Assembly: GCF_028368975.1 (NCBI RefSeq)
Contig: NZ_JAQNDM010000002.1
Location: 4,210,425-4,274,424 of the forward strand
Origin: Stigmatella ashevillena
Lineage (GTDB): Bacteria > Myxococcota > Myxococcia > Myxococcales > Myxococcaceae
Direction: 5' to 3'
Length of the DNA stretch: 64,000 nt
In this document: one piece after another, positions 1 through 64,000 of the stretch
How positions within the stretch are numbered: the first letter of the stretch is position 1
How the letters are laid out: the number at the start of each line of letters is the position of its first letter
Translations under genes and position numbers: made by a program
The notes under the pieces: generated by a model
What the model was told of the DNA's origin: nothing
Seen by the model: the letters and a program-made list of their open reading frames with translations, nothing else
Databases searched by the model: none

Positions 1-200
1 AGCCCGCGCTGGCCGAGCCCGATGGAACCCTGCTGACGGCGCAGGGCGCCGAGCGGCTCGCGAGCGCCTTCGTCAAAGAGCTGCTGGCAGGCTACGAAGC
101 CTCCAAAGCCACCTCCGCAGAGGCAGGCCAGGCCCGCGTGCAGACGAAGGGAACCTCTCCCGTGCCTGCCCCCACCGCCCATGCCGCGGAGGGCGGCTGA
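1..200 (+). CDS. C-terminal end of an SGNH/AlgJ-like protein (partial)
   Basis: An open frame enters from the left edge and ends with TGA at 198-200, giving about 65 residues. The stretch LTAQGAERLASAFVKEL resembles the last helix of SGNH hydrolase/AlgJ-DltD-like proteins, where a conserved LTxxGxxxxA segment follows the catalytic Asp-His. It ends one base before the next ATG, so the two genes are translationally linked. MBOAT acyltransferases are usually encoded beside such an SGNH partner in acylation systems for extracellular polysaccharide. The tail after the helix is Ala/Pro/Thr-rich and looks disordered. Family assignment is inference from a short fragment. Confidence 0.45.
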   Translation, partial: PALAEPDGTLLTAQGAERLASAFVKELLAGYEASKATSAEAGQARVQTKGTSPVPAPTAHAAEGG

Positions 201-201
201 C

Positions 202-1620
202 ATGCAGTCCACCAGCATCCCCTACCTGGTCTTCCTGGCGCTCACCTTCGCGCTGTACTGGGCCGTGCACCGCCACCGCGTGGCGCGGCTGGGGGTGCTG
301 CTCGTCGCGAGCCTGTGCTTCTACGTGGCCTGGACGCCCCTGCCCATCCTCGTCTTCTTCGTGGGAGCGGGCTTCGACCACCTGGTGGTGAAGGGGCTGG
401 CGCGGGCGCAGTCCCCCCGGACGCGCAAGGCGCTGGTGACGGCGTCGGTGGTCTTCAACCTGGGGCTGCTGGGCACCTTCAAATACGCGGACCTGTTCCG
501 CCAGACGGCCCAGTCCCTGCTGGCGCCGCTGGGGGTGCACGTGCGCGCCGAGCCCTTCGGGTGGCTGTTGCCCATCGGGCTGTCCTTCCTGTGCTTCCAG
601 GCCATCAGCTACGTGGTGGACGTGTACCGGGGCAAGGCGAGCGCGGAGCACAGCTACCTGGAGCACCTGCTCTACCTGCTCTTCTTCCCGCGCGTGGTGT
701 CGGGTCCCATCGTCCGGGCCTCGGCCCTGCTGGAGCGCTTCGGAGAGGTGCCCACGCTCACGCCCGAAGCCGGAGGCCGCGCGCTGTACCGCATCGCCGT
801 GGGCCTGGTGAAGAAGCTGGTCATCGCGGACGTGCTCGGCAGCGGGCTGGTGGACCCCGTGTTCGGCAACCCCGAGGCCTACACCTCGGCCGAGTGCCTG
901 GTGGCGGCGGTGGCCTACACCTTCGAGCTGTACCTGGACTTCTCGGGGTACTCGGACGTGGCCATTGGCGCGGCGGCGCTCTTTGGCTTCGAGTTCCCGG
1001 AGAACTTCCAGCGGCCCTACCTGGCGCGCAACCTGTTCGAGTTCTGGAACCGCTGGCACATGAGCCTGTCGAGCTGGCTCCGGGACTATCTGTACATTCC
1101 CCTGGGCGGCAACCGGCGCTCGAAGCCGCGGGTGCTCTTCAACCTGATGATGGTGATGGTGCTGGGCGGCCTGTGGCACGGGGCGGACTGGCGCTTCGCC
1201 ATCTGGGGCGGTGTGCACGGCGTAGGCCTGGGGCTGCTGCGCACCTGGTGGTGGATTCGCGGCGGCAGGCCCGAGTCCGCGGGGCCCCTGCGGGTGGGCC
1301 TGGGCATACTGGTCACCTTCACCGTGGTGGTGCTCACGCGCGTGGTGTTCCGGGCACCGGACCTGGCCCATGCCGGAGCGTTCTACGCGCGCATGGCCCT
1401 GGGCATGCCCGGGTTGGACAACGTGAGCGGTCTGGTCTGGGCCATGCTGGGGGTGGCGGTGGTGAGCCACATGCTGCCCATGCGCCTCTTCCACGACGCG
1501 GGGACGCTCTTCGTGCGCATGCCCGCGCCGGTACGCGCGGTGGTGCTGGTGCTCATTGGCCTGGGCATCCGCCACCTGTCGGCGGTGGAGACGCGGCCCT
1601 ACGTCTATCTCCAGTTCTGA
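202..1620 (+). CDS. MBOAT family O-acyltransferase (AlgI/PatA-like)
   Basis: A 472-residue polytopic membrane protein. The family transfers acyl (often acetyl) groups to polysaccharides or lipids, here probably across the inner membrane together with the SGNH-like partner just upstream. The MBOAT core is clear: FWNRWHMSLSSWLRDYLYIP, the NRR loop after it, and the catalytic-type His in GGLWHGADWRFAIWGG. About ten hydrophobic segments are spread along the length. I chose the ATG at 202 rather than 181 because GGAGG at 188-192 sits 9 bases before it and the 181 ATG lies inside the upstream gene. Confidence 0.85.
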   Translation: MQSTSIPYLVFLALTFALYWAVHRHRVARLGVLLVASLCFYVAWTPLPILVFFVGAGFDHLVVKGLARAQSPRTRKALVTASVVFNLGLLGTFKYADLFRQTAQSLLAPLGVHVRAEPFGWLLPIGLSFLCFQAISYVVDVYRGKASAEHSYLEHLLYLLFFPRVVSGPIVRASALLERFGEVPTLTPEAGGRALYRIAVGLVKKLVIADVLGSGLVDPVFGNPEAYTSAECLVAAVAYTFELYLDFSGYSDVAIGAAALFGFEFPENFQRPYLARNLFEFWNRWHMSLSSWLRDYLYIPLGGNRRSKPRVLFNLMMVMVLGGLWHGADWRFAIWGGVHGVGLGLLRTWWWIRGGRPESAGPLRVGLGILVTFTVVVLTRVVFRAPDLAHAGAFYARMALGMPGLDNVSGLVWAMLGVAVVSHMLPMRLFHDAGTLFVRMPAPVRAVVLVLIGLGIRHLSAVETRPYVYLQF

Positions 1621-1629
1621 GGCTTCGGC

Positions 1630-2220
1630 TCAAGCAAAGCCGGGCGGGGCCACTTCGGAGACGAGGGCCAGCAACCGGCGGAGAATGCGCGCCGTGGCCC
1701 CCCAGACCACGTGGGAGTTGTAGGTGTAGAAGTCCACGTCGTATTCGATGCCCTGGTACGTGCGCTTCTCGGTGCGGTGCAGGGTGGGCTCCAGCAGCCC
1801 CCGCAGCGGCACCTCGAGGATGAAGGACACCTCCTCGGGGTTCGGCTGGTACTGCCCATCTCCGGGAATGACCCCCACGAAGGGCTGGATGCGGAAGGAC
1901 GTCGTGGTGGGCACCTCGTCCAGCATGCCCAGCACGCGCACGCGAGACCGGGAGATGCCCAGCTCCTCCTCCGTCTCCCGGAGCGCGGTGTGCAGGGCGG
2001 TGGCGTCCTCCGGATCCCTGCTCCCCCCGGGAAAGGAGAACTGGTCGGCGTGGTTGCGCAGGTGGGCCGGCCGGCGCGTGAAGAGGATGTGAGGAACCCC
2101 CTCGCGCTCGAAGAGCGGAACCAGCACCGAGGACTCGCGCAACACCCGCCCTGGCAGGTTCAGGGCCTGCGGGGGCAATGAGGAGAGCCGGGTCTCCAAG
2201 GCATCGAAGAGCGCGTCCAC
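1630..2220 (-). CDS. NUDIX hydrolase, CoA-pyrophosphatase type
   Basis: A 196-residue protein starting with GTG. The Nudix helix is seen as GGSRDPEDATALHTALRETE followed by EELGI (about residues 65-89), with the Glu residues of REtxEE that bind Mg. The spacing and the PGG...D...ALRE form fit the NudL/Pcd1 subgroup that hydrolyses CoA and acyl-CoA; this substrate is family knowledge, not shown here. The GTG start lies one base after the stop of uppP upstream, so the two genes form a coupled pair. It converges on the MBOAT gene with only 9 bases between stops. Confidence 0.8.
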   Translation of the reverse strand: MDALFDALETRLSSLPPQALNLPGRVLRESSVLVPLFEREGVPHILFTRRPAHLRNHADQFSFPGGSRDPEDATALHTALRETEEELGISRSRVRVLGMLDEVPTTTSFRIQPFVGVIPGDGQYQPNPEEVSFILEVPLRGLLEPTLHRTEKRTYQGIEYDVDFYTYNSHVVWGATARILRRLLALVSEVAPPGFA

Positions 2221-2221
2221 G

Positions 2222-3115
2222 TCAGTCCGTCACCTGCTTCTCCACGGAAGGCTTCACGGGCTGCTCGGGCGGCGTGAGGTTCTCCACACCCGACAGCGGC
2301 TGAAGCACCCCGGCCTGCAACAGGCCGATCAGCGCCAGCCCCAGGGCCACCCGGTACACGACGAAGACCAAGGTGGAGCGGGTGCGCAGGTAGCGAATCA
2401 GCCAGGCGATGGCCGCCCAGCCTGAGCCAAAAGCCACGAGCGTCCCGGTCCACAGCGCCAGGGCGGACGGCCGGGCATCGGCCTCCAGCAGGTGCTTGAG
2501 CTCAAAGAGCCCGGCCAGGGAGGTGGCGGGAATAGAGAGCAAGAAGGAGTAGCGCGCGGCATCTTCCCGCCGAAGTCCCAACGACAGCGCCCCCGTGAGC
2601 GTGGTGCCCGAGCGCGACGAGCCCGGAATGAGCGCCAGCGCCTGCCACAGGCCAATGAGGATGCCATCCCGCCAACGCATGTCCGCCAGCGTGCGCTTGT
2701 GCGAGGCGATCCGTTCCACCACGAAGAGGATGAGCGCCAGGACGATGAGGCTCCCCGAGATGATGTAGAGCGAGCGCAGCGAACTCTCGATGTGCTTCTT
2801 GAGGACAAGGCCACACACCCCGATGGGCAGGGTCCCCACCAGGACGAACCACGCCAGCCGGGATTCGAGGGTCGCAAACGGCTGGCGGCGCACGAGCCCT
2901 TGAAAGAAGGCCACGGTGAGCTTGACCAAGTCGCTCCGGAAATAGATGAGCACGGCGGCCACGGTGCCCAGTTGGATGACGGCGGAGTAGGCCGCCCCCG
3001 GATCCTGCCAGCCGAACAGCTCGGGAACGATGCGCAGGTGCGCCGTGGAGCTGATGGGAAGGAACTCGGTGAGGCCCTGGACCAGCCCGAGGACGATGGC
3101 TTCGATGAGGCTCAT
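2222..3115 (-). CDS. uppP: undecaprenyl-diphosphatase UppP/BacA
   Basis: A 297-residue inner-membrane phosphatase that recycles undecaprenyl pyrophosphate to undecaprenyl phosphate for peptidoglycan and polysaccharide synthesis. Both family motifs are present: EFLPISSTAHL near the N terminus (the first catalytic loop, usually (E)xxxE...PVSSxxH) and IPGSSRSGTT (PGxSRSG). About eight membrane segments are visible. I placed the start at the Met of MSLIEAIVLGLVQG by homology; no good Shine-Dalgarno precedes it, and a longer in-frame ATG exists at 3166. It is coupled to the downstream NUDIX gene. Confidence 0.9.
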   Translation of the reverse strand: MSLIEAIVLGLVQGLTEFLPISSTAHLRIVPELFGWQDPGAAYSAVIQLGTVAAVLIYFRSDLVKLTVAFFQGLVRRQPFATLESRLAWFVLVGTLPIGVCGLVLKKHIESSLRSLYIISGSLIVLALILFVVERIASHKRTLADMRWRDGILIGLWQALALIPGSSRSGTTLTGALSLGLRREDAARYSFLLSIPATSLAGLFELKHLLEADARPSALALWTGTLVAFGSGWAAIAWLIRYLRTRSTLVFVVYRVALGLALIGLLQAGVLQPLSGVENLTPPEQPVKPSVEKQVTD

Positions 3116-3245
3116 AGGTGGGAGGTGCCGGATGTATGCCCTCCCCCACCGGCCCGCAAGGCCCATGTCCCCCGCCCGGCGTGTTCCTTCCCGAATCCGT
3201 CCAGCGGTGGGCAGGACCCCTTGCGGCTAGTCTTCCCCTTCGACC

Positions 3246-3716
3246 ATGCCCCCTGCCCCTGTCTGTCCCTGCACCTCGGGTCTCCGCTACCGCCAGTGCT
3301 GTGCCCCCTACCACCGAGGTGAGGCCGAGCCGCCAGATGCCGAAGCGCTGATGCGCTCGCGCTACAGCGCCTTCGCGCTCCGGGAGGTGGGGTACCTCTG
3401 GAAGACCCTGCACCCGGAGCACCCGGACCGCTCACGCCCCGAAGCGGACATGCTGCGCGAGCTGCGCACCTCCGCGCAGAGCCACCAATACCCGGGGCTC
3501 GTGGTGATGGACCGGAGCCCTCCGGATGCCCAGGGGGTGGCCCAGGTGCTCTTCTTCGCCAAGGTCTTCGAGCGCGGCAAGGACCGCTCCTTCGTGGAGC
3601 TCTCGGACTTCCGCCACGATGGGACCGGATGGCGCTATGTCTCCGGAGTGCTGCGTCCCCTGGGCGAACTCTCCGGCCCGCCCGAGCAGCTCACGCGGGC
3701 GACCTTCCCCCGCTGA
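3246..3716 (+). CDS. YchJ-like protein with SEC-C zinc motif (UPF0225)
   Basis: A 156-residue cytoplasmic protein. The N terminus carries CPCTSGLRYRQCC, the CxCx8CC SEC-C zinc-binding motif, followed by the YchJ core with LMRSRYSAFAL and a Trp-containing NTF2-like half ending in GVLRP. This is the normal size and layout of the UPF0225 family. Its biochemical role is not established. It converges on metK across a short gap that contains a hairpin. Confidence 0.82.
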   Translation: MPPAPVCPCTSGLRYRQCCAPYHRGEAEPPDAEALMRSRYSAFALREVGYLWKTLHPEHPDRSRPEADMLRELRTSAQSHQYPGLVVMDRSPPDAQGVAQVLFFAKVFERGKDRSFVELSDFRHDGTGWRYVSGVLRPLGELSGPPEQLTRATFPR

Positions 3717-3719
3717 CCC

Positions 3720-3759
3720 AAAACACAGCGCGCGGCCTCCCCAGGGGAAGACCGCGCGC
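3720..3759 (-). terminator. rho-independent terminator of metK
   Basis: An inverted repeat with arms GCGCGCGG and CCGCGCGC (3728-3735 / 3752-3759) plus inner C4/G4 pairing. On the minus strand it is followed by TGTGTTTT, so it reads as a terminator for metK. On the plus strand no T-run follows. Confidence 0.6.
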
Positions 3760-3787
3760 GCGGGTTCAACAGAATGCAGAGAGCCTG

Positions 3788-4969
3788 TTACGGGCTGCCC
3801 ACGGCCTTCAGGCGGCTGCGGCCTGCCAGGGCCTCGCGCAGCGCATCCTTCTTATCGGTGCGCTCCCAGGTGAACTCCTTCTCGGAGCGGCCGAAGTGCC
3901 CATACGCGGCGGTCTTCTGGTAGATGGGCCGCAGCAGGTCCAGGTGCTCGGTGATTTCACGCGGACGCAGGCCGAACACCTGACGCACCGCCAGGGCAAT
4001 CTTCTCCTCCGGGACGGTGGCCGTACCGAACGTCTCCACCATCACGCTCACCGGCTCGGCGACACCGATGGCGTAGGAGACCTGCACCTCGCACCGGCGG
4101 GCCAGGCCCGCGGCCACCACGTTCTTGGCGATGTAGCGCCCCATGTACGCCGCGGAGCGGTCCACCTTGGACGGGTCCTTGCCAGAGAAGGCGCCGCCAC
4201 CGTGACGGCCCATGCCGCCGTAGGTGTCGACGATGATCTTCCGGCCCGTCACGCCCGAGTCGCCCATGGGGCCACCCACCACGAAGCGGCCCGTGGGGTT
4301 GATGAAGAACTTGGTCTTCTTGTCGATGAGCTTGGCCGGCAGCGCCCGGGCGATGACGTCCTCGCGCAGCGCCTCATGGATCTTCTTGTTGGAGATCTCC
4401 TCGGCGTGCTGCGTGGACACCACCACGGTGTCGATGCGCACCGGGCGCCCCTCGCGGTACTCCACCGAGACCTGGCTCTTGCCGTCCGGACGGATCCACG
4501 GGTGCGCCTTGCGGCGGACCTCGGCCAGCCGCCGGGTGAGGGCGTGGGCATAGTGGATGGGGGCCGGCATCAGCTCCGGCGTCTCATCGCAGGCATAGCC
4601 GAACATCATTCCCTGGTCGCCGGCGCCCTGGTCCTTCTTGTTGTCCACGCCGCGCGCGATGTCCTGGCTCTGGCCCTCGATGGCCACCATGACGCCACAG
4701 GTGTGGCCGTCGTAGCCCATGGAGCTATCGGTGTAGCCGATGCGGCAGATGGTCCCACGGACGATCTTCGGGATGTCCACGTAGCAGTTGGTGGTCACCT
4801 CGCCAGCAACAATGGCGAGTCCGGTCTTGACCAGGGTCTCCACGGCGACGCGCGCCTGCGGATCCTTGGCGATGATGGCATCCAGCACTCCATCGGAGAT
4901 CTGATCGGCGATCTTGTCCGGGTGGCCTTCAGTGACGGATTCAGACGTGAACAGGAAGTCGGTAGGCAT
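3788..4969 (-). CDS. metK: S-adenosylmethionine synthetase
   Basis: A 393-residue cytosolic enzyme making S-adenosylmethionine from Met and ATP. The signatures are present: GHPDK near the N terminus (methionine/ATP site), [12 protein letters not shown] (first MAT signature) and [19 protein letters not shown] (P-loop-like second signature). The length matches bacterial MetK exactly. It is monocistronic, with its own predicted promoter and terminator. The leader of about 40 bases is too short to hold a SAM riboswitch. Confidence 0.96.
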
Positions 4970-5015
4970 GGCTTCTCGGAAATGACGGGCAGTCGGAAAT
5001 CAGGAAAGGGCTTGA

Positions 5016-5045
5016 ACACTAGACGTGAGCATCTTGGCGAGTCAA
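5016..5045 (-). promoter_or_regulatory. predicted sigma70-type promoter of metK
   Basis: Reading the minus strand, TTGACT (5045-5040), an 18-base spacer, then TAGTGT (5021-5016). This sits about 47 bases upstream of the metK ATG. The -35 matches consensus at five of six positions; the -10 is weaker. Predicted by eye only. Confidence 0.4.
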
Positions 5046-5197
5046 ACACCTGAGAGGTCTTTGGGAGTTCGACAACCAGGGCCAGGCAGCCGGGCAGGGA
5101 CTGGCCGCCACGGGCCTGGGTGAATTTTGCGCGGCGTGGCGCGTTCCCTTGAGCTACAGGAAGCCCCGCTTTCTGACGAGAGGAACCAAGGATCCGT

Positions 5198-5782
5198 ATG
5201 AACATCCGCTCCCGAACCGTCCCCCTTCTGGCAGCCCTCCTCCTGGCCGTCCCGGCGCTCGCCGCGCCAAGTGAGGAGGTCGCCAAGCCCGTGAAGAGCA
5301 TGGTCCAGTCCGTGCGCTACGGGAAGGACCTGGCCGCCATCAAGTTCATGGACGGCGAGCAGCAGGCGCGCTTCTTGGTGGGCGAGGACTGGGACAAGGC
5401 CTCCGAGGCCCAGCGAAAAGAGTTCCTCCAGCTCTTTCAAACCCTCTTCGCCAAGATTGCCTTCCCCAAGGTGCGCGACAATTTCAAGAACCTCGCCGCC
5501 ATCAACTATGGCGAGCCCGAGGTGACGGGCGGCGACGCCAAGCTGGCCTCCACCGTCGTCATCCAGCACCCCATGAAGAAGCAGGAGCTGAAGCTCAAGT
5601 ACAGCCTGACCAAGGACAAGGCCGCCTGGCGCGTGGTGGACGTGGTGGTGCTGGGCGACTCCATGCTGACCGGCATCCGGGATGACCAGGTCCAGCCCCT
5701 CCTCAAGGAAGGCGGCTGGGACGCGCTGCTCAAGGCCATGCGCGAGAAGGACCAGGAGTTGGCCAAGGTGCCGCTGAAGTAG
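5198..5782 (+). CDS. MlaC/Ttg2D-like periplasmic phospholipid-binding protein
   Basis: A 194-residue secreted protein with a Sec signal peptide (hydrophobic LLAALLLAVPALAA, cleavage near residue 22). The mature part follows the MlaC/toluene-tolerance pattern: a helical N-terminal half with QRKEFLQLFQTLF, then a beta half ending with WRVVDVVVLGDSM. Members shuttle phospholipids, or hopanoids in the case of HpnM, between membranes. Downstream lie a polytopic Gcr-family protein and an MMPL/RND transporter. The MlaC-like plus RND pairing recalls HpnM-HpnN of hopanoid transport, but no hopanoid synthesis genes are in the window, so the cargo is unknown. Confidence 0.75.
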   Translation: MNIRSRTVPLLAALLLAVPALAAPSEEVAKPVKSMVQSVRYGKDLAAIKFMDGEQQARFLVGEDWDKASEAQRKEFLQLFQTLFAKIAFPKVRDNFKNLAAINYGEPEVTGGDAKLASTVVIQHPMKKQELKLKYSLTKDKAAWRVVDVVVLGDSMLTGIRDDQVQPLLKEGGWDALLKAMREKDQELAKVPLK

Positions 5783-5883
5783 CCTGTGCTCCGCTGCCCC
5801 CTGTGCCGCCAACCGGGCCCCTTCGCATAGGAGGGGGCCTGCGGACCGTGTAGGCTCTGGCCTCCCTCGAACCTCGGCCGGTG

Positions 5884-8031
5884 ATGTCCGCTTCTCCGTC
5901 CTCCCCTCCTTCCATTCGCAGCGAGCCCTCGTGCCGCGAAATGGATGCCTTCTGCCTGCGGTACGCCCCACGCGCTCCGGGGCACGCGGCCGTGAGGGAC
6001 CTGTGCCGGTTGCTGTACGTCATTCCCAGTGAGGACCGAGAGGCGAGGGATGCCTGGGTCGAACGCTGCATTGCGTGGCTGAGAGAGCCGCGCTCCGCCT
6101 CTGGGCTGCACGAGGAGGAGGAGCCCCAGCCCCTGGCCGCCTCCCGTCTGAAGCTGCTGGTCCGAGTACTGGAGGGCGAGCGCACCACGCGGCTGTCCCT
6201 GTCCCGGCTGGTAGGCGCCATCTGTGCCGAGGCGCATGGCCTGAAGCTCTTCGCCCAAGTGGGGCTCGCGGACCATCCGGGATTCCTCTCCGAGCTGGCG
6301 GACCGCGTGCTGCAGCGCCTCCTGCCGACCCCGCCCGACCCCGAGCGCCTCTCGGACCTGCTGCACCTGTTTCCAAAGCCCGAGGATGTCACCTGGCTGG
6401 AATCCCTGCCCGCGGGGTCCCTGGCCCGGCTCCTGGCCCTGGTGGGAGAACCTCCGCCCCCGCTGCCCGATCCCGGAATGGTGTTCCGGGCCCACCTCGT
6501 GGATGCGCTCATGCTGCTGGCCACGCGGACCGCGGCGCAAGGCCTGGCCGAGGAGGTCCGCGACCGCAGCCCGGGCATGGCCTTCCGCGCCTCGCCCTTC
6601 CTGCGCTTGCGCCGCACGTGTGATGGCGTGCTCGCCCGGAATGCCGCACCGGACACGCTCCGGGAGCTGGAAACCGCCGTGGCGGATTGCCGGAGCGTGA
6701 CGGACACCGTCACCCAGCACCTGGAGCAGTCCGGGCTGAGCGTGAAGCTGGTGTACCGGCTGGACGCCATCCGGGGCGGGCTGGACCGGCTGGAGGCCAT
6801 CGCGCGGGTGCTGGGCGCCTCGCCCGGGGAAGCGCGCTGCCGTGAAGGGCTGGCGCTGATCCTCCACCTGCTGCGGCAGGCGCACGAGGAGCGCTCCGTG
6901 CGCGAGTTGGCGAAGACCCACCTGCGGCTCATGGCGCGCACCACCATCGAGCGTGTCGGCCACTCGGGCGAGCACCCCCTCATCTCCACGCGGGCCGAGT
7001 TCCACGCCATGGTGCACTCGGCCTCCGGGGGAGGGCTGCTCGCCGCCGTCACCGCCGCCCTCAGCCTCTTCCTCGACAAGCTGCCGCTGGCTCCCTTCTT
7101 CACGGGCCTCGTCTCCACCTTCAATTACGCGGGCAGCTTCGTGCTGATGCAGTTCCTGGGCCTCACGCTGGCCGCCCGGCAACCGTCGATGACGGCCGCC
7201 ATGCTGGCGGGCGCCATGGGCGGAAAGGGTCCCCGGCCTGGACGGCTGGAGCGGCTGGAGGAACTCATCCCCTGCCTCACCCGGTCCCAGCTCGCGGCGC
7301 TGCTGGGCAACCTGAGCTGCGTCCTGCTCGCCTCGGTGGGCCTGACCCTGCTCTACCATCAGTCCACAGGCCGCCCCCTGCTCGAGCCCGAGCAGGCCCA
7401 GTCGGTGATCGACTCCCTCCACCCCTGGCGCAGCGCCACCCTCGCCTGGGCAGCCCTCACCGGGGCGCTGCTGTGGGCGGCCAGCCTGGCCTCTGGCTGG
7501 CTGGAGAACTTCTTCGTCTACCGCCGCCTCCCCGAAGCCCTGGCCCACCACCGGGGCCTCCAGCGGCTGCTGGGGGATGCAGGCGCCCATGGCCTCGCGG
7601 GCTTCATGCTGCGCCACGTGGGGGGCATTGGAGGGGCCCTCACACTGGGGGTGTTGCTGGCCGTGGTGCCCAAGGTGGGCTCTTTCTTCGGCCTGCCCCT
7701 GGAGGTGCGCCACGTCACCCTGTCCCTGGGCTCCCTGGCGCTGGCCGGAGGGGCCCTGGGCGCCCAGGCCGTGCTGACCTGGGGCTTTTTCGCCGCCCTG
7801 CTGGGCACCCTGGGCATCGCGGTGCTCAACATCGGCGTCTCCTTTGCCCTGGCCTTGACGGTGGCCCTGAGGGCGAGGGACATCACCTCCCAGGAGAGCT
7901 GGCGGCTGCTCCGCTGGGTAGGGCTGCGCCTGATGAAGGAGCCCCGCTCCTTCCTCCTGCCCCCCCCTGTGCCGCCTGCCCCCGCCGCCCCTGAGCAACC
8001 CGTCCCCGCGCCTGCCCAGACCGAGGGCTGA
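5884..8031 (+). CDS. Gcr-family ('site-specific recombinase') integral membrane protein
   Basis: A 715-residue protein. The first ~370 residues are soluble and helical; the rest holds about six to seven membrane segments. The hallmark of the family is GHSGEHPLISTRAEFHAM near residue 359, followed by a small-residue-rich run (SASGGGLLAAVTAA) and a segment with NYAGSFVLMQFLGLTLA. The family is called site-specific recombinase (Gcr) in databases, but a polytopic membrane protein with no recombinase catalytic motif is unlikely to recombine DNA. The true role is unknown. ATG 5884 follows an in-frame GTG at 5881; no clear ribosome site is seen. Between a MlaC-like and an RND gene, a role in envelope lipid traffic is an inference. 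Confidence 0.7.
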   Translation: MSASPSSPPSIRSEPSCREMDAFCLRYAPRAPGHAAVRDLCRLLYVIPSEDREARDAWVERCIAWLREPRSASGLHEEEEPQPLAASRLKLLVRVLEGERTTRLSLSRLVGAICAEAHGLKLFAQVGLADHPGFLSELADRVLQRLLPTPPDPERLSDLLHLFPKPEDVTWLESLPAGSLARLLALVGEPPPPLPDPGMVFRAHLVDALMLLATRTAAQGLAEEVRDRSPGMAFRASPFLRLRRTCDGVLARNAAPDTLRELETAVADCRSVTDTVTQHLEQSGLSVKLVYRLDAIRGGLDRLEAIARVLGASPGEARCREGLALILHLLRQAHEERSVRELAKTHLRLMARTTIERVGHSGEHPLISTRAEFHAMVHSASGGGLLAAVTAALSLFLDKLPLAPFFTGLVSTFNYAGSFVLMQFLGLTLAARQPSMTAAMLAGAMGGKGPRPGRLERLEELIPCLTRSQLAALLGNLSCVLLASVGLTLLYHQSTGRPLLEPEQAQSVIDSLHPWRSATLAWAALTGALLWAASLASGWLENFFVYRRLPEALAHHRGLQRLLGDAGAHGLAGFMLRHVGGIGGALTLGVLLAVVPKVGSFFGLPLEVRHVTLSLGSLALAGGALGAQAVLTWGFFAALLGTLGIAVLNIGVSFALALTVALRARDITSQESWRLLRWVGLRLMKEPRSFLLPPPVPPAPAAPEQPVPAPAQTEG

Positions 8032-8109
8032 GAATGTTGGCTGCCCCAGCGGGCGGGCACCCTGGCAACGCTTCCGGGCAGCACCGTTTGCCGGTAGGGT
8101 CGCGCGCAC

Positions 8110-10719
8110 ATGAGTGCCTCACCCCATCCGCCCAACCGCTTCGCCCTGGCCTACGCAGGACTGATGGTCCGCCGTCCGGGCATCATCCTGATTGTCATCC
8201 TCACGCTGCTCGCGGCCTCCGTCTGGGCCACGCTGAAGCTGACCATCAACTCCAACCAGCTCGACCTCATCTCCCAGGACCTGGACGAGGTGAAGGACGT
8301 CAAGCGCATCATCGACATGGTGGGCGGCAGTGGCCACTTCATGCTGGCGCTGCGCTCTTCGGACGAGGCCACGCTCAAGCGCGTCTCGGATGACCTGGCG
8401 CAGAGGATCCTCGCGGACAAGGAGCACGTCCGCTCCGTCAGCCACAAGCTGCCCGTCGAGTTCATTCAGCAGAACATGGTCCTCTTCGTGAAGACGGAGG
8501 ACCTGGCCGAGGGCAAGAAGCGCATCATGGCCTACCTGAAGGACCAGTTGCGCCGCAACAACCCCTTCTTCATCGAGCTGAAGAAGACCGAGCCGGTGAA
8601 GCTGGATCTCCAGGACCTGGTCGACAAGTACTCCAGCGTCGGCAAGCGGAGCATCCGCGACGACTACAACATCTCGCCCGATCGCAAGATGATCATGATG
8701 CTCATCAAGCCGATGTGGGACACCAACGAGATCGGCCAGACGAAGGCCTACGTCGACAAGCTGAACCGCGACCTGGCGCAGTACTCGGCCTCGAACGCCG
8801 CGGGCGTGAAGCTCGTGGAGGACTACGACTTGATGGGCGACGCGAAGACGGTCGCCTATGGCTACACCGGCTCCTACAAGACGTCGCTGGATGACTCGTA
8901 CGCCATCGACGAGTCGCTGACGCCTGTCGCCTTCATCGCCTTCGTGTCCATCCTGCTCATCACCATCGTGTTCTTCCGCAAGTGGGCCCCCACGCTCATC
9001 GTGGTGAGCGGCATGGTGATTGGCACGCTCATCACCCTGGGCTTTACCTACGCGACGGTGGGCGAGCTCAACATGATCACCAGCATCCTCGGTGGCATCC
9101 TGATGGGCTTCGGCATCGACTACGGCATCCACTTCGTGTTCCGCACGCGGCTGGAGCTGGGCGCGGGCAAGCCGTACGACGTGGCCATCCGGGATGCCAT
9201 CATCAACGCCGGCCGACCCGCGCTGGTGGCCGCGGTGGTGACCTCCGGCTCCTTCTTCGTGCTGATGGTGAGCGAGTTCCGGGGCTTCAGCCAGTTCGGC
9301 TTCCTGGCCGGCTGCGGCACGCTCATCCTGGGCTTCACCCTGTTCGCATGGAGCCCGGCGCTGCTCTCGCTCGCGGGCCGCCTCAACCCCGCCCTGCCCG
9401 CGAAGCTCATCGGCACCATGAAGCCCCCGGCGGCAAGCGGTGCCACGGGCAAGGAGATCCGCCTTCCACGCCCCGGCCTGATGCTGGGCATCAGCTCCGT
9501 CGTGGTCGCCCTGGTGTGCGCCGCCGCCGTGCCCTGGACCCAGGCAGAGCCTCCCTCCGGCAAGGAGCTCGGCTTCTTCGAGCGTCTCCAGTACGGCGTG
9601 CGCTTCAACTACAACACCCGCGCGCTCATGCCCGCGGGGCAGCCCTCGGTCCGCCTCCAGGATGAAATCAACGAGCGGTTCCAGATCTCCAGCGATCCCA
9701 TCGCCGTCTACACGAAGACGCTGGAGGAGACGAAGGAGGTCTACGACGAGCTGACGCTGAACCGTCAGAAGTACCCCTCCATCGATCAGGTGGTGAGTGT
9801 CTTCACCTTCGTGCCTCCCCCGGAGACGGCCAAGGCCAACGCCCAGATTCTCGAGGAGTGGCAAGAGGAGCTGAAGGACATCGACGTGGAGTCGCTGCCG
9901 CCGGAGATGCAGGAGAAGGCAGGCATCTTCATGAAGATGCTGGAGGCGCGGCCTTTCGATGTGGCGGGCGTGCCAGAGCTCTATGCCCAGCAGTTCCGCC
10001 ACCTGCCCACCTCGAAGGTGGAGAACCACGGATTCCTGACGTTCATCTACCCAGGCGTGGACCTGTGGGATGGCAAGCTCATGCTCCAGTTCGCCGACGA
10101 GACGAGCGTCATTCACACCGCCTCCGGCAAGGCGTTCCGCGCCTCGGGCTCCGCGCAGCTCTACGCGCGGCTGGCGCGCATCGTGCTGGCGGATGGCCGG
10201 TTGACGGTGCTCCTGGCCACGCTGTGGATCCTCGTGATGCACTTCGCCGACTTCCGCAGCGTGCCCCTGGCGCTCGCCTCCGTCATTCCCCTCACGGTGG
10301 GACTGGCGATGATGCTGGGGTTCATGTCGCTCTTTGATCTGCGGCTGAACTTCATGAACGTCATCATCCTGCCCATCCTCCTGGGCTTCGGGGTGAGCCA
10401 CGGCCTGTACCTGCTCCACCGCTTCCTGGAAGGCACTTCCCCGGTGGTAGCGCTGCGCAGCGTGGGCGCCGCGGTGGCCTCCTCCACGCTGACGGCGGTG
10501 GCGGGCTTCGGGGCCCTGCTGGCGGCCAGCCACAACGGCCTGCGGTCCATGGGACTGGTGGCGTGCATTGGCCTCATCACCACGCTGCTGGTGTCCTTCA
10601 CGGTGCTCGCCGCCGTGATGCAACTGCTGCATGACCGGCGTACGCGCAAGGCAGGAGGACAGACTCCGGGGGACTCCCTGCCTCCAGGGTCTGCCAAGGA
10701 TGAGACCCGGGCGGCCTGA
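8110..10719 (+). CDS. MMPL/RND family transporter (HpnN-like)
   Basis: An 869-residue inner-membrane transporter with the duplicated RND plan: one membrane helix (about 18-40), a periplasmic domain, five helices (about 273-440), then the same again (about 456-477, periplasmic domain, 700-840). The first half carries GFGIDYGIHF at about 334-343, the expected acidic proton-relay position. The equivalent site in the second half reads GFGVSHGLYL and lacks the Asp-Tyr pair. The family exports lipids such as hopanoids. It sits 78 bases after the Gcr-like gene and in line with the MlaC-like gene, so the three are probably one functional unit. The substrate is unknown. Confidence 0.8.
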   Translation: MSASPHPPNRFALAYAGLMVRRPGIILIVILTLLAASVWATLKLTINSNQLDLISQDLDEVKDVKRIIDMVGGSGHFMLALRSSDEATLKRVSDDLAQRILADKEHVRSVSHKLPVEFIQQNMVLFVKTEDLAEGKKRIMAYLKDQLRRNNPFFIELKKTEPVKLDLQDLVDKYSSVGKRSIRDDYNISPDRKMIMMLIKPMWDTNEIGQTKAYVDKLNRDLAQYSASNAAGVKLVEDYDLMGDAKTVAYGYTGSYKTSLDDSYAIDESLTPVAFIAFVSILLITIVFFRKWAPTLIVVSGMVIGTLITLGFTYATVGELNMITSILGGILMGFGIDYGIHFVFRTRLELGAGKPYDVAIRDAIINAGRPALVAAVVTSGSFFVLMVSEFRGFSQFGFLAGCGTLILGFTLFAWSPALLSLAGRLNPALPAKLIGTMKPPAASGATGKEIRLPRPGLMLGISSVVVALVCAAAVPWTQAEPPSGKELGFFERLQYGVRFNYNTRALMPAGQPSVRLQDEINERFQISSDPIAVYTKTLEETKEVYDELTLNRQKYPSIDQVVSVFTFVPPPETAKANAQILEEWQEELKDIDVESLPPEMQEKAGIFMKMLEARPFDVAGVPELYAQQFRHLPTSKVENHGFLTFIYPGVDLWDGKLMLQFADETSVIHTASGKAFRASGSAQLYARLARIVLADGRLTVLLATLWILVMHFADFRSVPLALASVIPLTVGLAMMLGFMSLFDLRLNFMNVIILPILLGFGVSHGLYLLHRFLEGTSPVVALRSVGAAVASSTLTAVAGFGALLAASHNGLRSMGLVACIGLITTLLVSFTVLAAVMQLLHDRRTRKAGGQTPGDSLPPGSAKDETRAA

Positions 10720-10802
10720 GCCCCCGGAAGTTCCCCCACGGGACAGGGGGGAGTTGTGAACGGAGGCCCCACCGTGCGCGGTGGGGCTGGGAGAGGGACC
10801 AC

Positions 10803-11402
10803 ATGACGACGAAGCGAATCGCGCTCACGCTGGGGCTGGGCCTGCTGGCGGGCTGCTCCGCGGTGAAGAAGAGCACCATCCGTCCGGACTATGAGCAGGT
10901 GGACAAGCTGCGCGTGAAGCGGCTGGCGGTGGTGACGCAGCCGCTGCCGGATGGCCAGCAAGCGGTGGGTGATTTGTGGAGCCTCATCGCCCGCCAATAC
11001 GTCAACCAGAACCGTGACTTCCTGGTGAAGGAGCACGCCGCCACGCCCGGCCCACTGGATGACGCGGGCATCCAGGCCCTGTGCGTCAACGGCATCGAGG
11101 GCGTGCTCTGGTTGCACCCACAGGTGAAACGCACCCAGAGCGGGGCGGAGGCGGCCGTCCAGGCCCGGCTGGTGCGCTGCGGCGACGGCGAGGATGTCTG
11201 GAGCGCCGAGGCCGGCGGCAGCTGGGAGTCCCAGGATCCGAAGTTCCGCGAGCGCACCGAGCAGTACGTCTCGCAGTTCGGGCCCAGCGTGGAGCCCTAC
11301 GTCGTTCCCTCCTACAAGCTGCTCATGGCCACGCTCAACACGCTGCCCAACCCCCAGCTCACCGAGCAGGACATCGACGAGAAGATCGAGCTGGGAGAGT
11401 AG
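10803..11402 (+). CDS. lipoprotein of the MXAN_6521/LA_1396 type, function unknown
   Basis: A 199-residue lipoprotein: signal sequence with lipobox LAGC and lipidated Cys18. The mature protein begins with a segment on VKRLAVVTQPLPD, then helix-rich sequence with two further Cys residues (CVNGIEG and VRCGDGED), and ends in an acidic tail. I recognise the pattern as a lipoprotein family annotated from Myxococcus and Leptospira; no function is known. It follows the RND gene and precedes the MgtC gene by 6 bases, so it may be co-transcribed with the envelope block. Confidence 0.6.
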   Translation: MTTKRIALTLGLGLLAGCSAVKKSTIRPDYEQVDKLRVKRLAVVTQPLPDGQQAVGDLWSLIARQYVNQNRDFLVKEHAATPGPLDDAGIQALCVNGIEGVLWLHPQVKRTQSGAEAAVQARLVRCGDGEDVWSAEAGGSWESQDPKFRERTEQYVSQFGPSVEPYVVPSYKLLMATLNTLPNPQLTEQDIDEKIELGE

Positions 11403-11408
11403 CCCTTC

Positions 11409-11912
11409 ATGGAAGAGCACACCGTCGTGCTGCGGCTCGGGCTGTCGGTGCTGCTCGGGGGGCTGCTGGGCCTGGAGCGGGAGATGAGCGGTCAAAGCGC
11501 GGGCCTCCGGACGCACCTCCTCGTGAGTCTGGGCGCCTGTCTCTTCACCCTCTCCAGCATCGCCGCGACACACTCACTGCCGGAGTTTCCTTCGAACGCG
11601 GATGCGGACATCACCCGCATCGCCAGCCAGGTGGTGGTGGGCATCGGCTTCCTGGGAGGAGGCGCCATCCTGCGCCATGGAGACTCCATCAAAGGGCTCA
11701 CCACCGCCGCCAATCTCTGGCTCACCGCCTCGGTGGGCATGGCCACAGGGATGGGCTTCTTCCTGGGCGCGCTCATCACCGTGGCGTTGGCCCTGCTCGC
11801 GCTCGCGGGCCTGCGCCCGCTGGAGCGCTCCCTGCGGCACCGCCGTCAGCGCACGCGCCGGCCCGGAGTGGACGACGACGGCGAAGAATCTCCTCGAACG
11901 CCCCCGGAGTGA
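11409..11912 (+). CDS. MgtC/SapB family membrane protein
   Basis: A 167-residue membrane protein with about four helices. It shows the MgtC N-domain signature: LLGGLLGLERE, AGLRTHLLVSLGACLF, then IGFLGGGAILRHGDSIKGLTTAANLW. In Salmonella MgtC modulates F-type ATP synthase and adaptation to low Mg; other members have unknown roles. The C-terminal ACT-like domain of true MgtC is missing, so this is the short SapB-type form, with an Arg-rich tail. It follows the lipoprotein gene by 6 bases. Confidence 0.82.
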   Translation: MEEHTVVLRLGLSVLLGGLLGLEREMSGQSAGLRTHLLVSLGACLFTLSSIAATHSLPEFPSNADADITRIASQVVVGIGFLGGGAILRHGDSIKGLTTAANLWLTASVGMATGMGFFLGALITVALALLALAGLRPLERSLRHRRQRTRRPGVDDDGEESPRTPPE

Positions 11913-12256
11913 ACGCGCTCACAATGTCTCGCCAGCCTCGACAATTCCTCCCTAATAGGAAGGTTGGATCCAGATCAGCGGGTCGTTGACGCAAAAAAAA
12001 GACGGCATTAACCTGTGTTTGGGTTTCACCAGCCGATCTCACTGGGACGAGAGCAGGTTCGCTCGGGCGTCCGAGATCAAAAACCTCAAAGGCCATCCGC
12101 GGACAGGGCGCTGGCAGCAAGTCAGCCGCCCTTCTCCCGCACCTTGCCGGTCCCACGGACCGGCACGCTCCCAACTGTTTCCTGGCCCCGTGCGGTGCGA
12201 GGGCCAGCACGGGACTTGTCCCGTGACGTGTTCACCGTTGCAGGGGGTCATGCGTC
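11913..12256 (+). promoter_or_regulatory. gene-free region with structured leader before the ABC ATPase gene
   Basis: This 344-base stretch holds no convincing gene. A possible promoter is TTGACG (11986-11991), a 17-base spacer containing an A8 run, then TAACCT (12009-12014). Three hairpins lie downstream: GCCGGTCC-CAC-GGACCGGC (12146-12164), CTGGCCC...GGGCCAG (12182-12207) and the contiguous CACGGGAC-TT-GTCCCGTG (12208-12225), the last ending 31 bases before the ATG. No T-run follows any of them, so they look like leader structure or protein-binding sites rather than simple terminators. Confidence 0.4.
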
Positions 12257-12982
12257 ATGATCGAGGCCAAGGAGCTGACCAAGAACTACCCGTCGTCCAC
12301 CGCGGTTCGTGGAGTGAGCCTCCACGTCCGTCCCGGTGAAGTGGTGGGTGTGGTGGGCCCCCATGGGGCGGGAAAGACCACGCTTCTGCGGATGCTGGCC
12401 GGGCTGCTGGCCCCTTCTTCGGGAGAGGCCAACGTGGCGGGCGTGAGCACCGCGACGCAGCCCTTCCGCATCAAGAGCCGGGTGGGCTTCGTCTCCGGAG
12501 ACGTGCCCCTGCCGCCCCACCCCACGCCGCGCGAGTTGCTCATCCAGCAGGGCCAGCTCCAAGGCCTGACCGAGGAGGTGCTGGAGCGCCGCATGGAGGA
12601 TCTGATCAACACCTTCGAGATGGAACGCTTCGCGGCGCTCCCCTGCGCGACCCTGACGGCCGAGCAGCGGCAGCGGACCAACCTGGCCTGCGCCTTCATG
12701 AAGGATCCGGCGGTGCTCATCCTGGATGAGCCCACGCTCTCGCTGGACATGCTCAGCGCCCGCTTCCTGCACATCACCATCCGCGCGGCACGAGAGGCAG
12801 GCCTGTCCGTGCTGCTCTCCACGAGCGCGCTGGGGGACGCCGAGTCGCTGTGTGACCGGGTGGTCCTGCTCCACCGGGGCACGGTGCTGGACCAGGGCAC
12901 CATCCCCGAGGTGTGCGGCCACATCGGGGTGCGCTCCCTCTCGGACGCCTTCCTCTGGCACCTGCCCCAACTGTCCGCCTGA
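12257..12982 (+). CDS. orphan ABC transporter ATP-binding protein with degenerate motifs
   Basis: A 241-residue ABC ATPase of the NatA/ABC-2 type. Walker A is GPHGAGKTT (residues 34-42, His replacing the usual Asn) and Walker B is VLILDEP (153-159). The signature motif is LTAEQ in place of LSGGQ (133-137), the Q-loop region reads FVSGD with no Gln, and the H-loop reads STSALGDAE with Ser in place of the switch His. Lack of both the signature Gly residues and the switch His predicts weak or no ATP hydrolysis. No permease gene adjoins it. A ribosome site GGGGG lies 9 bases before the ATG. A regulatory or non-transport role is possible. Confidence 0.75.
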   Translation: MIEAKELTKNYPSSTAVRGVSLHVRPGEVVGVVGPHGAGKTTLLRMLAGLLAPSSGEANVAGVSTATQPFRIKSRVGFVSGDVPLPPHPTPRELLIQQGQLQGLTEEVLERRMEDLINTFEMERFAALPCATLTAEQRQRTNLACAFMKDPAVLILDEPTLSLDMLSARFLHITIRAAREAGLSVLLSTSALGDAESLCDRVVLLHRGTVLDQGTIPEVCGHIGVRSLSDAFLWHLPQLSA

Positions 12983-13079
12983 ACTCATCCTCCCCGCCCC
13001 GGAGGGCTGCTCGGCGGAGAACACCGCGACAACACGCCGCAGGGACGGCCGAGGGCACCCCGTTAGAGTGCCCTCCGCC

Positions 13080-13970
13080 ATGTGGAAGCCCTGCCTCGCC
13101 CTTGCCGCCGCCACGCTCCTGCTGATGCCCGTGCCAGCGGCGGCTTGCGCCACGTGCGCCTGTGGCGATCCGACCCTCACCTCCATGGGCACGGAGCAGC
13201 CCTTCGCCGGGCGGCTGCGGCTGGCCACCACGATGAGGGCCTGGGGGCTCACCTCCGGCGCCACGCAGGACACCGCCGTGTCCCTGCGGGAGCTGCGCAT
13301 GGATGTGTCGGCGGCCTACGTGCCCCTGCCCTGGCTCACCCTGGCGGTGGCGATGCCGCTCCAGACCCGGACGGTGCGAGAGGTCAGCCTGGCGCAAGAG
13401 CAGGGCTGGGGATTCGGGGACCTGGAGGTCAGCGCCCGGGCCACCCTCTTCCGCGACCGGGGCTTTGCCGCCAACCACCTCCTGAGCGTCCTGGCGGGTG
13501 CCGAGCTGCCCACCGCCCGGACATTAAAGGATGGGCAGGGCCGCCCCCTGTCGCTGGATGCCCAACTCGGCAGCGGCTCCGTGGACCCCTTCGCGGGGCT
13601 GGCCTACACGGGCTTCCAGGACGAGTGGTCCTTCCTCGCCAGCGTGACAGGCTACCTGCCCACCCGGGGACGCGAGGACTTCCGCGGCGGCGCCTCGCTG
13701 CGCACCACGCTGGCCGCCCAGTACCAGCCCCAGGCCCGGTGGGCCCTGCGCCTGGCGGCGGACACGCGCCTGGAAGGCACCAGCGACACCCTCGGCGTGC
13801 CCGAGCCCGAGGGCAGCGGCTTCATCGGCTTCCTCTCCCCCGATGTGCTCTTCAGCCCTACCCAGGACATGGTCCTCCAGGCGGGGGTGCGCGTGCCCGT
13901 TCTCAACCTCCTCTCGGGTTACGTCCGCCAGGCGCCCATCTTCCAAGCCGCGCTCGTCTATGATCTCTGA
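13080..13970 (+). CDS. outer-membrane beta-barrel protein with Cys-rich mature N terminus
   Basis: A 296-residue exported protein: signal peptide ending PAAA, then a CATCACGDP motif at the mature N terminus (three Cys in CxxCxC). The rest alternates short amphipathic strands (LRLATTMRAWGL, WLTLAVAMPL, ALRLAADTRLEG) and ends in a terminal strand FQAALVYDL, typical of an outer-membrane barrel. Proteins of this form are often annotated as transporters of the MetA-pathway/phenol type. The Cys cluster suggests metal binding. It lies just upstream of the iron-regulated heme operon but ends in a hairpin and has no Fur site of its own that I can see. Confidence 0.6.
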   Translation: MWKPCLALAAATLLLMPVPAAACATCACGDPTLTSMGTEQPFAGRLRLATTMRAWGLTSGATQDTAVSLRELRMDVSAAYVPLPWLTLAVAMPLQTRTVREVSLAQEQGWGFGDLEVSARATLFRDRGFAANHLLSVLAGAELPTARTLKDGQGRPLSLDAQLGSGSVDPFAGLAYTGFQDEWSFLASVTGYLPTRGREDFRGGASLRTTLAAQYQPQARWALRLAADTRLEGTSDTLGVPEPEGSGFIGFLSPDVLFSPTQDMVLQAGVRVPVLNLLSGYVRQAPIFQAALVYDL

Positions 13971-13981
13971 CGCCTGACCCC

Positions 13982-14007
13982 GGGCCCTCCCCCTGGGGGG
14001 AGAGCCC
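13982..14007 (+). terminator. GC-rich hairpin after the outer-membrane protein gene
   Basis: GGGC (13982-13985) and CTCCCCC (13987-13993) pair with GGGGGAG and GCCC (14004-14007) around a one-to-two-base loop, 11 bases after the stop codon. No T-run follows, so termination is only probable. Confidence 0.35.
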
Positions 14008-14141
14008 CTCAAGTGACGTCGAGTGCACAGTTCCCCTCCCTGGAGGGCGAGAGACAGCACCGGGACTTCACGTTCTGAATGCTTTCGGCGGCCACCTTCT
14101 CCCCGGATCCTCCGGCGCGGCGGAAGGCGGTGTCCTGAAGG

Positions 14142-14170
14142 TTGACTTTGATAATGACTATCAATACCGT
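14142..14170 (+). promoter_or_regulatory. Fur-controlled promoter of the heme-uptake operon
   Basis: TTGACT (14142-14147) is a good -35. The 17-base spacer (14148-14164) is itself a palindrome, TTGATA-ATGAC-TATCAA, which closely resembles the Fur box (GATAATGATAATCATTATC). A weak -10, TACCGT, follows at 14165-14170. Fur bound with Fe(II) would sit squarely between -35 and -10 and block RNA polymerase. The TonB receptor ATG is about 76 bases downstream. Confidence 0.75.
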
Positions 14171-14245
14171 CCGCGCACTTTCGCAGCCGGGAATTGAGCG
14201 CCCTCCCTCCGGAGGGCCCACCGGCCCAGTGCCGGAGGACGGGGC

Positions 14246-16165
14246 ATGTCCGGGTGGTGGAGTTTCCTCATCGCGCTGTGCGCTCTGCCGGGGGTGGCCT
14301 GGAGCCAGGAGCCCCTTGAGGCCGACGCCGCCGAGGAGCCCGTGGCCCAAACGGTGGTGACGGCCTCTCGCAGCCCGGAGCGGCTGGACAACACGCCGGT
14401 GGCCACCGAGGTGATTACCCGGGCGGAGATCGTCGCCACCGGGGCACGGGATGCCGCGGAGCTGCTCGCCGCCCACCCGGGCCTGGAGGTGGCCTCCACG
14501 TTCGCGGGCTCGAACCTGCGCATTCAGGGGCTCGGCTCCGAATACGCCCTGGTGCTCGTGGATGGGGAGCGCGTCACCGGCCGGGTGAACGGGGCCATCG
14601 ACCTGACACGGCTCTCCATGGAGGACATCGAGCAGGTGGAGATCGTCAAGGGCCCCTCCTCGGTGCTCTATGGAAGCGACGCCGTGGCCGGAGTGGTGAA
14701 CTTCATCACCCGCAAGGCCCGGAAGCCGCTGGGGGCAGACCTCCGCCTCTCCTATGGGAGCCTTCAGTGGCTCGACCTGGACGCCACGGCGGAGGCACGG
14801 CGGGAGGACTGGGGGCTGAGGGTGAGCGGCGGTGTCCAGCGCCGGGATGCCTATGATTTGGAGCCCTTGGACATCAGCACCACGGGCAGCAGCCTCTCGG
14901 GCTTCAACGTGTCCGCGCGAGGAGACCTGAAGCGCGAGGGTCCGCTGGAGCTGTCGAGCACGGTGTCCTACGAGCGGCGCGTCCAGCGGGGCGTGGACCT
15001 GGGGGCCACCGGGGCCATCTTCGATCGCGCCAGCCGGGACGACGAGCTCACCGTGCGGCTGTCCCCCGCGTGGCACCTGAGCGACGCGGTGACGCTGCGC
15101 ACGGATGGGCACTACACGGGCTTCAAGCGGCGCTATGTGAACGATCAGCGCCAGGCCTCGGCGCTCGACACGGTGGAGGACACGCGCGACCAGCTCGCCC
15201 GGCTCGGCGGCCATCTCGACGCGCGCCTGGGAGAGCGACATGCGCTCGTCGCCGGGGTGGAGCTGCTCGGCGAGCACCTCGCCTCGGGCCGTCTGGACGA
15301 CAAGAGTGGCGAGCGGGGACGCATCTCCCTCTATGCCCAGGACAGCTGGACGGTGGTGTCCCAGCCGAACCTGGCGCTCGTGCCCGGCATACGCCTGGAT
15401 GTGGATTCCCAGTTCGGCCCGGCCGTGACGCCGCGGCTGGCGCTCCGGGTGGACCCGCTGTCCGCGCTCACGCTCCGGGCCAGCTACGGCTGGGGCCTGC
15501 GCGCGCCCAGCTTCCAGGAGCTGCTGCTCGACTTCGAGAACCCCGCCGTTGGCTACACCGTGCGGGGCAACCCGGACCTGAAACCGGAGCGCTCTCGCAG
15601 CGTGACCGTGTCCGCGGAAGTCCGGCCCGCCAGCGCCACGCTGCTCTGGCTGAACCTCTTCCAGCATTCGCTGCGGGACATGATCTCCTACACCCTCCAG
15701 CAGGATCCCGAGGGGATGCGCTTCGTCTACGCCAACTTGGACCGGGCGAGCATGCGCGGGGGCGAGGTGGGCGTGCGCCAGAAGCTGCCCGGCAGCGTGC
15801 AGTTGGAGCTGGGCTACACGCTCACCGACGGACGCAACCGCGAGACGGATGAGCCGCTGGAGGGCCAGGCGCGCCACCGCCTCACGGGCCAGGTGACGTG
15901 GCGCTTCCGGCCCTGGGGACTGGAGACGTGGGTGCGCGGTGCGCTCGTGGGCTCGCGTCCGTTCTACCCGGACACCGATGGCGACGGGGTGGCCGACCCC
16001 TACCGCTCCAAGTCCTACGTCACGCTGGATGCCCGCATCTCCAAGCAATTGCCCGCGGGCCTGCGCCTCTTCATCGCGGGCTCCAACCTGCTGGATGAGG
16101 GCAACACGACGGACCTGCCCATTCCTCCTCGCCTCCTCCAGGCCGGACTCTCGGCCCAGTTCTGA
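14246..16165 (+). CDS. TonB-dependent heme/hemoglobin receptor (HmuR/HemR type)
   Basis: A 639-residue outer-membrane receptor. A signal peptide ends near residue 20 (PGVAWS). A TonB-box-like segment (TVVTASRSPERL) opens the plug domain (about 35-155), which contains LRIQGLGSEYALVLVDGERV and VEIVKGPSSVLYGSDAVAGVVNF. The barrel follows, with the family hinge region WGLRAPSFQELL and NPDLKPERS, and ends in the usual terminal Phe. First gene of the operon behind the Fur box, followed by HmuY-, HmuS-, HmuT-, HmuU- and HmuV-type genes, which makes heme the likely ligand. A His in the FRAP/NPNL-type region was not mapped. Confidence 0.85.
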   Translation: MSGWWSFLIALCALPGVAWSQEPLEADAAEEPVAQTVVTASRSPERLDNTPVATEVITRAEIVATGARDAAELLAAHPGLEVASTFAGSNLRIQGLGSEYALVLVDGERVTGRVNGAIDLTRLSMEDIEQVEIVKGPSSVLYGSDAVAGVVNFITRKARKPLGADLRLSYGSLQWLDLDATAEARREDWGLRVSGGVQRRDAYDLEPLDISTTGSSLSGFNVSARGDLKREGPLELSSTVSYERRVQRGVDLGATGAIFDRASRDDELTVRLSPAWHLSDAVTLRTDGHYTGFKRRYVNDQRQASALDTVEDTRDQLARLGGHLDARLGERHALVAGVELLGEHLASGRLDDKSGERGRISLYAQDSWTVVSQPNLALVPGIRLDVDSQFGPAVTPRLALRVDPLSALTLRASYGWGLRAPSFQELLLDFENPAVGYTVRGNPDLKPERSRSVTVSAEVRPASATLLWLNLFQHSLRDMISYTLQQDPEGMRFVYANLDRASMRGGEVGVRQKLPGSVQLELGYTLTDGRNRETDEPLEGQARHRLTGQVTWRFRPWGLETWVRGALVGSRPFYPDTDGDGVADPYRSKSYVTLDARISKQLPAGLRLFIAGSNLLDEGNTTDLPIPPRLLQAGLSAQF

Positions 16166-16191
16166 CTTCCATCACCCCACAGGACCTTCGC

Positions 16192-17787
16192 ATGACCGTC
16201 TTCGCCTCCTCCTCCGCCTTCTTCCGCCGCGCGGCCTCCACCCTGCTCCTCATGGGCTGGGTCGCGGCCTGCGGCCCGGACCTCCAGCCCGAGCCCGAGA
16301 ACCCGCCCGAGAACCCGCCCGAGAACCCGCAGGACACGCACCTGCGCCACGTGGACAACGGGGACGGAACCTTCACCACCACGGCGGATGCGACAAGCCA
16401 GACAGAGTGGATCGGCCTGGACCTGGACACGGGCCGCCAGGAGAGCGCGGGCACCGATGCCAAGTGGGACGTGGCCTTCCAGCGCTTCCACGTCCGCACG
16501 CGCGGCGGGACGAGCGGCGCGGGCGGGGTGGAGGTGGCGATGCTCTCCGGCGTGGACTTCGCTCAGGTGAACCAGGCGCCCCAGGCGGGCTACTCCGTCG
16601 ACGCGGTGGACGGCGACGACGAGGACACGAACCCGGACAGCCCCTTCGAGGGGGGCGAGGGCTGGTACAGCTACGATCTGGCGACGCACAAGCTCACGCC
16701 GCGGGCGCAGGTCTACTTCGTCCGCTCGGACACGGGCGCCTACTTCAAGATCCAGCTCACCGCCTACTACGACGCGGTCGGGACGCCCGCCATGCTCCAG
16801 TTCCGCTGGGGCCCGGTGCAGGCGCCCGCCACCGCGGAGATGCAGGTGAACGCCGAGAGCTCCACCGACTGGATCTTCCTCCAGGCGGGCAAGGGCGTGG
16901 TGCAGGTGTCCACCCCAGAGAGCTCGCTGGAGTGGGACGTGGCCGTGCGGCGCACGCAGTTCCGCACCAACGGCGGCGTCAGCGGCCCGGGCAAGGGCGG
17001 AGCGCGCATCGCGGAGCAGACCGACTTCCCGGCCGTGCAGCGCGCGCTCACCGTGGGCTATGCGCTGGATGAGCAGCGGCCCGTGGCGGGCCCACCGGGC
17101 AGTGGCACGACGGCTCCCGCCAACCCCACCCTGAACGACTGGTACGACTACGACGTCAACACGCACGTGGTGACGCCGAAGAACCGCGTCTTCCTGGTGC
17201 GCACGGCCCGGGGAGACTACGCGCGGCTGCGCATCACCAGCTACGCCTCGGGCAAGTACAGCGTGCTGTTCACGCCCGTTCCCGTTCAGCCCGAGATCGT
17301 CAAGCTCACCGTGGACGCCTCCGACGCCACCCAGACGATCGGGGTGCGGTTCGGCCAGGGAACGGTGGCCGCGCTCACGCCGCCCGCCGAAGGGGGTGCC
17401 GAGCCTACCGTGGGCAACTGGGACATCAGCTTCAAGCGGACGTGGCTCCAGACCAACAGCGGCACGAGCGGCAGTGGCCAGGCGGGCGCGCTCGTGGCCG
17501 AGGCCACGGAGCTCTCGGAAGTCACCCGGGCCTCGGAAGGCCCCTACACCGTGGACACGATGATGCCGGTGGCGGGTCCTCCGGGCAGCGGTGAGGCCTC
17601 CGGCAACGCGGTCCTCAACGACTGGTACGACTACGACACCACCACGCATGTGGTGACGCCCAAGGCGCGCGTCTTCCTGGTGAAGACCGTGGAAGGCGCC
17701 TTCGCCAAGGTGAAGATCCTCACGTACGCGAGCGGCACCTTCACGCTCGAGTACACCTACTCCGGCCCCGGCCGGACTTCCTTCTGA
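16192..17787 (+). CDS. HmuY-family heme-binding lipoprotein with three tandem repeats
   Basis: A 531-residue lipoprotein: lipobox VAAC, lipidated Cys27, then a Pro/Glu spacer made of ENPP repeats (36-46). Three HmuY-like domains follow (about 50-205, 210-360, 365-526). Each has a W-D core strand (KWDVAFQRF, EWDVAVRRT, NWDISFKRT), a nearby Gly-rich loop (RTRGGTSGAG, RTNGGVSGPG, TNSGTSGSG), a W-Y-(S/D)-Y-D strand with a His two to three residues on (YDLATHKLTP, YDVNTHVVTPK, YDTTTHVVTPK), a hydrophobic strand ending in a Gly (FVRSDTG, LVRTARG, LVKTVEG) and a Y-x-S/D-G turn. Porphyromonas HmuY has one such domain and captures heme with two His. The conserved THxxTP His is a candidate ligand. Confidence 0.8.
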   Translation: MTVFASSSAFFRRAASTLLLMGWVAACGPDLQPEPENPPENPPENPQDTHLRHVDNGDGTFTTTADATSQTEWIGLDLDTGRQESAGTDAKWDVAFQRFHVRTRGGTSGAGGVEVAMLSGVDFAQVNQAPQAGYSVDAVDGDDEDTNPDSPFEGGEGWYSYDLATHKLTPRAQVYFVRSDTGAYFKIQLTAYYDAVGTPAMLQFRWGPVQAPATAEMQVNAESSTDWIFLQAGKGVVQVSTPESSLEWDVAVRRTQFRTNGGVSGPGKGGARIAEQTDFPAVQRALTVGYALDEQRPVAGPPGSGTTAPANPTLNDWYDYDVNTHVVTPKNRVFLVRTARGDYARLRITSYASGKYSVLFTPVPVQPEIVKLTVDASDATQTIGVRFGQGTVAALTPPAEGGAEPTVGNWDISFKRTWLQTNSGTSGSGQAGALVAEATELSEVTRASEGPYTVDTMMPVAGPPGSGEASGNAVLNDWYDYDTTTHVVTPKARVFLVKTVEGAFAKVKILTYASGTFTLEYTYSGPGRTSF

Positions 17788-17815
17788 GCCGTTCCCCTCT
17801 TGCCGAGGAGCCACC

Positions 17816-18904
17816 ATGTCCCCGTCTCCTGACGTCCAGAAGCCTTCGGAGTCCCTTCCCCTGCGGCAGCGCTGGCTCGCCTTGCGTGAAGCCCAGCCCC
17901 GCACACGGGCGCGAGATGCCGCGGAGCAACTGGGCGTCAGCGAGGCAGAGCTGGTGGCCTCCGGTCTGGGAGAGGACACCTCGCGGCTGGAGCTTCGCCT
18001 GGAGAAGCTCCTGCCGCAGTTGGAGTCCCTGGGGCCGGTCATGGCCCTCACGCGCAACACCTCGGCCGTCCACGAGAAGCGGGGCGTGTATCGCTCCTTC
18101 GAGGGCAGCGGCTCGCGCGTGATGTTCCTGGGCGAGGACATCGACCTGCGCCTGTTCCTGTCCCGCTGGCACTTCGGCTTCGCCGTCCGGGATGCGTCCT
18201 CGGGGAGCCTCCGGCGCAGCCTCCAGTTCTTCGACGAGGCGGGGACCGCCATCCACAAGGTGCACCTGGAGGATGGCAGCAACGTGGACGCGTTCGATCA
18301 GTTGGTAAAGGACTTTGCCCACCCGGACATGTCCCCCCACCTGACCGTGGTGCCCACGACACCGCCCGCGGCCCCCAGGCCCGACAGCGATGTAGATGTG
18401 GACGGACTGCGCGACGCCTGGCGGTCCCTCAAGGACACGCACGAGTTCTTCGGCATGCTGCGCAAATTCGAAGTCACGCGGCACCAATCGCTGCGGCTCG
18501 GAGGGCCCGAACTGGCCACGGCGGTGGCGCCGGACGTCCTGACCCGGGTGCTGGAAAAAGCGGCGGCCGCGGAACTGCCCATCATGATCTTCGTGGGCAA
18601 TCCAGGGGCCATCCAGATCCACACCGGGCCGGTGCGCACGGTGCGCCCGGCGGGGCCGTGGATGAACGTGATGGATCCCGCGTTCAACCTGCACGTGCGC
18701 GCCGACCACATCACCTCGGGCTGGGTCGTCCGCAAGCCCACGGTGGACGGGGTCGTCACCTCGGTGGAGCTGTTCGATGCCACGGGTGAGAACATCGCGC
18801 TGCTCTTCGGCAAGCGGAAGCCAGGGCAGCCGGAGGACCCCGCGTGGAGGGCCCTCGCGGAGGAGCTGGCCCGCACGATGCCAGCCCCCGAGGTGCGCTC
18901 ATGA
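17816..18904 (+). CDS. hmuS: HmuS/HemS-type heme-degrading/heme-carrier protein
   Basis: A 362-residue cytoplasmic protein with the duplicated HemS fold. The N half has LGPVMALTRNTSAVHEKRGVY; the C half has VDGLRDAWRSLKDTHEFFGML, FVGNPGAIQIHTG and SGWVVRKPTVDGVVTSVELF. His209 in DTHEFF aligns with the His that ligates heme iron in HemS/ChuS. The family receives heme from the HmuTUV importer and can break the ring to release iron. Its last four bases overlap the ATG of hmuT. Confidence 0.9.
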   Translation: MSPSPDVQKPSESLPLRQRWLALREAQPRTRARDAAEQLGVSEAELVASGLGEDTSRLELRLEKLLPQLESLGPVMALTRNTSAVHEKRGVYRSFEGSGSRVMFLGEDIDLRLFLSRWHFGFAVRDASSGSLRRSLQFFDEAGTAIHKVHLEDGSNVDAFDQLVKDFAHPDMSPHLTVVPTTPPAAPRPDSDVDVDGLRDAWRSLKDTHEFFGMLRKFEVTRHQSLRLGGPELATAVAPDVLTRVLEKAAAAELPIMIFVGNPGAIQIHTGPVRTVRPAGPWMNVMDPAFNLHVRADHITSGWVVRKPTVDGVVTSVELFDATGENIALLFGKRKPGQPEDPAWRALAEELARTMPAPEVRS

Positions 18905-19752
18905 GACGGCTTGCCGGGGTGCGGGTCCTTCTCGCCCTGCTGGCAACGGGCGCAATGGCGGCCGAGCCCCCGGTCCAGAAGCTGATCACGGTGGGGCCGG
19001 CGATCACCGAGACGGTGGTCGCACTCGGTGCGGGGCCGCGGTTGGCCGGGGTCGATGACTCCAGCGCCCCCCTGGCTCCGGAAGCGCGCAAGCTGGGCTA
19101 CCAGCGGGTGCTCTCCGCCGAGGGCGTGCTGGCGCTGGGAGCCCCCTTGCTCCTGGCGTCGGAAGAGGCGGGGCCTCCCACGGTGCTCGAGCAGCTTCGC
19201 AAGTCAGGCATGGAGGTCGTCATCTTCGCCAACGCGCCCACGGTGGAGGCCACGCGGCGCCAGCTTCTGGAAGTCGCCCGCCGGATCAGCCGGGAGTCCC
19301 AGGGGCAAGCCCTTGCCCAGGCCCTGGACGAGGAGTTGGCACGGGTGGCCTCCCGGCTCGAGCCCCTGAAGGGGGACAAGCGGCCGAAGGTGCTGGCCAT
19401 CCATGCACGGGGCGCTGGGGCCCTCATGGTCTCGGGCCAGCGCACCGCGGTGGACACGCTCCTGCGGCTCGCGGGAGGGGAGAACGCCACCCAGGGCTTC
19501 GAAGGCCACAAGGCGCTGACGGCGGAGGCGGTGGTCGAAGCCGCTCCGGACATTCTCCTGGTCCCCGTGAGCACGGTGAAGACCGTGGGCGGCGTGGAAG
19601 GACTGGCGCGCCTGCCCGCGCTGGCCCTGCGGAAGAACTGGCGGGTGGTGACGCTGGAGGATGGCCACTTCATGGCCCTTGGGCCCCGGATGGGGCAGGC
19701 GGTGACGCGGCTGGCGGACGCGTTCCACCCGGTGAAGCCAGGCGCGCGATGA
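18901..19752 (+). CDS. hmuT: heme ABC transporter substrate-binding protein HmuT
   Basis: A 283-residue periplasmic protein with a signal peptide (LLALLATGAMA). The TroA-like fold is recognised by KLITVGPAITETVVALGAG at the N terminus, a central helix with VEATRRQLLEVARRI, and the C-terminal GHFMALGPRMGQAV typical of HmuT. It delivers heme to the HmuUV complex. ATG at 18901 overlaps the hmuS stop (ATGA), and its own stop overlaps the start of hmuU, so translation is coupled through the operon. Confidence 0.9.
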   Translation: MRRLAGVRVLLALLATGAMAAEPPVQKLITVGPAITETVVALGAGPRLAGVDDSSAPLAPEARKLGYQRVLSAEGVLALGAPLLLASEEAGPPTVLEQLRKSGMEVVIFANAPTVEATRRQLLEVARRISRESQGQALAQALDEELARVASRLEPLKGDKRPKVLAIHARGAGALMVSGQRTAVDTLLRLAGGENATQGFEGHKALTAEAVVEAAPDILLVPVSTVKTVGGVEGLARLPALALRKNWRVVTLEDGHFMALGPRMGQAVTRLADAFHPVKPGAR

Positions 19753-20837
19753 CCCCTTCGGGAGCCGTGCCCGCGGAAGTCCGCTGGCGGCTCGGGCGTC
19801 TTCCTCCGGGCGCGGCATGGCCCTGGGGGGTGCTGCTCGTTCTGCTGATAGGCGTCTCGCTGGTGTCGCTCGCCGTGGGCGCCGTCTCCGTGCCGCCCAA
19901 GGCGCTGGTGGGGGCGTTGCTGAGGGCCTTGGGGAGCGAGGGCGGCCCCCTGCTGGAGCCGGTGCAGCAATCCGTCATCCTGCACATCCGGCTGCCGAGG
20001 CTGCTGCTGGGCACCCTCGTGGGGGCCCTGCTGGCGGTGAGCGGGGCCGCCCTTCAGGCCCTGTTCCGCAATCCCATCGTGGAGCCCGGACTGCTCGGCA
20101 CTTCCACGGGGGCAGCCCTGGGCGCCGTAGGGGCCATCGTCTTCGACGCGGCACTCTCCCACCACCTGGGGGCCCTGCGCCTGGTGGCCATCCCGGCCGC
20201 GGCCTTCGTGGGAGCGCTCGGCGCCACCTTGCTGGCGTACCGGCTGGGGATGGCCACGGGCCGCGCGGAGACGACGCGGGTGCTGCTGGCGGGCATTGCC
20301 ATCAATGCCGGAGCGGGGGCGGGTGTCAGCCTGCTCACCCACATCGCCACCGATGCCCAGCTCCGCTCCATCACCTTCTGGAACCTGGGGAGCCTGAGCG
20401 GCGCCTCCTGGGAAACGGTGCGGGTGGCCGTGCTGCCCCTGCTGCTGGGGCTCGTGTTGCTGCTGCGCGAAGCCCGGGCGCTCAACCTGCTGCTGCTGGG
20501 AGAACGGGAGGCGCAGCACCTGGGCGTCAACGTGGAGCGGCTCAAACGGCGGCTCATCCTCGCGGCGGCGCTCGGGGTCGGCGCCTCGGTGGCCTGCGTG
20601 GGCATCATCGGCTTCGTCGGCCTGCTGGTGCCCTCCGTGCTGCGTCTGGTGATGGGGCCGGACAACCGCCGACTGCTGGGGGCCTCGGCGCTGCTGGGGG
20701 CCTCGCTCCTCATGGCGGCGGACCTGCTGGCGCGCTCCATGGCGGCGCCCGCGGAGCTGCCCATCGGGGCGCTGACGTCCGCGCTCGGCACGCCCGCCTT
20801 CGTGCTGCTGCTGGCACGCGGCAAGGAGACCTCATGA
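19749..20837 (+). CDS. hmuU: heme ABC transporter permease HmuU (FecCD family)
   Basis: A 362-residue inner-membrane permease with about nine to ten helices. FecCD signatures are present: LRLPRLLLGTLVGALLAVSGAALQALFRNP, LGxSTGAALGAVGA, and the cytoplasmic coupling segment LLLLGEREAQHLGVNVERLKRRL, followed by GIIGFVGLLVPSVLRLVMGPDNR (fragments of one continuous region). It pairs with HmuV (ATPase) and HmuT. Both ends overlap neighbours by 4 bases. Confidence 0.92.
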   Translation: MTPSGAVPAEVRWRLGRLPPGAAWPWGVLLVLLIGVSLVSLAVGAVSVPPKALVGALLRALGSEGGPLLEPVQQSVILHIRLPRLLLGTLVGALLAVSGAALQALFRNPIVEPGLLGTSTGAALGAVGAIVFDAALSHHLGALRLVAIPAAAFVGALGATLLAYRLGMATGRAETTRVLLAGIAINAGAGAGVSLLTHIATDAQLRSITFWNLGSLSGASWETVRVAVLPLLLGLVLLLREARALNLLLLGEREAQHLGVNVERLKRRLILAAALGVGASVACVGIIGFVGLLVPSVLRLVMGPDNRRLLGASALLGASLLMAADLLARSMAAPAELPIGALTSALGTPAFVLLLARGKETS

Positions 20838-21661
20838 GCTTGAGCGCACGCGAGGTGGATGTGTCCCGGGGAAGGCGCCGCATCCTGAGCCGGGTCTCCC
20901 TGGACGTGCGGCCAGGAGAGCTCCTCGCCGTCGTGGGCCCCAACGGCGCGGGCAAGTCCACGCTGCTCGGGGCGATGGCGGGGGAACTGCGCTGCACCGC
21001 GGGCGAGCTCCTGCTCGAAGGCTTGCCGCTCTCGTGTTGGAAGCCGCTGGTACGCGCTCGCAAGCTCGGGGTGCTGCCCCAGGACTCCACCCTGAGCTTT
21101 GGCTTCACCGCGCTGGAGGTGGTGCTCCTGGGCCGGACGCCCCACGGAAGTGAGCGGGGTGGCAAGGAGGACACGCGCATCGCCCTGGCCGCGCTGGAGG
21201 CCACAGGAACCCATCACCTCGCCTCACGCACCTACCCCACGCTCTCCGGGGGGGAGCGCCAACGGGTTCAACTGGCGCGCGTGCTGGCGCAACTCTGGGA
21301 AGCGCCCTCGAACGGCCACCGCTACCTGCTGCTGGACGAGCCGACCTCGAGCCTGGATCTCTCCCACCAGCACCTCGTGCTGGAGCTCGCGGCGCACTTC
21401 ACCCAGCAAGGCGGGGCAGTGCTGGCCATCTTGCACGACCTGAACCTCGCGGCGAGGTATGCCCACCGGCTGGGGGTGATGGCCGACGGACACGTGGTGG
21501 CACTGGGAACGCCAGCCCAAGTGCTTCAACCAGAGCTCATCGAGCGCGTGTTTGGCATCCACGTCAAAGTGCTGGAGCACACCGGCTCGCCCGTGCCACT
21601 GATTGTCCCGCTGGGGCGACCCCCCTCGGGAAACCCCGTGGCCGTGCCAGGCAAAGGCTGA
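20834..21661 (+). CDS. hmuV: heme ABC transporter ATP-binding protein HmuV
   Basis: A 275-residue ATPase with intact motifs: GPNGAGKST (Walker A), VLPQDS (Q-loop), LSGGERQRV (signature), LLLDEPTSSLD (Walker B and D-loop) and ILHDLNLA (H-loop). It powers HmuU. A short insert (QLWEAPSNGHRY) between signature and Walker B is typical of HmuV. Last gene of the six-gene heme operon; ATG overlaps the hmuU stop. Confidence 0.92.
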   Translation: MSLSAREVDVSRGRRRILSRVSLDVRPGELLAVVGPNGAGKSTLLGAMAGELRCTAGELLLEGLPLSCWKPLVRARKLGVLPQDSTLSFGFTALEVVLLGRTPHGSERGGKEDTRIALAALEATGTHHLASRTYPTLSGGERQRVQLARVLAQLWEAPSNGHRYLLLDEPTSSLDLSHQHLVLELAAHFTQQGGAVLAILHDLNLAARYAHRLGVMADGHVVALGTPAQVLQPELIERVFGIHVKVLEHTGSPVPLIVPLGRPPSGNPVAVPGKG

Positions 21662-21711
21662 CCCCAGTCACTCCACGGCGCCCCTGTGCTATCCTTGACG
21701 AGGAGGGGCAC

Positions 21712-22506
21712 ATGGGACGGCCTGACGATGACTTCCAACGGAGAAGGTTCCTCGACGTCCTCCGGGAAAACGAAGGGTCTCTGGGGAACACGACCCTGAT
21801 GAGCATGCTCGGGTGGTCAGAGCCCGAGTATTGGCGGCTCCGCGAGAAGCTGCTCGAGGATGGCATCATCCTCCGAGGCCGCGGGCGAGGCGGCAGCGTG
21901 ATCCTGGCCGACGCGCTCAAACCTCCCGAGAAAGAAGTCCTCACCAACACCCTCCTCCAAACCAAGCCTGAGCTGCTCGAATCCAAAGAGTTCGATCTCT
22001 ACAATCCCTGCCTGCAAACGCTGCGTGAGAAGTGGACCCAGGAGCGGGGGCTCCACGATGTCCACGTCGAAATCACGGCCAGCCAGGGCTCGAAGAAAAC
22101 CGGCGGGGTCTGGACGCGGCCAGACATCACCGCCCTCAGCATGCGCACCTTCACCCACTGGCCCGGACGCGTCTTCGACATCTGGACGTTCGAAATCAAG
22201 CCAAGCTGGCAGTTCAACATCACCGGCGTCTTCGAAGCCGCCGCGCATGCCCGGACGGCCACACACTCGTTCGCGCTCTTCCAGAAGCCCGACAAGGTCG
22301 ACCCTTCGGACACTGCCCGCCTGGTCTCCGAGTCCCAGCGCATGGAGGTGGGGCTGATCCTCTTCGAGCGCGCAGAGGACTTCGAGACCTGGGACTTCCT
22401 GGTGGATCCGGTCAGACAGGAGCCCGACCCGGCCCTCCTGGAGCAATTCGTGGTGACTCAGCTGTCGGAAACAGCCCGCAGCAAACTCCTCCGCTGGAGC
22501 AAGTAA
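21712..22506 (+). CDS. winged-helix plus PD-(D/E)XK nuclease-like protein, undescribed
   Basis: A 264-residue cytoplasmic protein with no family I can name. Residues about 10-66 look like a winged helix (LMSMLGWSEPEYWRLREKLLEDGIIL, read in two parts, with a GRGRGGSV wing). The C-terminal domain shows the order of a PD-(D/E)XK nuclease: RPDITAL (Asp138), then DIWTFEIKP (Glu161-x-Lys163), then a helix with FEAAAHARTATHSFALF as seen after the active site in such folds. A ribosome site GAGGGG precedes the ATG. It stands alone 50 bases after hmuV. It could be a degenerate restriction-like enzyme, a repair protein or a regulator. Confidence 0.5.
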   Translation: MGRPDDDFQRRRFLDVLRENEGSLGNTTLMSMLGWSEPEYWRLREKLLEDGIILRGRGRGGSVILADALKPPEKEVLTNTLLQTKPELLESKEFDLYNPCLQTLREKWTQERGLHDVHVEITASQGSKKTGGVWTRPDITALSMRTFTHWPGRVFDIWTFEIKPSWQFNITGVFEAAAHARTATHSFALFQKPDKVDPSDTARLVSESQRMEVGLILFERAEDFETWDFLVDPVRQEPDPALLEQFVVTQLSETARSKLLRWSK

Positions 22507-22519
22507 GCAGGCCTCCGGC

Positions 22520-22981
22520 TCACTCCGGCTCCAGGCGCGCATTGAGCGCATCCCGGAGACGGAGGATCTGGCCCTTGAGCGCCTGAATCTCCCCCAGGGT
22601 GCTGCCGGAGGCTTCCAGGAGTGCCTGAGGGATGCACTCCGCCTGGGCACGGAGCGCACGGCCCTGGGCCGTCAACCCAATGCGCACTTGCCGCTCGTCC
22701 TGGGGGTCTCTGGCCCTCACCACGAGGCCCGCCGCCTCGAGCCGCTTCAGCAGCGGCGTGAGCGTCCCAGAGTCCAGGTGCAGCCGGGCCCCCAGCGCCT
22801 TCACCACCAGTCCTTCCTCCTCCCACAGCACGAGCATCACCAGATACTGCGGGTAGGTGAGGCCCAGGTCCTGGAGTAGGGGGCGGTAGGTGCGGTGGAG
22901 GGCATGAACCGCGGAGTAGAGCGAGAAGCAGAGCTGCTCGCTCAGGTGCAGCGGATCGGGGCGCTTCTTGGGCATGGGCAC
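22520..22981 (-). CDS. MarR family regulator, OhrR type
   Basis: A 153-residue winged-helix regulator. QLCFSLYSAVHALHRTYRPL and LGLTYPQYLVMLVLWEEE match OhrR, the organic-hydroperoxide sensor whose N-terminal Cys (here Cys18 in QLCF) is oxidised to release DNA. The wing shows LDSGTLTPLLKRLEAAGLV and RDPQDERQVRI. The start is uncertain: GGAGG in the sequence suits the GTG at 22981 (7-base spacing); ATGs exist at 22975, 22987 and 23011. No ohr peroxidase gene is adjacent. It converges on the nuclease-like gene. Confidence 0.75.
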   Translation of the reverse strand: MPMPKKRPDPLHLSEQLCFSLYSAVHALHRTYRPLLQDLGLTYPQYLVMLVLWEEEGLVVKALGARLHLDSGTLTPLLKRLEAAGLVVRARDPQDERQVRIGLTAQGRALRAQAECIPQALLEASGSTLGEIQALKGQILRLRDALNARLEPE

Positions 22982-23000
22982 CACCATGCCTCCAAAATCC

Positions 23001-23096
23001 ATTGCGCGCAATATGATTGCGTGGAGCGCTTAGCCTCCCCCCTGGTTACGCCAAGAGCGCAGGTTGACGGCAATACTTCACTCAATTGCACACAAT
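23001..23096. promoter_or_regulatory. two candidate OhrR-type operators in an AT-richer intergenic region
   Basis: ATTGCGCGCAAT (23001-23012) is a perfect 12-bp palindrome overlapping the regulator's start region, with a further half-site ATTGCG just after it. ATTGCACACAAT (23085-23096) has the same ATTGC/CAAT arms. OhrR/MarR proteins bind such AATTG-type inverted repeats. The surrounding 200 bases are much richer in A/T than the rest of the window and probably hold the promoters of both the regulator and the CotH-lectin gene. Confidence 0.4.
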
Positions 23097-23212
23097 CATT
23101 TGCATTTAATCAAAATCTGAAAGCACTGCCGTACCCGCCTAGTGTGACGGGCCAGAAATTCAAGATTTTTGCATTCAAAGTATTTGTCTGAGTTTGTACA
23201 CTCCGCACCTTG

Positions 23213-24976
23213 ATGAATACACACCGCCCTCTCTTGCTTCTCCCACTCTTGTTGTCCTTCTTGCTCCTACCCACCGCCTGTGGGGACGACACCCCTGGTG
23301 CAAAAACCCCTGCCGACGCGGGAATCCCAGACGACGCCGGGGTCCCCGACGCAGGAGGGCCCGGCGGGGACGACGCAGGTGACGCAGGTGACGCAGGCGA
23401 GCCCGGCGACGCAGGCGACGCAGGCGATGCGGGCGAGCCCAGTGACGCAGGCGACGCGGGCGATGGGGGAGGAACGGATGGAGGCCCCCCGGCCGATCCC
23501 GCCGAGCCGCTGTTCTCGGGCAATCACATCTCTCGCTTCGAAATCAATCTCTCCCAGGAGGCACTCGCCGCCCTCAAGGCCGATCCAGACGAATATGTGG
23601 AGGGTGCGCTCCACCTCCAGATCGGCGTGCAATCCATCGATCTGCCCAAGGTCGGCGTGCGCCTCAAGGGCCAGCTCGGCTCCTTCCGTCCGCTCAACCA
23701 GAAGGCCGCCTTCGTGCTCAAGTTCGACAAGTTCGCCGATCAGAACCTGTTCGGACTGAAGAAGCTGACCCTCAACAACATGGTGCAGGACCCGAGCATG
23801 ATTCATGAGCGGCTCGGCTACGCCCTCTTCCGGGCGATGGAGGTCCCCGCCCCCCGGGCAGCCCACGCGACGATCCGCATCAACGGCGCGCTGTATGGCC
23901 TCTACACCGCGCTCGAGTCGACCGACAACTCCGTCTTCCTGAAGCGCTGGTTTGGAAGCAACAACGGCAACCTGTACGAGGGCCAGTACGGCAGCGATCT
24001 CTATCTCGGGATGGAGGCCACCTTCGAGCAGGACAAGGGCGAGGACGTCGGCTTCGCCGATCTGACCGAGCTCGCGAAGGCGCTCGACCAGATGACCGAC
24101 CCGGCCACGTTCCTGGAGGAGGTGGCCCAGGTCATCGACATCGACAGCTACCTGCGCTTCGCGGCCACGGAGTTGTTCATCGGCCACTGGGACGGCTACG
24201 TCTCCTACCGGAACAACTTCTACCTCTACCGCCGGCCCTCCGACGAGCGGTGGGTCTTCATCCCGTGGGGCATCGACCAGACCTTTGGCCGGTACATCGA
24301 CACGTGGTCGGCCCATGGGCGGATTCAGCGGATGTGCACCGCATCGCTGCCCTGCCGCTACAAGCTGGCCCAGGCCTACGAGCAGGTGCTCCTGCGCGTC
24401 GCGGACCTCTCGATGGTGGATCAGGCCATGTCGTTGGGCACCTTCCTTTGGACAGACGTCCAGGAGGACCCCCGCAAGGAGGTGGATGTGGGGACGGTGT
24501 TCAGCAAGATGACCGAGGCCATCGACTTCCTGAAGAACCGGCCCACCGACGTCCGCTTGCGGCTCGGGTGCGTCGACCCTGCCAACTGCGAGCGGTGCAC
24601 CCTGGCCCCGGCGCCGAATGGAGGCCAGTTGGCGTTCTGCACGGAGACGGTGACCTGGGCGGCGGCCGAAGCCGACTGCGTGACCCAAGGCGGACACCTG
24701 GTCTCCATTCATGATCAGGCCACCCAGACCGCCGTCCGCGCGGGCGCACGCGCGCTGTCGATTGGCCCGTGGTGGGTGGGGCTGAGCGACGAGGCCGAGG
24801 AGGGAACCTTCGCCTGGAGTGATAAGACCTCCATCAACTTCACCCTGTGGGCCACCAGCGAGCCCAACAACCAGAACAACGAGGACTGCGTGCAGCTGTA
24901 CGGAGAGGCGGGCACCTGGAACGACGTGACCTGCGCTGGCACGGCCAGCTACGTGTGCACCCTGCCCCCTCCCTGA
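23213..24976 (+). CDS. CotH-kinase-domain lipoprotein fused to a C-type lectin domain
   Basis: A 587-residue lipoprotein: hydrophobic leader with lipobox PTAC (Cys near 23), then an Asp-Ala-Gly repeat spacer (about 36-90). A CotH-like domain spans about 100-450: LKADPDEYVEG, VGVRLKGQLGSFR, a segment with LNNMVQDPSMIHERLGY, LYGLYTALES, and the kinase-type metal residues in GHWDGYVSYRNNFYLY and IPWGIDQTFG. The C terminus (about 465-586) is a C-type lectin fold: WAAAEADC, WWVGLSDEAEEGTFAW, EPNNQNNEDC and WNDVTC. CotH phosphorylates spore-coat protein CotB in Bacillus. Here a sugar-binding module would place a kinase on a polysaccharide surface. ATG 23213 follows an in-frame TTG at 23210. Confidence 0.8.
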   Translation: MNTHRPLLLLPLLLSFLLLPTACGDDTPGAKTPADAGIPDDAGVPDAGGPGGDDAGDAGDAGEPGDAGDAGDAGEPSDAGDAGDGGGTDGGPPADPAEPLFSGNHISRFEINLSQEALAALKADPDEYVEGALHLQIGVQSIDLPKVGVRLKGQLGSFRPLNQKAAFVLKFDKFADQNLFGLKKLTLNNMVQDPSMIHERLGYALFRAMEVPAPRAAHATIRINGALYGLYTALESTDNSVFLKRWFGSNNGNLYEGQYGSDLYLGMEATFEQDKGEDVGFADLTELAKALDQMTDPATFLEEVAQVIDIDSYLRFAATELFIGHWDGYVSYRNNFYLYRRPSDERWVFIPWGIDQTFGRYIDTWSAHGRIQRMCTASLPCRYKLAQAYEQVLLRVADLSMVDQAMSLGTFLWTDVQEDPRKEVDVGTVFSKMTEAIDFLKNRPTDVRLRLGCVDPANCERCTLAPAPNGGQLAFCTETVTWAAAEADCVTQGGHLVSIHDQATQTAVRAGARALSIGPWWVGLSDEAEEGTFAWSDKTSINFTLWATSEPNNQNNEDCVQLYGEAGTWNDVTCAGTASYVCTLPPP

Positions 24977-25849
24977 TCAGGCAGGGCCCCCCGGCGAGCG
25001 GTGCAACGTCTCGGCGGCATACAGGGTGTTTTCCAGCAGGCTGGCGCGGGTCATCGGCCCGACGCCTCCTGGAACCGGGGTGATCCACCCGGCGCGCTGG
25101 AACGCCGGGCCGTACTCCACATCGCCCACCAGCTTGCCATTGGCCTGACGGTTGATGCCGACATCGATGACGATGGCCCCCTCCTTGATCCACTCCCCCT
25201 TCACCAGACCAGGCTTGCCTGCCGCCACCACCAGCAGGTCGGCCCGACGCACATGGCTGGCGAGATCCTTGGTGAAGCGGTGGGTGACGGTCACGGTGCA
25301 ACCGGCCAGGAGCAGTTCGAAGGCCATGGGCCGACCCACGATGTTGGAAGCGCCGACCACCACCGCCTCCAGGCCATACGGATCCACGCCCGTGCTGGCC
25401 AGCAGGGTCATGATGCCCTTGGGGGTACAGGAGCGCAGCAGGGGCAGGCGCAGGGCCAGACGGCCGACGTTGTAGGGATGAAAGCCGTCGACGTCCTTGT
25501 CCGGCCGGATGCGCTCCAGCAACTGCGACGCGTCCAGGTGGGCCGGCAACGGCACCTGGACCAGGATGCCATCGACGGCGGGATCCGCGTTGAGGCGATC
25601 GATCAAGGACAGCAACTCGGCCTGAGAGGTGTCCGCGGGAAGGTCGTGGGCAAAGGACAGGATGCCGACCTCCTCACAGTCCTTGCGCTTGTGGGAGACG
25701 TAGACCTGTGAGGCCGGATCCGTGCCGACCAGGATGACGGCGAGCCCCGGCGCCCGCAGTCCCTGCTGGCGCCGCTCGCTGACCCTTTGGGCGATCTGCT
25801 GGCGAAGCTGGGTGGCGATCGCCTTGCCGTCGATCAGTTGTGCAGTCAT
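24977..25849 (-). CDS. folD: bifunctional methylenetetrahydrofolate dehydrogenase/cyclohydrolase
   Basis: A 290-residue cytosolic enzyme of one-carbon metabolism, interconverting 5,10-methylene-, methenyl- and 10-formyl-tetrahydrofolate with NADP. Motifs: [20 protein letters not shown] (catalytic Lys in YVxxKxK), [26 protein letters not shown] (cofactor loop, GAS where GRS is usual) and PGGVGPMT. Length is normal. Its stop codon abuts the stop of the CotH-lectin gene with no spacer at all. Confidence 0.95.
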
Positions 25850-26068
25850 GGGGAATGGTCAGGGGGGGGTAAAGAAAAGGAGGCGCACTCTCTCACCGCT
25901 CCGCCATGGACTCCAGCGAAGCACTGTGTGACACCTGCCCTGAACAAGAATTAGCCGCCAAACAATAAAAAACGTCATTGCCGTTTCTCCCCGCCAGAAT
26001 GCAGACTGACACAGCCGTGTTGGGGTCGGACAAGCGGCCTCCATTCTCCCCATGAAAGGACCAACCCC

Positions 26069-27577
26069 GTGCAACCTCGTGGAATCCTTCCTCCCCGCTC
26101 TTTCCGAAACCTCCTCTCCCTCTCGCTAACGCTCGCTTCGAGCTGGGTGCTGGCCTGTGGCCCCGCTCCCGAGGACGGCGGGCCCCTCACGGCCCAGTCG
26201 GCCTCGACCCTCGCCTCCGCCACGCCGCAGCCCACCGCCGTCACCGAGCTCGTCGCCAACGGCACCTTCGCGAGCGGCGCAGTCGCCCCCTGGTGGAACA
26301 ATGCCAACACCCAGGTGCGCGTGGAGAACGGCCGCCTGCGCATCGACGTCGCCGCGGGCACCGCCAATCTGTGGGACGCCATCGTCGGTGAGAGCGGCAT
26401 TCCCCTGGTGAGCGGCAAGGCATACACGCTGTCCTTCTCGGCCTCGGCCTCGGCCAGCATCTCCGTGCGCACGACGGTGCAGCAGGAAACCGCGCCCTAC
26501 ACGGCGGTGCTGACCCAGCAGTTCTCCATCGACGGCACCTCCCGGAGGTTCTCGTTCCCGTTCACCTCCTCCCTGGGCACCTCTCAGGGCCAGGTCACCT
26601 TCCAGGTCGGAGGCCGTCCCGCGGCCGCCACCGTCTTCCTCGATGACATCTCCCTGACCACGGAGAGCACGGGCACGGGCGGAGGCTCGGGCCCCATCGG
26701 CATGACCAGCGGCTTCTACGTGGACCCGAATACCGGGGCCGCGGGCTGGGTGCGCTCGAATGGCGGAGACTCGCGCGCCTCGCGCATCCAATCGTCCATC
26801 GCGAGCAAGCCGGGGGCGCGCTGGTTCGGCAACTGGAGCGGGGACATCGGCTCGGCGGTGTCGAGCTACGTCGCCGCGGCCGATGCCGCCGACAAGCTCC
26901 CGGTGCTGGTGGCCTACAACATCCCCGGCCGCGACTGCGGCAGCCACTCGGGCGGCGGAGCGGGAAGCCCCGACGCCTACCGGACGTGGATCGCCGCGTT
27001 CGCGGCGGCGATCGGCAACCGTCCCGCCATCGTCATCATCGAGCCGGATGCGGTGGCCCAGCTCGACTGCCTGGCGAATGACTCCGAGCGGCAGGTGCGC
27101 CTGGGCCTGCTGCGCTACGCCACCGAGCAACTGCGCGACCGAGCCACGAACACGTGGACGTACCTCGACGGCGGGAACGCCCAATGGATTGCCGCCGACA
27201 CGATGGCACAGCGGCTCGACTCCGCCGGGGTGAAGAACATCCGGGGCTTCGCGCTCAACGTGTCGAACTTCTACACCACGGCCCAGTCGAATCCGTATGG
27301 CGCGTCGGTCAACAGCGCGCTGTCCAGCCGGTACGGCTACACGCGGCAATTCCTCGTGGACACCAGCCGCAACGGCAACGGCTCCAACGGCGAGTGGTGC
27401 AATCCCGGCGGCCGCAAGCTGGGCACCACCTCCCAGGTGGGGACCGGCACGGGGGCCGAGTTGCTGCTGTGGGTGAAGTCTGTCGGCGAGTCAGACGGCA
27501 ACTGCGGCATCGCCCCGGGGGCTGCCGCCGGGCAGTTCAGCCCGGACCTGGCGATCCGGCTAATCGACGGCACGTGA
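26069..27577 (+). CDS. glycoside hydrolase family 6 cellulase lipoprotein with CBM
   Basis: A 502-residue surface lipoprotein: leader ending in VLAC (Cys30). Residues about 55-195 form a CBM4/9-like beta-sandwich (NGTFASGAVAPWWNN, LSFSASASASISVRT, VFLDDISL). A Gly-rich linker leads to the GH6 domain (about 210-500): GFYVDPNTGAAGWV, VLVAYNIPGRDCG (catalytic Asp in RDC), AIVIIEPDAVAQLDC, and the C-terminal EWCNPGGRKLG. The family cleaves beta-1,4-glucan with inversion. GTG start with AAAGGA 8 bases before it. Lipid anchoring would keep the enzyme on the cell, fitting contact-dependent feeding or matrix turnover. Confidence 0.88.
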   Translation: MQPRGILPPRSFRNLLSLSLTLASSWVLACGPAPEDGGPLTAQSASTLASATPQPTAVTELVANGTFASGAVAPWWNNANTQVRVENGRLRIDVAAGTANLWDAIVGESGIPLVSGKAYTLSFSASASASISVRTTVQQETAPYTAVLTQQFSIDGTSRRFSFPFTSSLGTSQGQVTFQVGGRPAAATVFLDDISLTTESTGTGGGSGPIGMTSGFYVDPNTGAAGWVRSNGGDSRASRIQSSIASKPGARWFGNWSGDIGSAVSSYVAAADAADKLPVLVAYNIPGRDCGSHSGGGAGSPDAYRTWIAAFAAAIGNRPAIVIIEPDAVAQLDCLANDSERQVRLGLLRYATEQLRDRATNTWTYLDGGNAQWIAADTMAQRLDSAGVKNIRGFALNVSNFYTTAQSNPYGASVNSALSSRYGYTRQFLVDTSRNGNGSNGEWCNPGGRKLGTTSQVGTGTGAELLLWVKSVGESDGNCGIAPGAAAGQFSPDLAIRLIDGT

Positions 27578-27750
27578 GCCTCGTCCGGGCTTGAAACCTC
27601 GCGGCCCTGGGAGTGGCCCTCCGCGCACCGGTCGTGCGGTGGGATGGCCCTCCCTTATTGAGAGTGGAAGCCCAGCCTGTCGAAGGCCCTCCCGGGAGGA
27701 GCCGATGGCCTCCCTTCCAGGAGGGGCTGGGCTACCGTGGCCCGCTCCCC

Positions 27751-28821
27751 ATGAGGCAGGACCCCAGGCCCGGAGACCACTCTCGCTTCCGTGTGTGGGC
27801 CGTGACCGCGGCCACCCTGCTGGGCGCGGCCCTGGCCGAAGCGGCGCACGTGCCCGCGGGGGCCTTGCTCGGCGGAATGGGGGTGTCCCTCATGGCCGCC
27901 CTCCTGCTCTCGGTGCACGTTCCCGTCCCGCGGTGGTTGATGACGGGCGCGCAGGCCGTGCTGGGCACCGCCATCTGCGCCTCACTCACGCCCGAGGCCT
28001 GGGCCACGCTCGCGGAGAACTGGCCCGTCGCGCTCATCAACGTGGTGGGCGTGGTGGGCGTCTCCCAAGTCGTCGCCCTGCTCTTCAGCCGGTGGACCGG
28101 GGTGGATGCGCTCACCGCCACCCTGGGGCTGCTGCCGGGCGGCGCCTCTGCCATGACGGCCCTGAGCGGCGAGGTGGGCGCCGACGAGCGGCTGGTGACG
28201 TTCTTCCAATACCTGCGGCTGAGCATCGTCATCCTGGTGGCGGTGGGGGTCAGCCGGTGGGTGGGGGCAGACTCTGACCTGCGGGACTCCCTGGGAGCGG
28301 CGCTGCCCGAGCCCTCATGGCCCTGGAGGGACTGGGGCGTGTCGGCCCTCGTTGCCACCGGGGGCGCCCTGGCGGGCACACGCCTGAAGCTGCCCGCGGG
28401 GGCATTCCTGGGCCCCCTCCTGGTGGGCATTCCCCTCACCGCCTTGGGACTGACCGTGGGAGCCTGGCCGGTAGGGCTGCTCCCGCTGTCGCTCTGGACG
28501 CTGGGAACGCGCGTGGGCAGTCACTTCGATGAGGGGGCCGTGCGCGAGCTGAAGCGCGTGGCCCTGGCCGCCCTGGGTGCCTCATGTGCCCTGGTGGGAG
28601 GGTGCGCCCTCCTGGCCTGGGGCTGGTCCGCCTTGGGAGAGGTGGACCTGCTCACCGCCTACTTCGCCACCTCTCCCGGGGGAGCAGACTCCGTGCTCGC
28701 CATTGCGCTTGGCACCCATGCCAGCCTGACCCTGGTGCTGGCCGTGCAGGTCGGGCGCCTCCTCTTCATCTTCCTCGTCGCCCCGCTCTACTTGCGGCGC
28801 ATCCCCAGACGCCGATGCTAG
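27751..28821 (+). CDS. AbrB-family (ammonia-monooxygenase-like) membrane protein
   Basis: A 356-residue inner-membrane protein with about ten helices built as two related halves. The family signatures are GLLPGGASAMTALS in the first half and FATSPGGADSVLAIAL in the second, the duplicated PGGxxxM/V motif of Pfam AbrB (PF05145). Function in this family is unsettled; it is not the AbrB transcription factor and not ammonia monooxygenase. I placed the start at ATG 27751; the in-frame upstream stretch from 27613 is Pro/Arg-rich and unlike the family. The stop overlaps the stop of the convergent gene. Confidence 0.75.
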   Translation: MRQDPRPGDHSRFRVWAVTAATLLGAALAEAAHVPAGALLGGMGVSLMAALLLSVHVPVPRWLMTGAQAVLGTAICASLTPEAWATLAENWPVALINVVGVVGVSQVVALLFSRWTGVDALTATLGLLPGGASAMTALSGEVGADERLVTFFQYLRLSIVILVAVGVSRWVGADSDLRDSLGAALPEPSWPWRDWGVSALVATGGALAGTRLKLPAGAFLGPLLVGIPLTALGLTVGAWPVGLLPLSLWTLGTRVGSHFDEGAVRELKRVALAALGASCALVGGCALLAWGWSALGEVDLLTAYFATSPGGADSVLAIALGTHASLTLVLAVQVGRLLFIFLVAPLYLRRIPRRRC

Positions 28822-30164
28822 AGCCCGGTGGGGTACCACCGCATATAGGCATAGTGGTAGAGGTGCCGAGTCCCCGAGGCGCCTTCCGCCGACAGGCTGA
28901 AGCTGGCGAGATCGTAGTACTCCGCCCCAAACACGAAGTCATACGCCAGGGTGCCCAGCGCGGCAGGGAGCTCCACCGGGATGCTGAAGGCCCCATTGGC
29001 ATCCGACAGACCGGTCGCGAACGTCTCCTTCCGATAGGTCTTCGGCGTGTAGACGGCGAGGTTCACCGGGGTGTTCGGCAACACGCGGCCGTACCGATCC
29101 TTCAAGACGCCCTGGAAGGTGGCGTTCGTCTGGACGCGCCAGGAGTAGCCCTGACCATAGTTGATGTAATCCTCAACCCCCTGGTGGTTGAGAATCTTGA
29201 TGTCCGTCAGTGAGCCCGCCGCCACGGCCACCCGGACGGTATAGGGCTCTGCGGGAATCACCGTGTCGAGCGAGAGCACGCGCACGTGCCAGGTGCCCGG
29301 AGGCAGCGTGAAGACGGCCTGGGTATTCTTGCTGACGGTGGCGAGCGGTGCCCCGTAGATGTTGGTGCCAAACAGGTGGAGCTGGTAGGCCCCCGTCGCC
29401 GCCGTGTTCAGCGAAACCGCGAAGGCGTTCTCCTGGGTCAGGGTGAGGACGGTCCAGTCCTCGTCGAAGGCATTGTCCAGCGTGCGAACCGCCGAGAGCC
29501 CATCGACCGCGCTCTTGGCCTGCCAGGGGTTGTCATTGGGCTCGTCCACGTCCGGAAGGGACGAGTACAGAACGGCCAGCGTGTACGGATTGACGGGGTC
29601 CGCGCCCACATAGGCATGGACCAGGATGAAGTAGATGTCACCTGCGGCCGCGGAGGTGCTGGCCTGCTCGTAGTGCGTGGGCCCGTAGAACGAATACGCC
29701 TGCGCCGCGAGCGAGCCGTTCGCCGGGTTGTACTTGTAGAGGTACAGATCGTAATCCAGGCTGGCGTTGTTCACCGTCTGGACGAAAGCGGTGACCTTGC
29801 CGTTGGCAGGCACGTAGACGTAGTACCAGGCCTGCTCATTCGGAGTCGCCAGGGGGGCGCTCACCTGCGTGTTCAGATCGAGGTACTGCGCGGTCGCCGG
29901 AGAATTGTTCGCCCCGAGCGGCGTGACTTCACCCACCGCCGCCCGACTTGTCAGCCGTTGCAGATCGACCCGGCCAGGAACTTCCGGCCTTTTCTTGTTC
30001 TCCGCCGTGGCTGTCACAGAGACACCGGGTGCCCATTCCTTGGCACGCGGGAGCGCAGCATCCAAGCGCTCCGGGGTGGCAGCCATCGCGGAGGGCGATG
30101 CCAGAAGCAGCAACGCCAGAGCGGTCAAACCGATTCGAGCGGTCCCCAAGCCAAACAATTTCAA
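28818..30164 (-). CDS. secreted protein with two PPC domains and a carboxypeptidase-regulatory-like domain
   Basis: A 448-residue secreted protein. I chose the TTG at 30164, preceded by GGGAG at a 6-base gap, because it gives a clean signal peptide (LTALALLLLASPSAMA); the longer frame to 30266 adds non-signal sequence. Two pre-peptidase C-terminal (PPC) sandwiches follow (first with WYYVYVPANGKVTAFVQTV and DYDLYLYKYN; second starting DEPNDNPWQAKSA, with FDEDWTVLTL). The C terminus has GVLKDRYGRVLPNTPVNLAVY and GLSDANGAFSIPVEL, a carboxypeptidase-regulatory or Ig-like fold. No catalytic domain is visible, so it may act as an adhesin or matrix protein. Confidence 0.65.
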   Translation of the reverse strand: MKLFGLGTARIGLTALALLLLASPSAMAATPERLDAALPRAKEWAPGVSVTATAENKKRPEVPGRVDLQRLTSRAAVGEVTPLGANNSPATAQYLDLNTQVSAPLATPNEQAWYYVYVPANGKVTAFVQTVNNASLDYDLYLYKYNPANGSLAAQAYSFYGPTHYEQASTSAAAGDIYFILVHAYVGADPVNPYTLAVLYSSLPDVDEPNDNPWQAKSAVDGLSAVRTLDNAFDEDWTVLTLTQENAFAVSLNTAATGAYQLHLFGTNIYGAPLATVSKNTQAVFTLPPGTWHVRVLSLDTVIPAEPYTVRVAVAAGSLTDIKILNHQGVEDYINYGQGYSWRVQTNATFQGVLKDRYGRVLPNTPVNLAVYTPKTYRKETFATGLSDANGAFSIPVELPAALGTLAYDFVFGAEYYDLASFSLSAEGASGTRHLYHYAYMRWYPTGL

Positions 30165-30304
30165 TGCAATCTCCCGAGAGGGTGTGGCGGCGGCAGGGTA
30201 TAGAGGAGTGCAGGAAGAAAGTTCAAGCAATGGTTTCTTGCTGAACACACGCACGACACCCTGCATGTGTCACAGTCATGCCACGCGGGAAGTCCCACTG
30301 GGGT

Positions 30305-31666
30305 CTACTGAGGAGCTGAAGTCGCTGGCCGCGAGCCCTCAAGGATGGGCAGATAGCACCGCTTCTTCCACTCATAGGAGTTGGCACCACATGGAGGCGC
30401 CACGTCACTCCAGCGCCCCCAACACCCCTCGTTGATCTCCACCATGGGCTTTTCGCAGGGGGACCGCCGTTGCCCAGGCAACGGCTTCTTGGGCATTTCG
30501 AGGCCAATGGCCCCACTCCCCGGCTCATTCGGTCCCATCAGGGCAGGACTGGAAAGAATCTCCTCCTCCCCAAGCCCCACAGTCCCAGCGTCCCTCTGTT
30601 CACCGGACTGTGCGTCTTGCACCCTCTCGACAGGATGCACCGGCCCGTCCTTCAACCACCATGCCCCGAGCACCAGGTACACCAGCGCCCCCATCGCCAG
30701 CCACGGCGCCTCCGCCCAAGACGATCGCGGCCAGGGTGTTCCGGCTGTGTCTGGTTGGGTCGACAGCGGGGCAATGAGGCGATCCGCCCGCGGCCCGGCA
30801 GTCTTCGCCAGACGCTCCAACGCCTCGGCCACCTCCTCGGCGCTGCCCCGCGCGGAAGGCGCTTCAGCGAGCAATTGCTGGATGAGCTCCGACAGTTCGG
30901 GGCACACGGAGGCCAAGGTCTCGGGGGGCACCCAGGGAGGCCGAAAGAACTCGAATCCCTCCTCTGTCACCTTCATGTCCAAAGCGGCCGGTGGGTACCG
31001 GCCGGTGACGAGGCGGTAGGCCGTCACCCCCAGGGCATACAGGTCATCGGAGGGCTGCGCCTCGTAGCGAGCCCCAGGCTGGCGCCGACACTCCCACTGG
31101 AAGCGCTGGGATTCGGGGCTCTGGTACTGGGGAGTCCCCGGAGGCGGAAACTGGTGCGTGAGCACCCGGGCCCTTCGGTAGTACGACGAACCGAAATCCA
31201 TCAGCACGGCCTGAGCGTCGCCAGTCCGCACGACAATATTCTCTCCCTTCACGTCCCGGTGCACCCCATCGGCGTCATGCGTCGCCGCCAGCGCTGAGGC
31301 CACCTGCGCCAAGATCTTCAAAGTCTGACGAGACGTCAGCGGATGCTGCGCAGCCCACTCGTACAAGGGCATGCCCTCCACCCACTCCATGGCGATGAAC
31401 GGGAAGCACCCAACCCCCGGCACCTCCCACCTCCCCCGCTCCAAGAGCCTGGGAACATGGGGGTGTTGAAGACGTGAGAGCAACTCCCCCTCTCGCTCGA
31501 AGCGAGGATCCTCTAGGTAGAGCGCCAGCTTCAGCGCGAAGGGGCCTGCCTCCGGCTGCCCCACCTTCTCGACGCGATAGACGGCGCCATAGGAGCCCTG
31601 GCCGCGCTGTTCGAGCACGCGCCAGGCGCCCACTTCAGTTCCAGGTACAGCCAAGACCGGATTCAC
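30305..31666 (-). CDS. membrane Ser/Thr protein kinase with Cys-rich outer tail
   Basis: A 453-residue Hanks-type kinase. Kinase domain about 14-285: Gly loop GQGSYGAVY (22-30), Lys46 in FALKLAL, catalytic VHRDVKGEN (Asp138, with Gly where Pro is usual), DFGSS (Asp157) and a Pro-rich activation segment ending in GTPQYQSPES. One membrane helix at about 321-338 (LAMGALVYLVLGAWWL). The outer part ends in a module with four Cys: CEKPMVEINEGCWGRW and PPCGANSYEWKKRCYLP. This tail looks like a small disulfide-bonded sensor of the type seen on several myxobacterial kinases. Transcribed divergently from the radical SAM operon. Confidence 0.85.
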   Translation of the reverse strand: MNPVLAVPGTEVGAWRVLEQRGQGSYGAVYRVEKVGQPEAGPFALKLALYLEDPRFEREGELLSRLQHPHVPRLLERGRWEVPGVGCFPFIAMEWVEGMPLYEWAAQHPLTSRQTLKILAQVASALAATHDADGVHRDVKGENIVVRTGDAQAVLMDFGSSYYRRARVLTHQFPPPGTPQYQSPESQRFQWECRRQPGARYEAQPSDDLYALGVTAYRLVTGRYPPAALDMKVTEEGFEFFRPPWVPPETLASVCPELSELIQQLLAEAPSARGSAEEVAEALERLAKTAGPRADRLIAPLSTQPDTAGTPWPRSSWAEAPWLAMGALVYLVLGAWWLKDGPVHPVERVQDAQSGEQRDAGTVGLGEEEILSSPALMGPNEPGSGAIGLEMPKKPLPGQRRSPCEKPMVEINEGCWGRWSDVAPPCGANSYEWKKRCYLPILEGSRPATSAPQ

Positions 31667-31932
31667 GCCCCGGGAGCCTACCGCCAGTCAGGTCCCCTGT
31701 CCGCACCCGCCGTACGCCAGCGATTGCTTGCAAATCGACCCTCCACAAAAAGTTCTTGCCGCGCTGGCCAGCCTGCAAAAATACACATACGTCCTTGCTT
31801 CGATCGGGTGGCGCTGTTGGACGCAGAGCGGGGAATTTGTCCGGCGCCATGGGTGTCCGTGAGGCAAGGCGCTCGTGCAGGCGTCTTCTGATTGGATCTG
31901 ATTTCCCCTGATCATCTTGAGGAACTCTGCCC
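31667..31932 (+). promoter_or_regulatory. intergenic region upstream of the radical SAM operon
   Basis: 266 bases between divergent genes, A/T-richer than average. No tRNA, riboswitch or clear -35/-10 pair was recognised. GAGGA lies about 9 bases before the radical SAM ATG at 31933 and would be its ribosome site. Confidence 0.3.
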
Positions 31933-33540
31933 ATGACGCTCAGAGCTGTTGCTGTCTCCGCGCCGGATTGGATTGAGGGCTCCAAAGATTCCCGCGCGTT
32001 GAACAGCCGGGATCCAGCGAGTCTTTTCAATGCTTGCCGTTACGCTGCTCTCAAAACATTCGACCCATCGAGTTCATGGTCTTCCAGCAACTGGGTGGGA
32101 ACGCGCGTGGAGCGGCGCTCCAAGGTCCTGCTCATGTACTCGCTCGACGACATGCCTGCCTTCGCAGGGCTCCTGCAGCGCGAGCAGCCCAACCTCCTCC
32201 TGATAGGTGCCATGACGCTGTGCCTGCCAGGAGCGGTGGCCTGCGCCGAGGTCGCCAAAGAGATTCTCGGCGACCGTGTCCTTGTCGTCCTGGGAGGACG
32301 GCACGCAAGCGAGTCCATGTACCTGGAGCGTCACCACGCCCGCACGCCGGACAACGTCCGGCATCACCCCAGCTCCCCTCTGCACCTCATGGCCTCCGGC
32401 CGCATCCCGCGGGTGTTCGATCTGGTCGTCGCCGGGGATGGCGAACATCTGATCGCCGCCTTGGGAGAGGCAGTCGCGCAGGCCGAGCAAGAAAGTGGCG
32501 TGAGTTTGCCTCGCGCTGTCCTGGAGCGGCTCGACCCTCGAACCCCAGGCGACTGGATCGCCGGAACACTCGAAGGGGAGACTTCCAGGGTCTTGCTCAG
32601 CGCCAGGAGCCCCATCCACTACGCAAGCCTGCCCTCTCCGGTCCGGATGTTCGGAGCCGCCGCCGCCTTCTCCGTTTTCGGAGGGAGGATCACGGCCCAC
32701 GCCTTCAGCGATACGGGGCGCGGGTGCGTTTACGACTGCGCCTTCTGCAGCGAGCGCAGCTCCGTGACCGGCGGCTTGCAGGACCCGATGAACGCGGCGG
32801 CACGGCTCTACCGGCAGCTCGACGAGGCCGTCTCCGTCATCTCCGAGGATCATCCGGCCCGGGGCGCCAGCGCGTTCGTGGAGGATTCGGTCATCCTGGG
32901 CGGGAGCCCGCGGCTCGTGGACCAACTCGCGGAGCGGATGGAAGCAGACCCGCTGGACATTGCCTTCGGCGCCCAATTGACGATCGATCAGATCCTGACC
33001 CGCCGGGCCCAGCTCACCCGGATGGCACGGCTCGGCCTTCGCTATGTCTTCGTCGGCATCGAAACGCTGGTGCCAGAAACCATTGGGGGCATGAGCAAGG
33101 ATCTCGGCCACAAGCGGGCCTCCTGGCTCTCCCGCATCCACCAAGCGATGGAGCTTCTGCGCGACCAAGGCATTCACTGCGGCTGCGCGATCCTCTTTGG
33201 ATTGGGCGAGCCGCAGGAGCGCCGTCTGGAACTCTTGGAAGTGCTCCGGGCCATGCGCGGCCAGTACGGCATGCCGGAGCCCATCAGCGCGAACTGGGCG
33301 GTGCAGCACCCGTTGTGCGGACAGGACGGCGGGGCGGGATACGACTACACCGAGTGGGGGACACCCCCAGGCCCCTTCCTGGAATGCTTCCACCGTTTTG
33401 GCGAAGCATCCGTGCGCTACCCCCTGCCTCAGGTGGGGGCACCGCTGCTGCATGAAGTCAAAGAGGTGACGTCCCTGCTGGACACCCTGGCCATGCCCCC
33501 TCCATCCAGAGCATCGCGGCTGGTAGAAGAACGCCTGTGA
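31933..33540 (+). CDS. B12-binding-type radical SAM enzyme, unknown substrate
   Basis: A 535-residue enzyme. The N-terminal half contains a Rossmann-like cobalamin-binding-type region (about 65-180: NLLLIGAMTLCLPGAV and VLVVLGGRHASE) but no DxHxxG motif; the spot reads DDMPAFAG, so any cobalamin would be bound without a His ligand. The radical SAM core starts with GRGCVYDCAFC (Cys265, Cys269, Cys272, the CxxxCxxC cluster that binds 4Fe-4S and SAM), then AFVEDSVILGG, FGAQLTIDQIL and LRYVFVGIETL as in B12-dependent methylases and related enzymes. The stop overlaps the GTG of the PLP gene (GTGA), so the two products are made together. Confidence 0.8.
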   Translation: MTLRAVAVSAPDWIEGSKDSRALNSRDPASLFNACRYAALKTFDPSSSWSSSNWVGTRVERRSKVLLMYSLDDMPAFAGLLQREQPNLLLIGAMTLCLPGAVACAEVAKEILGDRVLVVLGGRHASESMYLERHHARTPDNVRHHPSSPLHLMASGRIPRVFDLVVAGDGEHLIAALGEAVAQAEQESGVSLPRAVLERLDPRTPGDWIAGTLEGETSRVLLSARSPIHYASLPSPVRMFGAAAAFSVFGGRITAHAFSDTGRGCVYDCAFCSERSSVTGGLQDPMNAAARLYRQLDEAVSVISEDHPARGASAFVEDSVILGGSPRLVDQLAERMEADPLDIAFGAQLTIDQILTRRAQLTRMARLGLRYVFVGIETLVPETIGGMSKDLGHKRASWLSRIHQAMELLRDQGIHCGCAILFGLGEPQERRLELLEVLRAMRGQYGMPEPISANWAVQHPLCGQDGGAGYDYTEWGTPPGPFLECFHRFGEASVRYPLPQVGAPLLHEVKEVTSLLDTLAMPPPSRASRLVEERL

Positions 33541-34745
33541 CCCACAAGGCCCATCGTGCAGCCCAGGCGGGACTCTTCCCCGTTGGCAACGTCGAGATTC
33601 CGGTCCTGCCGACCATCCACGCGACCACGGTCCTGTTTCCGGACACACGCGCCCTTGCGCCGCTCGATCGCGACTCGCTCAGCCGGTCTGGGGGCAGCCC
33701 CTACGACAACTTCTATTACGGCGGCGTGGGAACACCCACCACGGAGGCGTTCAGCAGGACCGTCGCCGGGCTGGAGGGAGGAACCCATGCGGTGCTGGCC
33801 CCTTCGGGGCAGAGCGCCCTGGTCGCCACCCTGTCCGCACTGCTCAAGCAGGGGGACCATGTCCTGATCGTCGATACGGTGACGTACACGACGCGCTGGT
33901 ACATCGACCAATGCCTCGCTCCCTCCGGTGTCACCGTCACGTACTACCCGCCGGAGGTCACCGACATCGGGCCGTACTTGCGGCCCAACACGCGCGTGGT
34001 GTTCATGGAGTCCCCTGGTTCGCTGACCTTCGAGGTCCAGGATGTGCCCGCCATCTGCCGGACGGCCCGGCACCACAAGGCCGTGACGGTGCTCGACAAC
34101 ACCTGGGCGGCCTCCCACTGCTTCGAGCCTTTTTCCCATGGCGCCGACATCTCGGTGCTCTCCCTGACCAAGTATCACGCGGCCCCGGCCGGCGTTTCGC
34201 TGGGAGCCGTGGTCACCCGGGATGAGGGGCTGCACGGGACGATCAAGAATCAGGCGGCCCTGCTGGGGCTTCATGTCTGCCCAGAGGCATGCTCGCGGGC
34301 AGCGCTCGCGCTGGCAACGCTCGAACTCCGGCTCCGCCATCAAGAGAAGACGGTACGGCACGTCCTGGAGGGGCTGGCCGGGCACCCCGCGCTTCATGCG
34401 CTGTTCCATCCCTCGTTGCCCGATGCCCTGGGCCATGAGCAGTGGCGGCGGGACTTCACTGGCACCAACAGCCTGCTGTCGCTCTCCTTTCAGGGACTCG
34501 ACCGGGCCACGGTGCTCGCACGGGTCGATCGCTTTCGCGTCATTCGGATCGGGTATGGGTGGGGTGGAAACCTCAGCCTGGTGACGGTCTTCGAGGCCAA
34601 CGAATGGCGGACCGTCTCGCGCACCCAGGCCCGTGGGACATGCCTGCGCATCTATCTCGGCCTGGAGGAACCCGCGGAACTCCTGGCGGACCTACGCCAA
34701 GCGCTCGAAGGGCCCACGCGCGATGCCCCCAGAACACACCCCTGA
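33537..34745 (+). CDS. Cys/Met-metabolism PLP-dependent enzyme (cystathionine lyase/synthase fold)
   Basis: A 402-residue enzyme of the trans-sulfuration family. YGGVGTPTTEAFSRTVAGLEG corresponds in order to the usual YxRxxNPT region (quoted part only), SGQSAL follows, Asp187 lies in VLDNTWA and the PLP Lys is Lys212 in SVLSLTKY. The usual GHSD motif after TKY is replaced by HAAPAG, and the Arg of YSR is absent, so the substrate and even the reaction (beta/gamma elimination or replacement) may differ from MetB/MetC. Overlaps both neighbours: 4 bases with the radical SAM gene and 23 with the exporter gene. A role in making a Met/Cys-derived amino acid or product is inference. Confidence 0.8.
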   Translation: MTHKAHRAAQAGLFPVGNVEIPVLPTIHATTVLFPDTRALAPLDRDSLSRSGGSPYDNFYYGGVGTPTTEAFSRTVAGLEGGTHAVLAPSGQSALVATLSALLKQGDHVLIVDTVTYTTRWYIDQCLAPSGVTVTYYPPEVTDIGPYLRPNTRVVFMESPGSLTFEVQDVPAICRTARHHKAVTVLDNTWAASHCFEPFSHGADISVLSLTKYHAAPAGVSLGAVVTRDEGLHGTIKNQAALLGLHVCPEACSRAALALATLELRLRHQEKTVRHVLEGLAGHPALHALFHPSLPDALGHEQWRRDFTGTNSLLSLSFQGLDRATVLARVDRFRVIRIGYGWGGNLSLVTVFEANEWRTVSRTQARGTCLRIYLGLEEPAELLADLRQALEGPTRDAPRTHP

Positions 34746-35745
34746 GCCGCAACGCCCTTCAAGCCTCTGGCCCCTCCTCTCGTTGGGACTGCTGGCAGCG
34801 GTCTTTTTCAGCCTGACGTTCGTGCTCAACCGGTCCATGAGTCTGGCCGGAGGGCACTGGGTCTGGAGCGCCAGCCTGCGCTACGCCGCGATGCTCCTGC
34901 TGCTCAGCGGCTATGTCTTCCTGCGGCGCGGTGGAGCATGGATGGCGGCCACCCTGCGCCTCTTCTTCCAGCGCCCAGGCTTCTGGCTCGTGGCGGGCAG
35001 CGTCGGATGTGGCGTCTTCTATGGCAGCGTCTGTTTCGCGGCGGGCCATGCACCGGGCTGGGTCATTGCCGTCACGTGGCAATCCACCTTGCTGGCTTCC
35101 CCTCTCGTGCTCCGGGCCTTTGGGCTGCGCGTTCCCTGGAGGGGAATGCTCTTCATCGCACTCGTCATGGCGGGCATCGTCCTCGTCAATCTGCAATCCT
35201 GGCGAGGAGGCATGTCGATGCAAGAGGTGCTGCTCGGGGTGCTGCCGGTCTTCGTCGCGGCCTTTGCCTACCCGATTGGAAACCAGATGCTGAATGCGGC
35301 TCGCAATGGCACGAGTTCCCGCATCGCGCCCATCACATCGCCTGTCCTGGGAGATGCAGCCTCTTGTGTGTTGTTGCTGGTGCTCGGCTCGGTTCCGTTC
35401 TGGGTGGGATTGCTCGCCGTGGTGCGCCCTCCAGCACCCACCTCTTCGCAAGTGCTCCAAACGCTCGTGGTGGCCCTGAGTTCCGGAGTCATCGCCACCA
35501 CGCTGTTCCTGCGTGCACGCAATGCGGCCCAGGATGCCTACAGCATCGCTGCCGTCGACGCGACGCAAGCGGGCGAAGTCATCTTCGCCCTCGCCGGTGA
35601 AGTCCTCCTGCTGGGCATGCCGCTGCCTGCCAGTGAAGCGCTCGTCGGGGTTTTCCTCGTCACTGGAGGAATCATCGGCTTCGCCGTCGGAACCCCCACG
35701 AAAAAGGACGAGCCCCTGCGTCCACGAAGGACCCGAAACCCGTGA
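34723..35745 (+). CDS. EmrE/EamA-type multidrug or metabolite exporter
   Basis: A 340-residue inner-membrane protein with ten helices in two related halves (DMT superfamily; the length and WQSTLLASPLVLRAFGLRVPWRG region fit the EmrE-type family PF13536). The start ATG 34723 lies inside the end of the PLP gene. As third gene of a coupled radical SAM-PLP operon it is a natural candidate to export the product or protect the producer. The last ~15 residues are charged (KKDEPLRPRR) and cytoplasmic. Confidence 0.8.
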   Translation: MPPEHTPEPQRPSSLWPLLSLGLLAAVFFSLTFVLNRSMSLAGGHWVWSASLRYAAMLLLLSGYVFLRRGGAWMAATLRLFFQRPGFWLVAGSVGCGVFYGSVCFAAGHAPGWVIAVTWQSTLLASPLVLRAFGLRVPWRGMLFIALVMAGIVLVNLQSWRGGMSMQEVLLGVLPVFVAAFAYPIGNQMLNAARNGTSSRIAPITSPVLGDAASCVLLLVLGSVPFWVGLLAVVRPPAPTSSQVLQTLVVALSSGVIATTLFLRARNAAQDAYSIAAVDATQAGEVIFALAGEVLLLGMPLPASEALVGVFLVTGGIIGFAVGTPTKKDEPLRPRRTRNP

Positions 35746-35799
35746 CGTGAGCAGGCTCTCGCGAGCGCAACAGGACATGCAGGAGAAACCTCCTCCTAC

Positions 35800-36673
35800 T
35801 CAGTCGAGGAAACGGCGTTCCCAGCTTCGCTGCTCCTGGTAGAGCCAGGGTTCCAGCACCCGTGCCAATTCGCGATAAGCAGGCAGCACCCGCCCCGTTT
35901 CGGTATCGCCTGCCTCAGGCCACTCACCCAGCGTGACAACAGCCCGCTCCCCCTCCACTTCCTGCACGTCGACGCCTGGCGTGCGGAGACGGGTTCTCAG
36001 GGCTGCCGCTCCACCCAGTGCGCCCAGCACTGGCTGGCCCAGAAACGTCAGCCAGTGCACGCCCCAGAGACGCGTGCCCAGCCTCCACCCAATGGACTCA
36101 TCAGGGACGTCGATGCCTGGGTAGCGAGAGCACTGCTTGATGACTTCTCTTTTGACGCCTACCAGATCGAGCCCCCCCGTTGAATGACAAGCCCACGTGC
36201 CCGGAGCAGAACGGCAGGGAGCCCGCCATGTCCAGTGCCAGCTCACGAACGCGCGCCGGACCCTGCTCTTCGAGGAACTCTGTTGGCAACCAGCCACTCA
36301 CCTCACTGACCGCGACCGGACTTGGAGCCCCAGAGAGATCGACAAGCTGCCGCCCGTGATACTCGAAGCGATACCGGTACTCTGCGGCACCTGCGTCAAA
36401 GAGACGGACGACGGCCCAGTCGTCGGCACGCATCTCTTGATGGATCAACTCCCAGCCTGATGCGTCGAGACTCTGAAACTCTCCTTCCGGGTCCACATAG
36501 CGTCCCAACGCAGACCCGCCTACGGCTCGCAGGTAGGCCTCCAACGCGCGCATCACCCCCGGTGCCACCGCCCTGTGAGAGTGCTGCATGTAAAAAGAGA
36601 AGCGGAGCCCCTCACGTGCCACCCATGGACCGCTTGCCGCATGGATCCGGATTCTTGGACAGTGCTCGCTCAA
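35800..36673 (-). pseudogene. type VI immunity-like protein (DUF3396), frameshifted at a G7 run
   Basis: Two frames together encode one DUF3396 protein of about 290 residues. Frame one (from TTG 36673, preceded by GAAGG) gives the N half up to GHVGLSFNGG. Frame two gives LDLVGVKREVIKQCSRYPG, LGTRLWGVHWLTFLGQPVL and the conserved end ARVLEPWLYQEQ. The break is at seven G on the minus strand (plus 36172-36178). Removing one G joins SFNGG to LDLVG exactly as in the family. DUF3396 proteins neutralise type VI-associated effectors; no toxin gene is adjacent. It may be a real mutation, a slippage-based switch or a base-calling error. Confidence 0.75.
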
Positions 36674-36803
36674 GGAGCTGCCTTCAGCGGAGTTGGACGC
36701 ATCTGCAGCATGAGTGTACTTCCCCTACCAACCCTGTTGCATGAAACACAAGAAAGACATGAAACGTTGAATTTCATGCCGTTGGGCGGACGATGTCACC
36801 GCT

Positions 36804-36823
36804 GCCGCGGCGGAAGCCGCGGC
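36804..36823 (-). terminator. GC hairpin downstream of the TPR gene
   Basis: GCCGCGGC (36804-36811), GGAA loop, GCCGCGGC (36816-36823), a perfect 8-bp stem lying 17 bases after the TPR gene's stop on the minus strand. No T-run follows, so termination is tentative. Confidence 0.3.
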
Positions 36824-36839
36824 GGGCAGAGACTGATCC

Positions 36840-37973
36840 CTAGATTTTGCGCAGGGCGTCCAGAAGGCTGGTGGCCTGGGCGTGAAGGGGGTGCTCCGGC
36901 GCCAGCCCTTGCACCACCTGTTGCGCCAGGGCGAGCGCCTCCGGAATGCGCTGCGCCTTGACGTAAGCCAGGACCAGGTTGAGCGACGTCTCGGGCATGG
37001 CAGGCTCGAGCCGCCGCGCCGTCTCCAGCAACTCGATGGCGCGGGGCTCATGCCGGTGGCCCTCCTTCAACAAGGACACGCCCAGGCGGGTGTAGGGCTC
37101 CCAGTGGTCCGGCGCGAACACGATCGCCTCCTCGTAGGCGCGGAAGACGCCGGGCATGTCCGGAGGCTGGAGGTCCTCGCACGCCTCGGCCTCCAAGAGC
37201 TTGAGGGGCAGGGAGCGCGTCCCCTGCTCCCAGCCCTCCCTCAGGAGCGTCAGGGCTTCACGGCCACGCTTGCGATTCAGGAGCATCGAGGCCTGGTGGA
37301 ACAGGGCCACCTCCGGCGCCGCGCCAACCTCCCCGGAGGGCTCCTGGCTGGCGCGCAGCGCCTCGCGCAGCAGTTGAGACGGGGGCACCTGCTTCAGCCC
37401 CGCTTCCAGAATGCCCCGCGCCAGACGCGCCTTGCCGTGCTGCGTCAGCAACTGGGCCAATGCCCAATAGGCCCGCGCGTCCTGGGCATCCAGCCTCAGC
37501 CCTTGAACGAACTGGTGCACCGCGGCCCGCGGACGCTTCTCCATCGCCAGCGCGAGTCCCAACTCGAAGCGAAAACCCGACTGCTTGGGCTTGAGCGCCA
37601 CGGCGTGCTCGTGCGCCTCGCGGGCCTCCACCGTCTTTCCCTGGGCCAGCAGGGCAATGCCCAGTCCATGCCACGCTTCGGCGGGAGGCGTGGGCTGGCG
37701 GATGAGCACCTGATAGTGCTCGCGGGCCCGCGAGAAGTCCTTGCGCTGGATGGCCGCGGCGGCGCGCAGCAGCGTCACTTCCCCCTGCGCGTCCTCGGAC
37801 TTCACGCGCGACAACAACTGCTCGGCCTGGTCCGCCCGGTCATCCACCAGGGCCACCTTGGCCAGGGCGAGCAGGGCCTCCTCATCCTCCGGGTTCTGAG
37901 CGAGCTGGTGCGCGGCGGACTCTCGGACTTCGTGAAGGCGGCCCTCCTCCAGCAACTGCCTCAAGACGTGCAT
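36840..37973 (-). CDS. tetratricopeptide-repeat protein
   Basis: A 377-residue soluble protein made almost wholly of TPR helices, at least eight units: examples are EALLALAKVALVDDRADQAEQLL, AEAWHGLGIALLAQGKTVEA and EPYTRLGVSLLKEGHRHEPRAI (partial quotes). No signal peptide or other domain. TPR proteins are scaffolds for protein-protein contacts. It is divergent from the 179-aa gene that opens the putative graspetide locus, sharing its 100-base upstream region, but a link between them is not shown. Confidence 0.8.
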   Translation of the reverse strand: MHVLRQLLEEGRLHEVRESAAHQLAQNPEDEEALLALAKVALVDDRADQAEQLLSRVKSEDAQGEVTLLRAAAAIQRKDFSRAREHYQVLIRQPTPPAEAWHGLGIALLAQGKTVEAREAHEHAVALKPKQSGFRFELGLALAMEKRPRAAVHQFVQGLRLDAQDARAYWALAQLLTQHGKARLARGILEAGLKQVPPSQLLREALRASQEPSGEVGAAPEVALFHQASMLLNRKRGREALTLLREGWEQGTRSLPLKLLEAEACEDLQPPDMPGVFRAYEEAIVFAPDHWEPYTRLGVSLLKEGHRHEPRAIELLETARRLEPAMPETSLNLVLAYVKAQRIPEALALAQQVVQGLAPEHPLHAQATSLLDALRKI

Positions 37974-38010
37974 TCTCTCGCTCCTTCACCCTGGAAAGAC
38001 TCTCCCGGGA

Positions 38011-38038
38011 TTGATTGTTTTCCTGGGCACTGTATGGT
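38011..38038 (+). promoter_or_regulatory. predicted promoter of the putative graspetide locus
   Basis: TTGATT (38011-38016), a 16-base spacer, TATGGT (38033-38038). Each hexamer matches four of six consensus positions. It lies 35 bases before the ATG of the 179-aa gene, in a locally A/T-rich stretch, and AAAGGAG precedes that ATG. Confidence 0.45.
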
Positions 38039-38073
38039 TCGGCTCTTAGCCGTTTTTCTAAAGGAGAAGAACC

Positions 38074-38613
38074 ATGTCGTCATCCATTGGGCCCTCCGGA
38101 AGCCGCCCTACCAGCACCCCGACGGCCGGTGTGCGGGGGGGGCCCCTGGCCACCCCTGTGCAGAGCACGGTCCCTGCCGCCACCACGCCCGTGGCGGGCA
38201 ACCCCCACCTGTCTGACTTTTCTCAGACGGACAGGCTGCGCACGCAGATTGACCAGCAGGCGCGCGCCAACCCCAGCTTCTACGGCACGCTCGTCGGCGG
38301 GGTGAATAGCTTGCTGCAACGGGGAGGGTTCGGCATCTCCCCCGCTTCCCAGCGCAGCGTCATGGAAAACCTGCAGGGCGTGAGCCAGGGCACCATGCCC
38401 CAGTCCACCGCCCACTTCCGTGAGTCGCAGACCTTCGCCCTGGACGCCCTCTCCAGCTACTCCCAGGGAAGGATCATCCAAGGGGAGATGGAGCGCTTCG
38501 GCGCGACGATCAACCTCATCGGGGGCGTCGGGATGTCGGCCGTCGAGGGCATTCGGAGCCTGTTCCGCTCGAGGCCGAGCACGCCCCCCTCCAATGGCGG
38601 AGGCGGCTGGTAG
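38074..38613 (+). CDS. 179-aa hypothetical protein preceding the ATP-grasp gene
   Basis: Not recognised. A strong ribosome site (AAGGAG, about 8 bases before the ATG). The first ~45 residues are Ser/Thr/Pro/Gly-rich and disordered; a helical middle follows (DRLRTQIDQQARANPSFYGTL partly quoted, MENLQGVSQG, FALDALSSYSQG); a weakly hydrophobic glycine-rich segment (INLIGGVGMSAVEGI) comes near 145-160; the tail is SNGGGGW. No signal peptide. It ends 60 bases before the ATP-grasp ligase gene and is probably co-transcribed with it. It could be a partner protein, a secreted substrate or unrelated. Confidence 0.6.
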   Translation: MSSSIGPSGSRPTSTPTAGVRGGPLATPVQSTVPAATTPVAGNPHLSDFSQTDRLRTQIDQQARANPSFYGTLVGGVNSLLQRGGFGISPASQRSVMENLQGVSQGTMPQSTAHFRESQTFALDALSSYSQGRIIQGEMERFGATINLIGGVGMSAVEGIRSLFRSRPSTPPSNGGGGW

Positions 38614-38673
38614 CTCGCGGCGCCCCCACCGCGCGGGGTGGCAGGAGACGGCCGGAAGAAGCAACATCGTCTC

Positions 38674-39630
38674 ATGACGCACCTCGCGCCCGCTCGTCCC
38701 GTGGTTCTCGTCGGTTCCCGCGGTGACGAGCACGTTTCGCGGCTTGCCCACCGGATGGAAGCGCTGGGCGTGGAAACCTTCGTGGTGGACACGCTCGCCT
38801 TCCCGGAGGAGACACGCCTGGCCCTGACGGAGGGCCTCGACGGCATCACCGTGAACGGGCAACCACTCGGAACGCCCGGAGCCGTCTACCTGCGCAGCAT
38901 CTACACCCACCCCCTCGCCTTTGGCGTGGATGCCCAGGAGGCGATGGACGAGGACTGGCGCACCACGCTGGTCGCCTTCCGCGAGAAGGCCACCCTGCTG
39001 AGAGGGCTCCTGGGCCGCTGGGAAGCGCTGGGCGTGCCGTTCTACAACCCCGAGTCCACGGCCTGGCGCCTCCAGAAGCCCCTTCAGCTCGCGCTGCTGG
39101 CACAGGCGGGGCTTCCCGTCCCGGAGACGCTCTGGACGAATGATCCCGAGGCGGTGCGCCGCTTCGCCGCCGGTCGGCGCGTGGCCTACAAGCCCGTGGG
39201 CGGCGGCGCGGCCACGCAGGAGTTGGGGCCCGAGGACCTCACCGATGACCGCCTCGCCGCGTTGGAGGCCGCTCCCGTCACCTTCCAGGCGTTGATGCCC
39301 GGCGAGGACGTGCGCGTCTACGTGCTCGACGGGGAGATCGTCGCCAGCCTGCGCATCCTCTCGCGGGCCATCGACTTCCGGCAGAACGAGGAGCGCGTTG
39401 AGTCCTTCGAGTTGCCCCCTGAGGTGGCCCAGCAATGTCTCCGGGCCCTGCAGGTGCTGGGGCTGCGTTGGACGGGGATGGACCTCAAGCGGGACGCCGA
39501 GGGAACTTTGCGCATCCTCGAGCTCAACGAGTCCCCCATGTTCCTCGGCTTCGATGCGAGGGCGGGCACGGACATCCTGGGACACCTCGCCCGGGGCCTC
39601 GCTCGCGCGGCCCGCACGCCTCGCTCCTGA
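38674..39630 (+). CDS. ATP-grasp ligase, graspetide (omega-ester peptide) synthetase type
   Basis: A 318-residue ATP-grasp enzyme. The N-terminal pre-grasp domain (GSRGDEHVSRLAHRMEALG, VDTLAFPEET, AVYLRSIYTHP) resembles MvdD-like peptide ligases, in which a D-x-H start, an FP motif and a YxR segment are typical. ATP-grasp landmarks are QKPLQ (Lys135), AYKPVGGG (Lys173), MPGEDVRVYVLDGE, GMDLKR and LELNESPMF (Glu283 and Asn285 for Mg). Such enzymes phosphorylate acidic side chains of a precursor peptide and close ester or amide rings. A 51-aa gene with a TTxxxxEE core lies 187 bases downstream. RimK-type glutamate ligases are the main alternative. Confidence 0.72.
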   Translation: MTHLAPARPVVLVGSRGDEHVSRLAHRMEALGVETFVVDTLAFPEETRLALTEGLDGITVNGQPLGTPGAVYLRSIYTHPLAFGVDAQEAMDEDWRTTLVAFREKATLLRGLLGRWEALGVPFYNPESTAWRLQKPLQLALLAQAGLPVPETLWTNDPEAVRRFAAGRRVAYKPVGGGAATQELGPEDLTDDRLAALEAAPVTFQALMPGEDVRVYVLDGEIVASLRILSRAIDFRQNEERVESFELPPEVAQQCLRALQVLGLRWTGMDLKRDAEGTLRILELNESPMFLGFDARAGTDILGHLARGLARAARTPRS

Positions 39631-39816
39631 GCAGGCAGGCACTCAAGGGCCCTGCTCCCGGCAGACCCTTCGAACGCTTTTCAAAAATATCGGGTTTTGC
39701 CTTGGCCCAGGGCCAGGCAGGACACACCTTGGGTTCAAGGGCGCGCTGTGGAAAAGAGTGCTGACCCTTATCTTCGTGGGATGGGCCCACGGGATTCTGC
39801 CTTCAGGGAGGTTGTC

Positions 39817-39972
39817 ATGAAGCGCGAGAATCAGGAGCAGAAGAACAAGCGGATCAAGGAATTGTTCGTGCAGGATCTCGCCCGCATCGAGGGCAAACAG
39901 GGTGTCGCGAGCACAGAGAATGCCTCGGGACCGTTCACCACATTCGCTCTGGCTGAAGAGTCGGGCGCGTAG
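39817..39972 (+). CDS. candidate graspetide precursor peptide (51 aa)
   Basis: A small gene with a very good ribosome site (GGGAGG, 5-base gap). The product starts with a charged helical leader (KRENQEQKNKRIKELFVQDL, then ARIEG) and ends with a core GPFTTFALAEESGA. TTFALAEE fits exactly the TTxxxxEE motif of plesiocin-type (group 2) graspetides, where the two Thr are esterified to the two Glu by an ATP-grasp enzyme to form nested rings. There is one core copy. The ATP-grasp gene lies just upstream on the same strand. A single-repeat match could occur by chance, but leader shape, size, ribosome site and ligase neighbour agree. Confidence 0.65.
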   Translation: MKRENQEQKNKRIKELFVQDLARIEGKQGVASTENASGPFTTFALAEESGA

Positions 39973-40017
39973 TCAAGGAAAGACATCCACGCTCGCGGTG
40001 TGAGCATGGGACAGACA

Positions 40018-40036
40018 CGGTGGGCAATCCCCACCG
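40018..40036 (+). terminator. hairpin after the precursor gene
   Basis: CGGTGGG (40018-40024), CAATC loop, CCCACCG (40030-40036), 46 bases after the precursor stop. Only scattered T residues follow, so it may be a terminator or an RNA-stabilising stem. Confidence 0.3.
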
Positions 40037-40171
40037 GTCTGCCTTGTCCCAATTCCTCCCAGAAACACCTCTCTTTGTGTAGAGTCCCAGCGCTTGGACA
40101 TCCAGGCCGGGCCGCTCGGCGGGGAGGGAGAGAGAAAGGTGGCGCCCCGTCTTCTCTACAGAGGGGGCACC

Positions 40172-41161
40172 GTGAACCGATGGGTCTGGGTCTTTGTAAG
40201 TCTCGTAGGCGTCGTGTCGGCGGCAGAGGTGGGAGAGAATGCGCCCGCCCCGGAAAACATCCGCCTCCACACGCTCGATGGCATCACGAAAAAAGCCGTG
40301 AACCAGCCCCCCGTGGCCCATGCGGGCGAGGACGCGTCCGTGTTCGAGCTGTCCTCTTTGGAGCTGGACGGCACGCTGTCCTCGGATCCCGACGGGGATG
40401 CGCTGACATACTTGTGGACACAGATCGATCACTCCTCCTTTGATCTGATCGGCGCCACGACCGCGAAGCCTGTCCTCCATGCACCGAGTGCAAGCTATGA
40501 TCAGCATATCGTGTATACGCTCACGGTGAGCGATGGTGAGTTCACCGCCTCGGACCAAGTGACTGTCGTTGTTCGAAACCACCCGGGCTCCCCCATCGCC
40601 ATCATCGCGGCTCCAGAACAGGGAGAAGTGTCGACGGGGCAACTGGTGACGCTGGACGGCAGCCCATCGACGGATCCGGATGGCGATCCGCTGACGTTCT
40701 CGTGGGTGCAGGTAGAAGGCCCAGAGGTGGAACTCACCGGAGCCAACACGGCCCAGATCACCTTCACGGCTCCCATGACTGGCACTCCCTTCACGCTGCT
40801 CCGCTTCAAGCTCACGGTGAGCGACGGTACAACCCTCAGCGCGGGGGCCCTCACGAGCATCACCGTGCGCCTGAACCGGCCGCCGATCATCAGCGCGGGC
40901 AATGACCTGTTCGTAGAGGAAGGCAGCACCGTCCTCGTGTATGGCTCAGGGTACGATCCGGAGGGAACACGGCTGACGTATCAGTGGACACAGACGGCAG
41001 GGCCTCCGGCGCAGATCAACCCCACCGGTCACCCACAGCCTTACATCTTCCTGCCAGAGGTCACAGAGACCACGGTGTTCACGTTCATGCTCACGGCGAG
41101 CGACGGTGTCCACACCGTCTCGGACTCAATGAACATCACGGTCAGGAACCGGGCTTTCTGA
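40172..41161 (+). CDS. secreted protein with three PKD-type repeats
   Basis: A 329-residue exported protein starting at GTG 40172 (AGAGGGGG just before it), which gives a signal peptide (WVWVFVSLVGVVSA). Three PKD/cadherin-like beta-sandwich repeats follow (about 43-133, 137-232, 236-328), each with a P-x-A-x-A/I-G or PxA start, LDGxxSxDPDGDxLTxxWTQ-like strand and an FxLTVSDG strand before a linker. No catalytic domain is present. PKD arrays usually act as spacers or adhesive modules on the surface. The gene is visibly less GC-rich than its neighbours. Confidence 0.75.
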   Translation: MNRWVWVFVSLVGVVSAAEVGENAPAPENIRLHTLDGITKKAVNQPPVAHAGEDASVFELSSLELDGTLSSDPDGDALTYLWTQIDHSSFDLIGATTAKPVLHAPSASYDQHIVYTLTVSDGEFTASDQVTVVVRNHPGSPIAIIAAPEQGEVSTGQLVTLDGSPSTDPDGDPLTFSWVQVEGPEVELTGANTAQITFTAPMTGTPFTLLRFKLTVSDGTTLSAGALTSITVRLNRPPIISAGNDLFVEEGSTVLVYGSGYDPEGTRLTYQWTQTAGPPAQINPTGHPQPYIFLPEVTETTVFTFMLTASDGVHTVSDSMNITVRNRAF

Positions 41162-41359
41162 CCCGAGGCCAAGGCGGGGGTTGCTCAGACGGTGGACGAG
41201 CGCTCCCCGGTGTCTTCCTCGGCCCGAGTGACCCACGGAGGAAATCGAGCGAGAGGAGAGAACCTTTCCCCTCCTGCCTCGAAACATTTCCCGAGCACTC
41301 CCGAGAATCAAGACACGACCCTCCGCGCCGCGTGCCTTCGTCCACGGGAAGCCCTCTCT

Positions 41360-42004
41360 ATGCAGCCTGTCACCCGCGCTTCGCCGGGTTCACTCCGAGC
41401 CGCCCTCAGCCCCGCAGCCACCCGCGACCGCTACTTCACAGGTTTCAAGCAGGGCGGAACTGGCAACTGCGTGAGCGTTGCCGCCATCAAGGCGGCGATG
41501 GCCAAGTTCGGCCCTGACCAGGTCTTCAAGAGCGTGAAGCGCTCCGGCCAGGGCTACGACGTCACGATGCGCGATGGCGTGAAGGTGCGGGTCAGTGACG
41601 CGGAGCTGGCCACCGCCGGCCGCCTCTCTCGCATTTCCGGGCGCGACCCCAAGCTGGTCCGCGATGCGGTGTTGATGTACGCGGCGATGGCCAACCGCGC
41701 TCAGCTCGAAGGGAACGACGGCCGGAAGAACATGTCGTTCGAGCGGGCGTGCCAATCCTTGAATGATGGGGAGAGCTATCTGGAGGGACCTCGCTGGCTG
41801 GGACTCCAGAAGCACGTCCGGAAGATCGACCCCAACGACATCCACCGCTACACGGCCGTGGTCGGTGCCTCGAGCCGCCACGCGGTCTTCGCCTCGGACG
41901 GGTTCGTCGACCATTACGGGAAGAAGCGGCCCAGCACGACGCGCAGCGGCCTGGAAATCGAAGGCTACGGCAGGGCCCTGCGCGGCGCCTACGCCCTGGT
42001 CTGA
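41360..42004 (+). CDS. papain-like cysteine protease candidate
   Basis: A 214-residue protein without signal peptide. KQGGTGNCVSVAAIKAAM places Gln31 six residues before Cys37, the same Q-x5-C spacing as the oxyanion Gln and nucleophile of papain and calpain, at the start of a helix. SSRHAVFASDGF supplies His174 and an acidic residue (Asp180 or Asp184) near the C terminus, the papain order. The middle (DGVKVRVSDAEL, MYAAMANRAQLEGNDG) is like calpain-type bacterial domains. I chose ATG 41360; an in-frame GTG at 41192 would add 56 unstructured residues. It could serve as a leader peptidase for the peptide locus, which is inference only. Confidence 0.5.
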   Translation: MQPVTRASPGSLRAALSPAATRDRYFTGFKQGGTGNCVSVAAIKAAMAKFGPDQVFKSVKRSGQGYDVTMRDGVKVRVSDAELATAGRLSRISGRDPKLVRDAVLMYAAMANRAQLEGNDGRKNMSFERACQSLNDGESYLEGPRWLGLQKHVRKIDPNDIHRYTAVVGASSRHAVFASDGFVDHYGKKRPSTTRSGLEIEGYGRALRGAYALV

Positions 42005-42035
42005 GCCCCGGGCCGCAGAGGCTCCTTCCCAGCGC

Positions 42036-42322
42036 TCACGGAGCCACAGGCACCCCGCGAACGGCATCCCCGACGACATAACCGTCCGCCGTGCCGTCCG
42101 TGCGGACGATGACCTCCGCGTTCATCGCGGACAGGGGGAAGGTGCCCAGCAGAACCCACTGGGCGTGGTTGCTCCGCTGGTTGACCTTGACCGTCGCGGT
42201 GGAGCCCCCCGGCGTCACCACGTCGATGGGAACCGCGGTCGCGCGGTTGGCGTCCGCCACCCACCGGGCATACACCTGATGACGGGCGGAGACTTCACGC
42301 GCGCCTCGAAGTATCCGTACTG
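42036..42322 (-). pseudogene. remnant of a GH16 enzyme with golvesin-like C-terminal domain
   Basis: At 42287-42322 the minus strand encodes QYGYFEARVKSP, the strand around the GH16 beta-glucanase motif YGxfEaRvk. In another frame, from about 42275 to the stop at 42036, it encodes VYARWVADANRATAVP, WVLLGTFPLS and ADGYVVGDAVRGVPV, which match a golvesin C-terminal-like domain. The two pieces are in the order expected for a GH16 enzyme with a C-terminal carbohydrate-binding domain, with the middle deleted and the frame lost. No start or ribosome site is seen. Confidence 0.5.
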
Positions 42323-42375
42323 CCGCCCACAGGACAGGGAGGGAAGAATCCTTGAGGATCGTCCTGGCACGCTGG

Positions 42376-42411
42376 GAAGGAAAAGCCGGGCAGCGAGGCC
42401 TCGCTGCCCGG
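42376..42411 (-). terminator. rho-independent terminator after the DUF1501 gene
   Basis: A 26-bp perfect palindrome, CCGGGCAGCGAGG followed by its complement (42386-42411), then CTTTTCCTTCC on the minus strand. It starts 21 bases after the DUF1501 stop codon. Confidence 0.75.
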
Positions 42412-42431
42412 ATCAGCTCACGCCTGTGGCC

Positions 42432-43982
42432 TCAGGCGTCCGCGAGCAGGAAGCCAATCTTGCTCGTCTTCGCATACGCGGGGAACCCGTTCGCGGTCGC
42501 GGCGGCGACGTAGGCCCCGAGGTTCGGGAACACGTAGTCCCGCTCCGCGGTGGTCGAGAGGCCCAGCCACGCGGCGACGGAGTAGGCGTATTGGTCCACC
42601 GTCAGCGAGGGAATCCAGCGCCCCTTGGAGTCGACGGTATCCAGGTTGTTCGCCGCGTTGCTCGTCAGGTCCAGGTTCGGGAAGGCGCCATAGAGCCTTC
42701 GGCCCACGACACGGTCTCCCAGGACAATCATATGGCTGCCCCAGCCGTGGTCCGTGCCCTTGTCGGAGTTCTCCACGAAGGTGCGGCCGAAGTCGCTGAT
42801 CGTGAAGAGCGTGGTCTGCGGAGGCGTCGCACCGAAGTTCGTCCCTGCCCGGATGAGCGCAAGCGCCTGGTGGAACGCATCGAGGGCGAAGTCGAGCTGC
42901 TTGAACAGCGAGCTCTGCGCCGTGTCCTGCCCGGTGTGAGTATCAAAGCCGCCCAAGCCCACGGAGAACACTTGGCGCTTGAGGCCGAGCCCGCCGCTCG
43001 CCGTGGGCGTCGCGCCCGCCACGAGATCTCGAATGACCTGGTAGAGCTGGCCAGGAAGCCCCCAGTTCGTGCCTCCCTCGGGAAGCACGAACAAGGCGTC
43101 GATGGCCTCGCGCATCGCCTGCGGAAGCAGGAGCCACGCCGCCTCGCGCGCGGCGGTTCTCGCCGAGGCGAAGTTCTGCGCCGTAGCGAACGTCCCGCCG
43201 TAAGAGGCTTGCAGGGTGACGTCGTTGTGAATCCCGAGCACCTCGGAGAGCGACTCTTGATACAGGGCGTTGAAGCCTGTGTCGCTCGACGTCCGGAACC
43301 CGAGCGTGCCGCTCGACGACACCATCATCGGCTGCCGGGAAGCACCCGCGGCGAAGATCGCCTTGCCTCCGAACGACGTCACCTCCGGGTATTCCCCCGG
43401 GTTCAGCCCGGCGATCTTGTCCGCGGTCCGGCCAGCCCAGCCGGTGACCTTGCCCACGAGCGCCAACGGCAGCGACACGGAGGAGGGATTGGCGATCGAG
43501 CTTGCCCACGCATCCTGCTGGTCGGCGTGGGAAAACAGGTTGTCCGGGCGGACCACCGCCCCCGTGACGTAGTCGGCCTTCTTCATGGGCAGCACGAGCG
43601 GCCCCACGTTGCACACGACGGCGGCCCGCTCCTGCTCGAAGAGCGCCTGGAGCTTCACGAGCGAGGGGTGCAGCCCATAGGAGGCGGCGGCCTGCCCCAC
43701 GGGGTTGAGGGTCAAGAGGTCGGCGTTGGCGATGCCGATGTTCGGCCGCGCCGCCTTGTACTGGGCGTAGGGGGCGCTCAGCTTGGGAATGAGCAGGTTG
43801 TTGGAGTCATTGCCTCCCAGGAGGAAGACACACACCGCGGCACGGTAGCCCGCGTAGCCGGTGAGCGAGGCGGCTTCCGCCTCCCCGAGCCAGCGAGGAA
43901 GAACGGAGGCGGTCGCGAGGCACCCCAGGCCACGGGTGACGTCGCGGAGAAAGTGGCGTCGTGAAAGGGTCATGGGGCTCAC
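42432..43982 (-). CDS. DUF1501 protein with Tat signal
   Basis: A 516-residue exported protein. The N terminus SRRHFLRD followed by a hydrophobic run and AEA is a twin-arginine signal. The mature part has the DUF1501 pattern: RAAVCVFLLGGNDSNNLL at the start, YGLHPSLVKLQALFEQERAAVVCNVG, HADQQDAWAS, and SDFGRTFVENSDKGTDHGWGSH with His residues typical of its alkaline-phosphatase/sulfatase-like fold (quoted in parts). The function is unknown; it nearly always pairs with a DUF1800 gene. GTG 43982 overlaps the DUF1800 stop (GTGA); ATG 43973 is the alternative. Confidence 0.85.
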   Translation of the reverse strand: MSPMTLSRRHFLRDVTRGLGCLATASVLPRWLGEAEAASLTGYAGYRAAVCVFLLGGNDSNNLLIPKLSAPYAQYKAARPNIGIANADLLTLNPVGQAAASYGLHPSLVKLQALFEQERAAVVCNVGPLVLPMKKADYVTGAVVRPDNLFSHADQQDAWASSIANPSSVSLPLALVGKVTGWAGRTADKIAGLNPGEYPEVTSFGGKAIFAAGASRQPMMVSSSGTLGFRTSSDTGFNALYQESLSEVLGIHNDVTLQASYGGTFATAQNFASARTAAREAAWLLLPQAMREAIDALFVLPEGGTNWGLPGQLYQVIRDLVAGATPTASGGLGLKRQVFSVGLGGFDTHTGQDTAQSSLFKQLDFALDAFHQALALIRAGTNFGATPPQTTLFTISDFGRTFVENSDKGTDHGWGSHMIVLGDRVVGRRLYGAFPNLDLTSNAANNLDTVDSKGRWIPSLTVDQYAYSVAAWLGLSTTAERDYVFPNLGAYVAAATANGFPAYAKTSKIGFLLADA

Positions 43983-45649
43983 CGCTGGATCTGGTACTCG
44001 GGGGAGAGGGACGTGAGGTAGACGGCCAGCCGCTGCTTGCGCAGCGTGTTGCCGGCCCGGGTGTCGGTGATGGCGTTGTAGACGGCGACCTGGAGGCTCC
44101 AGGACATCGAGTCGTGGATCCAGTAGCGGCCCAGCCAGTACACCAGCTCGCTGGGATCCGCCGGGAGCGTGCTCACATCGATGAGGATGCCCGCGGTGGC
44201 CGTCGAGCTCGCGAAGAGCAGGTCATAGAGGACGTTGGCGCGGGCGGTGGCCGTCGCGGTGTCCAGAATGGCGAACTCCGGGCCAAGCAGTCCGTTCCCT
44301 CCGGGCGCGGCCGCGTTCGGAGGGTAGTAGCTGAATACGGAGGGCGGGCGGGGCACATCCTGGCCCATCGACTTGCTCCACCCGTTGAGCTTCGCCCCCG
44401 GGTCCTGGCCCGTGGAGGTGTCGAGCGTGCCGCCCAGCCACCGCACCACCGAGGTGATGAACAGCGCGGGGGGCCGCAGGTGGCCGTAGGTGGCGTACAG
44501 GGACAGCGGCGGCTGCGGGCCGCGCGCCTCGTCATCCTCGAGGATCTTCCGCACCACCGCGCTCAGGTCACCGCGCACGCCACTGCCGTTGTCCTTGAAG
44601 ACCGCGACCACCCGCTTGACGTAGGCGGGGCTCGGGTTGCTGGTGACCAGGTGCTGGATGAGCTGCTTGGAGATGAACGGCGGGAGGTTCGGATCGGCGA
44701 AGACGTTGTCGAGCGCCTGCGTGAGGTGCGCTGCGGCGCCCCCGCCCGCCGTCGTCACCGCGCCCCGGAGCAGCGTCTGGGAGGTGGTCAGGTGGTTCGC
44801 GTCGCAGCCAATCATCGGCTGCGTGTAGTTGGCCGCATTGGTGCGGCCGATGGTGGGGCACCCGGCGGCCGCGGCGAAGGTCCACCCGGAGAGCGCCCGC
44901 GAGAACGCCTGGACTTGCGCCTCGGTGTACGCGGGGATGGGCAGCCCTTCCGCGGTGAGCTGCGGGGTGCCGTCCTCGTTCAGCTTGTGCAGGCCCAGCG
45001 TGAAGAGCTGGAGCATCTCGCGCGCGTAGTTCTCGTTCGGCTCCTTGGCCTTGCCCGCCGTGTCGAACGCGCGGTTGTTCACCATGTCGAGGTAGTTCCC
45101 CATGGCGGGGTCCTTGGTGACCGCCTCCAGCAGGGTGCGGAAGTTTCCGAAGGCGTTCGTGGAGAGCAGGTTGAGAAAACCCGCCATCGCCACCTTGGGC
45201 TCCGACTCGGGCGTGCTCGAGATGTTGGCGATGCCGCTGGGCGAGACGACGAAGATCTGGCTCAGCGCGAAGGCCACCCGCTGCCGGAGCTGATCCTGGC
45301 CCGTCACGGCGTTGACGAAGAACTGAGAGCCCAGGTCCTTGCTGTCGTTGGTGCCATCGAATGTGGAGCGGGCCGCGGTGAGCTGCGCGGTGATGGACTT
45401 GGAGATGCCGACGGCCACCACCTGCTCCACCGAGTCGATGGGCTTGGGGCTCACCGCCCGGGCCAGGCGGGGGCCGAAGGTGGCTTGATCGAGGAAGCGG
45501 ATGGCGTTCCGCTCCGTGGGTTTGTCGAGAGGCTCGGCAGCTTGTTCCACCTGGCGGAGCGCCTCGGCCGAATTCTCATCGGCAGGCAGTTCCTCGGGTG
45601 CGCAGGCCGTGGCGCACAAGGCGAGGGCAAGGGCGGTACGTCGAATCAT
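43979..45649 (-). CDS. DUF1800 lipoprotein
   Basis: A 556-residue exported protein. GGAGG seven bases before ATG 45649 fixes the start and gives a lipoprotein-like leader ending CATAC. DUF1800 features: AIRFLDQATFGPRLA, LRQRVAFALSQIFVVS, DPAMGNYLDM, PNENYAREMLQLFTLGL, FSRALSGWTF and the Pro-rich region PRPPSVFSYYPP. It is the partner of the DUF1501 gene directly downstream. Roles proposed for this pair involve secreted or surface protein assembly, but none is established. Confidence 0.85.
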   Translation of the reverse strand: MIRRTALALALCATACAPEELPADENSAEALRQVEQAAEPLDKPTERNAIRFLDQATFGPRLARAVSPKPIDSVEQVVAVGISKSITAQLTAARSTFDGTNDSKDLGSQFFVNAVTGQDQLRQRVAFALSQIFVVSPSGIANISSTPESEPKVAMAGFLNLLSTNAFGNFRTLLEAVTKDPAMGNYLDMVNNRAFDTAGKAKEPNENYAREMLQLFTLGLHKLNEDGTPQLTAEGLPIPAYTEAQVQAFSRALSGWTFAAAAGCPTIGRTNAANYTQPMIGCDANHLTTSQTLLRGAVTTAGGGAAAHLTQALDNVFADPNLPPFISKQLIQHLVTSNPSPAYVKRVVAVFKDNGSGVRGDLSAVVRKILEDDEARGPQPPLSLYATYGHLRPPALFITSVVRWLGGTLDTSTGQDPGAKLNGWSKSMGQDVPRPPSVFSYYPPNAAAPGGNGLLGPEFAILDTATATARANVLYDLLFASSTATAGILIDVSTLPADPSELVYWLGRYWIHDSMSWSLQVAVYNAITDTRAGNTLRKQRLAVYLTSLSPEYQIQR

Positions 45650-45762
45650 CCGGTGTCCTCCGGGGATGTTGCTCGGAGGACACATAATGCGGAAATAGCT
45701 GTTTAAACTCAACAGCCTTCAAATCGAGAATTCAACGCATTCACGTAACTCTCGAAGATTGC

Positions 45763-47541
45763 TCACGGATCCGCGGCCAGGAAGCGCCGCTCCATCTCCG
45801 TGCGAATGTGGCGTTCAATCTCCTCTGCGGTGGTCAGCTCCATCGCCGCGTTGAGCAACTCCACGGCCTCCGCCCGGCTGGAGCGCCGCACGATGTTCTT
45901 CACCAGCGGCACCTGGCCCGCCGTCATCGACAGCTCGTCGAAGCCCAGCGCCAGCAGCACCAGCGCGTAGAGCGGGTCTCCGGCCATCTCACCGCACATG
46001 GACACCGGAATCCCCGCCGCCTTCGCCGCCCCGACGATGTTCTGCAACGAGCGCAACACCGCCAGGTGCAGCGGCTTGTACAGGTAGGCCACATCCCGGT
46101 TCTGCCGGTCGATGGCCATCGTGTACTGGATGAGATCATTGGTGCCGACCGAGAAGAAGTCCGCCTCCTGCGCCAGCCGGTCGGCGATGAGCGCCGCGCT
46201 CGGCGTCTCCACCATGATGCCCACTTGAATCCGGTTGCCGATGCGCACCCCAGCCCGGCTCAGCGCCGTGCGGCACGCCTCCAGCTCGCTCCGGGCCTCG
46301 CGCAGCTCGCTCACCCCGCTGATGAGCGGCACCATGATTCGCAGGTTTCCGTGCGCGCTCGCCCGGAGCAGCGCCCGGAGCTGCGCCCGGAACAGCTCCC
46401 GGTTGGCCAGGCAGTAGCGGATGGCCCTCAGGCCCATGGCCGGGTTGGGCTCCTTCTCGTGCTTCGTCTTGCCCGGCACCTTGTCGCCGCCCAGGTCCAG
46501 CGTGCGGATGGTCACGGGCCGGCCGCCCATGGACTCCAGCACCTGCTTGTAGGCCCGGTAGTGCTCTTCCTCCGTGGGCACCGTCTTGCGGTCCAGGAAC
46601 ATGAACTCCGTGCGGTACAGGCCGATGCCCTCCGCGCCGTGGGACAGGAGCGAGGGGATCTCCTCGGGAAACTCCATGTTGCCGTTGAGCCGGATGCGGT
46701 ACTCGTCCGTGCTCACCGCCGGCAGGTCCTTCGTCCTCAGCGCGAGCTGCTCGCTCTCCTGCCGGACGCGCCGGGCCTCCTGGAAGAGGGCGATCTGCTC
46801 CGGGGTGGGGTTCACCAGGATGACGCCCGTCTCCCCATCCAGCGCCACCAGGTCTCCGGGCGAAATCTGCTCGCTGGCCCGGCCGGCGCCCACCACCGCG
46901 GGCGTCTCGCGCGCCCGGGCGACGATGGCGGTGTGGCTCGTCTGGCCTCCCAGGTCCGTGATGAAGCCGCCCACCCGCCCCGAGCGCGCCATCATCGCCG
47001 CGTCCGCGGGAGACAGGTCATGCGCCACGACGATGGCGTTCTCGGGAATCTCGACCTCCTCGTCCACCTCCTGCCCCATGAGGTTGCGCACCACGCGGTC
47101 CGCCACGTAGTCCACATCCGAGCGCCGCTCGCGGAAGTACTCGTCCGGGATGTTGTCGAACAGGTGCTTGAGCTTGCGCGCCACCCGCCGCACCGCCCAC
47201 TCGGCGTTGATGCGGTCCTCGATGATGAGCCGGTCCACCTCGTCCACCAGCATCGGGTCTTGGAGCATCATCCGGTGGGCTTCGAGGATGAGGGCGTGGT
47301 CATGCCCCTCGGCACGGGAGATCTGGTCTTTGAGCTCAGCGAGCTGGCCATCCGACAACTCCAACGCCAGCTTCATCCGCTGCCGCTCGGGCTCGACTTC
47401 CGCCTCGGCCAGCCGCAGCTTGGGGGTCCGTACCCGCTTGCGGTCCAGGATGAAGGCATTCCCCACCGTGACGCCCGGGGAAGCGCCGATGCCCTTCAGA
47501 CTCAAGGTAGGGGTGGCCTGCGTGCTCACGGGTCCTCTCAT
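45763..47541 (-). CDS. ptsI: phosphoenolpyruvate-protein phosphotransferase, PTS enzyme I
   Basis: A 592-residue cytosolic enzyme that takes phosphate from PEP to its active His and passes it to HPr. The active-site segment GGQTSHTAIVARARETPAVV is intact, as are the PEP-domain motifs GLYRTEFMFLDR, TIRTLDLGGDK and FFSVGTNDLIQYTMAIDR, and SMCGEMAGDPLY. Length is normal. GTG 47529, preceded by GAGAGGA, is a possible alternative start. Last gene of the PTS operon, 26 bases after the HPr gene. Confidence 0.95.
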   Translation of the reverse strand: MRGPVSTQATPTLSLKGIGASPGVTVGNAFILDRKRVRTPKLRLAEAEVEPERQRMKLALELSDGQLAELKDQISRAEGHDHALILEAHRMMLQDPMLVDEVDRLIIEDRINAEWAVRRVARKLKHLFDNIPDEYFRERRSDVDYVADRVVRNLMGQEVDEEVEIPENAIVVAHDLSPADAAMMARSGRVGGFITDLGGQTSHTAIVARARETPAVVGAGRASEQISPGDLVALDGETGVILVNPTPEQIALFQEARRVRQESEQLALRTKDLPAVSTDEYRIRLNGNMEFPEEIPSLLSHGAEGIGLYRTEFMFLDRKTVPTEEEHYRAYKQVLESMGGRPVTIRTLDLGGDKVPGKTKHEKEPNPAMGLRAIRYCLANRELFRAQLRALLRASAHGNLRIMVPLISGVSELREARSELEACRTALSRAGVRIGNRIQVGIMVETPSAALIADRLAQEADFFSVGTNDLIQYTMAIDRQNRDVAYLYKPLHLAVLRSLQNIVGAAKAAGIPVSMCGEMAGDPLYALVLLALGFDELSMTAGQVPLVKNIVRRSSRAEAVELLNAAMELTTAEEIERHIRTEMERRFLAADP

Positions 47542-47567
47542 TCAGCGGGTTGCCAACTCTCGCCTGC

Positions 47568-47846
47568 CTACTGCGCCTCCCCGAAACGGTTGGCGATGAG
47601 GCTCCGGATTTCCGCCAGGCATGCCTCTGCGTCATCGCCCTTGCAGGTGAGCTTCACCTGGGAGCCCTGCCCCGCCGCCAACATCAGCACACCCATGATG
47701 GACTTGGCGTTGGCCTTCTGTCCCTGGTGTTCAATGGTGGTTTCGCTCTTGAAGCGGTTGGCCACCTTGACCAGCTGCGCGGCCGCCCGGGCATGCAACC
47801 CCAGGGCGTTGATGATTTCGGATGTCCCTTCGGCCACGATTGCCAT
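47568..47846 (-). CDS. ptsH: HPr phosphocarrier protein
   Basis: A 92-residue HPr. GLHARAAAQLVK carries the PEP-phosphorylated His, and KSIMGVLML carries the regulatory Ser that HPr kinase modifies. Presence of that Ser matches the hprK gene some 6 kb upstream. It lies between the IID and EI genes, so EI, HPr and the sugar-specific components are made from one transcript. Confidence 0.95.
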   Translation of the reverse strand: MAIVAEGTSEIINALGLHARAAAQLVKVANRFKSETTIEHQGQKANAKSIMGVLMLAAGQGSQVKLTCKGDDAEACLAEIRSLIANRFGEAQ

Positions 47847-47866
47847 GAACCACTTCCTCCCACCGC

Positions 47867-48667
47867 TTAAAGGAAGGCCCCCGCCGCGCAGGCCAACACC
47901 GCCGCGAGGTAGAGCACCACATAGTTGGGGACCCGCTGCTGCACGAGCACATAGGACACCATGCCCAGTGCCAGACACCCCGCCACCAGCCACGGCGCGG
48001 GAGCCCCGCCCGCCGTGCGCCCCAAGTCCACCGCCAGCCAAGCCGCCACGCCTCCGGAGCAGGCGGCCGCCACCGAGCGCAGCCGCGCCCCACGCGCGGG
48101 CAGCTTGTCCCGGGCCACCGCCTCCACCAACCGGTCCCCCAGCGACAGCCCCATCCAGTAGAGGCGGGCGCGCAGGGTGATGTGCACCAAGTTGTAGAGC
48201 ACGAGGAAGAGCACCGCCGCCCACGCATGCAGCAGGGGGACGAGCCCGGCGCAGATGGCCCCCACCGCCGGCTTGAGCGACAGCCAGAAGAAGCCATCCC
48301 CCAGGGCTGCCAGCGGCCCCATGAGCGCGGCCTTGAAGGCCATGACCTTGTCGGGCGGCTCCTCGCCCCGGGCGATGCGCTGCTCGTGGTAGATCACTCC
48401 GCCCACGATGGCGGCGGCCACGTAGGGGTGGGTGTTGAAGAAAGCCAGGTGCCGGCGCACCGCGGCCTCCTGGGCCTCTTTCTCCGGGTAGAGGGACTCG
48501 AGCGCGGGGAAGACGGTGTAGGCCAGCCCCAGGTTCTGCATCCCCTTGGGGTTCCACGAGGCCTGGAGGAAGAGCGAGCGCAGGAAGACGCGCAGCAGCA
48601 CCCCCCGGGACAGGGCGGCCGGGGCACTCGCCGGGGGGCTCACCGGAGCGCTCACCGGGGGGCTCAT
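47867..48667 (-). CDS. mannose-family PTS IID component
   Basis: A 266-residue membrane protein. Family marks: FLQASWNPKGMQNLGLAYTV partly quoted, ALESLYPEKEAQEAAVRRHL, FFNTHPYVAAAIVGGVIYHEQ and MGPLAALGDGFFW. A Pro/Ala/Ser stretch opens the protein (SPPVSAPVSPPASAP). With IIC it forms the transmembrane channel of the complex. The ATG overlaps the IIC stop (ATGA). Confidence 0.9.
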   Translation of the reverse strand: MSPPVSAPVSPPASAPAALSRGVLLRVFLRSLFLQASWNPKGMQNLGLAYTVFPALESLYPEKEAQEAAVRRHLAFFNTHPYVAAAIVGGVIYHEQRIARGEEPPDKVMAFKAALMGPLAALGDGFFWLSLKPAVGAICAGLVPLLHAWAAVLFLVLYNLVHITLRARLYWMGLSLGDRLVEAVARDKLPARGARLRSVAAACSGGVAAWLAVDLGRTAGGAPAPWLVAGCLALGMVSYVLVQQRVPNYVVLYLAAVLACAAGAFL

Positions 48668-49380
48668 GAATGCTCCCGGGAGAGGACGAGGATGATGGCC
48701 AGGCAGACCCCCGCGGCCCCCAGGGCGGCGTAGAGGGGAGCCCGCCGGGCGTGGCTGCCCTGCGCGGCCAGCACCGCCGCCACCGAGGCCATGGCGGGAA
48801 ACGCCCACGCCAGCCCCCGCAGCAGGGCCAGCGGCAGGCGCTCCACCAGCGGCCCGAGCGCCGCCCCCAGCAGCACGCACACCGCGCAGGACGCGCCATA
48901 GATGATGAAGTGCGGCCACATGCCCCAAAGGTTCTGACGCACGGCGCGAGAGAGGTTGCCCGCCTCCGCCGAGGCCAGGGCCACCCGGGCCAGCCGCGCC
49001 ATGTAGCCCTCCAGCAACCGGTCTCCATACCGGCCCACCCGCCCCAGCGGGATGAAGAGCAGCACGGCGATGGACCAGAGGGCCTGGGTGGAGTCCGCAC
49101 CGGTGGCCGCCGCCATGCCGGCCGCGGCCGCCGCGGTGCCCGTGGCCGACAGCGTGTCGTTCTCGGGAAGCGAGGCACCCAGGTTGGCCGTGCCCAGGTA
49201 GAACAGCTCCAGGAGCATGCCGATGTAGAGGCCGGCGGACACATCGCCCAGCAGCAGCCCCATCACCGTGGCGGACACCAGGGGCCGGGAGAGCATGGCC
49301 TGCAGGAACGCCTTGCGCTCGACGGCCACCATGCCGCCCCAGAGCCCCGCGAGCGCCACCTGCGTCCACACCCCGCTCAC
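48664..49380 (-). CDS. mannose-family PTS IIC component
   Basis: A 238-residue membrane protein with about six to seven helices. GLLLGDVSAGLYIGMLLELFYLG is the family hallmark (quoted in part: GDVSAGLYIGMLLEL), followed by ANLGASLPENDTLSAT. It forms the sugar channel with IID. GTG start, 4 bases after the IIB stop. The substrate cannot be read from sequence. Confidence 0.9.
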   Translation of the reverse strand: MSGVWTQVALAGLWGGMVAVERKAFLQAMLSRPLVSATVMGLLLGDVSAGLYIGMLLELFYLGTANLGASLPENDTLSATGTAAAAAGMAAATGADSTQALWSIAVLLFIPLGRVGRYGDRLLEGYMARLARVALASAEAGNLSRAVRQNLWGMWPHFIIYGASCAVCVLLGAALGPLVERLPLALLRGLAWAFPAMASVAAVLAAQGSHARRAPLYAALGAAGVCLAIILVLSREHS

Positions 49381-49384
49381 CGCG

Positions 49385-49870
49385 TCACCCGGCCTTGGTC
49401 CAGCGCTCGGTCAGTTCCCCCAGCTCGACGGCCTTCTCCGAGGGCACCGCGCGCGCCTCCACCCGCACCCCCTGGGCCTGGAGCCCCTGAAGCGCCTGGA
49501 GCTCCGCCTCCGCCAGGAACACCGAGGGGGACACCTGCCGCCGCCCCGCGCCGAAGTGCACGTTGCCCAGGTTCAGGTGCTCCAGCGCCAGCCCATGCGC
49601 GAAGGCGAAGGGCACCGACGCCACGTCCCTCAGCAGCACCAGGGTGCGCACCCCGTCCTTGGACAGGGCCGCGAAGTCCACCTCGGCCAGGGGAAGAATC
49701 TGCACCTCGATGGCGCTCTGCACGGCCAGCGCCATGGCGGCACGGACGAGCGGGCTGGAAGCCGCCTCGTCATCCGCGACGATCAGGCGCGAGACCTTGA
49801 GGTGCGGCAACCAAGCCTCGACGACCTGTCCGTGGATGAGGCGGTTGTCGACGCGGACCAGGGAAATCAC
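49385..49870 (-). CDS. mannose-family PTS IIB component
   Basis: A 161-residue cytosolic domain protein. RVDNRLIHGQVVEAW gives His14, the phosphate acceptor, and the rest follows the IIB-man fold (SRLIVADDEAAS, GVRTLVLLRD, LNLGNVHFG). It passes phosphate from IIA to the incoming sugar. Separate IIA and IIB genes are usual in the regulatory PTS clusters of delta-proteobacteria-like groups. Confidence 0.92.
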   Translation of the reverse strand: MISLVRVDNRLIHGQVVEAWLPHLKVSRLIVADDEAASSPLVRAAMALAVQSAIEVQILPLAEVDFAALSKDGVRTLVLLRDVASVPFAFAHGLALEHLNLGNVHFGAGRRQVSPSVFLAEAELQALQGLQAQGVRVEARAVPSEKAVELGELTERWTKAG

Positions 49871-49903
49871 AACCGCCTCGAATCGCCGAGCCGCGTCACG
49901 CCG

Positions 49904-50326
49904 TCAAGTTCGTGACGACTGTTGAGCCTCGCGCAGCAGGGCCGAGGCACAGGTGATGTTGCGCTGGCCATAGGACGCCAGCAGGTTCGCCAGCTCCGGC
50001 AGGGGCAGGTGCTCGCCCCTCAGGGAATTGGCCTTGAGCAGCATGGGTAGATTGACACCCGCCAGCACCTCCAGGTTCCCCTGCTGACACATCATCAGCG
50101 ATTCCTTGCAGGGGCTCCCGCCGAAGAGGTCCGCCATGATGATGACGCCCTCCCCATCGTCCACCAGGTGGACGGCCTGCTTCATCTTCGCCCGCAGGTC
50201 CTCGACGGACGTGCCCGGCTCGATGCTGCAGGTGGCGACAGCGGGCAACTTGCCCACGATCTGCTCCGCGGTGGACACCAGCTCTTCCGCTAGACGCCCG
50301 TGAGCTGCGATGACGAGGCCGACCAT
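49904..50326 (-). CDS. mannose-family PTS IIA component
   Basis: A 140-residue protein. GLVIAAHGRLAEELVSTAEQ carries His9, phosphorylated by HPr; IIMADLFGGSPCKES is the second family motif. AGGAGT lies just before the ATG. First gene of the PTS operon. Elsewhere this gene usually follows hprK and rapZ directly; here they are more than 2.8 kb away. Confidence 0.92.
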   Translation of the reverse strand: MVGLVIAAHGRLAEELVSTAEQIVGKLPAVATCSIEPGTSVEDLRAKMKQAVHLVDDGEGVIIMADLFGGSPCKESLMMCQQGNLEVLAGVNLPMLLKANSLRGEHLPLPELANLLASYGQRNITCASALLREAQQSSRT

Positions 50327-50646
50327 GTTCACTCCTGACCACCCTCCAGGCTTCTGCGTCCTACGCCTGAATGATGCCACGTGCAACCTTGTTGAAAGGT
50401 TCCGCGCCGGCGACCTACTCCAATCTACCCTGTTGTCTCCAAAGGTAAGATCGATTTGGGACCGACGCCCATGAATCCAGCGTCCAGACGGCCGGGCGCC
50501 GTTGCTTACCGGACGAGGAGGCGCCTCCCGCGCCTTCTCCTCTTGAGATGTGCATGGCCCCCGGGGGGTGCGGTGCGATGCGGGCCCCGGCCGCAGGTGG
50601 GTGATTGCCGTCCGCTCAGCAGGCGTGCAGGCGTGAGGCACACACG
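50327..50646 (-). promoter_or_regulatory. gene-free region upstream of the PTS operon
   Basis: 320 bases between the IIA gene and the stop of the chemoreceptor gene, both on the minus strand. It must hold the promoter of the PTS operon, with TAGATT (near 50423-50428, minus strand) as a possible -10, but no convincing -35 or sigma54 site was found. No RNA gene or conserved ORF seen. Confidence 0.3.
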
Positions 50647-52242
50647 TCAGGTGCGGTAGCGGGTCACCACCTCGGTCAACCGGCGGGAGACGTCATCCAG
50701 GGACATCGCCGCGCTCCGGGTGGCGCCCAGCTGGTGCTCGGTGTCGTCCATCATCCGGGACAGCTCGCTCACGGCGCCGAAGATTTGAGCGATGCCCTCG
50801 TCCTGCTGGCTGACGGCGCCGGCGATCTCCCGGACGGCGTTGGCGTTGTCGCGCACAATGGCCGACAGCTCGCTCAGGCTCTCCCCGGTGGCGCTCACCT
50901 GCGCCAGCCCGTTCTGCATCCGCTCGGCGCCCTTCTGGGTGATGTTCACCGTCTCCGTCACGGCGTGGCCCACCGCCTCGAGGATTTCGCGCACGCGCAC
51001 GGTGGCCTCGATGGACTGATCCGCCAGGGAGCGGATTTCCCGGGCCACCACGCCGAAGCCCTTGCCGTGCTCGCCGCTGCGCACCGCCTCGATGGCGGCG
51101 TTGAGCGCCAGCATGTTGGACTGGTCCGCCAGGTTCTTCACCGTCTGGGTGATGGCGCCGATCTGCTGGGTGCTCTCGCCCAGCTTGCGGATGCGCTGGG
51201 CGATCTCCTGCACCTGCTCACCCAGCGTCCCCAGCCCGTCAATGGTCAGCGCGAGGGAGGCCTCGCCCTGGCGCCCCAGCGTGTCGGCGCGCTCGGCGAC
51301 CTCGAGCACGGTGGCGGCTTTCTGCGCGGCCAGGGCCGAGGTGCGCCGCAGTTCCTCCGCGGTGGTGCGCGTCTGGAACAGCGCCGCCGCCTGGCTGCTG
51401 ACGGTCTCCTGCTGCTGCTCGGAGGAGTTGCGCATGTACGCCACGGACTCGGCGAGCTTGTCCCCCGAGGAGCGCAGCTCGCTGTGAATGGTGCGCAGCC
51501 GCTCCACCATGTCCCGGAAGGCCCCCGCAAGCTGGCCCACCTCATCGCCTGAGCGCACGGGCACCGGCAGGGACAGGTCTCCATTCAAGCTGATGTCCTG
51601 GGCCACCCGTGTCAGCTCCCGCAGCGGGTGCACCAGCGAGTGCCGCACCCAGAAGGCCAGCATGAGCGCCAGGGCGATGCAGCCCAGGATCTTCCCGCCG
51701 AAGATGCTCGCGCTGCGCAGGAAGTCCGAGCGCAGGATCTGCAACGAGGCGCGCGCCGACCGTCCCTCCTGCATCATCGAGCGCTCCAGCAGCGGCACCA
51801 GCCGGCCTGTATGGTCGTGGAACCGCTGGACGGAGGCCGCCTCATCCGCCGGCCCCCGGCTGTCCCGGGCTTCCAGGAGCAGCCGCGTCTCGCGCAGCAC
51901 GCCCCGGAAGCGCAGGCTCACCTCCTGGAGGTTCTCCTCGGAGTAGCCCTGGGCCTGAAGCACCAGGAGCTGGGCGGAGACCTTCTCCTCCAGCGTGGAG
52001 AGCTGCTCGAGCGACCCGGGGCCGCGGCCCTCTTCCACGGAGTAGACCAAGGCGACGGCCTGCTGCTGCAGAGAGCGCAGTTGCAGGAGTGCCGTGACCG
52101 TGGAGAAGGTGCTCTCCATGGAGGACTCCACCTCCGAGGCCATCCGGGTGGACGAGAAAACGTGTTCACCGCCGAGAATGGCGAAGGCCACCACGAGCAA
52201 GCCAAAAGAGACGTACAGCCGCCGGCCGATGCTGGCCCTCAT
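50647..52242 (-). CDS. methyl-accepting chemotaxis protein
   Basis: A 531-residue chemoreceptor. Helix 1 (about 9-30), a helical periplasmic sensor to about 190, helix 2 (GGKILGCIALALMLAFWV), a HAMP domain (LVHPLRELTRVAQDIS to VERLRTIHSEL), then the signalling coiled coil. Its hairpin tip reads NLADQSNMLALNAAIEAVRS followed by GEHGKGFGVVAREIRSLADQS, close to the CheA/CheW-binding consensus. The output could be flagellum-independent (type IV pili or a Che-like system). It sits between the rapZ/hprK pair and the PTS operon, where a receptor is not usual. Confidence 0.9.
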   Translation of the reverse strand: MRASIGRRLYVSFGLLVVAFAILGGEHVFSSTRMASEVESSMESTFSTVTALLQLRSLQQQAVALVYSVEEGRGPGSLEQLSTLEEKVSAQLLVLQAQGYSEENLQEVSLRFRGVLRETRLLLEARDSRGPADEAASVQRFHDHTGRLVPLLERSMMQEGRSARASLQILRSDFLRSASIFGGKILGCIALALMLAFWVRHSLVHPLRELTRVAQDISLNGDLSLPVPVRSGDEVGQLAGAFRDMVERLRTIHSELRSSGDKLAESVAYMRNSSEQQQETVSSQAAALFQTRTTAEELRRTSALAAQKAATVLEVAERADTLGRQGEASLALTIDGLGTLGEQVQEIAQRIRKLGESTQQIGAITQTVKNLADQSNMLALNAAIEAVRSGEHGKGFGVVAREIRSLADQSIEATVRVREILEAVGHAVTETVNITQKGAERMQNGLAQVSATGESLSELSAIVRDNANAVREIAGAVSQQDEGIAQIFGAVSELSRMMDDTEHQLGATRSAAMSLDDVSRRLTEVVTRYRT

Positions 52243-52481
52243 CTTTCCTCTTTCCTCCAGGCGCCAAGCGTCCATCGAACAGGAGGCCGCTGCAACAAAG
52301 GACGGGCTGGAACGCCTCGCCCTCCCATTGTCTTCGAGGTGCGGGGTGGAGTCACAGGGAAGGAAGGAGCCAGCTTGCCTGGCCGTCCAGGCACCCTGCG
52401 GCGAAGACGAGGGCTGGCGGAGATTCCGGGTTACGCACGGATGACTCCCACGCGCGTCTCTGGATAGGCTCCCCCGCCCAT

Positions 52482-53132
52482 ATGGTATCCAACCCGAACG
52501 AGCAGCACGTCCGGCAGGTGTACGAGGAGATCGCGCCCTCTTACGAGGCGCTCTTTCCCGCGCTTCACCGGTACGAGGATCGGGTCGATCGCTTCCTGGC
52601 CGAGGTGGCAGCCCCCTCTTGCCGGGTGCTGGATGTGGGGTGCGGGCCCGGCCTGCTCACGCGCGAGTTGGAGGCGTCCGTGGAGGTGGTGGGGTTGGAT
52701 CTCTCGCCGGAGATGCTCGAGCGGGCGCGCCTGGGCCGCCCTTCGGGGCAGTGGCATGTGCACAGCTACCACCAGCCCATCCCCCCGGAGTTGGGGCTCT
52801 TCGACGTGCTGCTGGCCATTGGCTGCCTGGACTTCTGCGCGAACCTGCCCCTGGTGCTGAGCCACTTCGCCGCCACGCTCAAGCCCGGCGGCCGGATGCT
52901 CTTCACGGTGCTCGAGCGTCGGCCGGGGCTCGATGGACATGAAGTCCCCCGGCGGCAGGTGCGCACCGCCGGCCCCTCGGTGTGGCTCTCGTTCCCCTCT
53001 TTCGAGGAGACATCCCGGGCGCTCGTGGGCACGGGCCTGCTGCCCCGCGGCTACACCCATGCCCCCGGCTGGGTCCACCTCGTCGAGCAGCGGACCATGC
53101 ACTTCGGCTGGTGGGACGTGACGAAGCCCTGA
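52482..53132 (+). CDS. class I SAM-dependent methyltransferase
   Basis: A 216-residue methyltransferase. Motif I is VLDVGCGPGLLT; the acidic residue of motif II is in VVGLDLSPEM; FDVLLAIGCLDFC and LKPGGRMLFTVLE are motifs IV-V. The N terminus (YEEIAPSYEALFPALHRY) resembles small-molecule methylases of the UbiE/BioC type. Substrate unknown. It lies alone on the plus strand, facing rapZ, and separates the chemoreceptor gene from rapZ. Confidence 0.8.
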   Translation: MVSNPNEQHVRQVYEEIAPSYEALFPALHRYEDRVDRFLAEVAAPSCRVLDVGCGPGLLTRELEASVEVVGLDLSPEMLERARLGRPSGQWHVHSYHQPIPPELGLFDVLLAIGCLDFCANLPLVLSHFAATLKPGGRMLFTVLERRPGLDGHEVPRRQVRTAGPSVWLSFPSFEETSRALVGTGLLPRGYTHAPGWVHLVEQRTMHFGWWDVTKP

Positions 53133-53149
53133 GGGCCGCGCCCTCCCGG

Positions 53150-54009
53150 CTACTCCTTCTCGATGTCCCGGTCCCAGAGCTGGATTCGCGGAATCTCCTC
53201 CTGGAGGCGCTTGGTGAGCTCCGCCGCAATCGCCACCGAGCGGTGCTTGCCCCCGGTGCACCCCAGCGCCACCGTCAGGTAGGCCTTGCCTTCCTTCTGG
53301 TAGCGCGGGAACAGGAAGCGGCAGAGGTCCACCACCTTGTCGAGGAACTGCTGCGTCTCCTCGCGCTCCAGCACGTAGGCGGCCACCTTCGGGTTCTTCC
53401 CAGTGAGCCCCTTCAGGTCCGGCACGAAGTAGGGGTTGGGCAAAAAGCGCACGTCGAGCACCAGGTCCGCCTGCGGGGGCACCCCGTGCCGGTAGCCGAA
53501 GGACATCACCGACAGCGAGGGCCCCGCCGCGGGCTCCGGGCTGAAGCGCGCCTGCACCAGCCGCTTCAAGTCGTGCACGTTCAGCACCGACGAGTCGATG
53601 ACCTGGTCGGCCAGCTCGCGCAAATCGTGCAGCTTGCCGCGCTCGGCGGCGATGCCGTCGGCCACCGAGCCCGTGGGCGCCAGCGGGTGGCGGCGCCGCG
53701 TCTCGCTGAAGCGGCGGATGAGGCTGTCGTCGCTGGAATCCAGGAAGATGATTTCCACCTGGTGGCCGGCCCGGCGGACCTCGTCCAGCACGCGCGGCGC
53801 CTCCTTGAGGAAGACCCCCTCGCGCACGTCCACCACGAGCGCCATCCGCTCAATCTGCCCGCTGCCCGCAAGCTCCGTCAGCTTCGGCAACAGCAGCACC
53901 GGCAGGTTGTCGATGCAGAAGAAGCCCGCGTCCTCCAGCGCACGGATGGCCGTGGACTTCCCCGAGCCGGACATGCCCGTGATGATGATGATCTGCTTGG
54001 ACGGAGCAC

Positions 54010-54013
<4 letters not shown>
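53150..54013 (-). CDS. rapZ: RNase adapter protein RapZ (YvcJ family nucleotide-binding)
   Basis: A 287-residue P-loop protein. GMSGSGKSTAIRALEDAGFF is Walker A, FLDSSDDSLIRRFSETRRRHPL and FGYRHGVPPQADLVLDVRFLPNP are family signatures, and GCTGGKHRSVAIAE-like GCTGGKHRSVAIAAEL closes the C-terminal domain (quoted in parts). In E. coli it binds small RNAs and controls GlmS; in Gram-positives it binds nucleotides. GTG 54013 overlaps the hprK stop (GTGA). Confidence 0.93.
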
Positions 54014-54984
<971 letters not shown>

Positions 54985-55128
54985 CGGCGACGGCCTGGAT
55001 ATCACCCGGCGGCCCGTTTGGGATGCCGAAGCAGCCCCCGGGGCCTTCCTCACCCACCTCGTGTTGTCCTTGGAACTCAAACACACGAGACCGTTTCCAG
55101 GGCCCGGCGGCATTGCTAAGCCGCTGCC

Positions 55129-55470
55129 ATGGACTGTCTCTTCTGCAAGATTCGCGATGGTCAGATTCCCGCCAAGGTCGTCTACCGGGACGAGGTGTGT
55201 CTGGGCTTCGAGGACATCAACCCTCAAGCGCCCACGCACGTGCTCTTCATTCCACTGCAGCACATCGCCACGGTGAACGATCTCACCCCAAACGATCGGC
55301 AGACGGTGGGACACCTCTACACCGCGGCGGCCCAGGTGGCCCGGGAGCGGGGCCACGCCGAGAGGGGCTACCGCCTGGTGATGAACTGCAATGCCGACGC
55401 GGGGCAGACGGTGTTCCACATCCACCTGCACCTGGTCGCCGGGCGCTCGCTGATGTGGCCTCCCGGGTAG
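55129..55470 (+). CDS. HIT family nucleotide-binding protein (HINT type)
   Basis: A 113-residue protein. CLFCKIRDGQIPAKVVYRDE is the start typical of HINT proteins, and QTVFHIHLHLVAGR is the HxHxHxx triad that acts on purine phosphoramidates. Full length. It is divergent from hprK with about 145 bases between. Confidence 0.92.
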   Translation: MDCLFCKIRDGQIPAKVVYRDEVCLGFEDINPQAPTHVLFIPLQHIATVNDLTPNDRQTVGHLYTAAAQVARERGHAERGYRLVMNCNADAGQTVFHIHLHLVAGRSLMWPPG

Positions 55471-55483
55471 ACGCGCCCCGCGC

Positions 55484-56338
55484 TCAGATGCCGCAACGCA
55501 GTTCCTGGGAGGGGGCCTTGCGCAGCCGGCGCCGCCCCACCCGTTCGTCCGGGTCCGGCAGCGCCAGCACCCGGGCCTCGTCCGTGGGAATCCGGACGCT
55601 CCACTCCGTCACGCGGGAAGAGCCCGGCGCGCGCGCCGCCACCGTGTAAAGCCCTGGCGCCAGTCCCTCGAAGGAGAAGCGACCGGCCATATCGCTCTGG
55701 CCCGTCACCCGCTCTTCGGAGGGAACATCCGCGCGCGCGTCCGGCTCCCAAAGGCTCACATGGGGGGTGAGAATGAGCTCCGCGCCCCCCAGGGGTTGCC
55801 CCGAGCCCTGCTCGACGGTGCGCCCGGAGAGCCCTCCTCCCGGCACCAGGCTCAGGTGCACCGGCGTCCGGTTGCCACTCAGCGGGTGCACCAGCTCCCG
55901 CCACGCGGGCGCCTTGCCCACCGCGTGCGCCGTCACCAGATAGGCCCCGGCCCGCGCCGGCATCAACAGCCGCCCATCGTCTCCGGTAGCCCCCGCCCCC
56001 GCGAGCCGCCAGTCCACCTGGTCTGTCTCGGGCAACCGCCCGCCCCGCTTGTAGAGGCGCACCTGGGCCCGGGACACGGGGCGCCCGGCCTCGGTGACCC
56101 GGAGATCCAACAGCCCATCCACCTCACTGGCGCTCTCGGTCACCGGCAACGTCCTCGGCACGTTCATGGGGAGCTCGTCCCAGGGGGCCGCATCCCACGC
56201 CACGCCGGGGGCCTTCGTTTCCTCCGCTCCACCCATTTGGCTCAACGCGGCCCGCTCCTCCGCCTGGCCGTACAGCGCCAAGCCGATGGCGGCCGCCACC
56301 ACCCCCATCACCAGCCCTCCGCCCCAACGGCTTCGCAT
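55484..56338 (-). CDS. membrane-anchored protein with two carboxypeptidase-regulatory-like domains
   Basis: A 284-residue protein with one N-terminal membrane helix (GGLVMGVVAAAIGLALYG) and an exported remainder. Two CarboxypepD_reg-like beta-sandwiches are visible: GLLDLRVTEAGRPVSRAQVRL to GAYLVTAHAVGKAP, and GGLSGRTVEQGSGQPLGGAEL to SFEGLAPGLYTVAARAPG (partial quotes). No enzyme domain. ATG 56338 has GGAG 8 bases upstream; an in-frame GTG at 56365 is possible. Role unknown, probably surface structure. Confidence 0.65.
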   Translation of the reverse strand: MRSRWGGGLVMGVVAAAIGLALYGQAEERAALSQMGGAEETKAPGVAWDAAPWDELPMNVPRTLPVTESASEVDGLLDLRVTEAGRPVSRAQVRLYKRGGRLPETDQVDWRLAGAGATGDDGRLLMPARAGAYLVTAHAVGKAPAWRELVHPLSGNRTPVHLSLVPGGGLSGRTVEQGSGQPLGGAELILTPHVSLWEPDARADVPSEERVTGQSDMAGRFSFEGLAPGLYTVAARAPGSSRVTEWSVRIPTDEARVLALPDPDERVGRRRLRKAPSQELRCGI

Positions 56339-56501
56339 GCCCCTGCTCCAACGCTCGCCCTTCACCCATCAAAAACGAAAGAGGTTGCTTTGACCAGCAA
56401 CCGTGGGCCTCGTGTCGACCTTCCAACCCCTGGGGCTCCCAGCACGGGGGGGCCAAAGCGGGTGTTGAACGGCCCCGCTCCCTTCGATCTGATCCTGCGT
56501 C

Positions 56502-57272
56502 ATGCCCTTCCTCGGTCCCCAGACGCCTCCCGAGAGCCGACGCGCCTACTCGATTCTGGCCCTGCTGCTGGCGGGCGTGGCCGGGGCGGTCAACGCCATC
56601 AGCTTCCTCGCCCTGGGCGTGCACACATCCCACACCACGGGCAACCTGGCCAACGTGGGCGAGTTCGTCGCCCGGGGGAACTGGAGCCTGGCGCTCGCGG
56701 CGGCCCTGCTCGTCCTGTCCTTTCTGCTCGGCGCCATCGCGGCCACCGTGCTGCTGGATGTGGCCCGCCACCAGCGGCGGGGACGGCACACCTCCGCGCT
56801 CCTCGTGGAGGCGGTGACGCTGGCGGGGGTGGGCCTGTGGTCCACCTTCTATCCGGAGGAGCGCGAGCCCACGCTGCTCTGGGGCTTGTCCTTCGCCATG
56901 GGCCTGCAGAACGCGCTCGTCACCCGGCTGTCGGGCGCCGTCGTGCGCACCACCCACGTCACGGGCATCGTCACCGACATCGGCATCCAGCTCGTGAAGA
57001 TGCTGGCGTGGGTGCGCGAGGGCGCCCGGGGCCATGGCCTCGGTGGGCTGGCGTGGCGGCTGCGCCGGTTGCATCAGGAAGAGCAGTTCGCCCGCACCCG
57101 GCTGCATGTGGGGCTGGCCATGGCCTTCCTGCTCGGGTGCACCCTGGGGCCGCTGTGCTTCATCCACTTCGGCGCCGGGGCCATGACGCTGCCCTGCGCG
57201 CTGCTCATCCTGCTCGTGGTGCTCGACCTGAGCCCCGCCGGGGCTGCCATGCCCCTGGCGCCTGGAACCTGA
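56502..57272 (+). CDS. DUF1275 (YoaK-like) membrane protein
   Basis: A 256-residue inner-membrane protein with about six helices. The DUF1275 marks are LLAGVAGAVNAISFLALG, THTTGNL-like SHTTGNLANVG, and FAMGLQNALVTRLSGAVVRTT with HVTGIVTDIG. Function is not established in the family. It converges on the ClC gene with 6 bases between stops. Confidence 0.85.
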   Translation: MPFLGPQTPPESRRAYSILALLLAGVAGAVNAISFLALGVHTSHTTGNLANVGEFVARGNWSLALAAALLVLSFLLGAIAATVLLDVARHQRRGRHTSALLVEAVTLAGVGLWSTFYPEEREPTLLWGLSFAMGLQNALVTRLSGAVVRTTHVTGIVTDIGIQLVKMLAWVREGARGHGLGGLAWRLRRLHQEEQFARTRLHVGLAMAFLLGCTLGPLCFIHFGAGAMTLPCALLILLVVLDLSPAGAAMPLAPGT

Positions 57273-57278
57273 GCCCCC

Positions 57279-59345
57279 TCAGCGCGGCATCTCCGTGACG
57301 CCGAAGGGCAACTCCTGCGCCGCGTGCGCATGCCGACCGGCCTGGAGAAAGCGCTCCAGCCCGGCCCGCGTCACCACGCCCACGCGGCTCCCATCCTCCA
57401 CCGGCAGCACCGCCAGGGAGCGGGCCTCCAACGCCGCCAGCACTTCCCCCACCGACGCCTCCGCGGACACCGCGGGCGCCTCGTCCAGGAGCGCCGCCGC
57501 GGTGGCGCCCTCTCCGGCCTGTTGCCAGCGCTCGCCCAGCGCCCCGGCCACCACCACCCCCCGGAGCTTTCCGTCCGCGTCCCTCACCGGCAAGGCCGCC
57601 GCCCCCGAGGAGAGCAGGCGCTCGCGCAGCCCTCCCACCTCGGCCTCCAGCAACACCGGCTCCTCCCAGAGCACCAGCTCCCGGATGGGCGTGCGCCGCA
57701 GCATCTGCCCCTCCAGCCGGAGCCGCGCCGCTCGGCGCTCCACCAGCGCGTGGCAGAGCGCGGAAGACAGGGTGCACGTCACCATGAGCGGCAGGATGAT
57801 GGCGTAGTTCCCGCTCAGCTCGTACATCATCATCATCCCTGTCAACGGCCCGCGCGTCATGGCCGCCACCGCCCCGCCCATGCCCACCATGGCGTAGGCC
57901 CCGCTGGAGGCGGAGACACCGGGCAGCAGCACGTGCAGCACCTCCCCGAAAGTCCCTCCCGCCATCGCGCCGATGACCGTCGCGGGGAAGAATGTTCCGC
58001 CCGAGCCTCCGGACCCCAGCGTCAGCGCCGTCGCCACCAGCTTGAGGACACACCCCGAGGCGAGCAGCGCGAGCGACAGCTCCCGCACCAGCGCGCCGTT
58101 GGCGTACTCGTGCCCCGTTCCCCACACCACGGGGTGTGCCAGGGCCAGCAGGCCCACCATCGCCCCGCCGAGGCCCGCCCGCATCGCCAGCGGCTTCTTT
58201 CCGAGGAAGGCCGACACCTTGCCGGGCCTGTGCCCTTGGAAGAACTCCTCCACGCCGTGCAGCGCCTGGATGAACGCATACGCCAGCGCTCCGCACAGCA
58301 GTCCGAGCATGGCGTAGAAGACGACCTCCCAGCCGCTGCGCATCGTGTACACCACGCGCTCCAGCATGGCGGCGTTGCCCATGACGCCGCGCCCCACCAT
58401 GGTGGCGGTGACACTGGCGAGGATGATGGGCGAGAAGACCCGGAGCTGGAACTCGCGCAGGAGGATCTCCATCGCGAAGATGGCGCCGGCCACCGGGGCA
58501 TTGAAGGAGGCGGCGATGCCCGCGCCGGCGCCGCTGGCCATCAGGATGGCCAGCTCCCGCTGGGTGAAGCCCAGGGTGCGGCCAACCTCCGAGCCCAGGG
58601 CCGCGCCGCCGTAGACCATGGGCCCTTCCCGTCCCGCCGAGCCTCCGGTGCCAATGGTGACGGCCGAGGCCACCAACTTGAGCAAGCCATTGCGCGCCGA
58701 CAGCCGCCCCTCGCGCTCCACGGCGGCGACCACCTCCGGCACACCGTGGCCATGCGTCTCCGGCTTGTTGCGCAACATCCGCCCCACCACCGCGCCGCCC
58801 AGCATGGGCGCCACCACCACGAAGAAAGGGGAGATGTGGTACAGGCCCCGCCCCGCGTCGTGTCCGTGGCCAAGCCCCGAGTTCACCGCCGCCAGGGCCA
58901 CGAGCGGGTAGTAGAGCGACAGGGCCCCCAGCACGAGCAACGCCAGCACCTCCAGGCGGCGCTTCACCACGTCCCGGGGCCCACCGGGGGCGATGAGCCG
59001 GGCCAGCCCCAGCGCCGCCAGCCCCAACGGGATGCCGACGAAGATGAACTCGAAGTGCCAGTGCGCCTCGGCGAGCGCCTGTCCCAACCGGATGCGGGCG
59101 GTCGAACCGGACCGGAGCGCGTCCACCACCACGGGCAGACCGAAGCTCACCCCGCTGACGAGGGCGATGAGGTTGGCGAAGAGGCCCGCGGCCAGACCGC
59201 TGTACACGCCCACCACCGCGCCCGCCACTGGCAACACCGAGGGGCCTGGCAGCCGGAGCCCCTGGGCCGCTTGCAACAGTCGCTGGACGAGTTCCCGGAC
59301 CAGTGCCAGGAGCCTCAGTGCCAGGAGCTTCAAGGAAGCCACCAT
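57279..59345 (-). CDS. ClC-type chloride channel/transporter with C-terminal CBS pair
   Basis: A 688-residue membrane protein. ClC filter motifs: HGHGVPEVVAAVE (GSGIP-like), GTGGSAGREGPMVYGGAALG with the gating Glu in GREGP, and GSGGSGGTFFPATVIGAMAG. A soluble part (about 545-680) holds two CBS domains (TPIRELVLWEEPVL to LRGVVVAGALGERW; ALLDEAPAVSAEASVGEVLA to VGVVTRAGLERFL, partial). The gating Glu suggests a Cl-/H+ exchanger or channel; the second proton Glu was not located. ATG 59345 was chosen at the first membrane-like segment; 59381 is an alternative. Confidence 0.88.
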   Translation of the reverse strand: MVASLKLLALRLLALVRELVQRLLQAAQGLRLPGPSVLPVAGAVVGVYSGLAAGLFANLIALVSGVSFGLPVVVDALRSGSTARIRLGQALAEAHWHFEFIFVGIPLGLAALGLARLIAPGGPRDVVKRRLEVLALLVLGALSLYYPLVALAAVNSGLGHGHDAGRGLYHISPFFVVVAPMLGGAVVGRMLRNKPETHGHGVPEVVAAVEREGRLSARNGLLKLVASAVTIGTGGSAGREGPMVYGGAALGSEVGRTLGFTQRELAILMASGAGAGIAASFNAPVAGAIFAMEILLREFQLRVFSPIILASVTATMVGRGVMGNAAMLERVVYTMRSGWEVVFYAMLGLLCGALAYAFIQALHGVEEFFQGHRPGKVSAFLGKKPLAMRAGLGGAMVGLLALAHPVVWGTGHEYANGALVRELSLALLASGCVLKLVATALTLGSGGSGGTFFPATVIGAMAGGTFGEVLHVLLPGVSASSGAYAMVGMGGAVAAMTRGPLTGMMMMYELSGNYAIILPLMVTCTLSSALCHALVERRAARLRLEGQMLRRTPIRELVLWEEPVLLEAEVGGLRERLLSSGAAALPVRDADGKLRGVVVAGALGERWQQAGEGATAAALLDEAPAVSAEASVGEVLAALEARSLAVLPVEDGSRVGVVTRAGLERFLQAGRHAHAAQELPFGVTEMPR

Positions 59346-59429
59346 CCCTGGAACCCTCGCACACACGGGCGGGGATGGCATGCACCATTCGCGGCGGAAG
59401 GCGCTGGAGCGTCCAGCGGACGACCTCTC

Positions 59430-59640
59430 TCACCCGGAGTGAGAAGGGCCCGCGGTGCCTCGGCGCGCGCGCCAGCCATCCACCGAGAGGGTGTTGAAGC
59501 GCTCGGTCCCCAGCAACGCGGAGTAGAGGGCCACGTAAATCATCTGCAAGCCCAGCGTGTCCCACTGGCATTGCAGCGCCCGGAAGACGCGGGGAACCCC
59601 ACGCCGCGGAAAGGCACCTTCGCCCCAATGGAAAAAGTCC
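59430..59640 (-). pseudogene. C-terminal remnant of a small membrane protein
   Basis: Downstream of the ABC ATPase, a minus-strand frame ending in TGA at 59430 encodes FRALQCQWDTLGLQMIYVAL, a short hydrophobic run (YSALLGTERF) and LSVDGWRARR. This looks like the last helix of a membrane protein, perhaps DoxX-like, rather than random sequence. It has no start codon with a ribosome site and the frame upstream runs into the ABC gene. Weak call. Confidence 0.25.
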
Positions 59641-59649
59641 GGCGAGGCC

Positions 59650-60426
59650 TCACCGGGCCCGGGGCGCGAAGAGGCGGACGCCCGAGGGCGCCAGGGCCGT
59701 CTCCATCGGCAGGCCATAGAGCGTTTCGAGCCGCTCGCGCTCCAGCACCGTGCCCACCGGGCCCTGCGCCAGCACACGGCCCTCGCGCAGCAGCAACGCG
59801 TGGGTGGCGAACGCGGCGGCGAGGTTGACGTCATGGAGCACCGCCACCGCGCCCAGGCCCACCTCCACTCGGGCACGCACCCGCGCGAGCGCGCCCACCT
59901 GGTGGGCCACATCGAGAAAGGCCGTGGGCTCATCCAGCAACAGCAGCGCGGGCTGCTGCACCAGCCCCCGGGCGAGCAGCAGCATCCGGCGCTCGCCTCC
60001 GGACAGCGCCTCGCCGGGACGGTCCGCCAGGTACCCCACGTCCAGCTCTTCGAGCACCGCGCGGGCCAGCGCCACGTCCCGCTCGGAGGTGAGCCCCCAC
60101 AGGCCCAGGTGGGGGCTGCGCCCCATCAGCACCAGCTCCAACCCACTGAAGCCCTCCGCGGGCTCGAAGGTCTGCGGCACCCATGCCACCTGCTGGGCCA
60201 GGGCCCGCGGCGCCCACTCCGAGCGCTCGCGCCCCAGCAACCGCGCGCTGCCGCGCGTCCACGGCAGCAGGCCCAGCACGCCCCGCAGCAGCGTGCTCTT
60301 CCCCGTGCCATTGGGCCCCAGCACCGCCCACAGCTCACCGGCGCGCACCGTGACATCCACCCCCTGGAGCACGGGCGAGGCGCCATACCCGGCGAAGAGG
60401 CCCTGGGTGCAGAGGAGGGGTTCCAC
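59650..60426 (-). CDS. FecE/BtuD-type ABC transporter ATP-binding protein
   Basis: A 258-residue ATPase with intact motifs: GPNGTGKSTLL (Walker A), WVPQTFEP (Q-loop), LSGGERRML (signature), LLLLDEPTAFLD (Walker B) and VLHDVNLAAAF (H-loop). The form matches siderophore, heme or B12 importers, but no FecCD permease or binding protein is adjacent. GTG start. It ends close to a membrane-protein remnant, and lies 13 bases after the large kinase gene. Confidence 0.85.
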   Translation of the reverse strand: MEPLLCTQGLFAGYGASPVLQGVDVTVRAGELWAVLGPNGTGKSTLLRGVLGLLPWTRGSARLLGRERSEWAPRALAQQVAWVPQTFEPAEGFSGLELVLMGRSPHLGLWGLTSERDVALARAVLEELDVGYLADRPGEALSGGERRMLLLARGLVQQPALLLLDEPTAFLDVAHQVGALARVRARVEVGLGAVAVLHDVNLAAAFATHALLLREGRVLAQGPVGTVLERERLETLYGLPMETALAPSGVRLFAPRAR

Positions 60427-60439
60427 GGTCCGGTGGCGC

Positions 60440-63331
60440 CTAGTTCATCGCCTGTTGAATGCGCCTGCGCATGTCTTTCACACGCTCGTGCATGCTCTTG
60501 TCATACGCATCTCCGAGGTCCAGCAGATCATTCTGCAGGGTCTCGAAGCGGCGGCAGAGGATGCCAATCCGGGAGCTCTCACACGAATGCTCCTGGGTGA
60601 GCCGCGTGAAGGCGCTGCGCGTCTGGGTCCAATCCCGCTGAAGTTCCTGGACCTCCTTGCGCGCCACCTTCTTCGCGGCGCCAGCGCCCTTCGCGGACTT
60701 CTTGGACGTGGCCGCCGCGGGCTCGGGAGCCCCCGGCGTCAGGGGGACGAACATTTCGCTCTCCGCCACTTCCACCGCGGTCAGCCCCGGGTTCGCGGCG
60801 GGAGGGGTGGCCGCAGCGGCTGCCTCCGGGCCCTTGTCCTCGGCCGGAGGGGACTCGACGGGCGGAGGCGCGACGGCCGCGTTGGACGGAGCCGCCTGCC
60901 CGGGCGCCGCCGCTTCGAGCGGGGGCGAAGAGGGCGGAGGCGAGGAGGGCGGAGGCGAGGAAGGCGGAGGCGAGGGCGTGACCGCCTTCGGCGGGGGCCC
61001 GGAACGCGCCGGGCTCAGCGGAACCGGGGGCGGCGCAGGGGACACCGGATCCTGCACCATCTCTTGGAGCAGGGGCTTCAGCCGAGGCAGGGCCACCAGC
61101 ACCGCGCCCACCACCAGCAGCGGCAGCCCCAGCCCCACGGCCAGCCGGATCCAGGAGGACTTCCGAGGGCGCTGCGACACGGCCGTGCGCCGGGTGTCCT
61201 CGCGGTGGATGCGCCGGGGAGACTCCGCCGGCGGGGGAGGCATGGCCGTCCGGCGCGTTTCCTCGCGAGGGTCCCGGTTGATCCCCTCCTCCTTGAGCGC
61301 GAGCGCGGAGGACTCGGACGAGACGGCCCGGACCGAGCCGCTGCGAGGGGCCCCGCTCCGGGCAACCGAGGGCATGCCCGTCGTGGACACGCGCCCGCGC
61401 TGTGAGGTCGCGGTCTTCGGGCGGACGGGCGGGGGCGCCACATCCTCCATGCTGCCGACAATGACCCGCGAGGATTCACCCTCTTCACCCTCTTCACCCT
61501 TGAAGGCGGCCTCATCCAGCACGACGCGAGGATGGGTGTCGTCGCTCCGGGCCGGGGCGAGCATCTGATAGCTCGGATGCGTGTCATCCATCCCGCGCCG
61601 GCTCTGCTCTGGCGGAGCAGGGGCCACGGGGGCGCGCGAGGCGGCAGCGATCGGCGGGGGGGTGGGCGGAAAGTCTCCCGGGAACGAGGGCGCCGCCGGC
61701 GCGGCATCGGGGACCGTGGGGGCTTCCTCGGGAGGCGCGGCACGGGGAGGCGGCTGCGCCTGCGACATCATGGCGCGGCTCATCTCCATCGCCAGGGAGA
61801 CGTAGGCCGGAGGGCCAGACGGGGCCGCTGTGGAAGAGGCTCCCCCTGTCGGCCGCGCGGCGGACACAGGGGCGGCCCGAGGAGGCTCTCCCGGCTTGGG
61901 CGGGAGCCCCCCGGAAGCAGGGGGAAGCGCGGACCGGGGAGGCTCCGGGACGCGCGGCACGGGAGGAGGCGGCGGCGAGAAGACCGGAGGGACAGCCGTC
62001 AGCCCCCCGCCGGACACCACGCTCTCCACTTCGGGCGGGGGCGGGGGCGGGGGCGAGAGCCGCATTTCCACCGGCGGCAGGGGCCGCTCAGCGGTCGTCT
62101 CCTCCAGGGAGACCGCCGGACGGGTGGACTCGTCCAGCACCACCCCAGGCCGGGTCTCCCCTTCGTCCACGGGAACGCCCTCGCGGCTCCGGGGCGTGGG
62201 CTGGAACGAGAGCGGCTCGACGGGCCCATCCAAGCGGATCGTCCGGGGAGGCAGGGAGGGATTCGGCATCCGCGCCTGGCCCGGCTCCGCGGGAATGGCG
62301 GGGCGCACCGCGGGCTCGGCCATCCGGGGCACGTCCTTGAGTTGCGCCAGCAGCTTGCGCTCGCCCTGGTACTCCACGGCGAACAGCTCCCGCATGAAGC
62401 GGCTGACCGTCTCCGGGCCCGCGGCCGGATCAATCTCCTGCAGGCAGCTCGTCAGCCTGCCGCGAAACTCTTCGGCCGATTGGAAGCGCTGGGCCGGATC
62501 CACCGCCAGCGCCTTCATCACCACCTGCGCCACCTGCGGGGGCGTCATCGGCTCCACCTCGCTCAGCGGAGCGATGCGAGGCTGGGCCACCGCGGTCATC
62601 AGCTCGCCCGGGGAGACGTTGTCGAAAGGGTTCTTGCCGGAGATGAGCTCGTAGAGGCACAGCCCCACCGCGTACAAGTCACTGCGTCGGTCCACCTGCT
62701 GGTGCCGCGCCTGCTCCGGCGACATATAAAGGAACTTGCCCAGGATGATGCTCGGGTTGGTCTTCGCCGCCGACAGCCGGCTCTTGGCCAGACCGAAGTC
62801 GATCACCTTCACCTCCCCTTCGTAGGAGATGAGGATGTTCTGCGGGGAGATGTCCCGGTGGACGAGGTGGATCTCCTTCTCGTCGTCATCCCGCTTGCGG
62901 TGCGCATACGCCAGCGCATCCAGCACCCGGGTCATGACGTACAGCACGAAGGTCAGCGGCAGCGGGGACTGCCGGTCCCTCACCCGCCCGGCCACCTTGC
63001 GCAGGTCCTTGCCATCCACGTACTCGAGGGCCATGTACGCATCGCCCTCGTGCAGCCCCATGTCGAGCACCTGGGCGATGGAGCCGTGGCTGAGCTTCAC
63101 CAGGACCCGCGCCTCGCCCACGAAGCGCTCGACGAACTCCGTGTCCGCCGCGAGCTGGGGGAGGATGCGCTTGATGACGCAGAGCTTCTCGAAGCCCTGC
63201 GCCCCCTCCAGCCGCGCCAGGTAGATTTCTCCCATCCCGCCTGTCGCCAACTGCGACAGGAGGGTGTACCGGCCAAACGGCTGCGGACGGAAAGGGCGCA
63301 GCCGGGCTGAGGGCAAGGAGGACGAGTTCAT
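60440..63331 (-). CDS. large membrane Ser/Thr protein kinase (PknB-like)
   Basis: A 963-residue kinase. Kinase domain about 20-310: ATGGMGEIYLA Gly loop, Lys54 in CVIKRI, catalytic HRDISPQNIL (Asp160; Ile-Ser where LKP is usual, as in many myxobacterial kinases), DFGLAKS (Asp178) and LYMSPEQAR. Then about 400 residues of Pro/Glu/Ser-rich linker, one membrane helix at about 724-748 (LAVGLGLPLLVVGAVLVAL), a Pro-rich outer linker and a helical C-terminal tail (ELQRDWTQTRSAFTRLTQEH partly quoted, with two Cys). No PASTA domains. Target unknown. Confidence 0.9.
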   Translation of the reverse strand: MNSSSLPSARLRPFRPQPFGRYTLLSQLATGGMGEIYLARLEGAQGFEKLCVIKRILPQLAADTEFVERFVGEARVLVKLSHGSIAQVLDMGLHEGDAYMALEYVDGKDLRKVAGRVRDRQSPLPLTFVLYVMTRVLDALAYAHRKRDDDEKEIHLVHRDISPQNILISYEGEVKVIDFGLAKSRLSAAKTNPSIILGKFLYMSPEQARHQQVDRRSDLYAVGLCLYELISGKNPFDNVSPGELMTAVAQPRIAPLSEVEPMTPPQVAQVVMKALAVDPAQRFQSAEEFRGRLTSCLQEIDPAAGPETVSRFMRELFAVEYQGERKLLAQLKDVPRMAEPAVRPAIPAEPGQARMPNPSLPPRTIRLDGPVEPLSFQPTPRSREGVPVDEGETRPGVVLDESTRPAVSLEETTAERPLPPVEMRLSPPPPPPPEVESVVSGGGLTAVPPVFSPPPPPVPRVPEPPRSALPPASGGLPPKPGEPPRAAPVSAARPTGGASSTAAPSGPPAYVSLAMEMSRAMMSQAQPPPRAAPPEEAPTVPDAAPAAPSFPGDFPPTPPPIAAASRAPVAPAPPEQSRRGMDDTHPSYQMLAPARSDDTHPRVVLDEAAFKGEEGEEGESSRVIVGSMEDVAPPPVRPKTATSQRGRVSTTGMPSVARSGAPRSGSVRAVSSESSALALKEEGINRDPREETRRTAMPPPPAESPRRIHREDTRRTAVSQRPRKSSWIRLAVGLGLPLLVVGAVLVALPRLKPLLQEMVQDPVSPAPPPVPLSPARSGPPPKAVTPSPPPSSPPPSSPPPSSPPLEAAAPGQAAPSNAAVAPPPVESPPAEDKGPEAAAAATPPAANPGLTAVEVAESEMFVPLTPGAPEPAAATSKKSAKGAGAAKKVARKEVQELQRDWTQTRSAFTRLTQEHSCESSRIGILCRRFETLQNDLLDLGDAYDKSMHERVKDMRRRIQQAMN

Positions 63332-63432
63332 GCGGTGTGGAGACCCACGGGGACCGCATTCAAGCCGGTTCGGCGCCTGCTCTCAACCCGTCAACCGGCC
63401 GCGCCCCCCCAGGAAGGGCCTTCCCCGCCTGA

Positions 63433-64000
63433 TTATTTGACCCCCGGACTGGTGATTTGGGCGAGGTCCTCCTCCAGAACCTCGAAAGCCGCCGTCCGGT
63501 CCCTCGGAGGGCGGATGATGCGCTCCCCCAGGGGGACGACGTCGAACCGGGCTCCGATGGACGCCAGGGTCTTGCCCGTGATGAGCACCTGCCCGGCCGA
63601 GGCGGTAGCAGCCAACCACCGGGCCACCGGCATCCCCTCGCCCACCGAGGTGAAGTCCAGGCGGGCGTGCTCCCCCACCATGCCCACCAGCGCCTTGGTG
63701 GTATGCAGACCGATGCGCAGCGCACACCGCTCCTCCGCGGGACGGCGGGACATGGCCCGCTCCCAGTCCATGCGCAGCGCCAGACTGGCCCTCACCGCCC
63801 GGACCGCATCGTCCGGCTTGGTGTAGGGCGCTCCGAAGAGGGCCCGCAGGGACTCGCCCAGGAACGTCTCCACCGACCCATCGAAGCTGAAGATGAGCCC
63901 GCTCATCTTGCCGTGGAATTCCGAGAGAACAGCGCTTGCGCGCAAAGGGCCCAGCTTGGCGGAGAGCGCGGCGAAGCCCACCATCTCCACATAGAGGACG
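63433..64000 (-). CDS. class III adenylate/guanylate-cyclase-like domain (partial, degenerate metal site)
   Basis: The last ~188 residues of a gene that enters from the right edge. It follows the cyclase fold: LYVEMVGFAALS, ETFLGESLRALFGAPY, LRIGLHTTKALVGMVGEHAR, FTSVGEGMPVARWLA and GQVLITGKTL. Both metal-binding Asp positions are Glu (VEMVGF for the usual aDivGF; LGESLRALFG for GDgvmavFG), and the substrate-contact NxAxR segment is degenerate (MPVARWLA). The domain may bind but not convert nucleotide. Upstream domains are outside the window. Confidence 0.75.
   Translation of the reverse strand, partial: VLYVEMVGFAALSAKLGPLRASAVLSEFHGKMSGLIFSFDGSVETFLGESLRALFGAPYTKPDDAVRAVRASLALRMDWERAMSRRPAEERCALRIGLHTTKALVGMVGEHARLDFTSVGEGMPVARWLAATASAGQVLITGKTLASIGARFDVVPLGERIIRPPRDRTAAFEVLEEDLAQITSPGVK

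Follow-up and report, generated by a model that had tools for sequence, protein, structure and literature searches.

A predicted lipoprotein of Stigmatella ashevillena joining a CotH fold with an altered active-site pocket to a C-type lectin domain

The window analysed here, a 64,000-nucleotide stretch of the Stigmatella ashevillena genome, contains a gene whose product belongs, on sequence and predicted structure, to the CotH fold family but should not be classified among the active CotH protein kinases. Our preferred reading, which we hold tentatively, is that the protein is extracellular and directed by its lectin, and that the pocket of its CotH fold has been rebuilt and is possibly still catalytic. 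The protein is probably not a spore-coat protein kinase that uses Mg-ATP, as in Bacillus, and may instead be a relative of the kinases that has taken on a new function. The positions of its domains and of the residues discussed below are given in Table 1.

The open reading frame runs on the forward strand from an ATG at 23213 to a stop at 24976 and encodes 587 residues. The Pfam CotH profile (PF08757) matched residues 149–369 (E 8.4e-44; 150.8 bits against a gathering cut-off of 23.8), spanning only positions 1–226 of the 322 in the profile, and the Lectin_C profile (PF00059) matched residues 479–583 (E 1.8e-19; 70.9 bits against a cut-off of 22.6). A phmmer search aligned residues 175–363 with the B. 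cereus CotH structure 5jd9 (E 2e-16) and also matched many C-type lectins. Given these domain E-values and the orthologs with the same two domains, chance is excluded, and a chance join of CotH and lectin was ruled out as well, the fusions of the window type forming an 11-row clade with support of 100/100. At the N-terminus, a hydrophobic signal is followed by Cys23 (LLPTAC-GDD), with an equivalent cysteine in most related fusions, and position −3 is a proline, which is a departure from the classic lipobox. The lipid anchor proposed in the initial annotation is favored by the signal and the presumed anchor cysteine and weakened by the proline. The spacer that follows contains 11 copies of DAG within residues 1–95, with Asp, Ala and Gly making up 76% of residues 32–94.

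Table 1 Features of the CotH-lectin gene and a nearby gene (window coordinates)
Feature	Position	Strand	Basis
CotH-fold / C-type lectin lipoprotein gene (predicted), 587 aa	23213..24976	+	ORF, translation, Pfam
Signal peptide, last residue presumed lipid-anchor Cys23 (LLPTAC)	23213..23281	+	sequence; equivalent Cys in most related fusions
Low-complexity Asp/Ala/Gly spacer (DAG repeats)	23282..23494	+	11 DAG, 76% D/A/G
CotH protein-kinase-like domain, residues 95-455	23495..24577	+	Pfam CotH; 5jd9 Z 38.4
RLKG motif with Lys152, a position usually Arg in other CotH	23660..23671	+	alignment
Glu256, at the position of adenine-stacking Tyr142 (B. cereus CotH); mostly Lys/Arg in non-clade CotH	23978..23980	+	alignment; PMC12189002
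Asp327, PKA D166 / B. subtilis CotH D228 equivalent	24191..24193	+	alignment
Asn335, PKA N171 equivalent	24215..24217	+	alignment
Trp352, adenine-stacking Trp245 equivalent (B. cereus CotH)	24266..24268	+	alignment; PMC12189002
Gly353, at D184/D251 metal-binding Asp position of canonical CotH	24269..24271	+	alignment
Asp355, fixed in Gly-type clade (45/46); candidate replacement metal ligand	24275..24277	+	alignment
Cys-rich linker and C-type lectin domain, residues 456-587	24578..24973	+	Pfam Lectin_C; collectin-11, langerin CRD structural matches
EPN motif (Ca2+ / mannose-type sugar site)	24860..24868	+	sequence; lectin alignment
WND motif (Ca2+ ligands)	24917..24925	+	sequence; lectin alignment
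Secreted GH6 + CBM4/9 protein, adjoins folD	26069-27577		Pfam

An AlphaFold2 model of residues 95–587, built on a 63-row alignment, had a mean pLDDT of 94.2 and a pTM of 0.89. Foldseek placed 5jd9 and 5jda at the top (E 6e-24), and VIA-align superposed the CotH domain on 5jd9 with Z 38.4 (334 of 358 residues aligned, rmsd 2.3, 23% identity), the whole of 5jd9 aligning with model residues 11–361 (protein residues 105–455). Since the model aligns with all of 5jd9, the CotH fold is predicted to be complete despite the partial Pfam coverage. The lectin domain was closest to the carbohydrate-recognition domains (CRDs) of collectin-11 (Z 19.8) and langerin (Z 19.2), and it resembles the C-type lectin CRDs in general (collectin-11, langerin, mannose receptor family; PF00059) in fold (Z 18–20), in its EPN and WND motifs and in its cysteine pattern, but differs from them in being bacterial and in following a CotH fold at the C-terminus of a predicted lipoprotein. 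Sequence and model together describe a predicted secreted protein whose lipoprotein-type signal is followed by a flexible acidic spacer, the complete CotH fold and, at the C-terminus, the lectin. The initial annotation had named a CotH domain, a C-type lectin with EPN and WND motifs and a DAG-repeat spacer, all of which were borne out, and the structural comparison with CotH that it called for gave a match across the whole domain.

Active-site positions were mapped by alignment to 5jd9. A 2025 review (PMC12189002) describes CotH as having residues that match PKA D166, N171 and D184, with the putative DFG motif absent, and as sandwiching adenine between Tyr142 and Trp245, and for B. subtilis CotH both D228Q and D251A are reported to be inactive (PMC7821199). 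In the 5jd9 chain, Trp245 is the W of PWDYD, with Asp246 next to it. Asp223, in FDGF, precedes Asp246 by 23 residues, a spacing equal to that between D228 and D251 of B. subtilis CotH, and Asn228 of 5jd9 also falls in the expected place. The same Asp-Asp spacing was seen in an Alicyclobacillus CotH, the only one found when Bacillus CotH was sought on plasmids. From this spacing we infer the correspondence of the B. subtilis D228/D251 numbering to the 5jd9 residues.

Compared with Bacillus CotH (PF08757; 5jd9/5jda), the window protein has the same fold across the whole domain and keeps the D228-like Asp327, the N171-like Asn335 and the Trp245-like Trp352, but it has a glycine, Gly353, where the D251/D184-like aspartate would stand, and within the adenine-stacking pair Glu256 replaces Tyr142. 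It further differs in being a predicted secreted lipoprotein with a lectin, and cotB- or cotG-like neighbours were not seen. An annotation or frame error as the source of Gly353 was ruled out, as the orthologs carry the glycine too. The other six CotH genes of the host genome all have an aspartate at this position. The catalytic aspartates, which the initial annotation had named as the feature to look for in an alignment, are thus present only in part, the D166-like one being in place and the D184/D251-like one, overlooked there, being a glycine, and activity as a CotH kinase is not supported.

To place this substitution within the family, residues 327, 353 and 355 (window protein numbering) were surveyed in 138 distinct CotH domains and 5jd9. 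The combination D/G/D occurred 44 times, D/D/D 34 times, gap/D/N 29 times, D/D/N 25 times and D/D/T twice, with D/S/D, D/G/N and E/D/D once each and two incompletely readable. A 135-row tree was built with these three columns masked and with the two-CotH rows L144, L145, L149 and L150 left out. Residue 353 was Gly in 45 of the rows and Ser in one, all in one clade, and Asp in the other 89; these 46 Gly-type rows were mostly chosen by similarity to the window protein, and 46 of 135 should not be read as their share among all CotH. They lay on one side of a branch with an SH-aLRT of 99. In a 103-row tree, from which eight active-site columns, nine long rows and 23 of the 29 rows of the gap/D/N clade were removed, the Gly-type clade had support of 100/99 and was present in 200 of 200 bootstrap trees.

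Within the Gly-type clade, D327 and N335 were present in 46 of 46 rows, D355 and K152 in 45 each and E256 in 43, at a median pairwise identity of 30%. Residue 355 in the 89 rows outside the clade, where 353 is Asp, was Asp in 35, Asn in 52 and Thr in two, indicating that it is free to vary where the aspartate at 353 is kept. Among the 60 non-clade rows keeping residue 327, residue 256 was Lys in 47 and Arg in two, residue 152 was Arg in 41, and residue 355 was Asp in 35, Asn in 23 and Thr in two; the 29 rows lacking 327 always had Arg at 256 and 152 and Asn at 355. Of the 60 rows that lie outside the clade and have Asp or Glu at 327 with Asp at 353, two had tyrosine at the 256 position. Conservation of K152, E256, D327, N335 and D355 at 30% identity argues against plain decay, though it is no proof of catalysis. 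Read from the aligned residues, the Gly-type clade is a coordinated, conserved change of the pocket, in which the change to glycine is a single event on the tree and the covariation of 353 and 355 reduces to one independent pair.

The Gly-type residue was not found in the Bacteroidota CotH loci surveyed, and the CotH literature, in the part covered, gave no account of a Gly-type branch or of a CotH-lectin fusion. Small actinobacterial metagenome-assembled genomes (MAGs; 1.2–1.3 Mb; L016, L018, L019 and others) carried three to four CotH genes each, several of them Gly-type, and the two-CotH rows left out of the tree are long reading frames with tandem CotH domains, which came from the phylum sample taken around one such actinobacterial MAG. 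The 29 rows with a gap at the D228-like aspartate, a WDLNN type, form one clade that includes L001, L002, L003 and L005 of the host genome; this type was the commonest CotH among the strongest Pfam matches in the genomes of the host family, and its lesion is the reverse of that in the window protein, with the D251-like aspartate kept and the D228-like one missing.

In the lectin of the window protein, the sequence and a 17-domain alignment revealed the full EPN, ED and WND set, which we take to be the Ca2+ and sugar ligands of C-type lectins, and the Ca2+/EPN sugar site looks intact. Both EPN and WND were kept in 15 of the 17 lectin domains from 15 fusion proteins, the exceptions being the third lectin of L015, without either motif, and L033, in which the match ends short of WND. 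To these 15 CotH and lectin fusions a further one, L158, was added later. Four proteins with CotH, Cu-binding_MopE and Lectin_C domains (L010, L015, L033 and L035) resemble the window protein in having a Gly-type CotH followed by a lectin, but differ in a MopE-type metal motif that joins the two and that the window protein, with only a short Cys-rich linker there, has either lost or never had; the 11-row clade to which the window gene belongs includes none of L015, L033 and L035. Pairwise dN/dS values (NG86) against five orthologs were 0.11–0.41 for the CotH part and 0.15–0.53 for the lectin part, indicating that both are under purifying selection. The sole other Lectin_C match in the host genome is a short one (EPN...WND) in the 542-residue L009 (G000:C2:2985418-2985549).

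A full-length ortholog was found in six of 96 genomes of the host family and in four of seven in the host genus, and the fusion of Sorangium cellulosum So0157-2 has 50% identity to the window protein. In a phylum sample of 195 genomes, 51 matches were obtained at E <= 1e-30, nine of which carried a lectin, one per genome in nine genomes. The lectin label requires at least three changes on the tree. The lectin fusion is thus old and patchy, occurring in the six family genomes, in Sorangium and in other Myxococcota, and this patchy distribution is a poor fit with a core spore-coat role, as had been proposed in the initial annotation.

The neighbourhood of the gene lends that proposal no support either. 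A divergent MarR gene lies upstream and a convergent folD downstream, followed by the GH6 + CBM4/9 gene and an AbrB-like permease (the permease name is our own reading), and this block is kept in three other genomes of the host genus (G036, G037 and G038). None of the MarR, folD, GH6 and permease neighbours was shared in G032 and G033, from another genus, or at L010–L014, so the CotH-lectin gene looks like a single-gene unit. In two genus members without the gene (G039 and G041), the MarR relatives were sited in other contexts. Ser/Lys-rich frames resembling CotB or CotG were sought in the window and none was convincing, the best being a 151-residue frame with 44% Ser and Lys over 50 residues.

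In the reading that we tentatively prefer, the protein would be located on the outer surface, where its lectin would hold Ca2+-dependent sugars of the matrix, of the cell itself or of a prey surface, and this binding would keep the CotH domain on a glycan-bound substrate. The CotH domain would most likely still bind a phosphorylated ligand and transfer a group from it, with Asp355 holding the metal in place of the aspartate lost at 353 and with donor specificity altered through the E256 pocket, although Glu256 need not contact the donor. The export of the protein, its sorting to the outer membrane and its binding of sugar are all putative. A broader proposal, more speculative and in our view rather unlikely as a whole, is that a CotH branch of Myxococcota and actinobacterial MAGs has shifted its metal-binding acid by two residues (Gly353/Asp355), rebuilt its donor pocket (Lys152, Glu256) and taken up a new extracellular transfer on glycans or glycan-bound proteins, aimed by a lectin in some lineages.

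A pseudokinase or adhesin, in which the CotH fold would have lost catalysis and would give a surface lectin a module for binding or scaffolding, is an alternative that we rate almost as likely. Pseudokinases are usually recognized by loss of the DFG-type aspartate, and CotH3 of the Mucorales, a surface ligand, provides a precedent. No ATP supply is known to us outside the outer membrane, and the extracellular setting counts against a pocket that is still catalytic, as does Gly353 at the D184/D251 position, where the B. subtilis D251A variant is reported to be inactive. The glutamate at the adenine-stacking tyrosine position is consistent with this alternative as well, but that position is Lys or Arg in most other CotH too, and a scaffold would have no need of the D166- and N171-like residues, D355 and K152, which the clade has kept at such low identity.

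Two explanations remain. The protein could serve in predation or nutrient capture, the lectin binding a prey or plant polysaccharide that CotH modifies or docks, with the GH6 gene as partner; the EPN type of the lectin and the retention of the GH6 gene, next after folD, in the three related genomes would suit this, but the block is not retained outside the genus and folD is a housekeeping gene in the opposite orientation, and we consider the explanation unlikely. Very unlikely is a conventional CotH protein kinase that acts on proteins of the spore coat or matrix, with the lectin as its targeting module. Although the 5jd9 fold is shared and the D228-like Asp and Trp245-like Trp are kept, the tested defining feature, the D251-like Asp, is missing here and retained by the host genome's six other CotH genes, orthologs are few in the family, the gene also occurs in Sorangium and in MAGs, some of them from lakes, and a CotB/CotG-like neighbour was not found in the window.

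Many 'CotH kinase' labels in myxobacteria rest on the family name alone. If the Gly-type branch is inactive, this label is misleading for it, and if the branch is active without the DFG-type aspartate, it would show a new way for a kinase fold to transfer phosphate, one that is extracellular and aimed by a sugar-binding domain.

Follow-up and report, generated by a model that had tools for sequence, protein, structure and literature searches.

A predicted plesiocin-type graspetide system with a single-core precursor in Stigmatella ashevillena

Introduction

Plesiocin, the prototype of the group-2 graspetides, has esters that follow a ring-within-ring hairpin pattern (PMC13097080, PMC12291112) and potently inhibits serine proteases (PMC13097080). 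For Gra-5, a group-2 graspetide from Glaciecola, a single dehydration was observed in E. coli (PMC9576775). Microviridins have a PFFARFL leader, a TxKxPSD core and two ligases (PMC7823629), and corallotide has a large precursor with five repeats, Lys isopeptides and an oxygenase (PMC13097080). Here, we describe a locus in a window of the Stigmatella ashevillena genome, the window being the whole stretch of 64,000 nucleotides that was analysed. We are highly confident that this locus represents a two-gene plesiocin-type (group 2) graspetide system whose product would contain one hairpin-like nested bicycle, an assignment based on homology, motif conservation, co-inheritance and the anatomy of leader and core. 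A search of the open literature returned neither a single-core group-2 precursor nor a graspetide from Stigmatella, and an earlier listing in surveys is possible.

Results

The locus comprises the following features:

38674..39630, + strand: ATP-grasp graspetide synthetase, PsnB orthologue, 318 aa (PsnB sequence match, fold match)
39804..39814, + strand: ribosome-binding site of the precursor gene (core GGAGG kept in four species)
39817..39972, + strand: 51-aa precursor peptide with one core and an LFVQDL motif in its leader (linkage to ligase, PsnA2 profile match)
39862..39879, + strand: LFVQDL motif for recognition of the leader, residues 16-21 (L16 and F17 unchanged in all 22 precursors)
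39937..39960, + strand: core motif TTFALAEE, residues 41-48 (all four T/T/E/E invariant in 22 precursors; aligns with PsnA2 TTLAIGEE)

The ligase ORF (38674-39630) starts with ATG, and a longer form is possible from a GTG at 38638. The precursor ORF (39817-39972) reads MKRENQEQKNKRIKELFVQDLARIEGKQGVASTENASGPFTTFALAEESGA. A preliminary description of this DNA had assigned to it a good ribosome site and an exact TTxxxxEE motif; indeed, GGAGG precedes the ATG in four species, and TTFALAEE occupies residues 41-48. The ligase gene lies upstream of the precursor gene as described, the gap measuring 186 rather than 187 bases, and the locus bounds stand except for the earlier start at 38011, which also takes in an unrelated gene for a 179-aa protein (38074-38613). 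TTFALAEE is the sole TTxxxxEE within the six frames of the 64-kb window, as compared to an expectation of 0.25 per 64 kb in first-order Markov sequence.

Comparison of the ligase with domain libraries revealed the RimK domain PF08443 as the only Pfam domain exceeding its curated cut-off, while Pfam picks up the pre-ATP-grasp domain only weakly (PF21068, E 0.12, under cut-off). The best NCBIfam models were those of peptide maturases (TIGR04187, 81 bits; TIGR04184, 64 bits), and all scores are far under the curated cut-offs, so that this library gives the ligase no name. In contrast to the RimK-type ligases, which reached at most 44 bits in a search of PDB sequences, PsnB (7drm) was the top match with 327 bits (E 9.7e-97) and 52% identity (157/302 aligned residues), followed by MdnC (5ig9) with 53 bits (E 2.8e-13). 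In a maximum-likelihood tree, PsnB and the 28 ligase orthologues form a clade (support 92/86) apart from the microviridin-type ligases and from ~35%-identical ligases of other genera (L028-L031), which form a separate clade. This tree contains long branches, and the pairwise scores suffice alone for the grouping with PsnB. An AlphaFold2 model of the ligase (mean pLDDT 82) matched PsnB complexes in all of the best 15 PDB fold matches (E 2e-35 to 2e-29), as compared to E 2e-19 for MdnC and E 3e-16 for RimK. Thus, the MvdD-type pre-ATP-grasp domain previously proposed for this ligase is corroborated by TIGR04184/TIGR04187, the full-length alignment with PsnB and the predicted fold, and the proposed choice between a graspetide synthetase and a RimK/glutathione-type enzyme falls to the former, as the ligase groups with PsnB by sequence, tree and fold. 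Judged from sequence comparison and the structural model, it belongs to the graspetide-synthetase branch, with PsnB specifically as nearest kin. A conserved in-frame TGA in the ~35%-identical ligases was dismissed, being merely the natural stop just ahead of the alignment end.

An alignment of 22 precursors, with starts picked by eye because automatic start-codon choice is unreliable, left only M1, L16, F17, T41, T42, E47 and E48 invariant. By sequence, these residues match the expected recognition and cross-linking positions, T41 and T42 being the predicted donors and E47 and E48 the predicted acceptors. As the precursors were collected via the TTxxxxEE motif, the T/T/E/E invariance arises partly by selection; unlike the latter, the presence of an ORF with an LF leader and TTxxxxEE near almost every ligase orthologue is no selection effect. 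At the first position of the loop, all 22 aligned precursors have F, Y, L or M. When compared with the PDB, the precursor profile produced one credible match (E 2.2e-4; next E 0.65), namely PsnA2(14-38), the plesiocin precursor fragment LFIEDLGKVTGGKGGPYTTLAIGEE that was crystallised with PsnB. The profile was needed for this match, since the lone precursor sequence scored only E 1.1. The profile alignment pairs LF.DL of the leader and TT.A.GEE of the core: the leader motif LFVQDL matches the PsnB-bound motif (LFIEDL in PsnA2), and TTFALAEE aligns with plesiocin TTLAIGEE free of gaps. For the closest pair of loci, dN/dS was ~0.4 for the precursor, whose 51 codons are too few to give this value weight, and 0.15 for the ligase.

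A single-core TTxxxxEE ORF adjoins the ligase or lies within ~4 kb of it in 26/28 orthologues; the distance is ~1.5 kb or less in most loci and up to ~4 kb in three. Within the genus, the four genomes with the ligase all have the precursor, with the same position, frame, core and GGAGG, and the three congeners without the ligase also lack the precursor. Among 195 genomes of the phylum, full-length precursor matches (E < 1e-7) were found in 26/26 ligase genomes versus 0/169 others (Fisher p 7e-33, which overstates the concordance since genomes are not independent by descent). Twenty of the 26 ligase genomes had supplied profile rows, so that their matches hold by construction, leaving as informative G007, G053, G055, G056, G067 and G077 plus the 169 negatives. 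Weak matches (~1e-4) in other genomes cover the core region only, mostly beside ~36%-identical ligases. Inspection of the ligase neighbourhoods in G056 and G067 revealed no adjoining precursor; each of these genomes carries one remote cysteine-core precursor elsewhere, and both were dropped as counter-examples. The co-conservation by which the preliminary description wished its proposal to be judged is thus found both around the 28 orthologues and across the phylum. Its count of one core copy was also correct and is usual across this myxobacterial clade: a single core is the rule in this clade and no peculiarity of this locus.

Within the window, we found no C39 transporter, the nearest genomic C39 domain being more than 2.6 Mb away, and neither a leader protease nor an exporter is encoded near the locus. 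The leader has the sequence EGKQG, without the double-glycine that several related precursors contain. Double-glycine precursors (EGG or QGG) with a C39 peptidase-ABC transporter nearby are present in G002, G004, G007 and Sorangium So ce26. With neither a double-glycine nor a C39 domain within 2.6 Mb, leader removal has no local explanation here, as is likewise the case for many graspetides (Makarova et al., PMC8939145). An NHLM/C39 peptidase-containing transporter is a frequent companion of group-2 systems, but no requirement (PMC13097080).

Several Myxococcus-type genomes with one orthologous ligase (G063, G067, G056, G068, G073, G079 and G055) harbour extra cysteine-core precursors, which lie 0.66-1.5 Mb away from the ligase in the same-contig cases. 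These remote group-2 precursors (L088, L089, L090, L091 and L093-L097) have cores of the types TTLACCEE..CC and TTLACGEEPNGCSGC, and up to five group-2 precursors occur per genome; no ligase was found in the 9-13 kb fetched around the remote cysteine-core precursors. A VKOR/C39-like gene is located immediately upstream of the ligase in 5/6 loci with linked cysteine cores, L040 being the exception:

L035:4061-5977: VKOR/C39-like gene
L039:10102-11958: VKOR/C39-like gene
L042:10297-12066: VKOR/C39-like gene
L043:10291-12060: VKOR/C39-like gene
L044:10438-12210: VKOR/C39-like gene (assigned through similarity clustering only)

No such gene was found by the ligase at the other loci fetched; it was seen only with linked cores that contain cysteines, and the protein is thioredoxin-like in two loci. 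In relatives, the remote precursors and the VKOR/C39-like genes hint at synthesis in trans and at the formation of disulfides. There is perhaps an even chance that one PsnB-type ligase per genome serves several scattered single-core precursors in trans, many of them with cysteine-rich cores (e.g. TTLACCEEADDGCC), to produce nested esters plus disulfides, with the adjacent VKOR/C39-like protein acting in oxidation or processing where such cores are linked to the ligase, and that the window contains the simplest form of this arrangement. Unlinked cysteine-containing precursors escape searches that are limited to the gene cluster.

Further graspetide-like loci were encountered in these genomes. 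A remote precursor with the core STLACGEE, in which Ser replaces the first Thr (L092, ~6470-6630), is encoded immediately upstream of the gene for a C39 peptidase-ABC transporter, ~7.4 Mb from the ligase of its genome in contig coordinates. A precursor with eleven TTMAVGEE/TTLALGEE cores, compared with four in plesiocin, is divergent from a gene for a ~35%-identical ligase (L087:3102-3842). The S. ashevillena genome itself has a second graspetide-like locus (L086, C2:5205500-5217500), where a two-core precursor (TTLAVGEE and TTMSLREE) is divergent from a ~36%-identical ligase. Two ATP-grasp ligases in tandem, which cluster with MdnC of the microviridin type (L043:13672-15651), are found ~3 kb from the PsnB-type ligase, i.e. 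two graspetide systems are neighbours there. Elsewhere in the window (31933-35745), a cassette encodes an EmrE-family transporter, a PLP enzyme of Cys/Met metabolism and a radical SAM protein of the B12-binding type (TIGR04434, 860 bits).

Discussion

In the proposed pathway, the ribosome would make the 51-aa precursor, whose leader would be recognised by the ligase around LFVQDL. By analogy to PsnB, the ligase would use ATP to phosphorylate E47 and E48 on their side chains, which would then be joined as esters to T42 and T41, respectively, in the order of links known from plesiocin. Two waters would be lost as one hairpin-like ring-within-ring bicycle closes around the F-A-L-A loop, and the leader would subsequently be cut off by a protease encoded outside the locus. 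We infer the catalysis, the ring connectivity and the two esters from PsnB and plesiocin. For the tryptic fragment QGVASTENASGPFTTFALAEESGA, the computed [M+2H]2+ is 1171.543 in unmodified form and 1153.532 after a loss of 36.02 Da. We hypothesize that the product acts as an inhibitor, most likely of a chymotrypsin-like serine protease, a target proposed because plesiocin is a potent inhibitor of serine proteases. The first loop residue might act as P1, which is a guess from protease specificity in general; F, Y, L or M at this position fits the P1 preference of chymotrypsin-like enzymes.

Could the ligase be an amino-acid ligase, RimK-type or otherwise, that extends a protein, and the small ORF a product of chance? 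The fact that PF08443 alone passes the curated Pfam cut-off is in line with this idea, but no RimK comes within 270 bits of the PsnB score, the predicted fold resembles PsnB and MdnC more closely than RimK, and TTxxxxEE, expected 0.25 times per 64 kb, nevertheless occurs near 26/28 orthologues. A RimK-type identity is ruled out by sequence scores, tree and fold, and we regard this explanation as extraordinarily improbable. A plesiocin-type system could also yield one ring only, ester or amide, or links that deviate from the nested pattern of T42-E47 plus T41-E48. Two rings are not assured here given the single dehydration of Gra-5 (PMC9576775); however, the four cross-linking residues are invariant while surrounding positions vary freely, and TTFALAEE pairs with TTLAIGEE of plesiocin without gaps, which makes a deviating ring pattern rather unlikely.

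A different view would add a third component. The 179-aa gene is on the same strand as the ligase gene, 60 bases upstream in this genome, and is located just upstream of it in all four ligase-bearing congeners; since partner-dependent graspetides such as rosaritide exist (PMC13097080), its product might be a partner protein of the pathway. Yet the 179-aa family occurs in 41/96 family genomes, mostly unlinked to the ligase or in its absence, the gene has a paralogue elsewhere in its own genome, and comparison of orthologous loci revealed no 179-aa gene beside the ligase in other genera. In G042, which is devoid of an orthologous ligase, the 179-aa homologue adjoins what is apparently the same TPR gene, as judged from an antisense reading. 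This wide, mostly ligase-unlinked occurrence led us to discard a partner role, which appears very improbable. The 179-aa protein has no Pfam or NCBIfam match, and in its family the N-terminus is rich in proline and threonine, while the C-terminal half is conserved. In view of the pairing with the TPR gene in ligase-free G042, the ligase and precursor genes look like a separate two-gene module set downstream of an older gene pair.

Taken together, the locus is a real plesiocin-type graspetide locus, a new member of an ordinary and already known kind. With one enzyme, one 51-residue substrate and one predicted bicycle, it provides a minimal plesiocin-type system that suits testing the choice of donors and acceptors by group-2 synthetases and the targets of a monovalent hairpin. 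In addition, ~26 myxobacterial genomes provide naturally occurring variants of the loop, in which the probable specificity position is F, Y, L, M or Q. The 51-residue gene is so short that gene callers may miss it.

Among the known systems, microviridins (MdnA with MdnB/MdnC) likewise employ ATP-grasp ligases with a leader-binding pre-grasp domain to form side-chain lactones, but their ligase is distant from the one described here (5ig9, E 2.8e-13). Corallotide (cor cluster, Corallococcus, group 15) is likewise myxobacterial and made with an ATP-grasp synthetase. The closest relative is plesiocin (PsnA2/PsnB) from Plesiocystis pacifica, whose ligase is 52% identical and has the same fold, and which shares with this locus the LF.DL leader motif, the TTxxxxEE core spacing and the use of one ligase for all links. 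The PsnA2 leader contains a double-glycine (VTGGKGG) that is missing here, as is a C39 transporter near the locus, and plesiocin has four cores rather than one, tandem cores being taken as a trait of the prototype and no criterion for the group.
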